A DNA stretch of 64,000 nucleotides from Rivularia sp. PCC 7116 (GTDB lineage: Bacteria > Cyanobacteriota > Cyanobacteriia > Cyanobacteriales > Nostocaceae). The stretch is from positions 6,262,001 through 6,326,000 of the forward strand of contig NC_019678.1 of the NCBI RefSeq assembly GCF_000316665.1. Direction: 5' to 3'. This document shows, in pieces, positions 1 to 64,000 of this stretch (position 1 is the stretch's first letter; every line of letters starts with the position of its first letter). The notes under the pieces were generated by a model. It ran no database searches and had not been told where the DNA came from. It saw only the letters and a list, made by a program, of their open reading frames with translations. The translations under genes and the position numbers were made by a program.

Positions 1-1
1 A

Positions 2-481
2 GCCGTACATTCATTAAAAATAAATGGTTTAGAAACAAAGGATGCAAAAAAAATATTAAACGAAAAAGGTTTGGCAGGAGAAAATAATTTTAACAATTTA
101 ATAGAATATTATAGAGGTAATCCATTATTGCTAAATTTAGTATCTGGAATAATTAAAGATATTTTTAATAAAGATGTTTGCAAATTTATGAATGAAGGTA
201 CATTAACTATTCAGAGAAATTGGAAAACAATATTAACTGAGCTATTTCAACGTTTATCAAAATTAGAAACTGAGGTGATAAAAATAATAGAAAATACAGA
301 AAAACCTGTTTCATTTATGGATTTACGTCAAAATATCGACAATAAATATACCACCTCAGAATTACAAGAAGCAATACAGTCTTTACAAGCACGTTCGCTA
401 ATTGAAAAAAAAGATAAAAATGAAGTGCTTTATACATTACAACCGATGGTAAAAAAGTATGCTATGGAATATTATTCGTAG
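2..481 (+). CDS. Partial NB-ARC/STAND ATPase, C-terminal piece
   Basis: The frame is open from the window edge, so the true start lies upstream. The visible part has the downstream half of a STAND/NB-ARC NTPase: a 'GL...DAKKIL' helix, then the GNPLLL motif (about codons 36-50), which matches the GxP sensor motif of this family, then a winged-helix-like segment ending in 'LQPMVKKYA'. Such proteins are ATP-driven switches in signalling or cell-death-like pathways, usually with C-terminal repeats. Here the protein stops right after the winged helix, so it is either a short family member or truncated. The P-loop is not in the window. Confidence 0.6.
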   Translation, partial: AVHSLKINGLETKDAKKILNEKGLAGENNFNNLIEYYRGNPLLLNLVSGIIKDIFNKDVCKFMNEGTLTIQRNWKTILTELFQRLSKLETEVIKIIENTEKPVSFMDLRQNIDNKYTTSELQEAIQSLQARSLIEKKDKNEVLYTLQPMVKKYAMEYYS

Positions 482-597
482 GTGAATCTTTAGAATCATA
501 TATTTGTCATTTTTAATTATAAATTCATTGATTATTTTGATTGATAAACCTTATTTAATAAGCCTAAAAAATATTATTTAGATATAAAAAACATGAA

Positions 598-2292
598 GTG
601 AATTACTGTATTAATTTTAAATGTGAAAAACGTGAAAATGTTCAAAATAGTCAATTTTGTCAATGTTGCGGTACCCCACTACTTATTAACGAGCGTTATA
701 GATTACTAAAACCTTTACGCTCCTTAGATGCTAGAACTTCTACAGAAATTTTTGAAGTAGATGATAGCGGAACCCGAAAAGTGATGAAAATACTAAAAGA
801 AAACAACCCGCAATTAATTGATATGTTTGAGCGGGAAGCGTTTACTCTGCGATTACTAAATCATCCGGGGATTCCGAAAGTCGAGTGGGACGGATACTTT
901 ACTGTTTCAGTAAACAGTTTGGGTAATCAAAAACTGCATTGCTTAGTGATGGAGAAAGTTGAAGGAGAAAATTTAGAACATTGGTTAACTAAGAATGGAA
1001 AAATTTCCGAAAAAGTAGCTTTAAAATGGTTAAGAGAAATAATTGAAATTTTAGATTTTCTGCATAATCAAAAGTTTTTTCATAGAGATATTAAACCATC
1101 AAATATAATGCTTAAACCTGATGGTAAATTAGCATTGATTGATTTTGGTTCTGTGAGAGGTATTACAAATACTTACTTACCAAAAATTTTAATCGATAAC
1201 GTCACCTCTGTTTTTTCTGGAGGGTACACTCCACCAGAACAAATAAACGGACAAGCAGTACCTCAGTCGGATTTTTATGCTTTAGGTCGAACTTTTTTAC
1301 ATTTAATGACTGGTCAACCTCCCAGTGAATTTTCCAGCAGCTTCAAAGATAGTAGAATATATTGGAAAGATAAAGCACCACAAATATCTAAATCATTAGC
1401 AGATTTCATTGATAGACTAATGGCTTTGTATCCGGCAGATAGAATGCAAGATACAAGAGCAATGCTACAGTATTTAAATGCAAAAAATCTATTTATCCAA
1501 AACTTAATATTATTAGCAAATTCCCGTCAATTTAGACGTAGGCTTTTAGCTACACTTACAATAATATTACTTGGAATTTTTTCTTATAGAATTGCATATC
1601 CCTTAATCAGTCAGCGATATTTAGATAAGGGAATAAAAGCGTTAAAAGCAGGAGAAGATGAAGCATGGGGCTATTATCAAAAAGCTTTATATTACAATCC
1701 CAAAGATTCAAGGATTTACAATAATTTAGGATTTATTTGTCAACGACAAAAGAAATATAGTTGTGCAATCAATAACTTTGAAAAATCTCTAAATCTCGAC
1801 CCGAATAATTATATAACCCGTTACAATCTAGGAGAACTTTATGAAGATACTGGGGATTTAAAGAATGCAGAGAAACAATACCAAATCGTAATGGAATCTG
1901 ATAGCCCTATAGCGACTAATGCGGCAAGCAATTTAGGCAGACTGCTAATTTTGGATATGAGAATATCTGAAGCTATTAAACGTATTTCCGAAGGATTAAA
2001 GAAAACTGATAACCCTAGAGTCCAAGCAGCTTTATATAAAAATCTTGGTTGGGCTTATTATATTCAAACTGACTATAAACAAGCAAAAGTAGCTTTAGAA
2101 GAAGCAATTAGATTATATGAAAAACGAGCCGATTCTTATTGTTTGTTAGCGCAAGTTTTGGAAGCAGAGGATAAAAAACAACAAGCACTAGTAAAATGGA
2201 AAAAATGCCGAGATATTAAACTAGGAAGAACTATAGAGATAAAACTTTGGAAAACGATGGCACAACAACGCTTACAGGATGCAGGAGATTAA
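598..2292 (+). CDS. Ser/Thr protein kinase with zinc ribbon, TM helix and TPRs
   Basis: 564 aa, GTG start. An N-terminal Cys4 ribbon (CINFKC...CQCC, residues 4-25) is typical of cyanobacterial Hanks-type kinases. The kinase domain spans about residues 32-300: VMKIL carries the ATP-binding lysine, HRDIKPSN is the catalytic loop and DFGS the metal-binding motif. A hydrophobic segment near residues 317-335 should anchor it in the membrane, followed by about five TPR units to the C terminus. The kinase side is therefore cytoplasmic and the TPRs probably face the periplasm. It ends 2 nt before the next gene, so the two are likely cotranscribed. Substrate unknown. Confidence 0.85.
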   Translation: MNYCINFKCEKRENVQNSQFCQCCGTPLLINERYRLLKPLRSLDARTSTEIFEVDDSGTRKVMKILKENNPQLIDMFEREAFTLRLLNHPGIPKVEWDGYFTVSVNSLGNQKLHCLVMEKVEGENLEHWLTKNGKISEKVALKWLREIIEILDFLHNQKFFHRDIKPSNIMLKPDGKLALIDFGSVRGITNTYLPKILIDNVTSVFSGGYTPPEQINGQAVPQSDFYALGRTFLHLMTGQPPSEFSSSFKDSRIYWKDKAPQISKSLADFIDRLMALYPADRMQDTRAMLQYLNAKNLFIQNLILLANSRQFRRRLLATLTIILLGIFSYRIAYPLISQRYLDKGIKALKAGEDEAWGYYQKALYYNPKDSRIYNNLGFICQRQKKYSCAINNFEKSLNLDPNNYITRYNLGELYEDTGDLKNAEKQYQIVMESDSPIATNAASNLGRLLILDMRISEAIKRISEGLKKTDNPRVQAALYKNLGWAYYIQTDYKQAKVALEEAIRLYEKRADSYCLLAQVLEAEDKKQQALVKWKKCRDIKLGRTIEIKLWKTMAQQRLQDAGD

Positions 2293-2294
2293 AA

Positions 2295-2846
2295 ATGCGA
2301 CGTAAAATCAATATTTCACTGTTATTTGCATCAATTTCGTTTGTCTTAACTTTAGTATTCGCTAATGTGAGTTGGGAGTTTAGTGACTATAAGTATTCAA
2401 GTTCATTTTTATCGGTTACAGCTGCTGTTAAAGAACCTGTTGGTCAAATAATTGTTGCTCAAGGTGATGACGAACCTATTTGTGAGGGTGCTGGTGGTCC
2501 GTATAATTGCGATGCTCGTAACCCCGAGGAGATTGAGATGATTACTCCCAAAGATGGTAGTACCGTCAATAAACTTACATCAACAATATCTTGGAAAGCT
2601 GTTCCAGAAGTAAAAAGTTATTTTGTCATCATAAAAGATATAGCAGACACAAACAAGGTGATATTTGACAAAAAATTTACTGAAGCAGAGTTTTCTAAAT
2701 CTGCTGAAGGTGAAATAAAAATAAACTACTCATTCGGGGATTTAACTTTAGGTAGGAATTATAGACTGATTATACAGGCTGTGACAGAATCAGCTTCTAA
2801 ACCAGAAGGGGCAATAAAATTTAAAGTTGGTAAAGAAAATAGTTAG
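2295..2846 (+). CDS. Exported protein with Fn3-like fold, unknown function
   Basis: 183 aa from the ATG at 2295. A longer frame exists upstream, but the start at 2295 follows the kinase stop directly and gives a clean signal sequence (MRRKINISLLFASISFVLTL). The mature part has a Pro/Cys-poor region, then 'ITPKDGSTV...ISWKAV', which resembles a fibronectin-type or DUF928-like beta sandwich. The kinase TPRs and this domain could meet in the periplasm; that is inference from cotranscription. No catalytic motif is visible. Confidence 0.55.
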   Translation: MRRKINISLLFASISFVLTLVFANVSWEFSDYKYSSSFLSVTAAVKEPVGQIIVAQGDDEPICEGAGGPYNCDARNPEEIEMITPKDGSTVNKLTSTISWKAVPEVKSYFVIIKDIADTNKVIFDKKFTEAEFSKSAEGEIKINYSFGDLTLGRNYRLIIQAVTESASKPEGAIKFKVGKENS

Positions 2847-3000
2847 ACTTCTTAAGATTAATGTTGATTGAATAGGAAGCTGAAATCAATCTGTTAAGTA
2901 GATAACTTTGACTGAATAAATGCAAATTATTACAACAGCTAAGAAATCTCTTGACAAATGTAATGTTCAAATAGCTTGAAAAATCTTTTAGCATTGAATT

Positions 3001-5853
3001 TCAAATCCAGCTACCTATTAAAACAAAACCAGCCCAGTAGTACGGACTTTTGTAATTTTTACTGTTTAAACAAGCTATTTGTGCATAACGTAAAGCTTCA
3101 GCTTTCGTTTTTCCATTCTTCAATGCTTCGTAAAAATGTTTCATGAAAAAAGGTGCAGAACTATCGCTAACATTCCAAAGACTAGCTACTGTACTTCTTG
3201 CTCCTGCTTGTACAGCTATTCCAGCAATACCTAACCCAGCCCGTTTATCTCCTTTTGCTGTTTTACAAGCACTAAGAACAAGTAATTCGATTGTATCGCT
3301 ACGATTTTGACTTCTACTTTTGAATAAATTTTCAAAATCTTCAAGCTTAAGATTCTCATTATCATCATAGGTGAGAATAAAAGTTTCTTCCGGGTCTGAG
3401 CTAAACTTACCATGAGTTGCTAGATGAATAATTGGATAAGAATAGCTCTTTACTTGATTCTCAAAATTCTTTATTGTAAATTTTTCATCCAGAAGTATTG
3501 TATCATCACGAACGGTCTTACTTTCAACCATTTTTAATTCATATGGAACATTTTTTAGCTTCTTAAAACCTGGTTTTTCTTCACTAACACCAGCTAGTAA
3601 AGCTCGCGAGCTATTCAAAGGCAAAGATTCTGACTTTTTAGTCTGGGAACTTAATGCTATAGCTATATTGTAATCTTCCATTAGATAACGATTGCTTTCG
3701 TCATGCAAAAGAGCCATTGGAATATTTTGTAATTGACTATCTAGCACAAATAATAGTGTTCCGTTTTTTTGTGGTAAATAATTTTTTATAGGAGCAATCA
3801 ACAATTTATGAAGTTCTTGAATATTCTGCAAGATATCATTAATATTATTTCGTCTAATACCTTCATATCTCAAAGTTTCTTGTATGTTGGTAAGTTTCGG
3901 TGATATGTTTTTTTCCCAGCTAATATCTATTGGTAGAGATATTTCTTTCTTCTCTAGCGAATTAACAATAACTAAAAATTTATCTTGCTTCTCTAAAACT
4001 ATCATATAAATGATAGCAATTGGGTTTGGATTTTTTTTGACTAAATCTTCAACTCTTATAGAGTTATTTAAGTCACAATTAAGAAAATTCTCTAACTCAC
4101 TTAATTGAAATCTTTCATTGACATCAACAATATTATTCAGGTTTTGATTTTCCTTTGGTTGCTCCAAATATAAATCTATTAGTTTTTCATAGAGGGGTTC
4201 TACTGTACTACGAAAATATAATAAAGTTTCGGAACTATTAGATGCCAAGTCTTTTCTGATGATATCAATTGTTTTAACAGCTGCTTCATAAGCTTTTATT
4301 GCTTGTTTTTTAGTTTCTTTAGCTTCATATATTTTTCCCAATTGTTCCTGTAGCTGATAAGCAATATCCCATGCTTGAATAGATTGAGCTATACGCAAAG
4401 CATTTTCTGTATAAATTTTAGCTTCATTAAGCATATCTGTATTTTCATAGAAATAGCCAATGCTCCCTTTTGCATAAGATTCTGCCCTTTTATTTTTTAA
4501 CTTTTCAGCTTTTTCGTTAGCTTTCATTAAAGTATTCTTAATATATTCATTATCTGAATCTTTATCAAACTTTTCTCCTTGAAGTCTTATTAAGTTGCGA
4601 TAAAAGTTAATCGTTGTGTAGATTTCTTCTATTGGAGCTAATCTTGAAAGCGAAGATTTTTCACTTTCTAATTCATTCACTAATTGTGGAATATCATCTT
4701 TTATTTGTTCTTTTATTTTAATATATTCTTTGCGAACTTCTGGGTTCACTTTAGGTACTTTTTGCAACCATTCTTTGAATTCTAATAATAAACTAAAACG
4801 ATTCAGTTTTGCTTGAGCAAGAATTTTGCTATGTAGAGATTCAATTTGAGAATCTTTAATTATTTGGTCATAGTGATTTAAAGAATTACGTGCGTTATAC
4901 AAAGCCGTGTCTCTATAATTATTATTGTCAGACCTTTCATATAAATCTTGATTACTTCTATACAAAGCTCGCTCAGTATTAGCTAAACTTAGTTTAATTT
5001 CATATAAATTATTACTAGAAGCAATATCTAAAATTCCTTTCAATAGTTTTTCAGAATCTTCTAATTCATTAACCAAACGGAGATTATCTCCCAGACTTCG
5101 TAAACCAGAAATTAATCTTGTATTACCTGGCTTCTTAACCAATGAAAGCGCTTCTTTTAACTGAATATCTGAAATTTCACATTTGTCATTATCAAAACCA
5201 AATACTCCCAACAAAGTTGTACAAGAGTGTTTGTAGAGTCCCAAAGCTTCCATTGCTTGAGCTTGATTAATTAAGCTACCGGTAACTCCTATTTCATCAC
5301 CTAATTGCTGATAAATTTGTGTGCCTTTATCCCATGTTTTTAAAGCTTTTTGAGATTCTCCAAAAGCTAATTGCAAACTAGCATGTGTATTCAGAATTTG
5401 AGCATTAATTTGAAGCTTCTCTTTTGAATTATCAAGTTGATTTTTATCGGGGAATAAATCCAAGCTTTTATTAATAGCTTGTTTTGCTTGATTCCAATTA
5501 GTTTGTTTTTGATATCCCAAGGAAATGTAACTCCAAACCATTGCTTGGTGGAGTGTATCTTTTTTATTTTGATTATTTTGATAAATCTTGAGCGCTTGCT
5601 GCCAAGTTTCTATAGCTTTGTTATATTGTTTATTTTTATAATATTCTCTACCTCTATCAACTAACCCTGATGTAGATAAATTTTGTTGATTCTGCTTGAC
5701 TATGGGAACTTGCGCTGATATTCGAGAAGTGATTAAACACCCGCCAAATATTAAAGCAGAAATTAACAGCAAACTTATCCATCGTCGAAGCGAATTCTTC
5801 AACTTTAAAAAGGATTGTACTGCACGGAAAAATATAGTCCTTGTTCTTGCCAT
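3001..5853 (-). CDS. Exported TPR-CHAT protease-like protein (module 1)
   Basis: 950 aa. The start MARTRTIFF is chosen because the paralogue at 20939 begins the same way (MARKRRLFF). A hydrophobic signal or anchor lies at residues 22-45, so the protein should be exported. TPR-like helices fill about residues 50-560. The C-terminal CHAT domain (caspase-fold peptidase) has the candidate catalytic His in LATHGKFS and Cys in LSACKTA, and ends with 'YYWAGFVLIGSWI', the usual CHAT terminus. It overlaps the tpsB stop by 49 nt and is the last gene of a tpsA-tpsB-CHAT operon. It may process the TpsA exoprotein or sense the envelope; that is inference. Confidence 0.8.
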   Translation of the reverse strand: MARTRTIFFRAVQSFLKLKNSLRRWISLLLISALIFGGCLITSRISAQVPIVKQNQQNLSTSGLVDRGREYYKNKQYNKAIETWQQALKIYQNNQNKKDTLHQAMVWSYISLGYQKQTNWNQAKQAINKSLDLFPDKNQLDNSKEKLQINAQILNTHASLQLAFGESQKALKTWDKGTQIYQQLGDEIGVTGSLINQAQAMEALGLYKHSCTTLLGVFGFDNDKCEISDIQLKEALSLVKKPGNTRLISGLRSLGDNLRLVNELEDSEKLLKGILDIASSNNLYEIKLSLANTERALYRSNQDLYERSDNNNYRDTALYNARNSLNHYDQIIKDSQIESLHSKILAQAKLNRFSLLLEFKEWLQKVPKVNPEVRKEYIKIKEQIKDDIPQLVNELESEKSSLSRLAPIEEIYTTINFYRNLIRLQGEKFDKDSDNEYIKNTLMKANEKAEKLKNKRAESYAKGSIGYFYENTDMLNEAKIYTENALRIAQSIQAWDIAYQLQEQLGKIYEAKETKKQAIKAYEAAVKTIDIIRKDLASNSSETLLYFRSTVEPLYEKLIDLYLEQPKENQNLNNIVDVNERFQLSELENFLNCDLNNSIRVEDLVKKNPNPIAIIYMIVLEKQDKFLVIVNSLEKKEISLPIDISWEKNISPKLTNIQETLRYEGIRRNNINDILQNIQELHKLLIAPIKNYLPQKNGTLLFVLDSQLQNIPMALLHDESNRYLMEDYNIAIALSSQTKKSESLPLNSSRALLAGVSEEKPGFKKLKNVPYELKMVESKTVRDDTILLDEKFTIKNFENQVKSYSYPIIHLATHGKFSSDPEETFILTYDDNENLKLEDFENLFKSRSQNRSDTIELLVLSACKTAKGDKRAGLGIAGIAVQAGARSTVASLWNVSDSSAPFFMKHFYEALKNGKTKAEALRYAQIACLNSKNYKSPYYWAGFVLIGSWI

Positions 5854-7577
5854 GTTCTTCTCTCTTCAGGAATAGAAATTAAAGGAATACCCCAATCAAT
5901 ACGAGCGGTTAAATTATTCGACCCTCGCCATTGCAAACCCAAACCAACGGATGCTAATGTTTCTGATGCAAGCGCATCGCGATTTGGAGATGCTCTAATT
6001 GAATTATTCCAAACTGTTCCAATATCAATAAATGGAATCAGTTGTAATACATTTTTTCGGTTAGAAGTACGATAAATTGGTAGCTCAACCTCAGCAGAAA
6101 TAAAAGCTCCATTATCCGCAAGTAAAGCATCTTGGCGATATCCTCTTATACTTTCTTGACCTCCTAAAGCAAACTGTTCCAAACCCAAGAGCGTTCTGTC
6201 TGCTAATTGCACATTCCCACTTACTGATAATAAAATGTCTGATGTAGGAAAACGACGTACCCACTGCGCTTGTCCTCTCCAAGCAAAGAAACGGCTATCT
6301 GGAGCATTGGAATTAATTGTGGAATTGAGAACCCCACCAAGTCCTAAACTAAACTGGGAGCGCAAAGCAATCACTTCTACATTATTACGCTGAGTCCATT
6401 CTTGAAAAAATCGCAGTGCAGAAACGCGGGTACGTCCTTCATCGTCAGCACCAGCAGATAAGGGAAAAGGAATCGATAGCAAAGAAGTTTCACTTTCCAA
6501 ACGCGAAGCTGTTAAACCTATTGCAAATTCATTTGCGGATTGTTGTGTAGCGGTTTGAATTATTGGCTGACGTAGGGTGATTTCATAATAACGAGAGTCA
6601 GCTTCAATATCTAATTTTTTAAAAGGAGGTTCAATGACATTACTAGATGTTGTTCCATAACTGAAGCGAAAATAAGCATTTTTAGGATTCAATGGAAAAG
6701 TGTAACTCAAATCTACACTGTTACTACCATCTGTATTCGCGTAACCCAAAACTAAATCGTCTCCGATACCCCCTAGTAAATTAGCTTCTCGAACTTGCAA
6801 TCTGCGACGAAAACTACCAACACTAGGGCTACGTCCATTATCAGTGCTTGTTTGAATGCTGAATGTATCGGCTTCCTTAATTCGCACTTGCAAAAAGCTT
6901 TTAGCAGGAGTAGAACCCGTTGACAATTCAGCAGAAATATCTTTTACTAGAGGGCTGAGTCTGAGTAATCGTAAAGCTTCCTGCAAGCGGTTTAGATTTA
7001 AAGGTTTGGATGTAGCGCTAGCCAAGCGACTGCGTATGTATTCACGTCCCAGCCTTCTATTTCCTTGGACTTCAATTTTACCTTCTAATTCACCTTCAAT
7101 TACTTGAATTTTGACTACCTCTGCTTCAATATCTTGTTCGGGTATAAAAGCACCAGAAGTTTCATATCCGTTCTTGAAATAAAGCTTAGTAACCGCAGAA
7201 CGAGCTTTGAGTAAATCTGTATAGGTGACATTTATTCCGGTAAAATCCTTAGTCACTTTTTCTAATTCTTCAGGACTAAAAACTGTACTTCCTTCTACCT
7301 TAAAGCGTTTAACAACAATAGTATCTTCCCTATTGTCGGGTAAAATTTCCGGAGGTTGAGGGCTTTTTGGTATGGAAGGATTTAAGGGTTCTTGCGGTTT
7401 TATAGGTTTCAGATTTGGCTCAAAAATAGGTGTTGGTTTCGGTCGAGGAGTGAAAATATTTTGATTGGGAGGTGATACCTTATCTAAAGTTTGAGCTTGG
7501 GTTAATCCTCCATTAATCCAACCAAGCAACATAAATTGAAGCAACCGAACCAATATCTGGCGAAAGGTATTATTCAT
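5805..7577 (-). CDS. TpsB outer-membrane transporter, ShlB/FhaC family (module 1)
   Basis: 590 aa. N-terminal signal sequence, then a Pro-rich linker (residues 35-80). A POTRA_2 domain starts near 'VKRFKVEGSTVFSPEELE', with a second POTRA around 'VQGNRRLGREYIRSRL'. The rest is the 16-strand ShlB barrel, including 'GGQESIRGYRQD', the conserved VRGY-like motif, and a terminal 'FSVQYNPF' ending in an aromatic residue as expected for BAM recognition. The family threads a partner TpsA through the outer membrane. The tpsA stop lies just upstream (7589), so the pair is coupled. Confidence 0.9.
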   Translation of the reverse strand: MNNTFRQILVRLLQFMLLGWINGGLTQAQTLDKVSPPNQNIFTPRPKPTPIFEPNLKPIKPQEPLNPSIPKSPQPPEILPDNREDTIVVKRFKVEGSTVFSPEELEKVTKDFTGINVTYTDLLKARSAVTKLYFKNGYETSGAFIPEQDIEAEVVKIQVIEGELEGKIEVQGNRRLGREYIRSRLASATSKPLNLNRLQEALRLLRLSPLVKDISAELSTGSTPAKSFLQVRIKEADTFSIQTSTDNGRSPSVGSFRRRLQVREANLLGGIGDDLVLGYANTDGSNSVDLSYTFPLNPKNAYFRFSYGTTSSNVIEPPFKKLDIEADSRYYEITLRQPIIQTATQQSANEFAIGLTASRLESETSLLSIPFPLSAGADDEGRTRVSALRFFQEWTQRNNVEVIALRSQFSLGLGGVLNSTINSNAPDSRFFAWRGQAQWVRRFPTSDILLSVSGNVQLADRTLLGLEQFALGGQESIRGYRQDALLADNGAFISAEVELPIYRTSNRKNVLQLIPFIDIGTVWNNSIRASPNRDALASETLASVGLGLQWRGSNNLTARIDWGIPLISIPEERRTWQEQGLYFSVQYNPF

Positions 7578-7588
7578 GATATGGTCTA

Positions 7589-10500
7589 TTACTCATTGCA
7601 AGCTGATGGTGTCTGCCAAGAACTATAAGGAGTAACGGTAGGTGATTTGACTACAAGTTTTACCTTCCCATCTGGAGTTTTTATCCAACCTTGAGCTTCC
7701 TGTATTTTCTCTATTTCCTCTTTAGCTGCAATATCAGCAGAGTTACGGGGAGATTTAGAATCTGTAGAATCTACGCTATCTGTATTTTGTGCTGTAGGCG
7801 ATCGCAAATCTTCCCAAAGGGTATAAATATTTTGTATGTCGTTAGGATTAGCTGGTATGCTAGCAGTGCCAATACTTGTAAACCGGCTAATAGAGTTTAA
7901 TCCACTCGGTTGACACCCCTGCGCCAAATTCAAATTAACTGGTGTATCCGGTAAATTGACAGTTCCACGACTGGGGTCTACATCTGGTGCATTAATTTCC
8001 TCTACCCCATCTACACCAAAATCCGAACTAGCGCTGATATCGCTTCTTGGAGTTAACTGGTCGCTTACCTGAAAACCAAAAATCCCTTGGGTATCAATTT
8101 TTATATTTCCACCATTACCGCGAACTGCTCTAGCAATAATATCATTATCTTCATTGGGAACAGCAACAACAAAACCAGAATCAATGTTGACATTTCCGCC
8201 ATTTCCCGTACCTCCAGCATTAGTAGTAATGTCACCATTACGGCGCATTAACAATAAGTCTTGCAACTGTAATGTAATATTTCCACCTTCAGCAGTAACT
8301 GTTTCAGCGTTTAACTGAGCGCCATCTTCAATAGAAAGAAAAGGAGTTTCTATGGTAATATTTCCAGCACTACCAGTTCTATTATCTTTGGCTTTGACTA
8401 CCACACCACTTGACGATTCTTCACTTATTCGGGCAGCTAAAAGAATGTCAATAACGTCTTCAGTCTGGGTTGGAAAATTTTTTGTTAATGTTTGTTTCAA
8501 ATCCTCGCTTCTTTGTTCAAAGCTACTATCAACCCCAGAAAGAATAACTTTTTCTGTAGCATTGATATTGATTTCCCCAGCGTTACCGCTATTATGCTTT
8601 TTTGTACCACCGGTACTTGATATTACTTGTCCGCCGTTATAAGCTTCAAAAATATCTGTAGTAATTTTTATATTACCAGCATTACCAGTATTTTGATTGC
8701 TGAAGGAAGAAGGTTGAGTACGTGAATCAATACGTCCACCATCTTTAACAACTAAGCGTTTCGTATTAATAATTAAATCTTTACTATCTCCTGCTCCAAA
8801 AGTTGCATTACGAACCCTACTACCCTTTCCATCACTAGAAATACCGCTAACTTCCATAGATTCATCAGCAATTATTGCTAAAATTCCTGAGTTGCCAATA
8901 CCATCAGTAGTTGCTGTGATAGAAGCTCCATCTTTAACAGTAAAGCGTTTAGTTTCAATAGTTAAATCACCTGCATCTTTATTATTGATAGTAAAACTTG
9001 CAATAGAAGTTGGTTTCAATAAACCATCAGCTCCAGCTAGGTTATTAGAAGTACCACTCACTTCCACTGATTCTTCAGCAAAGATATTTATATTTCCAGA
9101 TTTACCAGAACCAAACCGATCATTATTTTCCTCGAAATTGTCAGATCCAAGTTGTCCTCCATTCCTAACAATTAGAGTTCTTGTATTCACCTTAAGATTT
9201 CCAGCACCACCATCTTCTGTTGTACTATCATCTCCATCTCCAGCAGAAGCAGTAAATAAACCACTTTCACTATTGTTTTCCTTAATGCTATTTATATTAA
9301 ATGCATTAGAGACTTCTAAAGTTATATTTCCTCCATTACCCTTACCAAAAGTTTTTGACTTAACTGTCCCACCATCATTTAAATTAACCGATTCAGCTTC
9401 AATATATATATCTCCTCCTTTTCCTGCTCCATAGGTATGGCTAATAATAGTATTATTAATAAGAGAAAATAGACCTTTTGTAATTAGGTTAATATTACCC
9501 GCATTACCATTATTAGAACTCGCATAAGCAGATGTATCTATATTACCTTTTGGTTCTATATTGCCTTTGGAATCAATAAAGATTGAGCTACTGTTACCTT
9601 TAGGTTCTATATCAGCTTTTGAATCAATGGAAATTGAACCACTATTACCATCAACATCTCTTGCTGTATTAATTTCTCCTACTTGAATCTTCCCACCTGG
9701 CAATGTTTGATTAGGAAAATATTGATTTGTTAATAGAACTAATCCATCTGGTTGATTTATATTAATTCTGCCATTAACTGTAATATCAGCCGTCAATGGA
9801 GGTGATGTTATGGTCGGTTGTGTATTAGAGAAAGAAGAATTTGAATCTTGTTGGTTAGGGTCGGGAATTGGTAAACCACCTAGTTGACTCCAATCAATTC
9901 CAGCACGAATATCTAAAGTCGGTTGCTTACTACCATCAACTGTTATAGACGTTCTTTGTTTATCGGATAAATTAATATTAGCTAAATCGGCAAAAGAATT
10001 AACTCCATTAAATAAATTATTATTACTGGGACTAATAGTATTTTGTTCGGTATCGGTATCGTTAATTGTGACATTATTTAAAGTTACACTACCTCCAGCT
10101 AAAATATGTAGTGATGCTCCCGTATAGTCTCCTAAGTTCACATTTCCGCTAGCCAGCAATACGGGGTCATAAGGACTAAACAAATTCCCTAGACTCCCAT
10201 CTAGCTTTTCGATGCGAAAATTACCTCCTGTCTGATAATGACTATCTCCCAAAACATCATTAGCCGAACGTAATGTCATATCCTTACCAGAAAACAAACC
10301 ACTGTTGGGATGATTTAACGCAAAGATATCAACTTCTTGATTACCTTGAATTACTAAATTTCTTCCAGACTGAGCAATAAAAGGATTTGTCGCACTATCC
10401 CTTATTTTTACTGTATCCTGAGCTTGTAAAGTCAAATCTCTACCAGCTTGTAATTTACCTTGTAAGTCAATATTATCAGCCACAAAAGTTAAGTCTTGTC

Positions 10501-11089
10501 CTACTGACAAATTACCCGTATTAGTAATTGTTGTATTTCGCTTCTCTACCTCAACGTCAAAGCCAATTGGTTTAACAAGATTAACAGTTAATAGAGGTTT
10601 TTCTTGAGAAATTGTACTACTAAATTTACTTCCATCAGAAAGGATTAAACTATTCGTGCTGGCAGAAAAAGAACCATTTATATCTAATCTGGCATTTTGT
10701 CCGAAAATAATCCCGTTAGGGTTAATAAAATATAAATTCGCATTTCCCAAAACACCCAATGTACCTAATATTTGGGAATAATTTTCTCCCGTTACTCTGC
10801 CAATAATATTTTCAATTCCTACAGGATTAGAGAAATAAGCTCCTCTTCCTTCTTTAATATTAAAATCTTGAAAACTATGAAAAAGACTTGTGCCACGAAT
10901 GGCTCCACCATCAATCTGCTCAAGTAGCTGATTTAACGGTTTTACTCGCGAACTTTCAGTACCAAGGCTCGCATCGGGAGTAATTTGGGCGACTACCTTA
11001 TTCGTAAATAAAGTGCTTGTTCCTACTATCGAGAAAAAGCTTAATATCCCTATTGTGCTTCTAATCCAACAGCATAAGCGTATAGTCAT
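7589..11089 (-). CDS. TpsA exoprotein, filamentous hemagglutinin-type (module 1)
   Basis: 1166 aa. A signal peptide ends near 'VVAQ', followed by the TPS secretion domain (residues about 37-300) with the hallmarks IDGGAIRGTSLFHSF, NPNGIIFG and ARLDINGSF. The remainder is Gly/Asn-rich beta-helix repeats ('GSGKSGNINI', 'AGNITIET'). The C terminus has the 'EAQGWIKTPDGKV' signature shared with the second TpsA here. It is secreted by the adjacent TpsB and is likely cell-surface or released. No toxin domain is visible at the C terminus, which argues against a CDI-type role. Confidence 0.88.
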   Translation of the reverse strand: MTIRLCCWIRSTIGILSFFSIVGTSTLFTNKVVAQITPDASLGTESSRVKPLNQLLEQIDGGAIRGTSLFHSFQDFNIKEGRGAYFSNPVGIENIIGRVTGENYSQILGTLGVLGNANLYFINPNGIIFGQNARLDINGSFSASTNSLILSDGSKFSSTISQEKPLLTVNLVKPIGFDVEVEKRNTTITNTGNLSVGQDLTFVADNIDLQGKLQAGRDLTLQAQDTVKIRDSATNPFIAQSGRNLVIQGNQEVDIFALNHPNSGLFSGKDMTLRSANDVLGDSHYQTGGNFRIEKLDGSLGNLFSPYDPVLLASGNVNLGDYTGASLHILAGGSVTLNNVTINDTDTEQNTISPSNNNLFNGVNSFADLANINLSDKQRTSITVDGSKQPTLDIRAGIDWSQLGGLPIPDPNQQDSNSSFSNTQPTITSPPLTADITVNGRININQPDGLVLLTNQYFPNQTLPGGKIQVGEINTARDVDGNSGSISIDSKADIEPKGNSSSIFIDSKGNIEPKGNIDTSAYASSNNGNAGNINLITKGLFSLINNTIISHTYGAGKGGDIYIEAESVNLNDGGTVKSKTFGKGNGGNITLEVSNAFNINSIKENNSESGLFTASAGDGDDSTTEDGGAGNLKVNTRTLIVRNGGQLGSDNFEENNDRFGSGKSGNINIFAEESVEVSGTSNNLAGADGLLKPTSIASFTINNKDAGDLTIETKRFTVKDGASITATTDGIGNSGILAIIADESMEVSGISSDGKGSRVRNATFGAGDSKDLIINTKRLVVKDGGRIDSRTQPSSFSNQNTGNAGNIKITTDIFEAYNGGQVISSTGGTKKHNSGNAGEININATEKVILSGVDSSFEQRSEDLKQTLTKNFPTQTEDVIDILLAARISEESSSGVVVKAKDNRTGSAGNITIETPFLSIEDGAQLNAETVTAEGGNITLQLQDLLLMRRNGDITTNAGGTGNGGNVNIDSGFVVAVPNEDNDIIARAVRGNGGNIKIDTQGIFGFQVSDQLTPRSDISASSDFGVDGVEEINAPDVDPSRGTVNLPDTPVNLNLAQGCQPSGLNSISRFTSIGTASIPANPNDIQNIYTLWEDLRSPTAQNTDSVDSTDSKSPRNSADIAAKEEIEKIQEAQGWIKTPDGKVKLVVKSPTVTPYSSWQTPSACNE

Positions 11090-11811
11090 TAAAGATATGC
11101 ACCCTCCGAAAAAATAGGAAGCAGTAACAATACTTCTTCCTTTCTATGTAATTTTATCAACAGAGCAAGAATATAGTTTATGTATAAATACTTATATTTT
11201 ACTGAGCAACTTTAGTCGCATGTTTAATGTTCTGCTTTCTCCAAAAACTACTATGTCGCAAACGTAAATCTTACGCAGTTTATCAGGAGAGTCTTGATTC
11301 GTAAGTTTTTCACAGTGTGATTCTTCTTTATATCTATATAGTTTTAAACTATTTAAATCTTCTCATATTCTGGCTCTCAACGCTTCAGCAGTACATAATG
11401 TTATCTAACTAAGTGCATAAATCTTCAACGAAAAAAACCTATTAAATAAATGAAGGGGTTCAAACCACTTTGTATAAAGAAATCTGAAGAAAGGTAATGT
11501 TATGACAATAAATCAGTTGAATTTTGTACTATTTTTACTTTCCCATGTACCAGTCTAAAAAAGTTTACACCGATTTACTGAAGCTAATCTATTACTGTAA
11601 GCTCAATATCAAGTTAACAAGCATCATGAATAATCATGTTCCTATATTAAGTAATAGTAGCTGGATTGTTATTAGTACAAACTCATGGCTACAAACGATT
11701 GTCCGCATATAATCGCAAATTGATGAACGTGATATGACCGCTATTGATATCAATTAAAAAGTTTTTTGGACGGTAGATACGAGCTATGGCGAGCGACGAT
11801 GTAATTTAAAG
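11090..11811. other. 720-bp intergenic region between divergent operons
   Basis: No convincing gene: the one 62-codon frame (11524-11712) is of odd composition with no ribosome-binding site. The stretch must hold the promoter of the minus-strand tpsA operon and that of the plus-strand regulator operon. It contains copy A of the shared TGCATAA-N17-CCTATT element (11414-11443), pointing to the regulator gene with an untranslated leader of several hundred bases. Confidence 0.5.
11414..11460 (+). promoter_or_regulatory. Shared upstream element, copy A
   Basis: TGCATAA at 11414-11420, 17 nt, CCTATT at 11438-11443, then AAATAAATGAAGGGGTT. The same layout occurs upstream of four other genes in the window with identical 17-nt spacing. 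The spacing resembles -35/-10 promoter geometry. This copy faces the sigma-like regulator gene at 11842, so autoregulation is possible. Confidence 0.55.
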
Positions 11812-11841
11812 ATGCTTAAACTAGCAGAAGCAGGAGGTTTT

Positions 11842-13335
11842 ATGACAAAGAGAATTTTGCCTAATTTCTACGAAGAGATTGTCAGAATTGATGCATCTGG
11901 TAAAGGGAAAGGTTACAAAGTCGAAAAAATTGACCGTGCAAAACAGCATTTTGATAAAATATTTACCAATTTAGACCGTTATTCCTCTATATCAACGCAG
12001 CAAGATAAGGAAATTCAAAACCAGCTAGTAGATTTGTTACCCATCGAAGAATCTTCCAAAGATTTGCCTATTGATGCTTTAAACAATTCTGTAGAAGGAA
12101 CTTGTTTAAGGTGTTATATATCACATTTTATTTTACAAGCTTGTCAGGAAAGATTCATGCGCTTTAGTCTGGGAGGACAGCGTTTTCAACTGCATGAATT
12201 ACTACCTATAGTTCTCAATGATGACGGTAAGCAATTGTCTGGTTTGGGAGCGAAAGAACGTTTTATCCCATATTCCTTGCAAATCTTGCAAGAGTATATC
12301 AAATACAAGCCCAAAAGTGGTTTAGACAAATGGGCTTTAATGAAAACAAAGCAAAGTGATGCTATCGAAGAGTTTTTATTGCAATGCGGTGTATGCACGG
12401 ATAGTGATTGGGGAATACTTAATACAACTAGTTATCCAAAATTAGAAAAAGTTTTTCGTGAGTTCCATATTTTTGGAGCAAATGCGATTCAGCATCTAAG
12501 CGAATCAGAAATTGAGCGAGCCAGAGCTATTTTGCAAAGCTTTCATGAGATTTATCGCGGCGATCGCCAAAAAAATCATCAATATGGAAGGTGTCAGCCA
12601 CCTACCGATACTCAACTGCAACGAATGACTGAGTATTTATGGACAACATACCAAATTCAGGTTACTCCTCTAAGATTAATGAATGAAATCAAAGCGATTG
12701 CTAGTCGTTTGCGAGATTATCGTCTTTGTGAATATCAACTTCCACACACCTCAATACTCGATACCAATACCGGAAAAAATGCTTATGAAGAGATTCCAGA
12801 TACAAATTCCTTAAATAATCTTAAGTCAGAAGATGAAGAAGATTTACACAAGTTATTATCAGAAGAACTTGTATCATGTTTGGATAAAGCAATAGATAAA
12901 GGATTCTACGACATAATTAATTCTTTAAGTTCTAGATGCGCTAATCTTGCAGATTACATTAAACCAGCCTTCTATTTTCTTTATTGTCAAGGAATGACTC
13001 AAAAAGAAACAGAATCACGGATAAAAGAATTAACACAAACTCAAATAACGAGACGAATTAAGCCTTTAATTCCAAAATATCTCCAGCAAGTTAAGTTAAG
13101 AATTCAAGAGCAGTTATTACAATCAATACTTGATAAAGTTAAACGCTGGCGCATCGTTGATAATCCCGAACAATTAGATTATTTCAACAACTTATCAGGT
13201 CAAATTGAGGTTTTTGTAGATAATGAAATATTTTCATCTACTCAGACAAAAACCAATGATGCTAAAGCAAGCTATATAAATAGTTTGTACTTCACAAGAT
13301 TATGTGCATACCTATCTAATTATAAGGAGATATAA
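11842..13335 (+). CDS. Sigma-70-like / HTH regulator
   Basis: 497 aa from the ATG at 11842, chosen over an in-frame ATG at 11812 because AGGAGG sits 6 nt upstream of it. The C-terminal third holds a region-4-like helix-turn-helix ('FLYCQGMTQKETESRIKELT', then 'TQITRRIKPLIPKYL'), as in sigma-like proteins that cyanobacteria encode beside DUF1822 and CHASE2 genes. The N-terminal part is helical without clear motifs. It probably directs transcription of an envelope or secretion regulon. It is followed 2 nt later by the DUF1822 gene. Family assignment rests on context and the HTH; a generic HTH protein is the alternative. Confidence 0.55.
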   Translation: MTKRILPNFYEEIVRIDASGKGKGYKVEKIDRAKQHFDKIFTNLDRYSSISTQQDKEIQNQLVDLLPIEESSKDLPIDALNNSVEGTCLRCYISHFILQACQERFMRFSLGGQRFQLHELLPIVLNDDGKQLSGLGAKERFIPYSLQILQEYIKYKPKSGLDKWALMKTKQSDAIEEFLLQCGVCTDSDWGILNTTSYPKLEKVFREFHIFGANAIQHLSESEIERARAILQSFHEIYRGDRQKNHQYGRCQPPTDTQLQRMTEYLWTTYQIQVTPLRLMNEIKAIASRLRDYRLCEYQLPHTSILDTNTGKNAYEEIPDTNSLNNLKSEDEEDLHKLLSEELVSCLDKAIDKGFYDIINSLSSRCANLADYIKPAFYFLYCQGMTQKETESRIKELTQTQITRRIKPLIPKYLQQVKLRIQEQLLQSILDKVKRWRIVDNPEQLDYFNNLSGQIEVFVDNEIFSSTQTKTNDAKASYINSLYFTRLCAYLSNYKEI

Positions 13336-13337
13336 TT

Positions 13338-14456
13338 ATGACGAATACTTTTATTGAAAATGATATACTCTTGGCTCTACCATTAGAAGCTATTGAAATT
13401 GAACCAGAAGATTTTCAGGAAGCATCTGTAAATAGTAATAAAATTACTGATGAAGCTTTACGGTGGCAAACTTATCAGAACGCACTAGCATTAATTGGTT
13501 TTGAAAGATGGCTGAAGCAACGAAAACCCGAACTTCAAGTTGATAAAAGCCAATGTTCAATATTTCAGCCACAATCTACCACTACAATTAATGCAACATA
13601 CAATCTTAAAGTTAATGATTTAATTGTTTGTTTGATTAACAGAAATGATTTGACTGAGGAGTTTATTCCAGTCACAAAAAATACTGTTTATTCAGCAGAA
13701 TTAGCGGCTCATTTCTACGTGCTAACTGAGGTTTTAGAAGAACAAGAACAAGTTATAATCAATGGTTTTGTGCGTTACGACCAACTAAATAATTATTTGA
13801 AATCGGGGAATTTACAAACTTCCCAGAATGAGTACTATCAATTACCACTATCTTTATTTGAATCGCAACTAAATCAGTTGTTGTTATATTTGGGCTTTTT
13901 AACTCCCAACGCTATTCCATTACCAGTAGCAGCTTCTTCTGATATACCATATTTAGAAGAAGCTTTAGGTAAAGCTGGTCAATCTATAGTCAATTTGAGT
14001 CACTGGTTGCATGGTGCTTTTGATACGGGCTGGCAAGCGGCAGAGACAGTTTTAGCGCCTTCTTTTCGGACTACATTGGCTTTTAGATTTAGAGATGCTC
14101 GCAGCCAAAAAACTGATGCAACAAAAAGTTCCTTGTCTGGAGTTAAACGAGGTAAGTTACTTAATTTAGGAATAGAACAAGCAGGGAAGTCTTTAGTATT
14201 GATAGTTGGGTTTGAAGCTGTAGAACAAAATAAATTCCAGGTTTTGGTGGACATTTATCCTACAACAGAGCAAACTTATTTGCCCCAAAATTTGCAACTG
14301 ATGGTTCTTGATGAAACAGGAAAAGCAGTGATGCAAGTTCAAACTAGAAATACCAATAAAAATATTTACTTGGATTTTAAAGGTAATCCTGGGGAACGGT
14401 TTAGTATTAAAGTTATTTTAGGCGATACCAGTATTACAGAAGCCTTTGTTATTTAA
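13338..14456 (+). CDS. DUF1822 family protein
   Basis: 372 aa. It begins 'LALPLEAIEIEPEDFQEA', followed by 'RWQTYQNALALIGFERWL', the recognisable start of DUF1822 proteins found only in cyanobacteria. No signal peptide or catalytic motif; probably cytoplasmic. A C-terminal segment ('QVLVDIYPTTEQTYLPQNLQ') looks like an Ig-like beta sandwich. Tight coupling to the sigma-like gene upstream and the CHAT-CHASE2 gene downstream suggests one pathway, perhaps an anti-sigma or adaptor role (inference). Confidence 0.75.
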   Translation: MTNTFIENDILLALPLEAIEIEPEDFQEASVNSNKITDEALRWQTYQNALALIGFERWLKQRKPELQVDKSQCSIFQPQSTTTINATYNLKVNDLIVCLINRNDLTEEFIPVTKNTVYSAELAAHFYVLTEVLEEQEQVIINGFVRYDQLNNYLKSGNLQTSQNEYYQLPLSLFESQLNQLLLYLGFLTPNAIPLPVAASSDIPYLEEALGKAGQSIVNLSHWLHGAFDTGWQAAETVLAPSFRTTLAFRFRDARSQKTDATKSSLSGVKRGKLLNLGIEQAGKSLVLIVGFEAVEQNKFQVLVDIYPTTEQTYLPQNLQLMVLDETGKAVMQVQTRNTNKNIYLDFKGNPGERFSIKVILGDTSITEAFVI

Positions 14457-14489
14457 TACAAAACTTACAATGCAAGATAGGCATCTATT

Positions 14490-16850
14490 ATGGAAAAGTT
14501 GGTCATCTTGAAATTTGATGGCGATTGGCAACAGCATGGGTTTAGAGTCGATTTAACTATTGTCAAAGAGGTTGAAGAATCGGGAAATCATTTCCGTTTA
14601 AACCCTTTGCGAGAAATGAGTCGCTCTTTACCTCCAAATGCTGAATTAGCTTCTCTTTTATATCAGCATTGGGAAGAAAAATACCGTAATTTGGGTGCGC
14701 CTTATCGACTGGAAGCTGGTACTATTCAGTATGACGGTTCGGTTAATCATCTGGTTGATGAATGTAAGCAATCGGCGCACGAGGTTTGCTTACATATAAA
14801 CAACTGGCTCAAATCCGAGCAGTTTTCCGATATTAAAGAACAGTTGCTGAGAAATTTATCACCAGATGAGACAATTCGATTTCTGATTCGTACTAGAGAT
14901 GGGCTTTTACAGAAACTTCCCTGGCAGGAATGGGATTTAATTAAAGGATTCCCCAAAGCAGAAGTCGGTTTAGCTCCTTATGATTGGGGAGAAGCACCTA
15001 CAGTAAAAAACCACAATCATAAAATTAGGATTTTAGCGATTTTGGGTCATAGTGAAGGTATTGATGTCGAAGCAGACCGAAAATTGCTAGAAAATTTACC
15101 CAATGCTGAAGTAACTTTTTTAGTAGAACCAAGCCGTCGTAATATCAATGACGAACTCTGGGATCAACCTTGGGATATCATCTTTTTTGCAGGACATAGT
15201 AGAACAGAAGGAGAAACAGGTCGGATTTATATCAATCCAGACTATAGCTTGACGATTAGCGAATTATGGTATGCGTTAAGAAAAGCGGTTGATAGAGGTT
15301 TACAGTTAGCAATTTTTAATTCTTGTGATGGTTTGGGACTAGCGCGAGAATTAGATGATGATTTGTATATTCCTCAAATGATTGTCATGCGGGAATTAAT
15401 CCCAGACCAAATAGCGCAAGAGTTTTTAAAGTATTTTCTCACGGCTTTTTCAGATGGTCAGCCCTTCCATTTAGCGGTGCAAATTGCAAGACAGCGATTG
15501 CATGGACTTGAAGATAAATTTCCTTGTGCAACTTGGCTACCAGTGATTTATCAAAATCCTACAGCGATTCCGCCAGTTTGGAAACCACCATCAACTAATA
15601 ATTTATTCCGTCGTCTTGGAAGTGTTTTACTGACGAGTGTGGTGGTAACTGGTTTGATAATGGGAGTGCGATCGCAAGGAAAACTAAAACACTTGGAATT
15701 CCCGGTATACGACCAAATGATGCGTCTGCGGGGGGATGAAGGAAAAGACCACCGATTGATGCTGGTAACAATTGATGATGCAGATATTAAGTATCAGCAA
15801 GAACAAGGATGGAATTTACGATGGTCGCTTTCTGACGAAGGATTGTCTGCACTTTTAAAGAAACTGGATAAATACGAACCCAGCGTCATCGGTTTATATG
15901 TACCCCGTGATATTGGTATAGAAGCGAACCAAAAAGATTTAAAAACTCGCTTTGAAACTGACCATCGTTTATATACAGCCTGCTTCGCATCGGAACCTGA
16001 ATTTCAAAAATCTGGTATCTTCCCTCCTCCTGGAGTTCCGCAAAAACGTCAAGGTTTTACTAATATTGTACGTGATTCAGATGGGGTTGTACGTCGTCAT
16101 CTTCTGTCTATGGGAACTACTCTCGGTTCCCCATGTACTGCTCCTCGTGCTTTTAGTACAATGCTTGCATTTCGCTATCTTCATGACAAAAATTACAAAG
16201 TTGACTTCAAGCAAGGTAACTGGATTTTCGGCGATGTTGTACTTGAAGGATTGCAAGGTGGAGATGTAGGTTATACAAAAGAAGAAACAGAAGCATCCCA
16301 AATTTTACTCAACTATCGTACAAATAATGGCTCGCCTCTAGAGATAGCCGAAACAATTACCCTCAGAAAGATTCTTCAAACAAAAGAAGAACAAATATCA
16401 CCGAGTTTAAAAAATCGAATCATTATTATTGGTGTTACTACCGCAAGCGATAAAAATGCTGGCGATCACTATCCTAACCCTTACAATACGGGTAGTGAAA
16501 ATTACCAAGAAATCTCAGGGATAATGCTTCACGCTCAAATGACCAGTCAACTTTTAAGTGCGGTTTTGGATAACCGACCATTATTAAAAGTAATACCGCA
16601 ATATTGGGAATTTATTTGGATTTTGGGATGGTCTTTGGTGGCAGGTATATTAATATTACGCTTTCACTCAAAGTTACACTTGGCTTTAATAATGTTAGCT
16701 GGAGGTATCACAATTTGTATTTTTTATGGAATATCCTACGGCTTTTTGCTTGTAGGTTATTCAGTCTCATTAATGCCGCCAGTATTGGCAATTATTACTA
16801 CTGGTAGTATTGTACTAATATATTCCAAAGTTATTCTTTCTAAACAATAA
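14490..16850 (+). CDS. CHAT-CHASE2 membrane sensor protein
   Basis: 786 aa. The N-terminal half is a cytoplasmic CHAT domain with candidate His in FFAGHSRTE (about residue 236) and Cys in FNSCDGLG (about 275). A TM helix follows near residues 375-393, then an extracytoplasmic CHASE2 sensor domain ('LEFPVYDQMMRLRGDE' to about residue 685), then two or three C-terminal TM helices. The layout couples an outside signal to a caspase-like domain inside. It lies 33 nt after the DUF1822 gene. The ligand is unknown. Confidence 0.85.
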   Translation: MEKLVILKFDGDWQQHGFRVDLTIVKEVEESGNHFRLNPLREMSRSLPPNAELASLLYQHWEEKYRNLGAPYRLEAGTIQYDGSVNHLVDECKQSAHEVCLHINNWLKSEQFSDIKEQLLRNLSPDETIRFLIRTRDGLLQKLPWQEWDLIKGFPKAEVGLAPYDWGEAPTVKNHNHKIRILAILGHSEGIDVEADRKLLENLPNAEVTFLVEPSRRNINDELWDQPWDIIFFAGHSRTEGETGRIYINPDYSLTISELWYALRKAVDRGLQLAIFNSCDGLGLARELDDDLYIPQMIVMRELIPDQIAQEFLKYFLTAFSDGQPFHLAVQIARQRLHGLEDKFPCATWLPVIYQNPTAIPPVWKPPSTNNLFRRLGSVLLTSVVVTGLIMGVRSQGKLKHLEFPVYDQMMRLRGDEGKDHRLMLVTIDDADIKYQQEQGWNLRWSLSDEGLSALLKKLDKYEPSVIGLYVPRDIGIEANQKDLKTRFETDHRLYTACFASEPEFQKSGIFPPPGVPQKRQGFTNIVRDSDGVVRRHLLSMGTTLGSPCTAPRAFSTMLAFRYLHDKNYKVDFKQGNWIFGDVVLEGLQGGDVGYTKEETEASQILLNYRTNNGSPLEIAETITLRKILQTKEEQISPSLKNRIIIIGVTTASDKNAGDHYPNPYNTGSENYQEISGIMLHAQMTSQLLSAVLDNRPLLKVIPQYWEFIWILGWSLVAGILILRFHSKLHLALIMLAGGITICIFYGISYGFLLVGYSVSLMPPVLAIITTGSIVLIYSKVILSKQ

Positions 16851-17004
16851 ATACAAGTTTTTATAAGCAAATATCCTACTGTAAAATTTCAACAAAAACT
16901 CGAAATTACTTCTCTGACTGACTTTAAATCACTTCGCTAAAAAACATTATTTTCTTGATGCTTTTATGTGGTATTTTTAATAACGCATTAAGCAATTAAG
17001 TAAT

Positions 17005-17838
17005 ATGATTGGAATCAATTTGCTTGTAAGGTTAGCAAAACTTTCCTTCCCGATTTTTGGTGTACTGTTTGTTTTGAAATTACTACCGATACGAATTGCT
17101 AACTCGCTAACCCTAATACAGAATTCTGTAGATAAACCATTAGATAATAATCTAGTTTCCCGAAAAAAGAAGACTTCAGCACCCGCTGCTCCCAATCCTA
17201 CCGAGCCACCAGTAAGCACGAATGGCGAACAACCACCACGTGGTCCTTGCGACAACAATATGAAAAAATCGCTGACGGCTTTGCTACCGGAAGAAGCTGT
17301 TAAAAACAAAGTATTGATATCTCAAGAAAATACTAAATTCTGGTTTTACAATCCTTACGAACCAAAATCAATAAAAGAAGTTGAATTGAAATGGGAAGAA
17401 CTAGGTACTCAGGGAGGTAAAACGGAAAAACTTAAGTTGCCAAGACCTAAAATGCCGGGAATAATCAGCATTTCGGTTCCTCCTCAAACTGCTCCGTTGA
17501 AAGATGGGAAACAGTATAATTTAACCTTAACTCTTAGAATTGCTTGCAGCGATGGAAATGCACAAGTAAAACCCGATCGCCTTTCTTTTAGGGTCAAGAT
17601 GCATAAATTAACTCCTTCTCAAAAAAATGAGTTTAATCAAGCAACTACAGCAACGCAAAAAGTAAATTTCTATATCCAAAATAAGCTTTGGTTAGATGCT
17701 TTGACAGCAACTGCTCAACTCAAAAGAACTAATTCTCAAGACCAGAATTGGAGTGCAATCATATGTGACAAATTTAATTTAGACCAAAGTATCACATCTA
17801 AGCCCATTATTGATTGTTGTAATCCTTCTAATCCTTAA
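17005..17838 (+). CDS. DUF928 family exported protein
   Basis: 277 aa with an N-terminal hydrophobic segment (residues 5-28). The core matches DUF928: 'LTALLPEEAVKNKVLISQE...FWFYNPYEPKSIKEVEL', the usual 'TALvP...fwfYvPy' pattern of cyanobacterial DUF928 proteins, with a beta-sandwich periplasmic domain. It is the last gene of the plus-strand regulator cluster, separated from the CHAT-CHASE2 gene by 154 bp. It converges on the second CHAT gene. Function not established. Confidence 0.75.
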   Translation: MIGINLLVRLAKLSFPIFGVLFVLKLLPIRIANSLTLIQNSVDKPLDNNLVSRKKKTSAPAAPNPTEPPVSTNGEQPPRGPCDNNMKKSLTALLPEEAVKNKVLISQENTKFWFYNPYEPKSIKEVELKWEELGTQGGKTEKLKLPRPKMPGIISISVPPQTAPLKDGKQYNLTLTLRIACSDGNAQVKPDRLSFRVKMHKLTPSQKNEFNQATTATQKVNFYIQNKLWLDALTATAQLKRTNSQDQNWSAIICDKFNLDQSITSKPIIDCCNPSNP

Positions 17839-17865
17839 TTATCATTTGTTACTCTAAAAAACTTA

Positions 17866-17898
17866 AGTAGGTAGATGATAAAATTTTTACTACCTACT
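17866..17898. terminator. Convergent hairpin between DUF928 and CHAT genes
   Basis: A perfect 9-bp inverted repeat, AGTAGGTAG / CTACCTACT, with a 15-nt AT-rich loop sits exactly between two converging genes. It could act as a bidirectional terminator, although there is no T-run directly after the stem. Confidence 0.45.
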
Positions 17899-20800
17899 CA
17901 ACGCCAATTTCCGACCAAAACAAAAGATGCCCACGAAGATGGAGACTCACGATAATTTTTTAACGAATTAACTTGAGCAATACGTAGAGCTTCTGATATT
18001 GTTGTATCTTTTTGCTCGTTGAATAATTCTTCGTAAAACGTCTTTATCAGTTCATAGGTAGGTCTATCGGGAACATCTGACAATGAAGCAATAGTACTAC
18101 GCGCACCTACCTGTACAGATACACCAGCTATTCCTAAAGTTGCTCTAGTATCACCATTAGCTGTTTGACATGCACTGAAAACAAGTAGGTCAATTGGATT
18201 AGTTTGTTTTTCTTGTTGACTTCTGAGTAAAAATTTGAGCTGGTTTAAATTGATAACTTTTTGATAAGCAAGTATGAATGTATCATCAAAACTAGAACTA
18301 AATAAACCATGTGTTGCGAAATGAACAATTTTAAAAGGTTGTGAATCCACAAATTTTTTCAAATTTTTAGGAGTAAATTTTTTATTTAAAAGTACTTCAC
18401 TACCGGATATATTATCAATATTATCTAATTCTTTCTTAACATGAGGTAGTGCTTTCCATTGTTTATATTTTTCACTTATCCCAACTGCTAAAATACTAGG
18501 TTTTTTTCTATTTAAAGGTTTTGTTTGCAATAATTCAGTTCCTAAATTAAGAACTATACGGTATCCTTTCTCTATTAAATACTGCTTAGAATCATAAAGT
18601 GCTGCCATAGGAGTATTTCTCAGTGCAGCACTATGACTACCCAAAACAAATACTAGGGTCTTAATATTATTATTCTCTAGTTCTTTTTCAAGACTATTCT
18701 GCTGACCATTTTGTCTGAATAGCCAATTGTATAATTTTGTAGAGTAGCTTTCAAATTCAGAATAATAATTGTTGCTATTTTTATTTGAAATAATGTCTTT
18801 CAAGGATTCTACAGTATCTTCTACATCTTCTTTGGAGACAGTAATATTGGTATAGCGTTTTATTGATTTTTGATTGGGTAGTTTGAGCAATACTTCTAAT
18901 CTGTTATCTAAGAGAATCGGATATATAACGGCAGCTTCTGGATCTTCTTCTTCAGTTATTTTATCAATTGCTATGCTTGTAGGATTTTGCAAACTACACC
19001 GTAAAAAACTTTCTAGTTCAAGAACTTGCAAATTTTGAACTGTTTGAATAGCATCTTTGATACTATTTTGGTCAAGTATTGAAGAATAGTCATTTCGGCT
19101 TTTTGCCCGATTTATGCTGTCTCCAGGATATGGCAGAAGTAACTGAATTAATGATAGATAAATTGGTTCTATTTTGTCTCTAAATAAAAAAGTGAAATCA
19201 GGACTATAAAGACCAACTAAATCTTGACGAAGAGTTTTGATTGTATTAACTGATTCCTGATAAGATGCTAGTGCTGCCTTATTATCACCTAATTTTACTA
19301 AGATACTTCCTAATTGTGCCTGTAACTTATAAGTAATATCAAATGCTTGGATATTATCTGCTAACTGAAGAGCTTTCTTTGTGTGGTTATAAGCTTCAGT
19401 ATAAGCCTCTGTTTTTTCTTCTAATTGAGCAAAATTATACAATGCATAAGCCTCAGTCCGTTTATCTCCTAGTCGATGAGCTTTCTGTACAGCTTTATTC
19501 AAGTATTCGTTGATTAACTTTAAATTACTTAACTCTCCTAATTGTATTTTAAACTTTTTAGGAACTTCTATTAAAAGTTGGGATAAATTTATTGCAGCAT
19601 ACACTGATATACGGCTATTCTGCAAACCATCAATTTCATCTTTTATTAGTGAAGTATTCTTTAACAAATGATTAAAAGTTTTCTGTAAACTAGCTAGGCT
19701 TTTTTTATCTTCTATATAGTCTTCGTATATTTCATTAGTTTGAAGTCTTTTATTTAAATCTATAAGTAAATCTAATTGCTTTAGCTGTGCCTGAATTTTT
19801 GTGACTGGTATGCTATTGTTATTACTTTCTGATTTTTGATAATTATTAACAGCGTTATTTAGAAACTTTAGTTGTTTGTCATAATCATTTTTTCCACTGG
19901 TTGTCACTCTTTCATAAGCATCTTTTGCTCGGTAATAAGCTGCTCGCTCGGTATTGCCCAAACTAAAATAAGTCTCGGCAATATCTTGTTTTAATTGCGT
20001 GCTAGCAGGTTGCTTAGAATTCAATTCTTCATATATGTTTAAACTTTGCTGTAAAAATTTCCTAGATATCTCTATATAGTTCAATTCTAGGAAAGAATTC
20101 ATTTGTAGCTGGTATTTCAATCTTTGCAATTTATCGGTTTCTTTCAAATCTTCTTCTACCAATAATAGTGATAGCAATTTTTCTTTATCTTCTTCATCCT
20201 CAACCAAACCAGCTTCACGTATAGCATTACCAATTACTCGGTATGCAGTAGCTTGAATTGATATTGACTGTTGCGGTAAAACACTAACAAGTCCAGCTAA
20301 AATTTTGTAAGCTTCTCGATAACGTCCAATTTCTTGTAATGCTAGACTTTGATTAATCTTACTTCTTACTTCTCCCCCTTGAATCTCAGCTTGTTCAAAT
20401 TTATTAGCTGCATCTTGCCATGCAATCAAAGCTTGTTTGGGTTTTCCCACAGATAATTGCAGCTTACCTTGAATCTCTAAAGCACTGGCGAGTAATTTTA
20501 ATTTATCTTTGGAATTATCATTTATAGATTTCAGTAAATTAATGCTTTCAGTGATTTCATTTTCGGCATTATTCCATTCTCCTATTTGCTGATAAGCCAA
20601 AGAAAGATTACTGGAAATCATCGAAATATTTAGTTTATCTCCTCTGATTTTGAAGATTTCTTTCGCTTCTTTCAATTTTTGTATAGCTTCACTGAAATCA
20701 CCTTTATCGTAGAAACTTTTTCCCTGCTCTACTAATGTATTGGGAGTAATTTTATTCTGTACGATTAATTGAGAATAATCGCTTTGAGCAACCACCGGAA

Positions 20801-20939
20801 AGATATTGGTGACGCTAATAAAACTGAAAACTATAGCAAACAGTAAAAAGTGATTTTTTCTAAATCTAAATTTTTTCACATTTATAAAATTTAGAAAGGA
20901 TTGTATTCTACCGAAAAATAAACGCCGTTTTCTTGCCAT
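17898..20939 (-). CDS. Exported TPR-CHAT protease-like protein (module 2)
   Basis: 1013 aa from MARKRRLFF at 20939, matching the start of the paralogue at 5853. A hydrophobic export segment lies at about residues 30-50 ('LLFAIVFSFISVTNIFPVVAQ'). TPR and helical repeats occupy about residues 60-620. The CHAT domain has candidate catalytic His in FATHGLFS and Cys in FSACQTANG, ending 'WASFVLVGNWR'. It overlaps the tpsB stop by 49 nt, the same overlap length as in module 1, so the arrangement was duplicated as a block. Module 2 has 'SLSDVPDRPT' where module 1 has 'SLWNVSDSSA'. Confidence 0.8.
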   Translation of the reverse strand: MARKRRLFFGRIQSFLNFINVKKFRFRKNHFLLFAIVFSFISVTNIFPVVAQSDYSQLIVQNKITPNTLVEQGKSFYDKGDFSEAIQKLKEAKEIFKIRGDKLNISMISSNLSLAYQQIGEWNNAENEITESINLLKSINDNSKDKLKLLASALEIQGKLQLSVGKPKQALIAWQDAANKFEQAEIQGGEVRSKINQSLALQEIGRYREAYKILAGLVSVLPQQSISIQATAYRVIGNAIREAGLVEDEEDKEKLLSLLLVEEDLKETDKLQRLKYQLQMNSFLELNYIEISRKFLQQSLNIYEELNSKQPASTQLKQDIAETYFSLGNTERAAYYRAKDAYERVTTSGKNDYDKQLKFLNNAVNNYQKSESNNNSIPVTKIQAQLKQLDLLIDLNKRLQTNEIYEDYIEDKKSLASLQKTFNHLLKNTSLIKDEIDGLQNSRISVYAAINLSQLLIEVPKKFKIQLGELSNLKLINEYLNKAVQKAHRLGDKRTEAYALYNFAQLEEKTEAYTEAYNHTKKALQLADNIQAFDITYKLQAQLGSILVKLGDNKAALASYQESVNTIKTLRQDLVGLYSPDFTFLFRDKIEPIYLSLIQLLLPYPGDSINRAKSRNDYSSILDQNSIKDAIQTVQNLQVLELESFLRCSLQNPTSIAIDKITEEEDPEAAVIYPILLDNRLEVLLKLPNQKSIKRYTNITVSKEDVEDTVESLKDIISNKNSNNYYSEFESYSTKLYNWLFRQNGQQNSLEKELENNNIKTLVFVLGSHSAALRNTPMAALYDSKQYLIEKGYRIVLNLGTELLQTKPLNRKKPSILAVGISEKYKQWKALPHVKKELDNIDNISGSEVLLNKKFTPKNLKKFVDSQPFKIVHFATHGLFSSSFDDTFILAYQKVINLNQLKFLLRSQQEKQTNPIDLLVFSACQTANGDTRATLGIAGVSVQVGARSTIASLSDVPDRPTYELIKTFYEELFNEQKDTTISEALRIAQVNSLKNYRESPSSWASFVLVGNWR

Positions 20940-22825
20940 GTCTTGTTCTCCGAATCTAGGTTTACTAAAGGGATTCCCCAATCTACGCGAGCGCTGAAAT
21001 TACTTGAATTGATAAATTGCAGTCCTAAACCAACCGATAACAAAGTGTCTGTTTCTGGTTCTCTTGAATCACCACTGTTCCAACCCGTACCAAAATCAAC
21101 AAATGGATTTAGCTGTATGACTGATTTCCATTCGGGGATACGTACTACAGGAAAACGAAGTTCGGCAGAAGCCAAAACGCCGTTATCGGTTAATAAAGCA
21201 TCTTGACGATAACCCCGGATACTACCGAAACCACCTAAGCCAAACTGTTCTGGAGAAAGTAATGCTCTATCTGCTAGCTGAACATCGGTACGAAAAAATA
21301 GTGCTGGGACAGTAGGTAAACTGCTAGTATTCATCCCGAACAGCTTTATCCACTGAAATTGTCCTCTCCAAGAAAAAAAGCGACTGTCGGGAGATGTTTC
21401 ATTGATAGTGGAATTTAAAGCATCAACTCCCAAACTAAATTGAGAACGAGCAGCTAAGACTTGTCCCTGATTCTGCTGTACCCATTCTTGAGCAAAACGG
21501 ATTGCAGAAACTTTACTACGTCCTTCTCTATCTGCTCCTGTAGAAATAGGTTCCGCTATTCCGTTTCTAAAAGTCTGACTTTCGTTTCTAGAAGCAGTAA
21601 GACTCAGAGCAAATTCTTTACTTGGTGTTTTAATAATTGGTTGACGAAAGGTTAACTGGTAGTACTGGGATTCTGATTCGATATCAAGCTCATCAAAGGG
21701 TTCTTCAATAATGTTGCTAGATGTTTTCCCATAATTGAAGCTCAAATTACCATCCCGCGCATTCACTGGTAAATTGTAACCGACATCAAAGCCGTTACTA
21801 CCATCCGTATTGTTGTAACCAACACTTAGACTATCCCCCAATCCCAATAAATTCGCTTGTGTTAATCCTACACCTCGACGGAAGCTACCAACACTAGGGG
21901 AACGACCATTATTTAAAGCAACTCGGCTACTCCATGATTGTGCTTCTTTGACATTTACTTCCAATACATTAGTTCCAGGTTCCAATCCCGCTCGTAGTTC
22001 GGCTGATACACTGTCAATTAATGGATTAATTTGTAACAACTTTAGTGCATCCAGCAACTTTTTTCGATTTAAGGGAGTAGATGCTCCTAATTTCAAACGC
22101 GATCGCACATAATTTTCTTGCAGTCGCTTGGTTCCGCTTACCTTAATATCTTCGATGCGTCCTTCAATTACTTTAATAGTTACTACTGCATCTTTTGTCG
22201 GAAGTTCTTGTGCATCGGGGATAAATGCCCCAGTCGTGATGTAACCTTTTTCTACATACTGTTGAGTTATGGCAGAGCGAATTTGCAGCAGTTCCGGAAA
22301 AGATAGAGGTTTATTGATACAGGGTTGGAGAAAATTTTGTAAGTACTCATCGCTGAAAACAGTACTGCCAATAACGCGAAACTCTTTTACTCTTACCGTA
22401 TTTTCAGATACTCGCGAAGTTTGGAGTTGAGTATTATTACGACAGCTTGCAGGAAGAGGAGAAGTTTCCTCATTTTCAGGAGTCTTTAAAATATTTCCTG
22501 GAGGAGGAGGTTTAGGAGTAGCCGGAGGTGGTGAAGGTTCGGGAAACGGTTGACGTAAATCTCCTGGGGCTGGTTGCTGTCGGTTATTTGTAGGAGTTTG
22601 AGTAATTTGTTGACTAAGTTGAAATGATTTTACCGGCTCTTCAGTTTTCTGTGCCAGGGTAGGAGATGGTATTAAAGTTAGCCCTCCGATACTCAAGCTG
22701 CTAATTAAAGCTAAGTTTGATACACTTCGGGGAAACCTCACCCCGCCTTCGGCACCCGTCTCCTTGATAAGGAGAGGGGAAGAGGGAGAGGTTAATTTAT
22801 TTAACCGTGGTATTAAAAAATTCAT
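20891..22825 (-). CDS. TpsB outer-membrane transporter, ShlB/FhaC family (module 2)
   Basis: 644 aa from the ATG at 22825, 2 nt after the tpsA stop; the longer upstream frame is rejected because it overlaps tpsA. After a Pro-rich linker come POTRA domains ('VKEFRVIGSTVFSDEYLQ'), then a barrel with 'GGFGSIRGYRQDALL' and terminal 'FSVEYNPF'. The N terminus is odd: residues about 12-32 ('SPSSPLLIKETGAEGG') are the translation of a GC-rich palindromic repeat (22731-22797) lying between the start and the hydrophobic signal segment ('LALISSLSIGGLTLIPSPTLAQ'). The true start could be a later codon. Confidence 0.85.
   Translation of the reverse strand: MNFLIPRLNKLTSPSSPLLIKETGAEGGVRFPRSVSNLALISSLSIGGLTLIPSPTLAQKTEEPVKSFQLSQQITQTPTNNRQQPAPGDLRQPFPEPSPPPATPKPPPPGNILKTPENEETSPLPASCRNNTQLQTSRVSENTVRVKEFRVIGSTVFSDEYLQNFLQPCINKPLSFPELLQIRSAITQQYVEKGYITTGAFIPDAQELPTKDAVVTIKVIEGRIEDIKVSGTKRLQENYVRSRLKLGASTPLNRKKLLDALKLLQINPLIDSVSAELRAGLEPGTNVLEVNVKEAQSWSSRVALNNGRSPSVGSFRRGVGLTQANLLGLGDSLSVGYNNTDGSNGFDVGYNLPVNARDGNLSFNYGKTSSNIIEEPFDELDIESESQYYQLTFRQPIIKTPSKEFALSLTASRNESQTFRNGIAEPISTGADREGRSKVSAIRFAQEWVQQNQGQVLAARSQFSLGVDALNSTINETSPDSRFFSWRGQFQWIKLFGMNTSSLPTVPALFFRTDVQLADRALLSPEQFGLGGFGSIRGYRQDALLTDNGVLASAELRFPVVRIPEWKSVIQLNPFVDFGTGWNSGDSREPETDTLLSVGLGLQFINSSNFSARVDWGIPLVNLDSENKTWQENGVYFSVEYNPF
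22731..22797. repeat. Dispersed palindromic repeat inside tpsB 5' end
   Basis: GC-rich stretch with the core CTCCTTGATAAGGAG (a palindrome) flanked by purine-rich GGGGAAGAGGGAGAGG and 'CACCCCGCC'. This is the style of short interspersed repeat common between genes in Nostocales. Here it lies in frame within the coding region. Confidence 0.55.
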
Positions 22826-22827
22826 AA

Positions 22828-25800
22828 TTAATTGCTTTGAAACACGCAAGACGATGAAGAGGAATTTGATTTTCGTGTCGTCAAAAGTAGTTTGCCGTTT
22901 GGCATTTTCACCCATCCTTGAGCTTCTCTAATTACTTTTGGTTTGGAAGCAGTTGTGGGTTTATTTTCTTGGGGGTTAAGTGTTACCCAAGGAACTTGAG
23001 CGGTATTACTTTCAAGGGCTTCGTTGGGGCTGGGAGGTAAGCCACCATGTCCGGTGTTGATGAATTCACTTCTACCAGCAGTACGGGTAGTTACACCCTG
23101 GCTCGATGGACAAACCTGGACTATTTCTGGGGTATTTGGTTGTTGGGGTAGCTGGGGTTCGGGGTTGTCTGTTATTAGCGAAAGAGTACCGTCTTGTCCT
23201 AGTCGAGAAGCTGCGGTAAAATCACTGTCTGGAGTGCGAACTTTATCGAAATTTACGAATCCGTAATCACCTTTGGCTTTGGCAGATAACTTTCCACCTA
23301 CTCCTCTTCCATCAGCAGTAACAACGATATCGTTATTATTAGGTATACCAGAAGATTTAATGAATTTACCTACGTCTATAGTCAGGTTGCCACCACTTGC
23401 ATTTCCAAAAGCTTCCGAACTAATTTCACTGTCTCTTCCTTCAAAATCGATATTGTTCGCTACGTTTATGTTAATATCGCCACCTTCGCCTTGAGTAGAT
23501 GTTAAAGCATTAATGCTGGCTTGATTCTTTAACAAGAGGGAATCGGCGGTTAGAAGCATATTGCCTGAAATACTGTTTTCTCCTGTGCTACTGACAGCTA
23601 TTTGTCCTCCATTTAGGACTTCTAAGCCCTTTGTACTGATATTTAAATCTCCAGCCTTGCCACCTTCTTGAGAACTTGCAGTTAAACTACTGCTAACTTC
23701 CCCGTTAGCTGAAACACCATCTACTTTAACCAGTTGAGCTTTATTTTCCAGAGTATTAACTTTTATGTTTCCTCCTGAACCTTCACCTACAGTTGCTGCA
23801 CCAATCCTTGAGCCACTGAGAACATTAAGTTCATTTGTTGTAATGATTAAGTTTCCACCTTTACCAGAGTTAAAGGTATCAGCAGAAAACACTGCTCCAC
23901 CAGTTAGATTGATTTGACCTGAATTAACAATTAAGTTACCTGCGTTACCAGAACCTATAGTAGCAGTTGCCAACCCCGCCAAGTTCTTTAATTCTATGGA
24001 TTCTGTCGCATTTACCGTTAACACTCCCCCATCTTCAGCATTTTCTTTTAAAGAAAGAGAAGCTGTAGCGGCTCCAGCGTCATCTTGAATCGTTAATCGC
24101 TTGGTATTAATGATTAAGTTTCCTGCTTTTCCACTACCTAAAGTAGATGCTGTTATACCTGTGCGAGTAGAAGCTGCTAAAATCAAGTTCCCTACAGTAG
24201 GACTTGGATTGAATGGTGTAGGGTCATTGCCACTGATTGTGACAGATTCAGTAGCATTTATGCTTAGATTACCTCCATCGCCGCTGCTTTCCGGACGAGT
24301 ATCGGTGCCTATTCCAGTAATTTGAAATGGGTCAGACTGGCTGTATCTAACATCCAATTTACTAGTATCAATAGTTATATTTCCTGCATTGCTAGTACCA
24401 GACGTTTGTGACCGCAATCGACCACCATTCAAGACTTCTAAAGTATCAGAGGCATTAACTAATATATCACCTCCTTTCTTCACCGCATCTGTTGCATTTA
24501 TAGTAGAAGCTCTTACTTGACCGTCGTCGATTAAAGAAATTGATTCAGCAACAAGATTTATATCGCCTCCTCCAGAAGAAAAGATTTGAGAACCCAAGTC
24601 CTGAATCCTTATCCCTGCATTATTGTCATTTTCATTGCTAACAATGCCATTAAGGACTATTCTTCCAGTCCCAGTAGTCTCCACTACACCACGATTAAAA
24701 ATCGAAATACCGTTATTTTTAGAACCATCTGTAGCATTACCGCCCCCTTTGCCGGAAAAATCTATATCGCCATTTACTGAACTAACTTTAGAGTTGCCTT
24801 GAACTAATATCCCATGATTCTCATTTGTCCCATTTCCACCAGTACCATTCAGGACTATTTTTCCTGTCCCAACAGTACTCACTACGCCGTTTCCATCCAA
24901 AAAAATTCCAATGTTTTTGACATTAGTTCCACCACCTTGCCCAATTAAGGTGATATTCCCATTCTCTGAAGTGATTTTGCCGTTATTTTCTTGCTCTATG
25001 CCCGTGCGATCGCCAATCCAAATACCGTGGTTATTGCTACCAATTCCTCTCGCAGTCCCTGTCAATGAAATATCACCACTTACAGATGTAATTTCGGAAT
25101 TGGGATCTAAAACAAGTATTCCCTGATTCCCATTCATCTCTGATTCACCATTACCTCCGGTTCCTGTCATGGTAATATTTCCTGCCTCAGATATTACTTT
25201 GCCGCCACCCACAATTGAAATGCCCTCATTGCCGACAGAATTGTTACTTGTACTTGCTGTTGCTTCAGTAGTACCTGTCATCTCAATCGACCCTGCACCA
25301 GTCGATTCCACCAAACCATTTAACAAAATATAAACGCCATGATTAATATCTCCGTTGCTTGAAGCACCCTTGCCTATGAAGCTAATCTTTCCGTCCTTGG
25401 AACTTACTTTTGAGTCATTAAAAATTTTTATCCCATGATTTTCACAATTTTCACTACAGCTTCCAGTTCCACTTGTGCCATCTAGGGTAATATTACCTTC
25501 TCCAGTAGTTTTTACTAAGCCGCTTTCATTCAAATAAACACCTATATTGTTTTTGCCAGTTCCACCACCTTTCCCGTTTAAGGTGATATTTCCATTTTCT
25601 GAAGTAACTTCGCCGCCGTTACCCCTACCAATCCAAATACCGTAGTGATTGTCACCAACTCCTCTACCAGTCCCAGCCAATGAAATATCACCGCTTACTG
25701 ATGTAACTTTGGAGTTGGGATCTAAAACAACTATTCCCTGGTTCCCATCTGTTTCTCCTCCATCATTACCTCCAATCCCTGTCATGGTAATATCCCCTGT

Positions 25801-27657
25801 TATGGTTTTTACTATCCCACCACCCACAACTGAAATAGCGTCGTTTCCGTATACATTGTTATTTGTTTTTGCTTCGGTAGTACTCGTCATGTCAATTGCT
25901 CCTGTCCCAGTTGATTCCACCAAACCGCCAGACCAAATAGCAATACCATGATTGACATCTCCATTACTTGAAGCACCCTTGCCTATGAAGCGAATCTTTC
26001 CATTTTCAGTTTTGACTTGTGAATTACCAACGAATATGCCGTGATTTCTACATTCAAGTCCAACAGCGCAGCTTCCGGCACCACTTGTGCCAGTTAAGGT
26101 TATGTTACCTGCCCCAGTAGTTTCTATGACGGAATTGCCGTTAATTCCATCTATATTAATGCCTTTACCGTCAGAGCCACCATCTTTTCCTCTCCCTATA
26201 ACTTGAATATTACCCCCTGCGGCATTAATTTCACTGTTGGTAAGATTTATTCCGGAGGTAGAAGCATTACTGCCTTTGCCACTCCCTGCAAAATCACCAC
26301 CGTTTGTGTTAATAGCAGCATTAGTAATAATTAGAGAACCTGCCCCACTATTATCTTTATCAGCATCGAGTGTAACGTTTCCTCGATTACTAGTAATATT
26401 TGCATTGACGTTAATATTGTTATTAGCTTCAGCGGTTAGCTCTACTCCATTAGCAGCAATGTTAACCGGAGCATCAAAGGTAATATCATTGCTAGCTTGT
26501 AAGATAACATTGGCTGTCGCAGCATTAATAGTACTATTTTTAATAGTATTATTTACACCAGAGTCAGCAAATTCGTTGTTGGCTGCTAACTCAGATGGAT
26601 TATTTCCACCTTCTACAATCGTGATATTAGTTGGATCTAAGAGCAAGCTGCCAAATTGACCATTATTTGCGCTTAAATCAACCTTTCCTTGAAAAGCTAA
26701 ATTCTCCTTCCCCGAAACCTCCGCAAACCCACCATTACCAAACTGACTTCCACCACGAGCGCTAATATTCCCATTAAAACCAGTAGTTTCATCAGCCCAA
26801 ACAATTACACGACCACCATCACCACTCGTTAGCGCATCAGCGATAATATTTGCACCAGAACCAACAAAGGTACGTTTTGCATTGGGAACTTCACCTTTAC
26901 CTTGAAAGTCCCCACCAATCAATACATTACCGCCGCCCGTTTCACCTGAAACATCAATCTGGGCATTATCAAGTAAACCAACCCGCTCCCCTAATACGTG
27001 AACTGTTCCACCTGGGGCTGTCATTTTACCGCTGGTAGTAACAGTATTACCCGCTAAAGCTAACTTTTGTCCTTCTCCTACTTGGAGATTCCCTTCATTG
27101 TTAATATTCCCCGCTTGCTGAGTTCCATATTGCAAACCAACAGGAACAGCCATAGTCAGTAGCGGCTTAGACTCTAAATTATTAGCACCGAAAAGGATTC
27201 TATCTTCAAAGTTTACGCCTTTACCCGTACTTGCTACAAACGAACCCCTTATATCCAACCTTGCATTCGGTCCAAAAATAATTCCATTTGGGTTGAGCAA
27301 AAACAAATTTGCATTACCTAAAACCCCAAGAGTACCGAAAATATTAGAAGAATTATTCCCCGTTACTCGACTAAAAATATTTTCTACCCCAGTCGGACTA
27401 GCGAAATCAACTCTTTGTCTTTCACCAACATTAAATTCTTTAAAACTGTGAAATAAATTAGAACCTCTAACCGCACCACCATCAATTCGTTCGGTATTCG
27501 GATTTACAGGTGTGACTACAGAATTTTCTTTCCCTTGAGACTGGTCTGGTGTAACTTGCGCTACAACTGTATTTGCAGAAAAGGTTAGTGCGATCGCCGT
27601 AATTAAAGGAACCGAAAAACACAGTTTTTTATTGGAATATTGCCAGTTTGCACCCAT
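22828..27657 (-). CDS. TpsA exoprotein, filamentous hemagglutinin-type (module 2)
   Basis: 1609 aa. Signal peptide ending near 'VVAQ', then the TPS domain with IDGGAVRGSNLFHSF, NPNGIIFG and ARLDIRGSF. Long Gly/Asn-rich beta-helix repeats follow. The middle contains a tandem duplication with a 204-aa period, including two pairs of Cys (SCAVGLEC / SCSENC), plus a partial third copy. The C terminus has the 'EAQGWVKMPNGKLLLT' signature seen in the first TpsA. It is secreted through the TpsB encoded just downstream and likely acts at the cell surface in adhesion or filament interactions (family inference). Confidence 0.88.
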   Translation of the reverse strand: MGANWQYSNKKLCFSVPLITAIALTFSANTVVAQVTPDQSQGKENSVVTPVNPNTERIDGGAVRGSNLFHSFKEFNVGERQRVDFASPTGVENIFSRVTGNNSSNIFGTLGVLGNANLFLLNPNGIIFGPNARLDIRGSFVASTGKGVNFEDRILFGANNLESKPLLTMAVPVGLQYGTQQAGNINNEGNLQVGEGQKLALAGNTVTTSGKMTAPGGTVHVLGERVGLLDNAQIDVSGETGGGNVLIGGDFQGKGEVPNAKRTFVGSGANIIADALTSGDGGRVIVWADETTGFNGNISARGGSQFGNGGFAEVSGKENLAFQGKVDLSANNGQFGSLLLDPTNITIVEGGNNPSELAANNEFADSGVNNTIKNSTINAATANVILQASNDITFDAPVNIAANGVELTAEANNNINVNANITSNRGNVTLDADKDNSGAGSLIITNAAINTNGGDFAGSGKGSNASTSGINLTNSEINAAGGNIQVIGRGKDGGSDGKGINIDGINGNSVIETTGAGNITLTGTSGAGSCAVGLECRNHGIFVGNSQVKTENGKIRFIGKGASSNGDVNHGIAIWSGGLVESTGTGAIDMTSTTEAKTNNNVYGNDAISVVGGGIVKTITGDITMTGIGGNDGGETDGNQGIVVLDPNSKVTSVSGDISLAGTGRGVGDNHYGIWIGRGNGGEVTSENGNITLNGKGGGTGKNNIGVYLNESGLVKTTGEGNITLDGTSGTGSCSENCENHGIKIFNDSKVSSKDGKISFIGKGASSNGDINHGVYILLNGLVESTGAGSIEMTGTTEATASTSNNSVGNEGISIVGGGKVISEAGNITMTGTGGNGESEMNGNQGILVLDPNSEITSVSGDISLTGTARGIGSNNHGIWIGDRTGIEQENNGKITSENGNITLIGQGGGTNVKNIGIFLDGNGVVSTVGTGKIVLNGTGGNGTNENHGILVQGNSKVSSVNGDIDFSGKGGGNATDGSKNNGISIFNRGVVETTGTGRIVLNGIVSNENDNNAGIRIQDLGSQIFSSGGGDINLVAESISLIDDGQVRASTINATDAVKKGGDILVNASDTLEVLNGGRLRSQTSGTSNAGNITIDTSKLDVRYSQSDPFQITGIGTDTRPESSGDGGNLSINATESVTISGNDPTPFNPSPTVGNLILAASTRTGITASTLGSGKAGNLIINTKRLTIQDDAGAATASLSLKENAEDGGVLTVNATESIELKNLAGLATATIGSGNAGNLIVNSGQINLTGGAVFSADTFNSGKGGNLIITTNELNVLSGSRIGAATVGEGSGGNIKVNTLENKAQLVKVDGVSANGEVSSSLTASSQEGGKAGDLNISTKGLEVLNGGQIAVSSTGENSISGNMLLTADSLLLKNQASINALTSTQGEGGDININVANNIDFEGRDSEISSEAFGNASGGNLTIDVGKFIKSSGIPNNNDIVVTADGRGVGGKLSAKAKGDYGFVNFDKVRTPDSDFTAASRLGQDGTLSLITDNPEPQLPQQPNTPEIVQVCPSSQGVTTRTAGRSEFINTGHGGLPPSPNEALESNTAQVPWVTLNPQENKPTTASKPKVIREAQGWVKMPNGKLLLTTRKSNSSSSSCVFQSN
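24830..26080 (-). repeat. Tandem 612-bp coding duplication in tpsA module 2
   Basis: The segment beginning 'TGTSGAGSC' (minus strand, near 26080) recurs as 'DGTSGTGSC' 612 bp later (near 25468) with the same order of sub-motifs (GKIRFIGKGASSNGD / GKISFIGKGASSNGD; LDPNSKVTSVSGDISL / LDPNSEITSVSGDISL). A third, partial and more diverged copy starts near 24850. The period equals 204 codons. Confidence 0.75.
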
Positions 27658-28081
27658 ATTAGATTAGCTCGCTTGTTTTAGAAAATTACAGATTAATTTG
27701 AAAACTTATGAACCTAGTAAAATTTTTTATACTTTCAAGGGGAATTTACATTAGAAAACTTTGGTGAATTACGTTCTTTATTTTTTCTTAATGATTCTTG
27801 AAAGTTTAGTAATTTGCATAACTAAACATAATAATTCCACGAAGTCTATACTCAAATAGGTTTATTTTTTTGCTGATTACAACTAAACTTTTGATATTGC
27901 CTGAACATAGCCTTTCTTAAGTAATAAAACTTTATGATGCTTACCTATATTATGAAGTATTCATAATTTATAAAAAGTTAAAACAATTAACTTGAAGAAA
28001 TGCAGAGGGCAGAAATAAGTAATAGTTTTTTTATCTGCCCTATTAAGTAATCTCAAAACTCTATTTTTTGTAAGAAATAGG
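27658..28081. other. AT-rich intergenic region
   Basis: No gene seen. It carries the presumed promoter and leader of the module 2 tpsA operon at its left side. An inverted repeat AGGGCAGA / TCTGCCCT (28006-28042) lies 40 bp after the stop of the minus-strand gene at 28082 and may mark that transcript's end. Confidence 0.4.
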
Positions 28082-28792
28082 TTACTGAGACTTAGGTAAC
28101 TTAGGTTTTGTCTTGATTGGAACTTGTTTAACTTTAGTTTGTGGAATATTAGATATTGACATCGTGGGTAAAGCAGCAGGAGCTTTAAGTTGAAGAATAT
28201 GAACGGTTCCTTGAGGAATATTAACCACTCGAATTTTTTTAGAAGAAATCATCCCCTTAAAAATACCAACTGCATTTCCAGCCAATCCCCCTTTAATCAT
28301 GCTGTTGCTACTACCTTTTCCGATAGCTCCCCCAAAACTGGCACCAAGACGACTCCAAGCAGGAGAATTCTTTCTTGCTCTTTCATTTCCACTGACTACA
28401 GTTTTTTTAATGCTGGGAATTATAGGGCTAGTTGCTTCAATCGGGACAATTTGACCTTTAACAACAATAGATTCAGCGACTATTTTTATATTTCCTTCAG
28501 AGGGAACAAGTTTAACCGCAATTGGGCTATTAGCTGGAACAAGTTCTCTTCCTGTTATGTCTACAATTGGTTGAGCTAACGGTAATATCATGGGATGACT
28601 TTTACTTTGTCCAGCATCCAACTGAACTTCTTGGGGAAACGCAATCACTAGTGCTGTAGATTGGGGAATTGCTTTTACTTGTTCTTGAGCTTGCAACTGA
28701 TGTGGTTTATTAAGTTGAGCTTTAGCGGGAACTGTAGTTAAACCTGAAACTAAAACGGTTATTGCAATGGTTAATAAAGTCTGCTTTTTCAT
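28082..28792 (-). CDS. Exported glycine-zipper protein, unknown function
   Basis: 236 aa with a clear signal peptide (residues 1-25, cleavage near AKAQ). A central beta-rich part ('PANSPIAVKLVPSEGNIKIVAESIVVKGQ') is followed by a Gly-rich zipper-like segment ('LGASFGGAIGKGSSNSMIKGGLAGNAVG') that may insert in or along a membrane, then a basic Pro/Lys tail. The pattern recalls TrbI/VirB10-type or envelope-stability proteins, but I cannot assign a family. It stands alone with its own leader. Confidence 0.5.
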   Translation of the reverse strand: MKKQTLLTIAITVLVSGLTTVPAKAQLNKPHQLQAQEQVKAIPQSTALVIAFPQEVQLDAGQSKSHPMILPLAQPIVDITGRELVPANSPIAVKLVPSEGNIKIVAESIVVKGQIVPIEATSPIIPSIKKTVVSGNERARKNSPAWSRLGASFGGAIGKGSSNSMIKGGLAGNAVGIFKGMISSKKIRVVNIPQGTVHILQLKAPAALPTMSISNIPQTKVKQVPIKTKPKLPKSQ

Positions 28793-28909
28793 TTTTCTGT
28801 CTCCTTATTAAAAAGCTTATATTTTATTTAATTGGCATCAATAAATAGTAATGTTTAAGGAATTGTGAGGAATATATAATTTTTCTCCTTAAACTACAAC
28901 TATTTGGAC

Positions 28910-29503
28910 TTACCAACCTTGCATTAAATTATTGAACGTACTTGACTGTGATTTTTTCTCTATCTCTTCAAGTCTTACTTCCTTTTTTGCATCAATAGCC
29001 ATACGATTAGTTTTTTGTTGTTCGTGGTTGATATCTCTTTGAGCAGCAGAATTAACAAAAGTGCTGCAATTTTCACCTACTGTTTCGCTGGTTACAGTAC
29101 TGCGGTCGTAAGTAATTCGTGAATTTCGATTCCAAGAAGAGTTTCGATTATTTTTAGAATTATTTGAAGCTGTTCTTGCTGTACTATTTTTAGATCCACC
29201 TTTTCCGTTAACGCCAATTCCAGCAAAACTGAAACCACCACCACCACTTTTTTCACTAGAACGATTATAGGATTGTTGATTTGAATAGCTACTAGAAATG
29301 CCTACTGAACCTGAATTATTTTGATTGATAGAACCAGAATTATTGTTTACATTTTGAGCAACGATATCATCGCAATAAGCACGATGGTCTGTAGCTAAAA
29401 CGCTCTCATTAATCCAAGATTTATACGGTTCTGCGGATGCTGGTAAAACAGAAGTAAAAATAGTTGTTGCTGCTATCAAAGAAGTAAATAAATTCAAGCG
29501 CAT
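28910..29503 (-). CDS. Exported Asn/Ser-rich low-complexity protein
   Basis: 197 aa, signal peptide 1-24 (cleavage near ASAEP). The middle is extremely Asn/Ser/Gly-rich ('NNNSGSINQNNSGSVG', 'SGGGGFSFAGIGVNGKGG'), then a charged helix ('INHEQQKTNRMAIDAKKEVRLEEIEKK'). Two Cys are present. Function not recognised; the composition suits a matrix or surface protein. Copy D of the shared TGCATAA-N17-CCTATT element lies 66 nt upstream of the start. Confidence 0.5.
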   Translation of the reverse strand: MRLNLFTSLIAATTIFTSVLPASAEPYKSWINESVLATDHRAYCDDIVAQNVNNNSGSINQNNSGSVGISSSYSNQQSYNRSSEKSGGGGFSFAGIGVNGKGGSKNSTARTASNNSKNNRNSSWNRNSRITYDRSTVTSETVGENCSTFVNSAAQRDINHEQQKTNRMAIDAKKEVRLEEIEKKSQSSTFNNLMQGW

Positions 29504-29550
29504 TGATTTTCTCCTTGAAATTCTATAGTTGGTTTTGTTGGACGGGATTT

Positions 29551-29598
29551 TAACCCCTTCATTAATTCAATAGGTTTGGCTTCGATTTGATTTATGCA
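29551..29598 (-). promoter_or_regulatory. Shared upstream element, copy D
   Basis: On the minus strand: TGCATAA (29598-29592), 17 nt, CCTATT (29574-29569), then GAATTAATGAAGGGGTT. It faces the Asn/Ser-rich protein gene at 29503. The rest of the 300-bp gap (29599-29805) shows nothing else. Confidence 0.55.
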
Positions 29599-29805
29599 CT
29601 TTATGAATAAATACGGTTGAATTAGGGGTTACGAGCAATAAAGAAATCAAATTTTCTAACTTTCATTAACTGAACCGTATTGCTTTATCGGCGAAACGAG
29701 GTCAAATTACAATTTCACAAATCCCTGCCCGTACAGTAGTTGTAGGTTGGTTGTTCCAAATCAAATGACAATTTCATACTTTGAAGCGTCTTGAAATTGA
29801 TATAC

Positions 29806-30384
29806 CTAAAACGCCGATGGGTCGTAAGATTGGTCAAAAATACCATCACCATTACTATCCCGCGAATACTCATTTTCCATCCATGCTGGACTGTCACTAT
29901 TTGAGTAGTTACGGTCGCCAAATCTTCCTCCAGGGGCACCCGGATATTTCAAACCACCTTGTTTTACGCTGTCTTGCACGGCATTGTGGCAATCGTTTAC
30001 ACCCAGAACCCAAACACCATTATTAGCATTTTTTCTACAATGGTTGAGGACTTTATCTTCTCTTCCTTCGCTCGAAGGTACAAAATTACAACTATCTTTT
30101 AGCGGACCGGCTTCAGGCTTATCTGTTCTCGAAGCCCAAGGACTGCCAGCCATTCCACAAGCTTCCCCAGTTCGAGCATCCCAAATATAACTATGATTAC
30201 CTACACCAGCATTTGTTTCCCGATTGCATACCCATACACCAGCATTAGAACCGCAGCTTAAGTTTTGCTGAGAGTTTCGACGTTGTGCAGAAGCTGGAAT
30301 ACTGAAACTTGTTGCAAAGACTGCACTACAAGCTCCGAGAGCAAAGAAATATTTTAACTTTCCTAGTTTGGTTTGAATTTTCAT
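29806..30384 (-). CDS. Secreted Cys/His-rich protein with DCHN motif
   Basis: 192 aa, signal peptide 1-33 (cleavage near ASAQ). The mature protein has six or more Cys, a 'GVWVLGVNDCHNAVQDSVKQGG' block followed by 'YPGAPGGRFGDR', and a C-terminal 'DSNGDGIFD' that looks like a Ca-binding loop. The DCHN block recalls thiol hydrolase or polymorphic-toxin style active sites, but I cannot name the family. It probably acts outside the cytoplasm with disulfides. There is no obvious immunity partner next to it. Confidence 0.45.
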   Translation of the reverse strand: MKIQTKLGKLKYFFALGACSAVFATSFSIPASAQRRNSQQNLSCGSNAGVWVCNRETNAGVGNHSYIWDARTGEACGMAGSPWASRTDKPEAGPLKDSCNFVPSSEGREDKVLNHCRKNANNGVWVLGVNDCHNAVQDSVKQGGLKYPGAPGGRFGDRNYSNSDSPAWMENEYSRDSNGDGIFDQSYDPSAF

Positions 30385-30435
30385 TTTCTTTGATGATGAA
30401 TTGTAACTATCGATTCTTGCTCATTATTAGCCGTT

Positions 30436-30474
30436 CTCGTAACGCACCAAACCCGAAGGGAATGTTGCGTTACG
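30436..30474. repeat. Small palindromic repeat
   Basis: Inverted repeat CGTAACGCA / TGCGTTACG with a GC-rich loop, in the style of the dispersed 'GTGCGTTACG' repeats seen between cyanobacterial genes. It sits upstream of the DCHN-protein gene. Confidence 0.4.
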
Positions 30475-30535
30475 TGAATTGAAGATTGCACCTCATAAAT
30501 ACCGATTTTGTTCAAGAATCAAATCGGAACCCTAT

Positions 30536-30664
30536 AGTTTTTAAACAACTAAACCATTTATAGAACCGTGAAGAATGTTAACAGCACCAGAAGCGTTAAT
30601 AGTTCCGATGTCTTCACCAAACGCTCCTATAGCTAAATCATCATAGCCATCACCGTTAAAGTTC
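30536..30664 (-). pseudogene. FG-GAP/integrin-like repeat remnant
   Basis: A roughly 40-codon fragment reads 'NFNGDGYDDLAIGAFGED' followed by 'GAVNILHGS' before a stop. That is one FG-GAP beta-propeller blade with its DxNGDG Ca-binding loop. The frame is closed five codons upstream, and no start is present. It lies just inside the orphan CAST end at 30775 and is a leftover of a larger gene. Confidence 0.55.
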
Positions 30665-30729
30665 CTATTGCTTTACCTATGCGTGCGTGTAACTTACCTT
30701 TTTCCTCGGCTCTTATTTCAGGAATGGTG

Positions 30730-30775
30730 CTTGACGAATAATTTGTTAAATTGACAGATAATTAGTTGATGTACA
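30730..30775 (-). mobile_element. Orphan CAST transposon end
   Basis: Read inward from TGTACA (30775-30770), these 46 bp match the tnsB-side end of the CAST at 62338-62293 at 43 positions, including two TnsB-type repeats (TGACAGATAATTAGTT and TGACGAATAATTTGTTAA). The outside of the end faces right. No partner end was found to its left in the window. It is a relic of a second, closely related insertion. Confidence 0.75.
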
Positions 30776-30791
30776 TCTGTTTACAGTATTG

Positions 30792-31355
30792 TTATGCACT
30801 TACTGGAGAGAGTTGAAATTTATATCTGGCTTCATGACCATCAGGAATTGGACCATAAAGCCAAAGTTTTCCACCATTTTCCGTTTCTCCTGAACATATG
30901 TACTTTCCAGAAAACTGGTGTCTGAGATAGTGATAGCCATCTCCTTTATCGATTAATTCAAATTTATATCTTGCTTCATGACCATCAGGAATTGGACCAT
31001 AAAGCCAAAGTTTTCCACCATTTTCCGTGTGTCCTGAACATATATACTTCCCTGAAAACTGGTGCTTGAGATAGTGATAGCCATCTCCTGTATCGATTAA
31101 TTCAAATTTATACCTTGATTCATGTCCATTAGGAATAGGACCCCAAAACCATATATTACCACCATTCTCAGTATCTCCAGAGCATATATATTTCCCAGAA
31201 AACTGCTGTTCGATGGTGTAATACTGAGAATTTGACTGTGCTATTGTTTTTTTAGCAACTGACCCAAATGTTAACAATGCTGTGCTTAAGCCTGCTAATT
31301 TAATAAACTGTCTACGACTTTTATTTCCCACGCAAGAAAAGTCAGTTTTCATCAT
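30792..31355 (-). CDS. Tat-exported beta-trefoil (ricin-like) repeat protein
   Basis: 187 aa from the ATG at 31355, preceded by GGAG at good spacing; the longer frame upstream lacks this. A Tat-type signal (SRRQFIKLAG, residues 13-22) precedes a hydrophobic stretch. The mature part is three near-identical units of about 48 residues ('QFSGKYICSG', 'WGPIP/YGPIPDGHE', 'RYKFELID', 'GDGYHYL'), the count needed for one beta-trefoil. Such folds often bind sugars, so surface carbohydrate binding is a fair guess. Preceded by copy B of the shared upstream element. Confidence 0.65.
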   Translation of the reverse strand: MMKTDFSCVGNKSRRQFIKLAGLSTALLTFGSVAKKTIAQSNSQYYTIEQQFSGKYICSGDTENGGNIWFWGPIPNGHESRYKFELIDTGDGYHYLKHQFSGKYICSGHTENGGKLWLYGPIPDGHEARYKFELIDKGDGYHYLRHQFSGKYICSGETENGGKLWLYGPIPDGHEARYKFQLSPVSA

Positions 31356-31376
31356 TTTTCTCCGAAATTTACTTTT

Positions 31377-31424
31377 GAACCCCTTCACTTACTTAATAGG
31401 TTTTTCTCCAATTCGTTTTATGCA
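31377..31424 (-). promoter_or_regulatory. Shared upstream element, copy B
   Basis: On the minus strand: TGCATAA (31424-31418), 17 nt, CCTATT (31400-31395), then AAGTAAGTGAAGGGGTT. It lies 40 nt before the beta-trefoil gene. The homology with copy C extends over roughly 100 bp, so these two promoters are paralogous. Confidence 0.6.
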
Positions 31425-31474
31425 CTTCAATGACATCTGCATAAATTTATTCCAGCAAAAACCTAAAAGAATAT

Positions 31475-31604
31475 CAACACTGCTCGGTTAAGGAATTGAG
31501 CACAATCGCTAGATCCCCCAAACCCCTTTAAAAAGGGGGCTTAGTTCCCTCATTTTTAAGGAGGGTTAAGGAGGATCTCCTCTTCACCGAGCAGTATTGA
31601 AACG
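31475..31604. mobile_element. 130-bp MITE-like insertion with AATAT duplication
   Basis: Terminal inverted repeats ACTGCTCGGT (31479-31488) and ACCGAGCAGT (31586-31595) enclose a GATCCCCC...GGAGGATC palindrome. The flanks read AATAT on both sides (31470-31474 and 31605-31609). The paralogous promoter region near 32718-32735 keeps the uninterrupted 'AAAAGAATATAGTTGA', which gives an empty-site comparison. No coding capacity, so it would need a transposase in trans. Confidence 0.65.
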
Positions 31605-31693
31605 AATATAGTTGAAATTTTTCGACAATAACATTGGTAATTAACAATTCAGTTCGTTTCCGTCGGTCTTAAAAGCACTATGGGCTGCAAAGA

Positions 31694-32569
31694 TTAAACA
31701 ATAGCAATATCAAGGTTAGTAGAGAAATCAGCAGGCTTATCCTCAAGAATTGCAAAAGTTGTAGCTAGAATACCATCAGTGGGTGAAGCATTAAAGGATA
31801 AAGCACCAGTAGAACTGTTGTAAGAAAACTGGTCGTTTGAAGTAGCTCCGAAGCTAAGTTTATCAATCACAATCTCGTCTCCTTCTCCCGAACTAAAGTC
31901 TTTAATGGTATCAATACCTTCACTCTTAAAATTAAAGATAAAATCATCAGCACCAGCACCACCAACAAGGGTATCTTTTCCGCTTCCACCGTACAACTTA
32001 TCTTTACCAATACCACCACTCAAGTAGTCATTTCCAGACTCACCTTTGAGGTTATCATTTCCACCTTGACCGTATAATTTATCATTTCCGGAATAACCTA
32101 ACAGGGTATCATTTCCCGTTCCACCAAAGAGTTCATCGATTCCCGTCCAACCATCTAAATAGTCATTACCTGCATAACCGAAAAGGTCGTCAGCCCCTCC
32201 ACGACCGTAAAGTTTATCGTCACCTGATTGACCGTAAAGTCTATTTGCACCGTCATCTCCGAAAAGCTTATCGTTACCAGAACCACCTTCGATATATTCG
32301 ATATTTTTGAGAGTTTCAGTATATGAGACACCGGGAGAACTTACTTTACCAGTTTGTAAATCTGCATTAATGTCTCCAGAATAGTAGTCGTAAGAAACTG
32401 TATCGAAACCGCTTCCACCATCAAAGTTATCTATACCAACACCACCAACAAGCTTATCATTGCCACCTCCACCTTTGAGTGTGTCATTACCTCCTTTACC
32501 ATAAATAGTGTCGTTTTTAATTGTTCCAATGAGTGTTTGACTGCTGTTGTTTCCGTTAATAATCGCCAT
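31694..32569 (-). CDS. RTX calcium-binding repeat protein
   Basis: 291 aa. At least ten 'GGxGxDxLxG' nonapeptide repeats (GGNDTLKGG, GGAGADDFIF, GNDKLYGQGGND and others) span residues 15-215, then a C-terminal 'DFSSGEGDEIVIDKLSF' block, the usual end of RTX proteins exported by type I systems. No signal peptide, as expected for type I secretion. Likely folds with Ca2+ outside the cell. It is divergent from the PpiC/ABC/HlyD cluster, whose exporter is the natural candidate. Copy C of the shared element is 77 nt upstream. Confidence 0.85.
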   Translation of the reverse strand: MAIINGNNSSQTLIGTIKNDTIYGKGGNDTLKGGGGNDKLVGGVGIDNFDGGSGFDTVSYDYYSGDINADLQTGKVSSPGVSYTETLKNIEYIEGGSGNDKLFGDDGANRLYGQSGDDKLYGRGGADDLFGYAGNDYLDGWTGIDELFGGTGNDTLLGYSGNDKLYGQGGNDNLKGESGNDYLSGGIGKDKLYGGSGKDTLVGGAGADDFIFNFKSEGIDTIKDFSSGEGDEIVIDKLSFGATSNDQFSYNSSTGALSFNASPTDGILATTFAILEDKPADFSTNLDIAIV

Positions 32570-32627
32570 TTTTTTAACCTTGTGCTAATAAATTTGTATT
32601 TTGGAGTTCTTGAGAAAATAAACTTTT

Positions 32628-32675
32628 GAACCCCTTCAATTTCTACATAGGTTTTTGTCCAATTCGTTTTATGCA
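32628..32675 (-). promoter_or_regulatory. Shared upstream element, copy C
   Basis: On the minus strand: TGCATAA (32675-32669), 17 nt, CCTATG (32651-32646), then TAGAAATTGAAGGGGTT. It lies 77 nt upstream of the RTX gene start. The last base of the second box differs from the other copies. Confidence 0.55.
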
Positions 32676-32782
32676 CTTCGATGGCATCTGCATAAATTTC
32701 TTCCAGCAAAAACCTAAAAGAATATAGTTGATATTTTGCAAACCCTAAAAATAAAATTCACGCATTTAAGGAACTATGAACA

Positions 32783-33541
32783 ATGCAAGCTAACTCATTT
32801 TTAACAGTTGACACCAAGCCAATTACCTTTGAAGAAGCTCTAAAATACCTGGAATCTTCAGAAGAAATAGGAAATTTTGTGGGAGAAGTACTACGTCAGT
32901 ATATTTTGGAGCAAGAACTATCGTCAAGAGAAAAGCTAATAGCGAATTCAGCATTTGTAGAGCAAGCAGTTATTAATTTTCGCTTGGAACAAAACTTAAC
33001 TGAGGCTAAAGCATTTGAGCAATGGCTTACAAGTAATGGTTTGAGCTATGAAAGTTTTCATCAAAAATTTCAGAAGGGATTTCAACTTGAAAGGCTAAGA
33101 GATGAAATTACTTTACCCAAGTTACAAGAAGTTTTCATTGAGAAAAAGATTTTTCTTGACCGAGTAGTTCTCTCTCGCTTGATTGTTAATAATCAAGAAT
33201 TAGCCGAGGAACTTAAAATCCAAATTGAAGAAGGTGAAGCAAGTTTTGAGCAGTTAGTTCGCGAGTATTCCACAACAGAGGACAAAATTTTTAACGGGAT
33301 GATGGGGTTACTCAGTCGCGGACAACTTCCAGATGAACTAAGAGCCGCTATTGATTCAGCCAATCCTGGAGATTTAATTGGACCAATAAATAACGAAGAG
33401 AATTGGTGTTTGTTCCGCTTAGAACATATTATCGGTGCATCGCTGAATGACGAAGAACTCAAGGAAACATTGAAAAACGAGATTTTTGAACAATGGTTAG
33501 CACAAAAAATTCAAGAAAAAGAAGTACAGTTAGCAGTGTAA
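32783..33541 (+). CDS. PpiC/parvulin-type peptidyl-prolyl isomerase
   Basis: 252 aa, no signal peptide. A SurA_N-like helical region (residues 10-120) is followed by a parvulin domain ('FEQLVREYSTTEDKIFNGMMGLLSRGQLPDEL...NPGDLIGPI', about 145-235). It begins a plus-strand cluster with a type I ABC transporter, whose gene starts 48 nt before this one ends. Cytosolic parvulins beside such exporters may keep substrates unfolded before export; that role is inferred. Confidence 0.8.
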   Translation: MQANSFLTVDTKPITFEEALKYLESSEEIGNFVGEVLRQYILEQELSSREKLIANSAFVEQAVINFRLEQNLTEAKAFEQWLTSNGLSYESFHQKFQKGFQLERLRDEITLPKLQEVFIEKKIFLDRVVLSRLIVNNQELAEELKIQIEEGEASFEQLVREYSTTEDKIFNGMMGLLSRGQLPDELRAAIDSANPGDLIGPINNEENWCLFRLEHIIGASLNDEELKETLKNEIFEQWLAQKIQEKEVQLAV

Positions 33542-36066
33542 CTGTTGCAGATGAAATATCTCAGATAGTTTGGCAAGATTTACCTTTATGTTTACTTTCT
33601 CCCGAACAACAAACACAATTCAAAAATTTAGCTCGGACTAATCGCTATATTTTGGGAGAAAAACTTTGGTCTACTGATATCCCAGGAAGACAATTTTTAA
33701 TTATCAGTGGTAAGGTACGTTTAAAAGAAGAAAGCACCAACAAATCCCTTGCTACTTTTACGGCTGGAGAATGGTTTGGGGATTTACTAGAACTTTCTGG
33801 GGACATCAAAGTAGTTGCATCCAGTAAAGAAGTAGTAGTAGCTTCCTGGGATACAAGTCTATGGGAAGAAATCAACTCTCCAGCCATTAATGAATTTTGG
33901 GAGAATTTGCGTGATAGCAAACAAATAAAATCAATCTCCCAACCGCAACAGATATCGGGTTATCCATTTGTATCTAGCCTCAATACCGCAGCTGCTTGTT
34001 TAACAATGGCTGCACAACAATTGCAAAGTCCGGTACAGTTGGATTGGGTTAAACGTCAGTTAAAGGGACAAAGACCAAAGCATCTAGTAGCAGCCACTGA
34101 AAATTTTGGGATGCGTTTGCAGAGGTTGCAGGTTCGTTGGGATGACTTACATCAGCTTTCTTTCCCAGCTTTATTGCACTGGCAACAAGAACATTGGGTT
34201 GTAATATATGGTGTCCGAGGTAATCGAGCAATTATCGGTAATCCCCTCAACCCCAGTCAAACTTGCGAAAGTATTCCTCAATCGGTCGTTGAATCTGCAT
34301 GGAACGGACAACTTTGGTTGATAGAACCAATTCTTAAACAAGAAAAGTTTGGTTTAAGTTGGTTTTTACCACCTATTTGGCGCTACCGTAATTTATTAGC
34401 AGAAGTATTATTAGCATCTTTAACCTTGCAACTGCTGGGATTAGCCAGTCCGGTATTAACTCAGGTCATTATCGACAAAGCAATGGTTCAGGGTAGCATT
34501 TCAACCTTAGATGTAATGTTAATTGCTTTGTTTTGCATTGCTTTATTTGAAGCATTTCTGGGTATTTTACGGATGTTCACTTTTACCCATACTGCTCGTC
34601 GTTTGGATTTAAGTTTATCTTCTCAAGTTTTTCGTCATCTAATGCAGCTACCCCTAGCTTATTTTGAAGCTCGTCGAGTGGGAGACACCGTTGCACGAGT
34701 CCAAGAGATGGAAAATATTCGTCAATTTCTTACGGGAACTGCTTTGACAGTAGTTTTAGATGCAATATTCGTTGTCGTATATTTAGTTCTAATGTTCTAT
34801 TACGACTTAAAGCTGACGATGGTTGCTTTAGCTGTCATTCCTTTATTTGCTATTCTTATCTTTGTTTCTACACCAATTCTACGACGTTGGCTGAATGAAT
34901 CTTTTAACCGTAGTGCTGATAGTCAATCTTTTTTAGTAGAAACAGTGACTGGGATTCATGCAGTCAAAGCCCATGCAGCGGAAAGGACAACACGAGAACG
35001 CTGGGAGGGATTGTTTGCTCGTTATGTACGTACTGATTTTAGGGCTGCAACCGCTTCCAATATTAGCAGCAACATTGGTAACTTTTTTCGCAGCTTATCT
35101 TACCTGTTAATTTTAGGATTTGGCGCTCACTTAGCAATCCAACAAAAGCTAACAGTAGGCGAACTAGTCGCATTCCAAATGCTATCAGGACGAGTCACAG
35201 AACCTATTTTAAGACTAGTACAATTATGGCAGAATTTTCAACAAGTTTTACTTTCCGTTGATCGTTTGGGAGATATTTTAAATGAAACACCAGAAGCAGA
35301 ATCAGGAACGGGTTTAACTCTACCGACCGTAGAGGGACAAATTACCTTTGATAAAGTTTTCTTTCGCTATCGCTCTGAGCAAGAAGCAATTCTCAAAGGG
35401 ATTTCTTTTAATATTAAACCGGGAATGTTTGTAGGAATAGTTGGTCGCAGCGGTTCTGGTAAAAGTACTCTTTCTAAACTTTTACAAGGGTTGTATCAAC
35501 CGGAATCTGGTCGTATATTAATAGATAATTTTGATGTAAAACTTGCGGATTTAGCTTCCTTACGACAGCAAATTTCTGTAGTACTCCAAGATGATTTTCT
35601 TTTTAACAGTTCTGTCTCAGATAATATTACCTTAAGCAATCCAGAAATTACTCCCGAGCAAGTAATAAATGCAGCCAAGTATGCAGCAGCCCATAACTTT
35701 ATCAGCGAATTACCTGAAGGTTATGAAACTAATGTCGGAGAAAGGGGTACAGCCCTTTCAGGTGGACAAAGACAAAGAGTTGCTTTAGCACGTTTATTTC
35801 TTTCCCAAGCACCGATTTTGATTTTAGATGAAGCAACAAGCGCTTTAGATAGCGAGACAGAACAAATGGTGCTGAAAAATATTAAAGAAGTAGGTCAAAA
35901 TCGTACAGTATTTATGATTGCTCATCGCTTCGAGCCTCTCAAGCAAGCGGATTTAATTTTGGTATTGGATAAAGGTGTGTTGATAGAACAAGGAACCCAT
36001 GCAGAATTAATCAAGCAACAGGGATTATACTGGTCGCTATATCAGCGTCAACAATCTTCGATATAA
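33493..36066 (+). CDS. Type I secretion ABC transporter with cNMP-like and C39-like domains
   Basis: 857 aa. Residues about 20-140 form a cyclic-nucleotide-binding-like domain. Residues about 155-285 form a C39-type domain in which the usual DCG catalytic Cys is replaced ('SSLNTAAACLTM'), so it is a non-cleaving, substrate-docking domain like that of HlyB. Six TM helices follow (about 305-560), then the nucleotide-binding domain with Walker A GRSGSGKST, signature LSGGQRQR and Walker B ILILDEATSALDSE. It pairs with HlyD at 38909. The outer-membrane TolC partner is not in the window. The start overlaps the ppiC gene by 49 nt. Confidence 0.88.
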   Translation: MVSTKNSRKRSTVSSVTVADEISQIVWQDLPLCLLSPEQQTQFKNLARTNRYILGEKLWSTDIPGRQFLIISGKVRLKEESTNKSLATFTAGEWFGDLLELSGDIKVVASSKEVVVASWDTSLWEEINSPAINEFWENLRDSKQIKSISQPQQISGYPFVSSLNTAAACLTMAAQQLQSPVQLDWVKRQLKGQRPKHLVAATENFGMRLQRLQVRWDDLHQLSFPALLHWQQEHWVVIYGVRGNRAIIGNPLNPSQTCESIPQSVVESAWNGQLWLIEPILKQEKFGLSWFLPPIWRYRNLLAEVLLASLTLQLLGLASPVLTQVIIDKAMVQGSISTLDVMLIALFCIALFEAFLGILRMFTFTHTARRLDLSLSSQVFRHLMQLPLAYFEARRVGDTVARVQEMENIRQFLTGTALTVVLDAIFVVVYLVLMFYYDLKLTMVALAVIPLFAILIFVSTPILRRWLNESFNRSADSQSFLVETVTGIHAVKAHAAERTTRERWEGLFARYVRTDFRAATASNISSNIGNFFRSLSYLLILGFGAHLAIQQKLTVGELVAFQMLSGRVTEPILRLVQLWQNFQQVLLSVDRLGDILNETPEAESGTGLTLPTVEGQITFDKVFFRYRSEQEAILKGISFNIKPGMFVGIVGRSGSGKSTLSKLLQGLYQPESGRILIDNFDVKLADLASLRQQISVVLQDDFLFNSSVSDNITLSNPEITPEQVINAAKYAAAHNFISELPEGYETNVGERGTALSGGQRQRVALARLFLSQAPILILDEATSALDSETEQMVLKNIKEVGQNRTVFMIAHRFEPLKQADLILVLDKGVLIEQGTHAELIKQQGLYWSLYQRQQSSI

Positions 36067-36095
36067 ATTATTGAATATAGTTAAAAAGATATCTC

Positions 36096-36144
36096 AATCT
36101 AGTCCTTTTTTTTGTTTATTACAATTTTAAGGGCTAGATTTTTT
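36096..36144 (+). terminator. Rho-independent terminator after the ABC gene
   Basis: A 12-bp stem AATCTAGTCCTT / AAGGGCTAGATT (one G-U pair) is followed by a T-run. It lies 30 bp after the ABC stop and separates the transporter from the protease gene. Confidence 0.7.
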
Positions 36145-36231
36145 CGCTGTAATGGTAATTTAATTACTAAAAAAATTATTGCCATAAAATCATAGATTTG
36201 GTAATTAATCAGACAATATTAACCAATGAAC

Positions 36232-36261
36232 TGCATAATTTCACAATCAAATTTTCCTATT
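36232..36261 (+). promoter_or_regulatory. Shared upstream element, copy E (weak)
   Basis: TGCATAA (36232-36238), 17 nt, CCTATT (36256-36261), then AATAAATAGAGTTAGC. The GAAGGGGTT tail of the other copies is missing, but the two boxes and exact spacing are kept, 34 nt before the S8 protease start. Confidence 0.45.
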
Positions 36262-36294
36262 AATAAATAGAGTTAGCAAAAGGAATTCACAGTT

Positions 36295-38127
36295 ATGCTA
36301 CTGACTGACAAAACAAAGAATAGCAATGGTGCAACTAATAGTTTAAACACTACAGGGAATTTCCAAATATTAGACAATTCTCTTGGTTCCCACGACTTAA
36401 ATAATTACTCTGTTTCCAAATCCAGAAGTCAGAGTAGTTCTAGTGCTACTAGTAAAGCTTCTTCTGCTGTAGACCCTAACGGTAGTTTTTCTAAAGCCAA
36501 TCAACTAGGAACTCTACACAATAGCCGTCGAGAATATGGTGATATCGGTTATCATACTAGCTACGGAAAAGATAAACAAGACTTCTGGAAATTCAGACTA
36601 AATAGTAACCGCGATGTAACTCTAAGTCTTTCTGGCTTGAGTGAGGACGCTGGTTTAGCAATATATGACAGTTCAAAGAAATTAATTTCTTGGTCTAACA
36701 AAGGTGGTAATGCTTCTGAATTTATTCGTAGCTCCCTTTCTAAAGGCGACTACTATGCCCTAGTTTATAAATATTCTGGTAATAGTACAAATTACACGCT
36801 TACAACTAACCTCAACTTGAGTAAGTATGTAAGTGGAAATTTAAGAGCTAATACTTTCTCGCTTGACTCTCGTTACGACAAGATGATTTTCTCTGGAAAC
36901 GGTAATGTCGATTACGGCACTGGTCAGCGAGATATTCTCAATCTTTCTAGTATTTCTTCCAAAAGCGTAAAATTTAATTATGCAAGCATTTATGGAGGTG
37001 GTGTCCTTTATAACCCTGGTAAAGGTAGTCGTGTATTTGATGCTGTTACCTTAAGTAACGGTAAACAAATATTATTTGAGGGAATTGAAAAAATTAGCTT
37101 TCGCGATCGCACAATTAATTTATCAGTAAAACCCAATGACCCTTTATTTAAGAAACAATGGAATTTACATATGACGGGGGTTCACAATGCGTGGCGTTTT
37201 ACTAAAGGTTCATCAAAAGTATTAGTTGGCATACAAGACACAGGACTAGGAACTAATAGTCGTGGTTTCATCCACTCAGATTTACGTAGAACTACAATCT
37301 ACAAAAATAACTATCGAGATGAATTTTTCCGTACTTTTAAGGGTAAAGGTTATGGAAGAAAACTTACTTCTCATGGAACACCCGTTCAAGGAATAATTGG
37401 GGCTGCAAGTAATAATGGATGGGGTATGAGTGGAATCAACTGGAATTCTCGGGTCTTCAATGTTGATGTTCTTGATGGTAATAAAAACGACCAATCTCTT
37501 ACCAAAGCGACTCAAAAGATGATTAATGAGGCTAGTCGTAATGGACAGCGGCTTGTCATAAATATGAGCTTAAGTGGTGGTAGCATCAGTAGTGCGTTTG
37601 AAAAATTGATTGCTCGAAATCAAAAGAATGCTCTGTTTGTAATGTCATCTGGTAACAATAATCGTAATAGTCTCTCCGATCCTGCAAGTCTGTCAAGTAA
37701 GTATAGTAATGTTATTTCTGTAGGTGCTTCTTGGGGAACTCGCGATACACGCGGAAATTCCAGAATACCCGGTACTCGGATTTCTTATTCCGGATGGTGG
37801 GGTTCAAATTATGGGAATGGATTAACCTTGATGGCTCCTTCTGAAGTATATACCACTAATGCAAAGCGTAACCCATCAGGAATTGTTCAGTTCGGATATG
37901 ATAGCCGTTTTAGTGGAACTTCCGCAGCTGCACCCCATGTTACAGGAATTGCTTCATTAGTTTGGAGTGTAAATAGTCGATTGAGCGCAACCCAAATTAA
38001 GTCAATTCTGTCACAAACAGCATATAACCTTGGCGCAAGAGGCTATGACAAAGTTTACGGTCATGGATTCGTTAATGCGGATGCTGCTGTTAGAAGGGCT
38101 ATGGCATTAGCAAGAGGTGCTGCATAA
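36295..38127 (+). CDS. Subtilisin-like S8 serine protease with PPC domain
   Basis: 610 aa, no classical signal peptide. Residues 1-60 are Ser/Asn-rich. A PPC-type domain follows ('GDIGYHTSYGKDKQDFWKFRL', about 75-175). The S8 catalytic domain runs from about 285 to 600 with Asp in VGIQDTGLG, His in SHGTPVQGI and Ser in FSGTSAAAPH, so the triad is complete. The lack of a signal peptide and the adjacent ABC/HlyD genes suggest type I export. The PrcB-like gene right after it fits a secreted protease complex. Confidence 0.85.
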   Translation: MLLTDKTKNSNGATNSLNTTGNFQILDNSLGSHDLNNYSVSKSRSQSSSSATSKASSAVDPNGSFSKANQLGTLHNSRREYGDIGYHTSYGKDKQDFWKFRLNSNRDVTLSLSGLSEDAGLAIYDSSKKLISWSNKGGNASEFIRSSLSKGDYYALVYKYSGNSTNYTLTTNLNLSKYVSGNLRANTFSLDSRYDKMIFSGNGNVDYGTGQRDILNLSSISSKSVKFNYASIYGGGVLYNPGKGSRVFDAVTLSNGKQILFEGIEKISFRDRTINLSVKPNDPLFKKQWNLHMTGVHNAWRFTKGSSKVLVGIQDTGLGTNSRGFIHSDLRRTTIYKNNYRDEFFRTFKGKGYGRKLTSHGTPVQGIIGAASNNGWGMSGINWNSRVFNVDVLDGNKNDQSLTKATQKMINEASRNGQRLVINMSLSGGSISSAFEKLIARNQKNALFVMSSGNNNRNSLSDPASLSSKYSNVISVGASWGTRDTRGNSRIPGTRISYSGWWGSNYGNGLTLMAPSEVYTTNAKRNPSGIVQFGYDSRFSGTSAAAPHVTGIASLVWSVNSRLSATQIKSILSQTAYNLGARGYDKVYGHGFVNADAAVRRAMALARGAA

Positions 38128-38251
38128 TTTCTAAAATTTTGAAATAGTCAGTTATGTAACTCCTAATAGTATAAGAGCAGTTAGGAAAAATTCTTTAAAG
38201 AGCTTTTCAAAACTGCTCTCTGAAATAATTGATCGACAAAATGAGATAGTT

Positions 38252-38836
38252 GTGATGACTTACTTTAAAAAGTTACTAATTCATTATTTAAGTTTAGGAT
38301 TAGCAGTAGTTCCTCTAATTAGTTGTTCGTACCCAACCCAGGCAGAAAACTCCCCTACATTATTTTCAAAACTTACTGATTCTTCAATAGGAAACAATAT
38401 GAGTAATCTAATTAAATTTGAAGTAGTCGATATTGGAGCCAATCCTTTAGAAGAGAGCTTTGAGCCTGATTCAAAAGTACTTGTATTCCGGGATAAAAGG
38501 AAATGGAGTAAGTTCTGGAATACAACTTCCACTCTAGATTTAAACTTACAAAAACCAGAAGCTCCTAAATTCAATTTTGATAAACAAATGATTATTGGAT
38601 TAACTTCTGGTTCTAAAAGTACGGGAGGTTATAGAGTTATTATCGACAAAATTGAGTCAATTCAAGGAAAACAGGATAAACGCTGGATAATTCACTATAC
38701 CGAAACAATACCCGATGATAGTTGTATTTTAACCCAAAAACCAACTACTCCGAGCATTTTCATCGTAACGGATAAATCAGGTATTTCTAAGATTGATTTA
38801 AAAGGTAAAAAAATGGTTTACTCATGCTCGAATTAA
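38252..38836 (+). CDS. PrcB-like lipoprotein
   Basis: 194 aa with a lipoprotein signal (lipobox-like 'PLISCS', Cys near residue 25). The C-terminal half matches the PrcB_C pattern: 'FDKQMIIGLTSGSKSTGGYRVIIDKIE', with the conserved GxxxTGGY core. In oral treponemes PrcB is part of a complex with a subtilisin-type protease; the neighbouring S8 gene makes the same pairing likely here. It would sit in the envelope. Confidence 0.75.
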   Translation: MMTYFKKLLIHYLSLGLAVVPLISCSYPTQAENSPTLFSKLTDSSIGNNMSNLIKFEVVDIGANPLEESFEPDSKVLVFRDKRKWSKFWNTTSTLDLNLQKPEAPKFNFDKQMIIGLTSGSKSTGGYRVIIDKIESIQGKQDKRWIIHYTETIPDDSCILTQKPTTPSIFIVTDKSGISKIDLKGKKMVYSCSN

Positions 38837-38908
38837 TTTCAAATGTTTATCAGCAATATATTGACAGATATTAAGCTATCTAATTTTCAAGGAGTATGAT
38901 ATCCCACT

Positions 38909-40408
38909 ATGCAAAATTCACATCCCGCACTTTCAGTCATCAAAACCCGTCAAATTCGCCAAAAATTTGTCCAAAATGAAGATTACTTATCTCATGAATT
39001 AGGACAAGCAGTTAAGAAATTACCACCCTTTTATACTCGTATGCTTGCAGGGGGTATTAGCTTGTTAGCACTTGGCACCCTTACCTGGGCGCATTTTAGT
39101 AAAGTTGATGAAGTTGCAGTAGCTCAAGGTAAATTAATTCCTTCCGAACAAGTGCGTCCATTACGTTCTATGGGAGAAGGAGTAATCAAAGAAATCAAAA
39201 TTAAAGAAGGAGATAAAGTAAACAAAGGGGACATATTAATTGAACGGGTTCCAGACTTACCGGAAGCAGAAATTAACAGTTTAGAGAACTCTGCAAAACT
39301 TATTGAGCAAGACTTAGCACGTCTGGCAGCCGAGCATACGGGTAAAGTGTCAACTGGAGTCGGATTACAAGACCAATTATTACTATCACGTTTGGAAGAC
39401 TTTAAAAATCGCCGTGCTGCTGCTGTTGCAGAATCTAATCGTCAACTAGCAATTAAAGATGCGGCTAAAAAGCGATTGATTGGTTTGCAACTAAACCTTG
39501 TGAATGCCAAAACTAATCTTACTCATGCACAAACTAGTTCTATTAACGCACAGAAGCTTCTGCAACAAAACGAGAAAAGACTCAAATTAGCTCATAAAAG
39601 AGAGCAGTCTTTTGCTTCTTTAGTAAGTAGTGGTGCTGTTGCTCATATGGACTATATTGAATCCCAAGAAAGAGCTATCAGTACATCTGCTGATGTCACT
39701 AGAGCTAATAATGAAATTACCCAAGCACGCGATCGCATTACAGATGTTCGGGATAAAATTACTTCTTTGCTAAGAGATATTGCGGTGCAAGAGCAAGAGA
39801 TTCATCAAGCACAACAAGCATACACCGCTACTCTCAATCAAGCAAAACGTCTCGATGCAGAACGCACTAGCGAAATTTTGACTCAAACCAATAGACGCAG
39901 AGAAGAACTGACTAATATTCAAGGTGAACTAGCTAAGGTCAAAACTAGACGCAAAGGTGAAACAATTAAGGCTCCAACACAAGGAATAGCTTATAATCTC
40001 AAAGCAACTGTTGGACCAGTGCAACCAGGAGAAGAATTACTATCTATTGTCTCTCCTAAAAATGAACTAGTATTAGAAGCAAAAGTACTCAACCGCGACA
40101 TAGGTTTTATTAAAGAAGGAATGGACGTGAAAGTAAAAATGTCTACGTTTCCCTTCCAGGAATTTGGTACAGTAGATGGTAAAGTAATTAAGATTAGCCC
40201 TAATGCCGTTAATGATGAACAATTGGGGTCTGTTTTCTTGGCACGAATAAAACTTACACAGCATTCAATGAAAGTACGAGGTAAACAATCTAACTTTACC
40301 CCAGGAATGACTGCAAGCGCAGAAATCGTAACTCGACAAAAATCTATTTTAATGTTCTTTATTGAACCAATTATCAGTAGATTTGATGAGGCATTTTCAG
40401 CGAGGTAA
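38909..40408 (+). CDS. HlyD-family membrane fusion protein
   Basis: 499 aa. One TM helix (residues 45-65), a split lipoyl/barrel-sandwich domain ('GEGVIKEIKIKEGDKVNKGD' near 90 and 'IKAPTQGIAYNLKATVGPVQPGEELL' near 355), a long coiled coil between them (about 125-345) and a C-terminal beta domain. It bridges the inner-membrane ABC protein to a TolC-type channel. Last gene of the type I secretion cluster. Confidence 0.88.
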   Translation: MQNSHPALSVIKTRQIRQKFVQNEDYLSHELGQAVKKLPPFYTRMLAGGISLLALGTLTWAHFSKVDEVAVAQGKLIPSEQVRPLRSMGEGVIKEIKIKEGDKVNKGDILIERVPDLPEAEINSLENSAKLIEQDLARLAAEHTGKVSTGVGLQDQLLLSRLEDFKNRRAAAVAESNRQLAIKDAAKKRLIGLQLNLVNAKTNLTHAQTSSINAQKLLQQNEKRLKLAHKREQSFASLVSSGAVAHMDYIESQERAISTSADVTRANNEITQARDRITDVRDKITSLLRDIAVQEQEIHQAQQAYTATLNQAKRLDAERTSEILTQTNRRREELTNIQGELAKVKTRRKGETIKAPTQGIAYNLKATVGPVQPGEELLSIVSPKNELVLEAKVLNRDIGFIKEGMDVKVKMSTFPFQEFGTVDGKVIKISPNAVNDEQLGSVFLARIKLTQHSMKVRGKQSNFTPGMTASAEIVTRQKSILMFFIEPIISRFDEAFSAR

Positions 40409-40472
40409 AAACAACAGTTAGCATAAATCCATCTCTCAAGTAGACGTTATACTTTCGCCATTTTCCGAGGAC

Positions 40473-41413
40473 TCATAAATACTCATTCAAATTCCCATAA
40501 ATTAAATACTCCACGTACTCTTCAGCAAGACTTTTAGTATGTATAGGCTGATGCTCCTTTAAACATTTATTAGCTGCTTTATCAGCTAATTTATTTTGTT
40601 TTCTAGGAATCCAACAGAGGGAATAATCATCAAAATCAGACAATAAATTCAAGACTTGCTCGTGATAATCTAAAAATTTAGAGTTAGGTTTTATCAAATA
40701 TTTTCCTGATATAGCAATCCGGAATCAAACGTGAGAAAACACTTAATATATAAAAGTAGCTCTTGTAACTCACTAATTACTAGGTTTTGTCGCTGAATTG
40801 ATATATATTGCGTAAAACACAGTTAAAAATTTAGTTTCATGCATTACTAAAATATCATCAGTATTTTCTCATGAATTATTTAGGATTGCTATATCTGATA
40901 AATAACCATTTGGCTATCACCTTTGATTTCAAGCTTAGATATTCCTAATTCTTTAGCTTTCTCAAGACCAATAATCAATCCTTCATATTCTGCATCGTCT
41001 GCAAAAGCACGAGGAAGAAATTTGGTAGTTGTATGATAAGTTAAATCGGGCATTTCAATAACTGCGGCTGAAGCTGAAATCCCAGGTCGCCCTAAAGATG
41101 TACCATCAAAAGTGAGAATAGGTGGTCTTTTGGCACGAGCAGCCAACCGTGCTTGTTTTCGAGCTTTTCTTTTTTCAGAATTATGCAGTCGTTTTCTGGT
41201 TACATCCTTCAACGGTTTCTTTTGCCAAGGGATTTTTAATTGCTCCGAAATAAGCTTCATTTTCTCAATAGCTTCTACTTTAGATTTCGGAGCATTTTCA
41301 ATCAAAATTTTGACGATGTGCCACTTATTTTTACCCTCTCGTCTAAATAAACAAATTTGATATTGATTAAGCTCTAATGGAGTTAAAGCAATTATTTTTT
41401 TCGGTGGAGCCAT
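40473..41413 (-). pseudogene. RNase HI-type protein, interrupted by a MITE
   Basis: The N-terminal part (41413-40889, 174 aa) ends in 'KGDSQMVIYQI', inside the RNase H fold (catalytic Asp in TFDGTS, Glu in YEGLI, Asp in KGDSQ). The C-terminal part (to 40473) resumes as 'SGKYLIKPNSKFLDYHE' with the last Asp in KLADKAAN. Removing the 180-bp element and one TA joins them in frame. The gene is thus a recent insertion mutant. It carries an N-terminal basic extension ('KRKARKQARLAARAKR'). Confidence 0.85.
40712..40891. mobile_element. 180-bp MITE in the RNase HI gene
   Basis: Terminal inverted repeats TAGCAATCC / GGATTGCTA, extending imperfectly about 33 bp inward (shared TGAGAAAA), flanked by TA on both sides (40710-40711, 40892-40893). 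TA duplication points to mobilisation by an IS630/Tc1-type transposase in trans. No coding capacity. Confidence 0.85.
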
Positions 41414-41590
41414 TTTCCTAATTTAGTCGCTTATTTACAAATTATAAAATTATAATTATGTAATCAAATCATTAAATTAGACCAATCCCAATCCTTCTTC
41501 ACGCATAGCTTTCCACAAAATGCGTCAAAGTCTTTATCATGGAATCATGAAACCGTAGAAATAGGTATTTAATAAATCAGTTGAAGATAT

Positions 41591-41830
41591 ATGAAAAACA
41601 ATAGTAAACAAATTTACAATTATACAGTTATTCTAGAAAAAGAAGCTGATGGAGGTTATCATGCTTTTTGTCCTGTTTTAAAAGGCTGTCATTCTCAAGG
41701 CGATTCTTTTGAAGAAGCCATTGAAAATATTACAGAAGCTATTGAATTATATATTGAAAGTTTAAGGGCTGATAATCAGTCTATTCCCAAAGAAGATTTA
41801 ATTGTAAAGCCATTAAGTATTTTGGCATGA
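41591..41830 (+). CDS. hicB: HicB-type antitoxin
   Basis: 79 aa. The fold is that of a short HicB: 'YTVILEKEADGGYHAFCPVLKGCHSQGDSFEEAIENITEAI' is the classic HicB partial RNase H-like domain. No C-terminal DNA-binding extension beyond 'PLSILA'. The stop overlaps the hicA start (ATGA). Because hicA is frameshifted, this antitoxin is now an orphan. Confidence 0.88.
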   Translation: MKNNSKQIYNYTVILEKEADGGYHAFCPVLKGCHSQGDSFEEAIENITEAIELYIESLRADNQSIPKEDLIVKPLSILA

Positions 41831-42058
41831 GCAATTTTCCTACTGTTAAAGAAGACAGAATTTATCAAAGTAATTGAAAATTTAGGTTTTTATCTTGACC
41901 GTCAGAAAGGGAGCCATGCTATTTATAAAGATAGTAGTGGACGAAGAGTGGTTGTTCCTATTCACGCGGGAAAATATTTAAAGCAAGGCACTTTGATGGG
42001 CATGATTCAAGATATTGGTATTGATAAAGAAACTTTTTTTGAGCTACTGGGAAAATAA
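41827..42058 (+). pseudogene. hicA: HicA toxin, frameshifted
   Basis: From the ATG overlapping the hicB stop, the product reads MSNFPTVK, then leaves frame at 41845-41853 and stops. The rest is in another frame: 'KKTEFIKVIENLGFYLDRQ', 'KGSHAIYKD' with the catalytic His, 'VVVPIHAGKYLKQGTL', ending 'FFELLGK'. One inserted G (or two lost bases) explains this. The full HicA is otherwise present, so the decay is recent. Confidence 0.85.
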
Positions 42059-42083
42059 ATACGGTAACAGCTTATTCTCAGTT

Positions 42084-43139
42084 TCAAGCATTTTGCTGTC
42101 TATCCTTAATATATTTCATAAAAATACGTTTGGCAGTTTCCTCTAAACGCTTATTATTTTCCATTATCAACTCAGCATAAATTAATAACGGGTCTATGAT
42201 AGGTTCAGATTGATTATAATCATAAGCGTTATAAGAGCCAAATTGCTTACAAAAAATAATTTCGCCTTCTGAACAAGGCTTTAGTTTCAGTTTTTCAGCT
42301 ATTAATTGATAGTTTTCCTTAACATATAAAACTGCTCTTGTAGGAATAAGATAAGAAGTTGCTATTGCAGCTCCTAATTCTCCACCAACTAGAAAGTTAT
42401 TTTCCTTTGCTTTTTGAATAAGGGATGCACAAAAGACAGTAAATTTACTTTTTACAATAGGTGTAAAAGTTCCGAGTAGCAATTCTGCTCTTAGAGTTTC
42501 AGCGTAGCCCATTTCCCAACGTTCTAGAAGTTTAGTATAGCGGGTAATAATATATTTACCATCACGTTGCCTTTGTAGATAACCTAATTTATATAAATTA
42601 TTTAAAGTATCATTTACTGTTACAGATATTACTCCAGCAGCAATAGCTAATTCTTCCGATGACGTTCTTAACATATCGGGAGATTTCAGCAGAATATAAA
42701 TAACTTTAAGACTATTGGAAGTAATTTCTGAATGAGATACTGATTTTTCTTGAAACAGATGTTTCTCACGAATAAAAATATATGCAGCGGGACTATTTAG
42801 ATAAATATTACCATTCGTGTCGATAAACTCAATATTATTTGCTACTAACTTATTAATAGCAGCTTCTGATAAAGAACGAGTAATAAGAAAGAGTTTTTCA
42901 TTTACTTTTTGTTGCTTCAGCAGCAAATCATCTATGACAACTTCAGCCGTTGTGCTGGTGACATCTGGTTGAATAGCGTACATATAATCAACCGACTGTA
43001 ACGGACTGTAAATTGTAATTATTCCTGTTTCTTTACTATAGAACCGCTTATTTGGTCTATTTTTTGGAGTGATTTGGATATTCGGCAATAATTCAAGGTT
43101 TTCTAAGCATTGCTGCAATAAATTTTCTTCATGTTGCAT
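42084..43139 (-). CDS. AbiEi-like type IV antitoxin, solo
   Basis: 351 aa. A winged-helix segment ('SEELAIAAGVISVTVNDTLNNLYKLGYLQRQRDGKYIIT', about 160-205) and a C-terminal region typical of AbiEi-family proteins ('NFLVGGELGAAIATSYLIPTRAVLYV'). These are transcription-repressing antitoxins of nucleotidyltransferase toxins. No AbiEii toxin lies on either side; the next genes are a HIRAN protein and a HipA-like kinase. Confidence 0.7.
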   Translation of the reverse strand: MQHEENLLQQCLENLELLPNIQITPKNRPNKRFYSKETGIITIYSPLQSVDYMYAIQPDVTSTTAEVVIDDLLLKQQKVNEKLFLITRSLSEAAINKLVANNIEFIDTNGNIYLNSPAAYIFIREKHLFQEKSVSHSEITSNSLKVIYILLKSPDMLRTSSEELAIAAGVISVTVNDTLNNLYKLGYLQRQRDGKYIITRYTKLLERWEMGYAETLRAELLLGTFTPIVKSKFTVFCASLIQKAKENNFLVGGELGAAIATSYLIPTRAVLYVKENYQLIAEKLKLKPCSEGEIIFCKQFGSYNAYDYNQSEPIIDPLLIYAELIMENNKRLEETAKRIFMKYIKDRQQNA

Positions 43140-43267
43140 ACTGGATAGGACTTTTATCTAACTTCTTTATATTAACGACATATGAGTTCGTTCAGCCAAG
43201 TTTTTGCCTGCATGTCTTAATGGTTTACTAATTAATCAGCAATGTATTTAGTTCAATTTACTCTTTT

Positions 43268-44041
43268 TTAAGAAGATTTAATAGTAGTCGCAACTTCTAC
43301 ATTTATAGGCTGGTACTGATAATTAGAGAAGGGGCGAAATCCGGGTTGAATATCGAAACTCATTTTGCACAACAGGCGAAATTGGAGCGGAGTTGGAGGT
43401 TTATTAAGACGCTCTACGCGTACCTCTAGGTTAGAATTTTGTCGAAGTAACTCAAAAATTTCTGCAAGCAGATATCGCGGACAATAACCAACAATGTAGT
43501 GGTCTTCGGTATTTAAAATTAAAGCCTGAGAATCGTAGGGATTTTGAAACTCATGAGCTAACCATAACTTTTCCCCAAATTCAAGCTGATTAATCCGCTC
43601 AATTGTACCGCTTGGTAAATGTCTTAGTCCATGGCAGAAAAAGTAAAGATGGTACTGTCCTCGTTCATCAATTTCTGGACAAGGAAAAACCGCAAGTGTA
43701 TCTGTTTCTCGTTCCCCACCACTACGGGCTAAAATTGTAATTGGGTCATGTTCATCATTCGGAATATTAAGCCACTTAATAAAGCGTTGATAATCGGGAC
43801 GCGATCGCGACATTAATCGATTCACGAACACCGGAAATAACTGAGTTGATGTGTAAATTTCATCTAAGTGCGGAAAGGAAGACAAAGGTTTAAAGGCAAA
43901 TTTCTCTTTAGCTTCTCTTACACCTTGGGTATAAACAAATCGATATACACTTCCATCAAATGTTAATCGGCCAATGGGGAACCAATAGCGACTAATGGAG
44001 TCTTGCCAAGCTAGAAATAGTGTTGGTGTCTTTGTTTTCAA
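43268..44041 (-). CDS. HIRAN-domain protein paired with HipA-like kinase
   Basis: 257 aa. The N-terminal half ('PIGRLTFDGSVYRFVYTQG') resembles the HipA N-terminal subdomain. The C-terminal half is a HIRAN domain ('LEFGEKLWLAHEFQNPYDSQAL', 'YIVGYCPRYLLAEI'), known for binding single-strand 3' DNA ends. It overlaps the kinase gene by 4 nt (ATGA), so translation is coupled. The pair looks like a HipA split in two with a HIRAN domain added. Confidence 0.7.
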   Translation of the reverse strand: MKTKTPTLFLAWQDSISRYWFPIGRLTFDGSVYRFVYTQGVREAKEKFAFKPLSSFPHLDEIYTSTQLFPVFVNRLMSRSRPDYQRFIKWLNIPNDEHDPITILARSGGERETDTLAVFPCPEIDERGQYHLYFFCHGLRHLPSGTIERINQLEFGEKLWLAHEFQNPYDSQALILNTEDHYIVGYCPRYLLAEIFELLRQNSNLEVRVERLNKPPTPLQFRLLCKMSFDIQPGFRPFSNYQYQPINVEVATTIKSS

Positions 44042-44985
44042 GATAGTGTTTTCCTCAAGGAAAGTAGCCTGTGTTTGTTGATTTTCAGAATTGACCGAGC
44101 AAAATTACTTGCATCGGAGGAGATTCGCGACGAGTTAACGCGATTAAAGATATCTAAAATATTAGCTTCTGTGATATTGTCAAGTCGAGCCAACCAAATA
44201 CAAGCTGCTTTTGGGTAACAATTAGCAACTTTCAAGAACACATCAAACGTTTTAAGAGTCTTTTTATCATCCACACTGCCATAAAACGCCGAAAAACATT
44301 TGTTTGCATAAGCCTCAACTGAGCGTTTTTGTCTTTGTTCGTCAGAAAGGTCGCGTCCCAAACTTGAAGCATGGTCGTAAGTAGGTGCTAGGTGTGCCGT
44401 TTCTTGTGAGGTCGATGCTGCTTTGATTCTGACAATACCCCAGTTTTCGTGGTGGCGATCGCCATTGCCAATCCATGCATCTAGCAGCAGATAGCCAACA
44501 AAAACATCTACTGCTGTTTGAATACCAGAGGGTGGTATCCAATCAATGGGTAAATTTACAGATTGACGGTTGATCGTACTTAGCACTACATCTATTGTAT
44601 GTTGCGAAACGCCGTAGGTGCTGAAAGCTGGGTAATTTGGCACGATTGAAGAAAGAAGTTCATTACCATGAACAAGCGTTCCGCTTTTTGGTAAAAAGTT
44701 GGGTGAGACTACACCGCGATTGCCTTCCCAAGTCGAAGCCAGTTTGTAAACAGCATGGGGAAGTCCTAATAATTCGCATAATTCTGCTGCTACTTTTTCT
44801 GCCCAATCTTCTCCCAAATTAGCTCGGCTTTGTTTATAAAGACAAGAACCAAGTTCTTTGTGATAAAACCAAAATTTATACTTGCTTCCCAAAGTCTCGC
44901 TGAAGGATGCTTCATAAGCTTTTTGAGTAACAAGTAGGACTGGAAATTCATTGGTCATAAATCCAATATGCCGCTTCGTAACCAA
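44038..44985 (-). CDS. HipA-like Ser/Thr kinase
   Basis: 315 aa. The catalytic loop GNGDRHHENWG (about residues 167-177) and a metal-binding 'APTYDHASSLG' (about 200) match HipA_C/phosphatidylinositol-kinase-like folds. The ATP-lysine region is probably 'KYKFWFYH'. It lacks the HipA N-terminal subdomain, which seems to be in the downstream HIRAN gene. No HipB-type HTH antitoxin is adjacent. Possible toxin-like kinase. Confidence 0.7.
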   Translation of the reverse strand: MVTKRHIGFMTNEFPVLLVTQKAYEASFSETLGSKYKFWFYHKELGSCLYKQSRANLGEDWAEKVAAELCELLGLPHAVYKLASTWEGNRGVVSPNFLPKSGTLVHGNELLSSIVPNYPAFSTYGVSQHTIDVVLSTINRQSVNLPIDWIPPSGIQTAVDVFVGYLLLDAWIGNGDRHHENWGIVRIKAASTSQETAHLAPTYDHASSLGRDLSDEQRQKRSVEAYANKCFSAFYGSVDDKKTLKTFDVFLKVANCYPKAACIWLARLDNITEANILDIFNRVNSSRISSDASNFARSILKINKHRLLSLRKTLS

Positions 44986-45051
44986 ATAAAACAGGTAGTG
45001 TTAGGCCTTAGTCTATGATATTATGAACGATTGACTGCACCTTCAAAAATT

Positions 45052-45278
45052 TTAGCCCATCAATAGTTTTGAGAAAGCTCTAGCTTTTATCATTCTTACA
45101 ATAGACTCCAAATACTGATAACCTTGCCATATTTTCTCATCTTCAGGTGTTAAGCCAACAGTCCTATTTTTTCTAGCAAATTGCTAATCTGAGTTTGTAG
45201 AGTTTCAGATGGATGTAAAGCAATAATAGCTTCGGGAGTGGGGAGACTCGCTAAAAATTCTATCACTTCAGTTGCACT
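45052..45278 (-). pseudogene. Antitoxin-like gene remnant
   Basis: The frame reads 'SATEVIEFLASLPTPEAII' then 'TLQTQISNLLEK', shifts by one base in an A-run, and continues 'NRTVGLTPEDEKIWQGYQY' to a stop at 45052. The start codon is missing. I recognise the pattern as a small cyanobacterial protein often next to toxins, but have no firm family name. The remaining gap 44986-45460 holds no other gene. Confidence 0.5.
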
Positions 45279-45410
45279 TTAAAAATATAATAATGCTAGT
45301 TTCAAAGCGACCAATATCAATCAGTAATATCGTTTAGTCCAAATTTAGTCCAAACACCGAAGTATGAATCTTACAAGCCTTTTGCAGCAAGGGTTTGAGG
45401 GAGCGGGCAA

Positions 45411-45457
45411 TCGGTCTGCAAAACCTCCATCCGCCGGTTCAAATCCGGCTGTCGCCT
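45411..45457 (+). pseudogene. tRNA-Cys 3' half
   Basis: GGTCTGCAAAACC forms the anticodon arm (GCA, 45418-45420), GCCGG-TTCAAAT-CCGGC the T arm, and TGTCGCCT the 3' acceptor strand. The partner GGCGACA and a normal D arm are absent upstream, so this cannot be a working tRNA. It ends 3 bp before the CAST end. The discontinuity lies upstream of about 45411. Confidence 0.7.
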
Positions 45458-45460
45458 TTG

Positions 45461-45546
45461 TGTACATTCACAAATTATTTGTCACTGTTAACAGATTAGT
45501 GTCACTTTTAACGAATTGATGTCACTTTTAACAAATTGTGTGTCAC
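45461..45546 (+). repeat. CAST end, array side, with TnsB-type repeats
   Basis: Starts with TGTACATTCACAAATTATTT, then three spaced TGTCAC-type sites (45480, 45500, 45520 region) with the shared TTAACRAATT core, and a fourth at 45541. These are the binding sites expected for TnsB. Confidence 0.8.
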
Positions 45547-45578
45547 GTTCAATTATGGACACATCTTTAATAATAATG

Positions 45579-45595
45579 GCAGACCTCTGCCTTAC
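45579..45595 (-). ncRNA. Delocalised homing spacer against tRNA-Cys
   Basis: Directly after the fifth repeat, the minus strand reads GTAAGGCAGAGGTCTGC and then diverges. As I remember bacterial tRNA-Cys genes, this is the D-loop to anticodon stretch, preceded by AGTG, which fits the NGTN PAM of Cas12k. Short delocalised guides to tRNA genes are the known homing mode of V-K CASTs. Confidence 0.75.
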
Positions 45596-45964
45596 CTTTC
45601 AACCCACCTTAAATTTAGTAAAGCTTGAGTATTTACTTCAAGCTTGATTTTTAATAATTTATCAAGGCTCTTATCTCAAGCCTACTTGGAGTCGTGGTGT
45701 TTGTAGATTTTTTCAACCTACTTAAAACTTGAAGAAGTGTTAAAACGATGAATTCTCCAACCAAAGCCACTGGTAATAGGTGCTTTCAACCCGCTCAAAA
45801 TTTGAAGAAGTGTTGAAACAGCGAGCTACAGTTCGTAAATGGGGAAGCGACCTCTTTTCAACCCGCCTAAAGCTTGAATGAGCCTTGAAACGGAGTGACT
45901 CCGCCTTAAACAATTACTTAAGGATTCTTTTCAACCCGCCCAAAGCTTAAAGAGGCGTTGAAAC
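45596..45964 (-). CRISPR. Type V-K CRISPR array with diverged repeats
   Basis: Transcribed right to left. Four 37-nt repeats (45964-45928, 45891-45855, 45819-45783, 45746-45710) begin GTTTCAA or GTTTTAA and end GGGTTGAAA(G/A) or AGGTTGAAAA. Spacers of 36, 35 and 36 nt lie between them. The repeats differ internally from each other, and the last is the most decayed. A fifth, delocalised repeat (45632-45596) follows after 77 nt and keeps mainly its 3' half (AAGGTGGGTTGAAAG). Spacer targets unknown. Repeat form agrees with V-K systems. Confidence 0.88.
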
Positions 45965-46160
45965 TTAGCGCCTCCAATCCCTTATTTAATAAAGCTTCCA
46001 AAAGCATTTTTGGCAGTTCTACCAACATTTCCTGTCACTTAACACTTTAAAAAAGTTAATTAATTGACACTAAGGAAGGCTAGACTGTTAATATACAAGG
46101 ATTTGAACGTTTTGGCATGAACCCCAGAGAAATAACTCCGGCTTCGATTTGCCAAAAATA
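45965..46160 (-). other. Array leader between tracrRNA and first repeat
   Basis: About 200 bp with no gene. It includes an imperfect inverted repeat around 46034-46070 (GTCACTTAACAC / GTTAATTAATTGAC), similar to TnsB-type sites, and probably the array promoter. Confidence 0.4.
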
Positions 46161-46397
46161 AAAATTAAGGTGGGTTCCTCCTTGCTCGGAGGTGATTAGG
46201 TAGCAACCACTGCGGAAAACCCGCACCTCTATTACTGGGGGCGCACCTTATGTCCTATCTACAAGAGATAGCAGCTTCAAGGTGGGCAGCTACCAGGGTC
46301 AGAAAGCAAGACTGTGTGACCACAGTCAAACTAACCCATATTTATCATTGTTCAGAGACGTTTAAAACGCATGAACAACGGCGCTGTTATATTCTAT
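46161..46397 (-). ncRNA. Type V-K tracrRNA
   Basis: The minus strand carries blocks I recognise from the ShCAST tracrRNA in the same order: 'ACAGCGCCG', 'GGGTTAGTTTGACTGTG', 'CTTGCTTTCTGACCCTGGTA', 'GCTGC', 'GGTGCGCCCCCAGTAATA', then the CTCC...GGAG hairpin and the anti-repeat AACCCACCTTAATTT at 46175-46161. The anti-repeat pairs fully with AAGGTGGGTT of the delocalised repeat but meets one C-A mismatch with the intact array repeats. It lies between cas12k and the array, as expected. Ends are approximate. Confidence 0.88.
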
Positions 46398-46424
46398 TTT
46401 CAAGGTTCGGGAGAATATTTTGTA

Positions 46425-47392
46425 TTAAGATTTGTTACGATATTTGTAAGCAGCCGAAGCTATTTCTTTGGCTTTATCTTGCGGGCTTCCCTTGACAGAT
46501 TGTTTTGTTTCCTCTATGACAATTCCAGCTTGAGCAGCTTGGCTATTAATATTCTCAATTAATCTGCCATAACTCCACTGATTAACGCTGCGGCGATATT
46601 GTTTAGCGTATTTTTTCTGAGCTTCGATAGATTCTGGGCATTTTTCTTCAGCTTTTGCTTGAATTTCGCTATTTATTTGTTCGCGCATACCTTCTAATTT
46701 GGGAAGCACGATACTACCAGCAGAATATTTTTGTGCGATCGCCACTATTTCCTTTGCCAATAATCTATCGATATACTCTCCTAGTTCAGAATCTCCATAT
46801 TGATTTGGTGCAGCTTGGCTTTGAGCTACTTTACGTTTGTGAGATAAAGCTTTCTTTTGCTGTCGCTGTCGATTCAGTAATCTGTAATTATTGCCCAGCA
46901 GTTGTTTGATGCTGCGGTAGGTGAAAACTTTACCCGAAATCATATCTACAACTGCGACAGTTGCAGGCTTTTCTAAACCAAGACTGACACCTAATAGAAT
47001 ATGAGATTGTCCTTTGTATAAAGGTTTGCTTGGGCGTGGATAAGGATTGTTGATTCTAGCCAGCGTGTTTTTCCTTCAAGTTGCAACTGCAAGCGCTTTT
47101 GAAGCTTTAACCAAGATTTGTAAGTGTAGCTCACCGTATTGATTGCGCTTGTGTAAAACCTTACAGATTGTCCAACAAAACGCGAGTCAGTTTTTAAAGG
47201 TTCGCACAGTTCCTTAATAGTTCCTGCTGGGACTTTGCCTTTGTGTTTCCAGGCTTCAAAGTCAGGGTGTTGACATACTAAAATCAACAACTCGTTTATG
47301 AGTGGTGTATTTAGCTCTGCCATTAGTTTCCATAATTCTTTACGGGTTGACACTCTGGCATTTAAACGGCATTGAATGGTAATTTGGCTCAT
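46425..47392 (-). pseudogene. cas12k: Cas12k, large internal out-of-frame deletion
   Basis: The 5' part starts MSQITIQ (47392) and matches the first 113 or so residues of Cas12k up to 'GKTRWLE'. It then runs out of frame to a stop at 46991. In the -1 frame, homology restarts at once as 'RINNPYPRPSKPLYKGQSHI', followed by 'VSLGLEKPATVAVVD', and runs to 'ASAAYKYRNKS' (46425), the C-terminal RuvC-like region. Compared with about 640 aa in the family, some 315 central residues are gone. The join is near 47050-47060. No canonical slippery heptamer is visible there. Probably non-functional. Confidence 0.88.
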
Positions 47393-47420
47393 AGGACAGC
47401 CAATAGAAGGGCTATGCTCC

Positions 47421-47440
47421 ATAATAACGTAGTTGTGTAA
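47421..47440. promoter_or_regulatory. Candidate CvkR operator at cas12k
   Basis: ATAATAACGTAGTTGTGTAA, 29 nt before the cas12k start, agrees at 17 of 20 positions with a site 15 nt before tnsB (62071-62090), same orientation relative to both genes. It lies in the cvkR/cas12k divergent region. CvkR is known to control cas12k and tnsB in related systems. Confidence 0.6.
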
Positions 47441-47485
47441 TAAAGCCCTAATTCTTCAATTAAATGTTTGTGTACAATCTGAAAT

Positions 47486-47932
47486 ATGGAAGACTCATTT
47501 TTCACCAGTAAAAAAGCCGCTGAAATTACAGGTTCTACTCTTCGTCAATTGCAGTATTGGCGAGAGAAGGAGGTAGTTGTACCTACTATTAACAGTTCGG
47601 GTACGGGACGTAGCGTTTACTACTCTGTTCAAGATTTACTGAAGTTGGCGGTAATACAATACTGTTTGAAAGCGGGTTTAAATTTTGATTTGGCAGCTAC
47701 AACTATTAAACAAGCTGAAAGCGATAAATTACTTACACCCACCAAATATGAGTTTGATATTAAACAAAATTTGAATATGCGTTATATGTTTAGTTTGTCT
47801 GAGGAGACAGGTAAACTAGAACTTGGGGAGTACGATGTGAAGAAGGCTCAATCATCAGTAGAAACTGGTAAGCCTGTAATTCCCGTGTGTTTGGATGATA
47901 TTTATCAACAATTAGCTGAAAAAATAGATTAA
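47486..47932 (+). CDS. cvkR: MerR-type CAST regulator CvkR
   Basis: 148 aa. A MerR-like winged HTH at the N terminus ('FTSKKAAEITGSTLRQLQYWREKEVV', residues 5-30, then 'GRSVYYSVQDLLKLAV'), followed by a dimerisation helix and a variable C-terminal part without metal-binding Cys. The position divergent from cas12k is that of CvkR repressors of V-K CASTs. It probably represses cas12k and tnsB through the shared 20-bp site. Confidence 0.85.
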   Translation: MEDSFFTSKKAAEITGSTLRQLQYWREKEVVVPTINSSGTGRSVYYSVQDLLKLAVIQYCLKAGLNFDLAATTIKQAESDKLLTPTKYEFDIKQNLNMRYMFSLSEETGKLELGEYDVKKAQSSVETGKPVIPVCLDDIYQQLAEKID

Positions 47933-47981
47933 TATTATACTTTTCCTGGAAGAATAGTAAAGACGTATTGGAGCGAATCAA

Positions 47982-49646
47982 GTGCCGCGTGAAAACAGGA
48001 AAGGTAGAAAGAGCAGTAAGAAGTCTACAGTTGACAATAATGGTTCTGGGCAATTGTCTCTACAGCTAGAAAATAAAGCTGAGGAGCGTTTGGACATTCC
48101 CGCAATGGAAACTTGGCTGTGGGAGGCTGCTTGTAAGATACGCGGTTGTACAGATGCGCCAAAATTCAAGGATTTTATTCTACCTCTCATTTTCTACAAA
48201 CGTCTTTCTGATGTTTTTGATGATGAGTTTGTTGCTTGTGAGGAGAAATTTGGCGGTACGGATTTAGCTCGTGCTTTTATTGAAGCAGATCATCGAGATG
48301 CGTTAAAAAATAATCGTCAGCCCATTGTTCGTTACTATATTCCTCAAGATTACTGTTGGGACAAGATTCGCTTTCATCCTAAAGATGGGTTGGGTGAGTT
48401 TGTGACAACGGCTATGCGGGAAGTGGAAAAGTTGAATCCTGGCTTATCGGAAACACTAAAGCTAAAGGATTATAACGAAAAGCAGCAAAATGAGCGTATT
48501 TTGGATGATGACCGTTTATCAAGTTTAATTGAAGTAATTAGTCGGCATCGGTTGGGATTAAAAAATACTAATGCGGATGTTTTAGGGGAAGCCTACGAGT
48601 ATCTTTTACGTAAATTTGCGGAAGGACAGGGACAAAGTGCGGGAGAATTTTTGACACCTTCTGAGGTGGGTTGGTTGATTGGTGAAATTATTGCTCCAGA
48701 ACCTTATACGAAGATTTATGACCCTACTTGTGGTTCTGCAAGGTTGTTAATTAAGCCACGTTTGGTATTTAATCGCCAACATCCAGGAGAGGAAAGTAAA
48801 GCACCTCGGCTGTACGGACAGGAATTGAACCACACAACTTTTTCTATTGCCAAAATGAATATGTTTTTGCAGGATTTTACCGATTCGCAGATTGAAATTG
48901 GCGATACCTTCCGACAACCTAAATTTACAGTTGATAAAAAACTGATGCGCTTTGATTATGTAGTTGCTAACCCGATGTGGAATGATAACAACTACGATGC
49001 AGATGCTTATGAAGCTGATTCTTTTGAACGCTTCAAGGATGGAATTGCTCATAAGAATACAGCAGATTGGGGTTGGGTACAAATTATTTGGGCATCTTTG
49101 AAAGATAACGGACGGGCTGCGGTGGTTTTGGATACTGGAGCGGTGTCTCGCGGTTCGGGAAGTAAGAATAAGGATAAGGAAAGAGATATTCGTAAAGAGT
49201 TTGTGGAAAAGGACAGAGTTGAAGGTGTGATATTGCTTCCTGAAAACTTGTTTTATAACACCACAGCACCGGGAGTAATTATATTATTAAATCGGCAGAA
49301 GCCATTAGAAAGAAAAGGTGAGTTTTTGCTGATTAATGCTGCTGATTATTTTATCAAAGGCGACCCCAAGAATATTTTGACAAAGGAAGGAATTAAGAAG
49401 GTTGTTGAAGTTTATCAGAAGTGGGAGACGCGGGAGAAGTTTAGTAAGATTGTTAAGTTAGAAGAGTTAAATGTTGCGGATTATAATTTGAGTCCGTCAC
49501 AGTTTGTAGATATTAATGATAAATTTGTTCATCGTTCGATTGGGGATATTTTGGCAGATTTAGCGGTAGCGAAGCAAGAGCGGGAATGGGCTGATAAGGA
49601 TTTAAATGAGGTGTTGGCGAAGTTGAATTTAGATATGAGGGGGTAA
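47982..49646 (+). CDS. hsdM: Type I restriction-modification methyltransferase HsdM
   Basis: 554 aa, GTG start, 49 nt after cvkR. N-terminal HsdM_N helical domain ('METWLWEAACKIRGCTDAPKFKDFILPLIFYKRLSDVF'), then an N6-adenine methyltransferase domain with SAM motif 'YDPTCGSARLL' (about 245) and 'VVANPMWN' in place of the common NPPF/Y catalytic motif. It forms the M2S complex with HsdS. First gene of the cargo RM operon. Confidence 0.92.
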   Translation: MPRENRKGRKSSKKSTVDNNGSGQLSLQLENKAEERLDIPAMETWLWEAACKIRGCTDAPKFKDFILPLIFYKRLSDVFDDEFVACEEKFGGTDLARAFIEADHRDALKNNRQPIVRYYIPQDYCWDKIRFHPKDGLGEFVTTAMREVEKLNPGLSETLKLKDYNEKQQNERILDDDRLSSLIEVISRHRLGLKNTNADVLGEAYEYLLRKFAEGQGQSAGEFLTPSEVGWLIGEIIAPEPYTKIYDPTCGSARLLIKPRLVFNRQHPGEESKAPRLYGQELNHTTFSIAKMNMFLQDFTDSQIEIGDTFRQPKFTVDKKLMRFDYVVANPMWNDNNYDADAYEADSFERFKDGIAHKNTADWGWVQIIWASLKDNGRAAVVLDTGAVSRGSGSKNKDKERDIRKEFVEKDRVEGVILLPENLFYNTTAPGVIILLNRQKPLERKGEFLLINAADYFIKGDPKNILTKEGIKKVVEVYQKWETREKFSKIVKLEELNVADYNLSPSQFVDINDKFVHRSIGDILADLAVAKQEREWADKDLNEVLAKLNLDMRG

Positions 49647-49648
49647 GG

Positions 49649-50938
49649 ATGAATGAGATAGAATTACCTTCTTATTGGAAAATTATAAATTTAGAAAAAA
49701 TCTGCAAAAAAAAGCCTCAAAATGGAGCTTTTATCAAAAAACCTGAATGGGATGAAGGCACAATTTTTGTTAATGTTAAAGATACATATAGAGATGTAGT
49801 TGTTAACCTAACAAAAGTAAAACGTTTAAAAGCTTCACTTGAAGATGTCAAAAAATACGGTCTTAAAGTAGGTGATTTGTTATTTGTCCGCTCTTCGCTA
49901 AAGCGTGAAGGTATTGGTCAATGTTGCCTTATAGAGACATTAATTGAACCTGCAATATTTGATTGCCATTTAATTAGAATATCTACAATCAAAGAAATTG
50001 CATATCCTCTTTACATAGCATATTTTTTTCTGTCTGAGCCAGCTAGAAATGACTTAATTGCAAGGTCTAAAACTACTACAATGACTACTATTAACCAACA
50101 AGGTTTGATAGAGTCTACCATTCCTCTCCCCCCACTCCCCGAACAAAAATCAATAGCCCAAACCCTGCGAACCATCCAGAAAGCCAAACAAACCCGTCAG
50201 CGAGAGTTAGAACTCGAACGGGAACGCAAAGCTGCACTGATGCAGTATCTTTTTACTCATGGGACTCGTAATGAAGCGCTTCAGCAGACGGAAATTGGTG
50301 AGATTCCTGAGAGTTGGGATGTTGTGAAGTTGGAAAGTTTGCTACGAGAACCTTTAAAAAACGGTCATTCAGCACCAGCAAGTAATTCTAAAGAAGGTAT
50401 TAGGACTCTTATTTTAACAGCGGTAACTAAAAATAATTTTTCTATTAAAAATACAAAATTAACTCAAGCTAATGCTGATAAAGTTAAAAATCTGTGGCTA
50501 GAACCTGGCGATATTTTTATTGAAAGAGCAAATACTTATGAAATGGTAGGGTTAGCTGCTTTGTATGAGGGTGAAACAAACTTTGCTATTTATCCTGATT
50601 TAATGGTTCGCGTTCGAGTCAAACAAGAAACAATTTTTCCTAAGTATTTGGTTGAGTTTTTTCTGACTCCAATGTGCAGAGCTTATTTTAAGAAAAATGC
50701 TTCTGGAACAGCAGCTAGTATGCCAAAAATAGATCAAGGTGTAATACGAAGAGTTAATATTCTACTACCTTCTTATGAAGAGCAGAAGGAAATTGTTGAG
50801 ATATCAAGAAGTTGCGATCGCAAAATTTCCTCCTTAGAAAAAGAAATCGCGATTCTCGACGAACTTTTCCACGCCATGTTAGAACAACTGATGACAGGTA
50901 AAATATCTACCAAACACTTAAGCGAGATACACTTATGA
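49649..50938 (+). CDS. hsdS: Type I specificity subunit HsdS
   Basis: 429 aa. Two target-recognition domains, each ending in the conserved helix ('[15 protein letters not shown]' near 165; '[16 protein letters not shown]' near 375), separated by a central coiled coil ('[19 protein letters not shown]'). Starts 2 nt after hsdM and overlaps hsdR by 4 nt. The sequence specificity cannot be read from the protein alone. Confidence 0.92.
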
Positions 50939-53900
50939 GTGAAGCCTCCGCCGTTCAAAGACCAATGCTAAAATATGCCAATCAAATTGGCTGGGACTAT
51001 TTATCTACAAAGGAAGCATTACAACGGCGAGAAGGAAAGGGAGAGGATAAACTCAAAGAGCGCTACTTAACCGATATTCTCCGCACTCAACTAATTAAAC
51101 TCAACCCCGGTGTTGTCACTTCTAACAACGTTGATGAAATTCTTCGTCGTCTGCGTAACCTTGATAGTACCATTGCAGGCAACCGCGAAGCTTTAAACTG
51201 GTTGCAGGGTAAAGAATCTATCTTTGTAGAAACAGAAAACCGCGATAGAAACGTTACTCTTATAGACTTTAACAACCCCGAAAATAACATCTTCCAAGTT
51301 ACTGATGAATGGACGCAAAAAGGTGTAATAGTTAAGAACCGGGCTGATGTAATTTTTCTGATCAACGGTATTCCCGTCGCTATAGCAGAAGCCAAGGGAG
51401 AAAGGAAAACTGATGGTTTAGCATTGGGAATCAACCAAATTCGTCGCTACCACAACGAAACTCCGGAGATACTTACTTTTCCTCAACTCTTTGAAGTCAC
51501 CGAACTGTGGAATTTTTGGTATGGCTTAACCTGGAATACTAACCGTAAGAATTTATTTGAGTGGAAATTGACCTCTCCCCTAACCCCTCCCCTACAAGGG
51601 AAGGGGAATAAAGTTATTCAAGAAGGGGATTACGAAGAGAAAATCAAAACCTTCTTTGATAAACAACGGTTTTTGAAAGTTCTCAGATATTATATTGTTT
51701 TCCTCGAACGAGATGAGGGTTTAACTAAAGTTGTTCTCCGTCAACATCAAACCCGTGCTGTTGAGAAAGTCATAGAACGGATTCAAGACAATACCAAGAA
51801 AAAGGGACTTGTTTGGCATACCCAAGGTAGCGGTAAAACCCTGACGATGATTACAGTTGCTGCTCTACTCCGCAATATTAGCGGTGATAACACTGTAATT
51901 ATGATAGTTGACCGCAACGAGCTAGAAAATCAACTTGATAAAAATCTTATAGCTTACGGTATTAAAAGCTATGAGTTAGCAGAAAATAAAGTCGAATTAC
52001 AGCAACTTATCCGTGATGATTATCGTGGCTTAATTGTGGCGATGATTCACAAGTTTGACAAAATGGATGTTGTAAACCAGCGTTCTACAATTTCCGTTTT
52101 AGTAGATGAAGCGCACCGTACAACTGGGGGTAATTTCGGAATTTACTTAATGGCTGCGCTTCCCAATGCAACTTTTATCGGTTTCACGGGTACACCAGTT
52201 AGTAAAGTAGCGAAAGGGAAAAAAAGCACATTCGACACATTCGGCGAACCTAGTGACGACAAAAAGACTTTAGACCTTTATTCTACCGCCGACTCGGTAA
52301 GAGATGGTACGACTTTACAACTCAATTATGCTCTTGCTGCATCGGAGTTTCTGGTTCCCAAAGAAATTTTAGAACAAGAATTTTTACAATTACAAAACAC
52401 CGAAGACGTTAGCGATATTGAGGAACTTGACGGTATACTTCAACGGGCTGTTAATTTAAGAAACTTCCTCAAAAGCGATGACAGAGTTGATAAAGTTGCT
52501 CAATTCGTCGCCAAACATTTCCGCGAAACTGTTGAACCAATGGGTTTCAAAGCCTTTTTGGTAGGTGTAGACCGCGAAGCCTGTAAACTTTATAAACAAG
52601 CCCTTGACAAATATCTCCCTGCTGAATATTCAAAAGTTGTTTATTCCCGTACCACTGAGGAAGGATTGCGAGAATATAATCTTACAGAAACAAAAGAGAA
52701 AGAAGTCCGCAAAGCTTTTATTAAAAAATCCGTTGTTTCCGCTCAAATTATTTTATCTAAAAAAGCTGTAGATTTTATTGAATCTCGTCCTCAAGATTTT
52801 ACTTACGACTCCAACAGCAATTTAACTATTACAGGTAACTGTTCCCGTGAAGATGTTCAAACCCTAGAAAACTATTGCGATAACGAACCAGATGCAGTTA
52901 GTAAAATCCGTCAACTTTACGAAGACTACAGCAAAGGATTACCCAAAATCCTCATCGTCACCGAGAAACTGCTAACGGGTTTTGATGCACCGATACTTTA
53001 CTGTATGTATCTCGACAAACCAATGCGCGACCATGTTTTATTACAAGGAATAGCGCGTGTTAACCGTCCCTACGCAGATGCATCCGGCTTAGTTAAACCC
53101 TACGGTTTTGTTCTCGATTTTATCGGCATTTTTGGGGAAAATCTAGAGAAAGCTTTATCATTTGAATCTGGAGAAATTAACCACGTCATCCAGAATCTTG
53201 ATGTTGTGAAACAAGAACTAAATAGTTTAATGGAAGACACTGCACCTGTGTATTTACCATTAGCTAGAGGATGGGACGATAAAGCCAAAGAAAAAGCTGC
53301 GGTACATTTTGCTGATAAAGAAATACGAGAAGAATTCTTTAGATTTGCCCGAAAATTGCAGACTATTTACGAAATTCTCTCACCCGACCCAGATTTAGGT
53401 GGGGAATTCATGAAAAAATACAAAGCCATTGTTAGACTTTACGCCACAATACGCGCAGCTTATAATACCAATCCTTACATAGATTTAGAACTCGTCGCCA
53501 AAACCAAAGAACTAGTACGTCGTAACGTTAAAATTGGCGAGTTAGAAATGCCGGGAACGATTCACCAACTTAACGCCGAACAATTAGAAAAATTCCGTCA
53601 AACTGACACAACCGATAACGTTAAAATTCTAAACTTAAGTAAGGCAATTTCCAAAGACGTAATTGAGGGAAGTGCGCGATCGCCATTTTTGATTTCCATT
53701 GGTGAACGAGCCGAGAAAGTCCGTCAAGCCTTTGAAAACCGCCAAATAGAAGCTTCTGAAGCTTTAACTCAACTAAATGAAATAGCCGACGAACGTGTTG
53801 AAGCAGAGCAAGAGCGTCAGCAGCTAGATGTTGATGAAAATACCTTCGCCATCTACACTGTCATTAAGCAAGCAGTAGATAACCAAAATGTCGAGCAAGC

Positions 53901-54072
53901 TAAAACCATTAACGCAGTTTACAGCAACTTCCCCGATTACTGGTGGGATGCTCGTCAAGAAATCGACTTAAGAACAGAACTCTACGCTACTCTTTACCCC
54001 TTAACAAACGAAGTTGAGAAAACAATTGAAGTTAGTAATAACTTACTAAAACTAGAACGGGTTGAATCATGA
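50935..54072 (+). CDS. hsdR: Type I restriction endonuclease HsdR
   Basis: 1045 aa. PD-(D/E)XK nuclease near residues 135-155 ('RADVIFLI...IAEAKG'), SF2 helicase with Walker A TQGSGKT, DEAH box VDEAHRT and 'GFTGTP', plus motif VI 'QGIARVNR', then a C-terminal helical region that docks on HsdM. Residues about 212-224 ('[13 protein letters not shown]') come from an in-frame dispersed repeat between nuclease and helicase parts. Otherwise intact. Confidence 0.92.
51568..51612. repeat. Dispersed repeat inside hsdR
   Basis: ACCTCTCCCCTAACCCCTCC followed by CCTACAAGGGAAGGGG: a short pyrimidine/purine palindromic repeat usually found between genes in these genomes, here read through in frame as '[13 protein letters not shown]'. 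Confidence 0.6.
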
Positions 54073-54410
54073 GCGCTACTCCCTTACAGTCCAAAATCCA
54101 AGATTCAGCAAAGTGGAAAGACAGCCAAGAACTCAAAGATGCTGTAAGTAAGTGGGAAGAACGAATTAACGTCAAAGTTAAGAAAATTAGCTTACGTGGG
54201 ATGAAGCGAAAATGGGCATCTATTTCTACCACGGGAAATTTAACGCTGAATACAGAATTATTGGAACTACCTAAAGAACTAGGTGAGTTTGTTATCGTTC
54301 ATGAATTAGTACATTTGCTCGTACCCAATCATGGAAAGGTGTTTAAGTGCTTTATGTCCATTTATTTGCCGGATTGGGAGGAGAGGGAGAAGCGATTGCA
54401 AGAAAAATAA
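54069..54410 (+). CDS. DUF45/YgjP-like zinc metallopeptidase
   Basis: 113 aa. HELVH zinc-binding motif plus the downstream His ('[11 protein letters not shown]') of the M48-like DUF45 family. Overlaps hsdR by 4 nt. Genes of this family often end type I RM operons; the role there is not established. Short compared with stand-alone YgjP (about 170 aa), lacking part of the N terminus. Confidence 0.85.
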
Positions 54411-54575
54411 GACTTCTGGAATAAGCTTTTTGTGTCAGTATAAATTTTAATCCCTTTGAATAATAAGATTGCTGACCGTAAATCTTAAGTGTGGGAAGCG
54501 TCACTGACTAATAGTCGGAATTAAGCTAATCTATAAGATGAAAAGCTATCTCACTGGTCATGGCATTTTTTTAAG

Positions 54576-55361
54576 ATGAAGCTCCCAGATTATGAAAGAG
54601 TCATATATGAGTACAATCCTCTAATTGAGGTGACTGCTCAAATCAGGTTTCCAACTATTTTGAAAATTACAAGCCAGCAACCTGTAGATTTTCAAGATAG
54701 TGTTAGGTTTGAATATCCTATTTTTGAAGCTTCTAGAAACCTGCAAATACCAGTTGAAGTGTCAAACCTCTTGACTCAATTTAGCCCAAATATTGCTAGT
54801 GATTTGACATATCAATTTAAGTCGGAAGATTTAAGTTGGCAGCTTTCTCTAGATAAAAACTCTATTACACTTGTTACTAATAAATATGAAAGATATGAAA
54901 AATTTATTGAAAAATTTAAAAATACTGTAGAAATATTTGAGAAGATATATAATCCATCATTTTACTCAAGAATAAGCTTAAGATACCGTGATTTAATTAT
55001 TAGGTCAAAACTAAATATTCCTGATAAAGAATGGATGGAATTAATACCTAAACATATTGCGTCTGAACTATATACTCCAGAGCTAGAAGAATCAATAATC
55101 AATTTTGTCAAAAATTTAAAGTTACAAACCGATTTTGGTCAAGTAAACTTTAATCATGGACTTGTCCAGGTTAAGGATACAGAAAAAAATATTGATGAAT
55201 TAGCTTATTTATTAGATGCTGATTTTTTCACACAAGAAAAGTTAGAAAGAGGTAAGAATGTTTGGAGTACGTTTGATAAAGCAAATCGTACAGCCAGAAA
55301 TCTCTTTCGTTGGAGTATAACAGAAGAATTACACAATGCAATGCGACCCCAAACTATATAG
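54576..55361 (+). CDS. TIGR04255-family protein
   Basis: 261 aa. The start 'YERVIYEYNPLIEVTAQIRFPTIL' and 'FYSRISLRYRDLIIRSKL' match the TIGR04255 pattern, a family common in defence and mobile regions but without known function. No enzyme motif visible. It overlaps the next gene by 26 nt, so the three genes 54576-56363 are probably one unit. The 165-bp gap before it holds no gene and probably its promoter. Confidence 0.75.
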   Translation: MKLPDYERVIYEYNPLIEVTAQIRFPTILKITSQQPVDFQDSVRFEYPIFEASRNLQIPVEVSNLLTQFSPNIASDLTYQFKSEDLSWQLSLDKNSITLVTNKYERYEKFIEKFKNTVEIFEKIYNPSFYSRISLRYRDLIIRSKLNIPDKEWMELIPKHIASELYTPELEESIINFVKNLKLQTDFGQVNFNHGLVQVKDTEKNIDELAYLLDADFFTQEKLERGKNVWSTFDKANRTARNLFRWSITEELHNAMRPQTI

Positions 55362-55761
55362 CTCTATGCAAACAATAACTGGTAGTGCTACAACCAATAA
55401 TTTAATTTGGCAAAGATATAAACTAATATCAAATCCTGCCCAAACACTTGATTGGCAATCTTTGTCATCGGGTACAACAAATTTAGAAGTTAATATATCT
55501 ATAGATTCGCCTTTTAAAGCTGAATCGTCAGAGCAGTTCGTTTTGCTAGTCAAATGTTTAAAATTTATTAGTTTACTGTTTGCGACTTCCCCAATAGAAG
55601 GTTTAGAAGAAGCATCAGAAGCGCTTGAAAGTATGGTGGAATACTATAAAAATAATACGTCTGATTGGCAACAAAGTAGCTTACCACAAAGTTTAGAAAT
55701 AATTACAGGCAACGTATTACCTAGTGAAGTCAGACCACCTTTAATTCTTGATTTTGAATAG
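55336..55761 (+). CDS. Partner of TIGR04255 protein, unknown
   Basis: 141 aa, overlapping the TIGR04255 gene by 26 nt in another frame. The start could be the internal Met at 55366 ('MQTITGSATTNN'). Helical region 'AESSEQFVLLVKCLKFISLLFATSPIEGLEEASEALESMVEYY'. No known domain recognised. Tight coupling suggests a complex with its neighbours. Confidence 0.5.
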   Translation: MQCDPKLYSSMQTITGSATTNNLIWQRYKLISNPAQTLDWQSLSSGTTNLEVNISIDSPFKAESSEQFVLLVKCLKFISLLFATSPIEGLEEASEALESMVEYYKNNTSDWQQSSLPQSLEIITGNVLPSEVRPPLILDFE

Positions 55762-55769
55762 CTTTTATT

Positions 55770-56363
55770 ATGCCTAAAAGTTTAATTTATAGAGCCTCTT
55801 TCTTCTCAGAGGCTCTTAGACAGGGGGAAATTTTAACAGGAGTAAGACAGTTTAAACCCGTTCCAAACGAATCATTACCACAAATAGAAAAAATACAGTT
55901 TAAACCTATAATTCATCCCTATGCAATTATTGTTAGTCAAGATTGCGATTTAGACTGGGACTATGCAGCTAGGCAAAATGATAATAAACCATTTAAATTA
56001 TTAAATTCAATAATTTTTTGTGAAGTGTATACAGCGCAAGATATTCGCTCTAATAAAGAGAATAAAATCAACTCATCTGAATGGAATTTGGTAAAATCCA
56101 ACCGTCATATGCAATACCATTTTCTAGAAAAAGTACCTTCAAATTGTGAATTAAGTCAGGAAGGATTGCCTGAATTAACAGCAGATTTTAAAAAAGCTTT
56201 TGCGATAGATGCGGGATTTATTTATCATCAAATCAATCATAATATTGCTAAACGGCGTACAATACTTGAATGCCCATATTTACAAGACTTTTCCCAGCGT
56301 TATCATGCCTATCAAGGACGTGTTGCACTTCCCGCACAACATGAAAGTGAAAAAGGAGGATAA
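55770..56363 (+). CDS. Third gene of TIGR04255 module, unknown
   Basis: 197 aa, 8 nt after the previous gene. Notable blocks: 'YAIIVSQDCDLDWDYAARQND' (Cys-Asp rich, conserved-looking), 'SNRHMQYHFLEKVP' and 'NIAKRRTILECPYLQDFSQRYHAYQGR'. The SQDCDL block could bind a metal or a nucleotide, but this is a guess. No family named. Confidence 0.5.
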   Translation: MPKSLIYRASFFSEALRQGEILTGVRQFKPVPNESLPQIEKIQFKPIIHPYAIIVSQDCDLDWDYAARQNDNKPFKLLNSIIFCEVYTAQDIRSNKENKINSSEWNLVKSNRHMQYHFLEKVPSNCELSQEGLPELTADFKKAFAIDAGFIYHQINHNIAKRRTILECPYLQDFSQRYHAYQGRVALPAQHESEKGG

Positions 56364-56425
56364 AAGTAGAAATTAAGTAAGGAAAATTGACAATCTAGCT
56401 TAGAAAAATCTCCATATGTAAATGG

Positions 56426-57613
56426 TTACGCTTCAATTGATCCCCAAAAAAGTTTATTACTAAATCGCCATCCATACATATTATCAATATAAAATTGTTC
56501 TGTAGCACTCTCCCAGTCAGCATTCCATCTCTCTTCTACTTCTAAACGCTGTTCTTTAGCGATATCATACATTTCAAATCTTCTCCCCTCTAAATATACT
56601 TGTGCTTCTGAAACAATATTTTCTGGGCTTACTCTTGCTAATTCTGAGTAATTAACTTTTCCTAGAAGCTTTGTAATAGCCTTATTGATTGATTTGTAGT
56701 TGATATCAGAAGCAAACTCTAGCTTGAACTCATACATTAATGCTTCAACTTCTTGAAAAGCACAATTCATTAACAATTTTTCTATATTCTGCTGATTTAT
56801 TAAGTTAATCATCCCTACATCAAGCATTTTAGCTACTCCTCTTTCAATAGCTATTTCGGCTAATCCTTGGATTACGGGTTCCGGCATCATACCAAGTTCT
56901 AATTTATATGTATCTCTTTCCTTGAAATCAACTTCAATAAATGTAGTAAATAATTTAGTCGGATTTATCTGTTGTATGTAAGTAAAAGAACCCCAAGTTT
57001 TAACATGGCTATCAGAAACCATTTCTCGTAAAGATTCAACTAAAAAGTTGACAAGTTCGTTTCTCTTTACACGAGAAAATAAGCCATCTTCACTATCAAC
57101 AGTAGTAAATGCTTTGGATTCTAAATAAGCGTACAAACCATTGTTGGTACTATAAATAAAATCGGGAAAACGCCTAATAGGACGTACTAAAATAAAGGGT
57201 GAAATAATTGCTTGTCCAAATAATCCCGCTATTATCTCACCCAAAACTCCCACGCTAGAGGGGCTATTTGTTTTCGGTAGTTGAGAAGTAATATTTAATT
57301 TACGGTAAGTACCAGGATAGGGAAAGCGTCTGTAACCACTCTTCCATAAATTCCAAACTTCCAAGTCAGCAAGTGGATTCGCCACTGCTGCTTCTGGAAA
57401 AACTTCATTTGCACATAAGATTTGATGACGATGAAATTCTGCTTCCCCTCGCGATACTAATTGGCTTTGTCGGTTAAATTCTTCTAATAAAACAGCTTTT
57501 CTTTCTGCGTTATCAAAATATCCGCTGTTATAAGACTTTAATTCTTCTGTAATTAGGAATTTATAATGCTCAAACGAAACCTTTATTTTGTTCATGTTCA
57601 AAAAAACAGCCAC
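56426..57613 (-). CDS. Candidate PD-(D/E)XK nuclease, unknown family
   Basis: 395 aa (389 if it starts at the internal Met of 'MNKIKVSFEH'). In the middle, 'RRFPDFIYSTNNGLYAYLESKAF' (about residues 147-169) has the spacing of a PD-(D/E)XK active site: PD, then about 13 residues, then E-S-K. The preceding 'GVLGEIIAGLFGQ' would supply the upstream acidic residue. The rest is helical. It is on its own, minus strand, in the CAST cargo, so a restriction-type defence role is plausible. Confidence 0.45.
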   Translation of the reverse strand: MAVFLNMNKIKVSFEHYKFLITEELKSYNSGYFDNAERKAVLLEEFNRQSQLVSRGEAEFHRHQILCANEVFPEAAVANPLADLEVWNLWKSGYRRFPYPGTYRKLNITSQLPKTNSPSSVGVLGEIIAGLFGQAIISPFILVRPIRRFPDFIYSTNNGLYAYLESKAFTTVDSEDGLFSRVKRNELVNFLVESLREMVSDSHVKTWGSFTYIQQINPTKLFTTFIEVDFKERDTYKLELGMMPEPVIQGLAEIAIERGVAKMLDVGMINLINQQNIEKLLMNCAFQEVEALMYEFKLEFASDINYKSINKAITKLLGKVNYSELARVSPENIVSEAQVYLEGRRFEMYDIAKEQRLEVEERWNADWESATEQFYIDNMYGWRFSNKLFWGSIEA

Positions 57614-57650
57614 TCTAATTGAGAGTGAGTGGCTTAGAAATATAAAAAAA

Positions 57651-57675
57651 TACCAAATTGGTATTGCTTTTTAGG
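57651..57675 (-). terminator. Terminator of the HTH operon
   Basis: On the minus strand a palindrome AATACCAA-T-TTGGTATT is followed by a T-run. It lies about 35 bp after the stop at 57705. A second hairpin GCCACTC / GAGTGGC (57615-57639) sits just before the nuclease-candidate gene. Confidence 0.5.
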
Positions 57676-57704
57676 TTAATTCATGTTTTTTAACCGCTAT
57701 TTCT

Positions 57705-58022
57705 TCATTTTGTTGTGTCAGATTGCTTATTTTTACTCAGACACAGCTTATCAAGAATTTTCGAGGGGATTTCTTCAAAAGACTCTAGTAAAAAGTCCAT
57801 CAAAGCAAGATGTCGTAAATCCTGTGCAAGAGGACGACGATAAAAACGACCTCTACAAAACCAATATCTAACTGTAGATACCGAACGAGAGCAAATCTCA
57901 GCAATATTTTCTTGACTTACTTGCCACTTTCGATAAAACTCTTGGGGAGTCATTTCAAACTTACAGCTACAGTAGAGACGTATTAAATCTTTTTCTCGCT
58001 GAGTTAGAGAAGGTGTATTCAT
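57705..58022 (-). CDS. HTH-domain protein
   Basis: 105 aa. Starts 'TQREKDLIRLYCSCKFEMTPQEFYRKWQVSQENIAEICSRSVSTVRYWF', a sigma-region-4 or Tn-resolvase style helix-turn-helix that should bind DNA. Basic middle part ('CRGRFYRRPLAQDLRH'). It follows the 58034 gene by 11 nt, likely cotranscribed. Such small HTH proteins occur on cyanobacterial plasmids and CAST cargo. Target unknown. Confidence 0.55.
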   Translation of the reverse strand: MNTPSLTQREKDLIRLYCSCKFEMTPQEFYRKWQVSQENIAEICSRSVSTVRYWFCRGRFYRRPLAQDLRHLALMDFLLESFEEIPSKILDKLCLSKNKQSDTTK

Positions 58023-58033
58023 TTATTTGTCTC

Positions 58034-58597
58034 CTAAGTAAAAGCCTCTAAATCGTCTTCCCAAGCAATATCGGTAGGTGTCCAAGAAGCACTAGGACTA
58101 TCATTGCTTATCCAAATTAGATAGCACCACGTCCACTCACACAGATGGGGAGCAAAAGCGTAAAATCTGCCAATAACAGTTCCCCATTCAGAATCCGAAT
58201 TAACCCAACGTAATTTATCGCCATACAAGAAGCAGGGAATTTTAGCTTCATCAGGGAAGTTCTTTGGTAAATCCGGAGATTGATGTAGGAATTTTTGGTT
58301 GATGATGTTTGACTTTATTTGCAAATTCCCAAGACGTATAGCAAGAAGATACTTAGGGATTAGTTCGCTATTGATTTTCGACGTAAACTGAGCTATCAAA
58401 ATAGCAGCTAAACTATCTACATCCTCTTGTTGTACGTGTGACGAAGCTTCAGAGTCACTGTTACTAAACGCAACACTAATCAAATTAGCTTCTAAGTCAT
58501 TTCTAACTTTTGCGAGTAATTGTGTGATATTAAAGTCTTCTAAAGCTTGTTGATAGCCTCTGTACCAATCGGTTTTATGGCTAACTTGTTTTAGCAT
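58034..58597 (-). CDS. Unknown cargo protein
   Basis: 187 aa, AGGAGA at good spacing before the ATG. The N-terminal half is helical ('YRGYQQALEDFNITQLLAKVRNDLE'). The C-terminal half ('IPCFLYGDKLRWV', 'GTVIGRFYAFAPHLCEWTW', 'ISNDSPSASWTPTDIAWEDDLE') looks like a small SH3-like beta barrel. First gene of a two-gene operon with the HTH protein. Function not recognised. Confidence 0.5.
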   Translation of the reverse strand: MLKQVSHKTDWYRGYQQALEDFNITQLLAKVRNDLEANLISVAFSNSDSEASSHVQQEDVDSLAAILIAQFTSKINSELIPKYLLAIRLGNLQIKSNIINQKFLHQSPDLPKNFPDEAKIPCFLYGDKLRWVNSDSEWGTVIGRFYAFAPHLCEWTWCYLIWISNDSPSASWTPTDIAWEDDLEAFT

Positions 58598-58627
58598 TGA
58601 AATATCTCCTTTAATCGGGGAGCGAAA

Positions 58628-58669
58628 AGTCAGCGTCAGCCGTAGGAAAGTTAGGCGCTGGCTTTTCTT
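58628..58669 (+). terminator. Hairpin upstream of the 58597 gene
   Basis: Stem AAAAGTCAGCG / CGCTGGCTTTT (one G-U pair) followed by CTTTTT on the plus strand. It may end plus-strand transcription or act as a leader hairpin for the minus-strand gene. Confidence 0.4.
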
Positions 58670-58777
58670 TTTACAGAGAAGTCTTGACGCTTGTTAGAAT
58701 AACACAATTTTTGTGTGCTTCTATGTGTTTATGTTTATTTGAAAGAAAAACACACACTTAAGCCTATGATTGATGTC

Positions 58778-58954
58778 ATGGCTAAAGTAACTGTGACTCT
58801 TTACATGGAAGAAGAAGATAAGGAAGCTCTGCAAGAATTAGCTGATGTAGAGGAACGTTCCTTATCTCAAATGGCTGTGTTGATTTTAAAGCGTGCAATT
58901 AAGCAAGCTAGGACGGAAGGAAAAATTTCATCGGATGGAGGAAAGGAAAAATGA
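58778..58954 (+). CDS. Ribbon-helix-helix (CopG-like) protein
   Basis: 58 aa from 'MAKVTVTLYMEEEDKEALQELADVEERSLSQMAVLILKRAI', a classic RHH fold: one strand and two helices. In-frame upstream starts exist (58766, 58715). A palindrome ACACAATTTTTGTGT about 75 nt upstream may be its operator. RHH proteins usually act as repressors or antitoxins; no toxin gene is adjacent. Confidence 0.65.
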   Translation: MAKVTVTLYMEEEDKEALQELADVEERSLSQMAVLILKRAIKQARTEGKISSDGGKEK

Positions 58955-58995
58955 GGCGATAGGCACAGTTGCCATCGGATACGGTGTATCGTGTT

Positions 58996-59514
58996 CTATG
59001 AATTAAATACTGTAATTGACTTTTGGTATTTACTCATCTCCCCAAAAGTCGTAAAACACCTATGACACCAACCATCAACCCACAACGCTGGAACCTTAAA
59101 TCTCGCTCCACATTCAGGACACTCAGACAGCAAGGTTGATTTGTGCTGATTACATCCCTGCGTCACTTTAAACTGCCATTTAATCTTGTGACGAGGAGAC
59201 TCAGCATAACAAGCCCCACATAAACGAATTGGCTCAAGCTTCATCCCCACCCCAGCAGGTGGTAACATCATCACTAACCTATCAACATCAACCCCTACGA
59301 CACTAGCTAATTTCCCCAACTGCTGATGAGAAGGAGATGGAATAAACCGAAATTTCTCCCAACGTGCGATCGCACCCCCAAGTCCGGTAGCTTTACCCAG
59401 TCCAGAAGGTGTTAAATCATTAGCCCGTCGAAATCTTCCTAAAAAATGGCTTAAGCTTTCTCCCTCTAATGGCTTTACTCGAAACAACCAAGGCTTAATA
59501 TTTTCTGCTTGCAT
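58996..59514 (-). CDS. tniQ: TniQ target-adaptor protein
   Basis: 172 aa, matching the short TniQ of V-K systems (about 167 aa). N-terminal 'PLEGESLSHFLGRFRRANDLTPSGLGKATGL' and an HTH are followed by zinc-finger pairs (CGAC, CPEC, CHRC). It bridges TnsC filaments to the Cas12k R-loop. Its start overlaps the tnsC stop by 1 nt. No visible damage. Confidence 0.92.
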   Translation of the reverse strand: MQAENIKPWLFRVKPLEGESLSHFLGRFRRANDLTPSGLGKATGLGGAIARWEKFRFIPSPSHQQLGKLASVVGVDVDRLVMMLPPAGVGMKLEPIRLCGACYAESPRHKIKWQFKVTQGCNQHKSTLLSECPECGARFKVPALWVDGWCHRCFTTFGEMSKYQKSITVFNS

Positions 59515-60350
59515 TACCGATATTCCTCAGTTACTTCCTTCAAAGTTTCCAAATCAATTTTTTGCAATCCCTTTTTTAAAGCGCGAATTGCTGACTCTCG
59601 CAGAATCATGTCCATCAAACCAATATAACCACCCGTTGCTTCCCCTAAAGTCTTCAGAATCTTCTTACTCGAAAGATTAGAAGCTACTGGTAACTTTAAA
59701 ATTTGCTTCTCCCAAATTTCTACTGTCCGCTTAAAATCTTCCCCAGAGAATTTACCAAAGCGATGGCAAGACCGAAAGCGATTATAAACTTGCTCATCCC
59801 GCTTAATCACCGTGTCTAATCGGTCAGTCCCCACCAATATGACTGGAATTTCCAATTTATCAAAGATATCACGCACCTCTGCAAAGGTTTTCGGCTTAAG
59901 ACGGTCAGCTTCATCAATAATTACCATCTCCACTGCACAACCTTTTAACACTCGAAAAGCCCTATCTCTAATCTCTGATACTGTTCCTTTAGTTACCTGA
60001 TACTTCAAATGCTCAAGAATCATACTGAATAAATCTCTTGCACCACACTCTTGAGGAATTTGAATATATACAACAGGTACAGTTGGAGGCTTCCCGTGTT
60101 TCTGTGTGGGTTTATGCCTTAATCTGTAAGCATTGCAACCCATAGTTTTACCCGTTCTAGATTCACCTACAACCCTTCCAGATTGACGTGATTGCCGTTT
60201 CCCCTCTAACCAATCATGGAGCTTTTTTACTTGCTCAAGGGGAACAAAATTTTTACCTCGCAAACGCTGAATTTCTGCTTGCAAGTTTTCATTATTGGTA
60301 GGAATAGCACCTAACTGTTGAGCAACTGCCTGAGCTTGTATATCGGTCAT
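59514..60350 (-). CDS. tnsC: TnsC AAA+ ATPase
   Basis: 278 aa. Walker A GESRTGKT (residues 62-69), Walker B MVIIDEADR (142-150), sensor 'VILVGTDRL'. It forms ATP-dependent helical filaments on DNA that recruit TnsB. Separated from tnsB by 2 nt. Intact. Confidence 0.94.
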   Translation of the reverse strand: MTDIQAQAVAQQLGAIPTNNENLQAEIQRLRGKNFVPLEQVKKLHDWLEGKRQSRQSGRVVGESRTGKTMGCNAYRLRHKPTQKHGKPPTVPVVYIQIPQECGARDLFSMILEHLKYQVTKGTVSEIRDRAFRVLKGCAVEMVIIDEADRLKPKTFAEVRDIFDKLEIPVILVGTDRLDTVIKRDEQVYNRFRSCHRFGKFSGEDFKRTVEIWEKQILKLPVASNLSSKKILKTLGEATGGYIGLMDMILRESAIRALKKGLQKIDLETLKEVTEEYR

Positions 60351-60352
60351 CT

Positions 60353-62056
60353 TTAAAACCCGTAATCTTCTTGCATTTGTTCGTAATCAAATACTTCGAG
60401 CATCTCTACCTCTGGCTGACTTTCATTTTTTGTCACTTCTACTTCTTCGGACACCTCAACAGGTAAAGGTTGTTGGGCTTGCTTAAGCTCAGCCTGTTCT
60501 GCTTTCTGACGTTGTTTTTTGGTTTTCTTTGTAGTAGTAAAAGTTTCGCGATCGCGCACCTCTGCGAAAATTGAGCGATTGCTTACCTCCTTACCTGCTT
60601 CTCTAACCTTACGACTACTGGCTTTAGCCTCATCTAGAGATACTTGCTCTGTCTCCAAATCTTGAGCAAATGCCCTAGCTAAAAACTCTTCTTTACTTCC
60701 TTTTCGGCGATAAACTAAAACAGTTGTAATATCTCTGGGGTCATATCTTAGGACAACGCTTTCCCCTGCATATCCCGCTAAAAGTTCCCCTCGATACATA
60801 AGGTTTTCAAATTGTAGATATCCTCCACGTTGGATTTGTCGTCGCATTTTCTTCATTAAGCAAATATCTAAATCCCTATCGGAAAGCAAATTTGGCATTC
60901 CGATTAATCCAGACTCCCAACGCTGAAATCTTGTCTGGTCGCCCATCCGTGCATCAAGCCGTTGGTTATAGTTATCAACTATGTAGCGTACTAAAAGCTG
61001 CTCTAACTGTCGTAGTGTTAGACAAGCATCTTTCTCAGCTTCTTTTGGGCGTTCTTGTACATTTGAACCCGTGTATCCCTGTAAAGTAGAGAATAATTCA
61101 GTGTTAAAAGTTTTAAAAGGACGCTCGACACTACCACCTTCAGACGGTCGGTCGCGAAGATGACATACAAACCCCAACTGGACTCCTATCTCTTGCAAAT
61201 GGTTAGAACGAAAATCTCTTCCTCCATCTGTATAAAAGTGTTGTGGTAAGCCGTAAGTACCCCATTTTTCATGCAGTCCATATTCAGAACCATATTGCTT
61301 TGCTAAAATCGCATGGCGTAATGCCAAAGCTACAACTTGAGAACTTGGTGCGTCGTAACCCAAGTTAATACCCATAATGCAGCGTGAATAACTGTCAATG
61401 ACTGTGGTTAACCAAGGACGACCAAGAACTTTGCCATGCCGATCTACTAATAAAATATCAGCAAGGGTATGGTCGCATTGCCATACTTGGTTACTGTATT
61501 CCACTTGTAAATCATTTCCATCACGAGTTTTAACAGACAAGCGTGAACCACGCCAACCTGGAGAACGAACACTTTTAACTTGTTCTTGTTTATCTATTAA
61601 AGGTTGCAAAATCCGATAGACCGTCATATGAGAAGGAGGCTTAAGATTTAGTTCATTAGCTCTTGCTTTGACTCGAATAAATACCTGCTGACGAGTCATT
61701 CTTCTACTTCCCTTATTCCCCTCCTTATAAGTTTTCAATACAAACTCTTGCCAGTTTTGATCAACTCGATACTTTCCTTTATCGGCTCTTCGATTTTGTA
61801 CCAGCCCAGCTAGACCTTCTCGTTCCCATTTATCGACCAGTCGCCTAACTGTACGTACCGACTTACCAAGTTTTTTTGCTGCTTGTTGAAGCCGTTGAGT
61901 ATATGTGGCACCGTCATCATTTTGCAAGAGACTTTGAATCACTTCTATTTTTAGCCGAGCTTCATCAGAAAGCTCAGAAACAATAACATTCTCTTCTTTT
62001 TGAGAAGCCGCGCAAGATAAACCTTTAGAGGTTGCAGAAAATTCAGAATCATGCAT
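60353..62056 (-). CDS. tnsB: TnsB DDE transposase
   Basis: 567 aa. N-terminal HTH domains that bind the end repeats ('SVRTVRRLVDKWEREGLAGL', 'THMTVYRIL'-type), then a retroviral-integrase fold with the DDE triad at Asp195 (WQCDHT), Asp277 (FYTDGG) and Glu311 (SVERPF), then a beta barrel and a C-terminal tail that contacts TnsC ('EMLEVFDYEQMQEDYGF'). It joins only 3' ends, giving replicative cointegrates, since V-K systems lack TnsA. Candidate CvkR site 15 nt upstream. Confidence 0.95.
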   Translation of the reverse strand: MHDSEFSATSKGLSCAASQKEENVIVSELSDEARLKIEVIQSLLQNDDGATYTQRLQQAAKKLGKSVRTVRRLVDKWEREGLAGLVQNRRADKGKYRVDQNWQEFVLKTYKEGNKGSRRMTRQQVFIRVKARANELNLKPPSHMTVYRILQPLIDKQEQVKSVRSPGWRGSRLSVKTRDGNDLQVEYSNQVWQCDHTLADILLVDRHGKVLGRPWLTTVIDSYSRCIMGINLGYDAPSSQVVALALRHAILAKQYGSEYGLHEKWGTYGLPQHFYTDGGRDFRSNHLQEIGVQLGFVCHLRDRPSEGGSVERPFKTFNTELFSTLQGYTGSNVQERPKEAEKDACLTLRQLEQLLVRYIVDNYNQRLDARMGDQTRFQRWESGLIGMPNLLSDRDLDICLMKKMRRQIQRGGYLQFENLMYRGELLAGYAGESVVLRYDPRDITTVLVYRRKGSKEEFLARAFAQDLETEQVSLDEAKASSRKVREAGKEVSNRSIFAEVRDRETFTTTKKTKKQRQKAEQAELKQAQQPLPVEVSEEVEVTKNESQPEVEMLEVFDYEQMQEDYGF

Positions 62057-62070
62057 ACACCTAATGTTTT

Positions 62071-62090
62071 ATAAAAACGTAGTTGTATTA
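62071..62090. promoter_or_regulatory. Candidate CvkR operator at tnsB
   Basis: ATAAAAACGTAGTTGTATTA, 15 nt before the tnsB start, is 17/20 identical to the cas12k-side site (47421-47440). The shared core is AACGTAGTTGT. Confidence 0.6.
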
Positions 62091-62103
62091 TACTGTTTGC
62101 TTG

Positions 62104-62338
62104 ACAGTTAATTCGTTAATTTATGCAAAATAATTATTTTTTGCGGTTTCTAGGAATTGACAATTAAAGTGTGAAATATCTACTTTTTGACACTTAATTT
62201 GTGAAATGATGGTTAGAAAAGTGTGATTGTTGTAAATAGTAAAAACCCTGTCATAATCCTTGCAATGACAGGGTTTGATGGATTTAAAGTTTCGTGACGA
62301 ATAATTTGTTAAGTTGACAGATAATTAGTTAATGTACA
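62104..62338 (-). repeat. CAST end, tnsB side, with TnsB-type repeats
   Basis: Terminal TGTACATTAACTAATTATCT with TnsB-like sites near 62102, 62157, 62187, 62293 and 62314, each around TTGACANWTAATT or GTGACGAATAATT. The outermost 46 bp are nearly the same as the orphan end at 30775. Confidence 0.85.
62243..62276 (-). terminator. Strong hairpin insulating tnsB
   Basis: Perfect 12-bp stem AAACCCTGTCAT / ATGACAGGGTTT. On the minus strand it is followed by TTTTTA, so transcripts coming in from the flanking TPR gene would stop before tnsB. Confidence 0.65.
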
Positions 62339-63951
62339 AATTCCTCTGCTTCGGAAAAACGTTCTAAACTACCATAGACTGTAGCAAGATTATTTAAAGT
62401 TGTGGCTACCTGGGGATGGTTATTACCAAATTGACTTCTAATAATTAACAAGACTTCCGTAAATAGCTTTTCTGCTTCTGCATATTTAAATTGAGCATCA
62501 TAAAGTACTGCCAAACTATTCAAAATTCCCGCAACATCGGGATGCATTTCTCCCAGTAAGCGTTTTGCTAACTGATAATTTTCTTTGTATATTGCTTCTG
62601 CTTGAGAATATCTTCCTTGTAAGCGGTAAATTTCTGCGATTCTATTTAAACTTTTGACAATATCGTGATGCTCTTCTCCGAATATATTTTTTCTAATGGC
62701 TAAAACTGTTAAATATTTTTGTTCGGCTTGAGAATAATTTCCTTGTTTTTGATAAACTAGCGCTAAATGGTTTAAGTTATCGGCGTAATTGGGATGATTT
62801 TTACCGTATGCTTTTTCAATTGAATCAAGTGTTTTTAAACAAATAGATTCTGCTGTTTGATAACGTCCTTGATAAGTATAGAGTACCGCAAAATTATGTA
62901 ATAGTTGGACAATATCGGGATGTTCTGGATTTAAAAATAATTTTCTAATGTCGTAAGCTTGTTGATAAACTTCTTCGGCTTTTAAATAAAGTCCTCGAAG
63001 TAGATAAACATTACCTAAATTATTTAGACTTTGAGCAACTTCTAAATGCTCTTTTCCAAATATTGCTTTTCGGATTTCTAAAGCTTGTAAATGAATTCTT
63101 TCCGCATCTGCATAACGACCTAGATTTTCAGAAATACCGCCAAGATTATTTAAAATAATAGCAATAGAGGGATGTTTGTCATTCCCCAAACATTTTTTAC
63201 ATAATTCACAAGCTTGGGTATAATAATCTTCAGCTTCCGCAAAACGTCCTTGAGAATTATATAAAGCGGCTAAATTATTTAAACTCGCTGCCACATTCCA
63301 ATGTTCTTCACCAAGCAATTTTTTACGCATTGCTAATGCTTCTAAATGCATTGTTTCCGCATCTTGATAGCGTGCTTGGTTTTCATAGATTGCAGCTAAA
63401 TTATCCAGACTCTGAGCAACATCGGAATGTTTTTCTCCAAATAGAGATTGTCGCATATTTAAAGATTTGATATGCATTTTCTCTGATTCTGCATAACGTC
63501 CTTGCTCTCGATATACTTCGGCAATATTATTTAAAATAGTCGCAATTTCTTCATGTTCTTCACCAAGGTGAATTTTCCACAGATGCAAAGCTTGAAAAAA
63601 ATAGTTTTCAGCTTCAGGATAATTACCTTGAATTACATAAAATGCAGCTAGATTATTTAAACTTTGAGCAACATCGGGATGATTTTCTCCCAACAATTGC
63701 TTTCTCATTTCTGTGCTTTCAATCAGCAATGGTTGGGCATCTGGATAGTTACCTTGAATTCGGTATAATTCTGCGAGGTTATTGAGGCTGTCTGCTAAAA
63801 CTTTATGCTCGCCGATTTTTTCTTTAGTTAGTTTAATTGCTTTTTTGGTGATAGATATTGCTTGTTTTATATCACCTTCTCCGGCTAATCTTACAACTTC
63901 TCGGTTGAGTTGGTTTATTTCTTCGAGGTTTTGAGAGGTGTTGTTGTTCAT
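62329..63951 (-). pseudogene. TPR protein, 3' truncated by CAST
   Basis: 540 codons from the ATG at 63951. About a dozen TPR_12/kinesin-light-chain-like repeats of 42 residues ('GNYPEAE...LGEEHPDVA.SLNNLA'). The last native residues are 'FSEAEEF'; the final VH and stop come from the CAST end (GTACATTAA). Family members are often followed by a CHAT or other effector domain; the remainder of this one is not found next to the other CAST end. Whether the truncated repeat protein still works is unknown. Confidence 0.85.
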
Positions 63952-64000
63952 AACTTTTGTTTTTTAAACGCAAAGTTTCGCAAAGGTAGCACCGAGTTTC

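Follow-up and report, generated by a model that had tools for sequence, protein, structure and literature searches.

The window analysed here is a stretch of 64,000 nt from Rivularia sp. PCC 7116 (C1:6262001-6326000, in a genome of 8.73 Mb and three contigs). To judge from its sequence, the element that lies between TGTACA termini at 45461 and 62338 is a decayed type V-K CAST and no active member of this family. Its proteins were identified by sequence: tnsB (60351..62056, minus strand; 567 aa, without inner stop; TnsB_0_V-K, 2.3e-233), tnsC (59514..60350, minus; TnsC_0_V-K, 5.7e-103) and tniQ (58996..59514, minus; TniQ_0_V-K, 5.9e-71) all match PADLOC V-K profiles, stand in the V-K gene order and face away from one end. 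On the tnsB side, the transposon stops at the right-end TGTACA (62333..62338, minus). The CRISPR-side end (45461..45539, minus; terminal TGTACA at 45461), which is the left end in the naming used in the available text of PMC9938897, carries three 20-nt direct repeats that resemble TnsB-binding sites and would presumably be bound by this protein.

Between these ends, cas12k is broken. A C-terminal remnant (46425..47048, minus) aligns to ShCas12k residues 431-634 and an N-terminal one (46991..47422, minus) to residues 1-114 in another frame; residues about 115-430, that is, about half of the gene, are missing, and the frame has changed. No other copy of cas12k was found when the genome was searched. 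Both aligned remnants are free of inner stops, suggesting that the deletion is recent; the longer C-terminal match from the genome search counts one TGA. Divergent from cas12k runs a small MerR-like gene (47486..47932, plus) with a weak NCBIfam match, whose position is that of cvkR in the passages covered of PMC9938897 and which, by this position, may be cvkR. The cargo ORFs (window 47982-54072), as read from their sequences, resemble a type I restriction-modification system.

A predicted tracrRNA region (46155..46390, minus), whose start we placed by analogy with AnCAST at 35 nt after cas12k (available text of PMC9938897), holds the anti-repeat AACCCACCTTAA (46176-46165, minus) behind a CTCC...GGAG hairpin, between cas12k and the array. 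The decayed CRISPR array itself (45710..45964, minus) has four degenerate 37-nt repeats (45928-45964, 45855-45891, 45783-45819 and 45710-45746) and three spacers between them; Rfam, run on 44900-48000, returned sub-threshold matches only, of which three were to a CRISPR repeat family and the fourth to bxd_5. Closer to the left end follow a truncated homing repeat, here called R* (45596..45612, minus), and a 17-nt homing (anchor) guide, GTAAGGCAGAGGTCTGC (45579..45595, minus).

The homing guide and its tRNA-Cys target

Where would such a guide have sent the transposon? The original prediction held that it matches tRNA-Cys and had set a comparison with the host gene as the test. The genome indeed has two mismatch-free copies of the 17-mer, one being the guide and the other lying at C1:6109363-6109379, against a chance expectation of about 0.001 occurrences, and the second site lies, as an exact match over 17/17 nt, within an intact tRNA-Cys (GCA) called by ARAGORN (C1:6109346-6109417). 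The PAM had been anticipated as well: the protospacer is preceded by GTG, which fits GTN.

Today this intact gene is 198 kb away from guide and transposon, and the protospacer does not lie beside the left end. Directly outside the left end stands a 3′ half of tRNA-Cys (45413..45460, plus; attR-like, found by alignment), which we take as the leftover of an integration into tRNA-Cys; no tRNA was called in the window. This half aligns with the intact locus over 57 nt at 93% and is identical to the tRNA-Cys 3′ half of another genome of the genus, G391, up to the transposon end. Counting the two tRNA parts as one gene, PAM and left end are 58 nt apart. The available text of PMC9938897 gives 46-82 nt as the V-K range, and the present 198 kb falls outside it; the joined distance falls within it, so that homing to tRNA-Cys first and a later cut-off from the target is the most likely order. 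Among the other strict loci of our survey (see below), the distance was 42-65 nt in 19 of the 20 that were measured (20 of 37), and 218 nt in one.

The intervening 198-kb segment encodes a TraG-type coupling protein, along with a VirB4-like ATPase that scores far under its family cut-off and a TrbI match below threshold, and an ORF beside the intact tRNA-Cys (L003:4668-5804), without a match in Pfam or NCBIfam, looks by eye like a tyrosine-type integrase. Two genomes of the same genus, G391 and G388, likewise carry half copies of the tRNA with integrase-like sequence behind them, so that tRNA-Cys looks like a hot spot of integration in this genus (L003:4347-5804; L127; L132). The conjugation genes and the integrase-like ORF probably belong to an element that entered tRNA-Cys and left the target 198 kb off. 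The T-arms would be expected to differ if this newcomer supplied a new 3′ half, and they do: that of the half-tRNA is the T-arm of the tRNA-Cys in G391 and G392, and that of the intact gene is the one in G306. This argument is weak, since genomes of other genera match our intact tRNA at 100%. The segment also contains a TnsB-like ORF of ~910 aa (C1:6190454-6191248; L009) with 33% identity to the V-K TnsB over the match, which, with further ORFs downstream, is probably part of another Tn7-like element.

Alternatively, an untargeted transposition might have hit the half-tRNA directly, after the 198-kb segment had arrived. This would accommodate flanks that share no 5-bp target-site duplication (CTTTG on the left, AATTC on the right) and a right flank (window 62333-62345; L126:4329) that lies inside a TPR-type gene; G391 has this gene without an interruption here, and the two are 93% identical up to the junction. 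It sits badly with a left end 58 bp out, where a guide-directed insertion at an intact tRNA-Cys would land, and, as a weak point, with T-arms as expected of a newcomer replacing the 3′ half. We regard such an untargeted event as unlikely and prefer homing followed by detachment.

The state of the right end could be explained by a past co-integrate, by recombination between copies or by an adjacent deletion. When the genome was searched for the rest of the TPR-type gene, only weak TPR matches came up, and a comparison with contig C2 of G392 and 60 kb of its C1 beside tRNA-Cys recovered only pieces of at most 3.4 kb. Within the Rivularia genome, there is no second V-K TnsB (the other match being the 33%-identical relative), and neither a second cas12k nor a second copy of the left end was found, which together exclude a complete unresolved co-integrate; a relic of a co-integrate at this element is still conceivable.

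Two of the array spacers find matches in the 198-kb segment: spacers 2 and 3 match two sites there (34/36 and 32/34; C1:6216740-6216775 and C1:6227293-6227334; L006, L007, L123). The target of spacer 3 has a GTT PAM and lies in a gene that encodes an M23 peptidase domain; that of spacer 2 is preceded by ATT, not GTN, and lies in an ORF without a Pfam match. The stretch with both spacers also matched four predicted-conjugative plasmids (from Trichormus, Nostoc and Aulosira) over 27-32 nt, in spacer 2 only and weakly (E-values 0.02 to 0.3). These matches agree with array guides aimed at conjugative elements. They are striking because the segment matched by the array spacers now sits in the transposon's own homing tRNA.

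Repeat pairing with the tracrRNA across V-K loci

In our element, nucleotides 45601-45612 of R* pair with the anti-repeat at 12/12 positions (-18.2 kcal/mol), whereas the four array repeats reach -10.9, -10.9, -8.4 and -4.7 kcal/mol with the same anti-repeat. All four are mismatched, three of them by an A.C and the fourth at position 5. It was thus right that the homing repeat alone is fully complementary to the tracrRNA, with a C opposite the A or other changes in the array, and equal pairing energies for all repeats can be discarded. A further claim, that the homing guide is under stronger selection than the array, is one that a comparison at one locus alone could not show.

A survey of V-K loci was based on two overlapping searches for Cas12k: one within the order (388 genomes, 108 matched, our own included) and one within the class (388 genomes, 65 matched at a stricter limit). 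Downstream of Cas12k matches, most of which hold the C-terminal part, 140 loci were taken; 100 belong to the order and 40 to other orders, and our own brings the total to 141. Homing guides were accepted with a match of at least 16/17 to a nearby site plus a GT PAM, and the anti-repeat was placed by the tracrRNA hairpin, not by score. A guide was detected in 84 of the 141 loci, an anti-repeat in 104, an array in 92 and all three in 54; the 87 loci in which one of the three parts was not detected were left out. In a first set of 44 loci, six were dropped whose guides matched at only 15/17, leaving 38. Within this first strict set, 33 targets of the 37 other loci were in tRNA genes or at most 30 nt from one, of 11 kinds, and tRNA-Cys was the target in none of the 37. 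The homing-guide architecture as such is already known and common.

Across the 54 complete loci, R* forms an 8-bp mismatch-free helix with its own tracrRNA in 40 cases, against 11 for the majority array repeat; helices made up of eight Watson-Crick pairs number 31 and two, respectively. Position 6 of this helix is paired in 50/54 loci with R* and in 17/54 with the array. In those 50 loci the anti-repeat carries A (26), U (21) or G (3) at this position and R* its complement; of the array mismatches at position 6, 31/37 are U.U or A.C. The array is the better partner at position 9 (paired in 49 versus 37 of 54) and is paired slightly more often than R* at positions 4 and 8. The duplex as a whole is stronger with R* than with the majority array repeat in 42/54 loci and weaker in 12/54 (sign test, p 5e-5, a value that overstates independence among related loci).

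When partners were permuted among 49 distinct triples, the mean duplex energy of R* weakened from -13.16 to -9.01 (z -10.9, p 1e-4) and that of the array only from -11.66 to -11.31 (z -1.3, p 0.11), with independence again overstated by the relatedness of the loci. One phylogeny, however, underlies both R* and the array, and relatedness alone is thus not a ready explanation of the contrast. A narrower anti-repeat rule (49 loci) gave the same picture, with position 6 paired in 45 loci for R* versus 17 for the array and z-values of -10.0 versus -1.1. In the first set alone (38 loci; z -8.1 for R*, -0.8 for the array), R* outdid the best array repeat in 30 loci and fell short of it in eight; with the dropped 15/17 loci included (44), the counts were 32 stronger, 11 weaker and one equal. 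From the other orders, 11 of 40 loci were usable with the pipeline unchanged (z -5.7 for R*, -1.45 for the array): position 6 was paired in 11/11 versus 4/11, and R* was stronger in 9/11 and weaker in two, which is not significant (p 0.065). On the 38-locus tree, an anti-repeat change came with a pair-keeping change on the same branch 12 times for R* versus twice for the array, small numbers obtained by simple parsimony. Apparent exceptions to the pairing rule are L168 and L174, from one genus, which have tRNA-directed 17-nt guides and a repeat, TTTGAGAATT, that hardly pairs with the anti-repeat; both are among the 12 loci with the weaker R* duplex. As far as sequence covariation can tell, these patterns indicate that, in the sampled V-K elements, it is R* and not the array repeat with which the anti-repeat of the tracrRNA coevolves.

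Might the perfect match in Rivularia nonetheless reflect chance or a recent duplication, and the guide be young? The original prediction was drawn from one locus only, and the loss of cas12k, with aligned remnants free of inner stops, looks recent. Yet other families and orders show the pattern too, and our array is more diverged than any other among the 54 (pairwise mean of 0.207 per site versus a median of 0.011; 27/148 positions differ from the intact array of the tree sister, L176), from which it follows that the element is not young. We consider a young guide very improbable.

R* and the guide themselves show no departure from a perfect match, and the combination of a decayed array with a perfect homing unit fits an array released from constraint at a time when the element still homed and cas12k had yet to be lost. 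The presumed stronger selection on the homing guide is supported in part. In its favour are the most diverged array beside a perfect guide and R* and, across the sampled loci, a tracrRNA for which covariation is detected with the homing repeat but not with the array. For this genome, however, the claim has to be put in the past tense because cas12k lacks its middle and is shifted in frame and the transposon is no longer next to its target; the guide seen here is a well-preserved relic.

Priority, compensation or by-product

The two kinds of repeat also differ in self-folding. The array hairpin has a mean of -14.2, compared with -3.7 in the context of R* and -4.9 in random windows taken from these loci, and it is more stable than the R* context in 51/54 loci. 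It hides the tracrRNA-pairing segment, and the truncated R* is unable to form it. Duplex minus hairpin favours R* in 51/54 loci, a figure that applies to unprocessed RNA only; all these energies are those of naked RNA, and processing or Cas12k binding may shift them.

What could this asymmetry be for? In the account that we favour, the 17-nt guide behind R* would have directed the transposon to tRNA-Cys at its GTG PAM, and the perfect pairing of R* with the anti-repeat would have led to Cas12k loading, as suggested by known V-K systems. Two later events, the entry of the conjugation-gene element into tRNA-Cys and the deletion of about half of cas12k, would then have disabled the system. The R*:tracrRNA match would be no accident of this locus but an instance of the coevolution across the sampled elements, in which homing guides may be privileged tracrRNA partners, with site-specific homing coming before array-guided jumps. 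Taken as a whole, from tRNA-Cys homing to homing priority, we judge this account to be probable. There is, in our estimation, an even chance that R* and the anti-repeat coevolve as a private pair, with the array kept weaker by its position-6 mismatch and its hairpin, together amounting to a priority switch at the RNA level. If true, this switch would send the element home unless array guides are abundant. It would also help explain why natural insertions are almost always at homing sites: the passages covered of PMC11406308 and PMC11656645 attribute nearly all natural V-K insertions to the homing guide and place integrated copies elsewhere than beside array protospacers.

The same data can be read without any priority. 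A truncated R*, having lost the 5′ half of the repeat and its hairpin, may need to pair perfectly over the remaining 12-13 nt for any binding of Cas12k, and its pairing advantage lies only in the segment that R* retains. Such compensation is compatible with the coevolution result and differs from a priority switch in its consequence; it leaves unexplained why the array is mismatched at position 6 in 37/54 loci and shows no significant covariation with the tracrRNA, and we entertain it only tentatively. A somewhat better case, albeit one we still lean against, can be made for a by-product: array repeats may be bound by their hairpin or by borrowed adaptation or processing enzymes, with only R* free to follow the drift of the tracrRNA. 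Array repeats resemble one another at many loci, irrespective of the anti-repeat; in 31/54 loci the base at position 6 is engaged in the hairpin of the repeat itself; and V-K elements, having no adaptation genes of their own, may borrow type I-D ones according to the available text of PMC11406308. A by-product, too, is compatible with coevolution and differs in its cause. R* pairs better all the same, so that a functional effect stays conceivable, and the direction of selection is not readable from the present data.

V-K CASTs serve as insertion tools, and the rule suggests which repeat form loads Cas12k best. Being measurable (the tracrRNA follows the homing repeat, not the array), it also makes the paradox of homing insertions directly testable. 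For such questions the Rivularia locus is an informative fossil, with a decayed array, a perfect homing unit and a conjugation-gene element that would have split the transposon from its target. The delocalised homing crRNA of V-K CASTs is said, by papers that cite them, to have been described by Saito 2021 and Hsieh & Peters 2021; the pairing rule may have been published already. Truncated or delocalised V-K homing guides are described in the available text of PMC11406308, PMC9938897, PMC11656645 and PMC12719977, and neither these portions nor those of PMC9876797 were found to mention that the homing repeat pairs better with the tracrRNA.

How does this compare with other systems? As in type I-F3 CASTs, a separate class of guide, apart from the array guides, serves the chromosomal attachment site. 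The atypical repeats of I-F3 elements reportedly act within a Cascade system without tracrRNA. The V-K distinction would lie in repeat:tracrRNA pairing and the absent repeat hairpin; the I-F3 guide categorisation (Petassi 2020) is taken here as described in the passages covered of PMC11406308. Closest at hand are ShCAST, AcCAST and AnCAST, which, in the available text of PMC9938897 and PMC11406308, combine a truncated repeat of about 12 nt and a 17-nt spacer near the CRISPR-side end with a tRNA target, a GTN PAM, a tracrRNA after cas12k and tnsB-tnsC-tniQ at the other end. The Rivularia element shares with them the truncated repeat and 17-nt guide, the tRNA target, the GTN PAM and the gene layout. 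Unlike these three, it has a cas12k deleted mid-gene and frameshifted, a target 198 kb off that is a tRNA-Cys, and no target-site duplication left.
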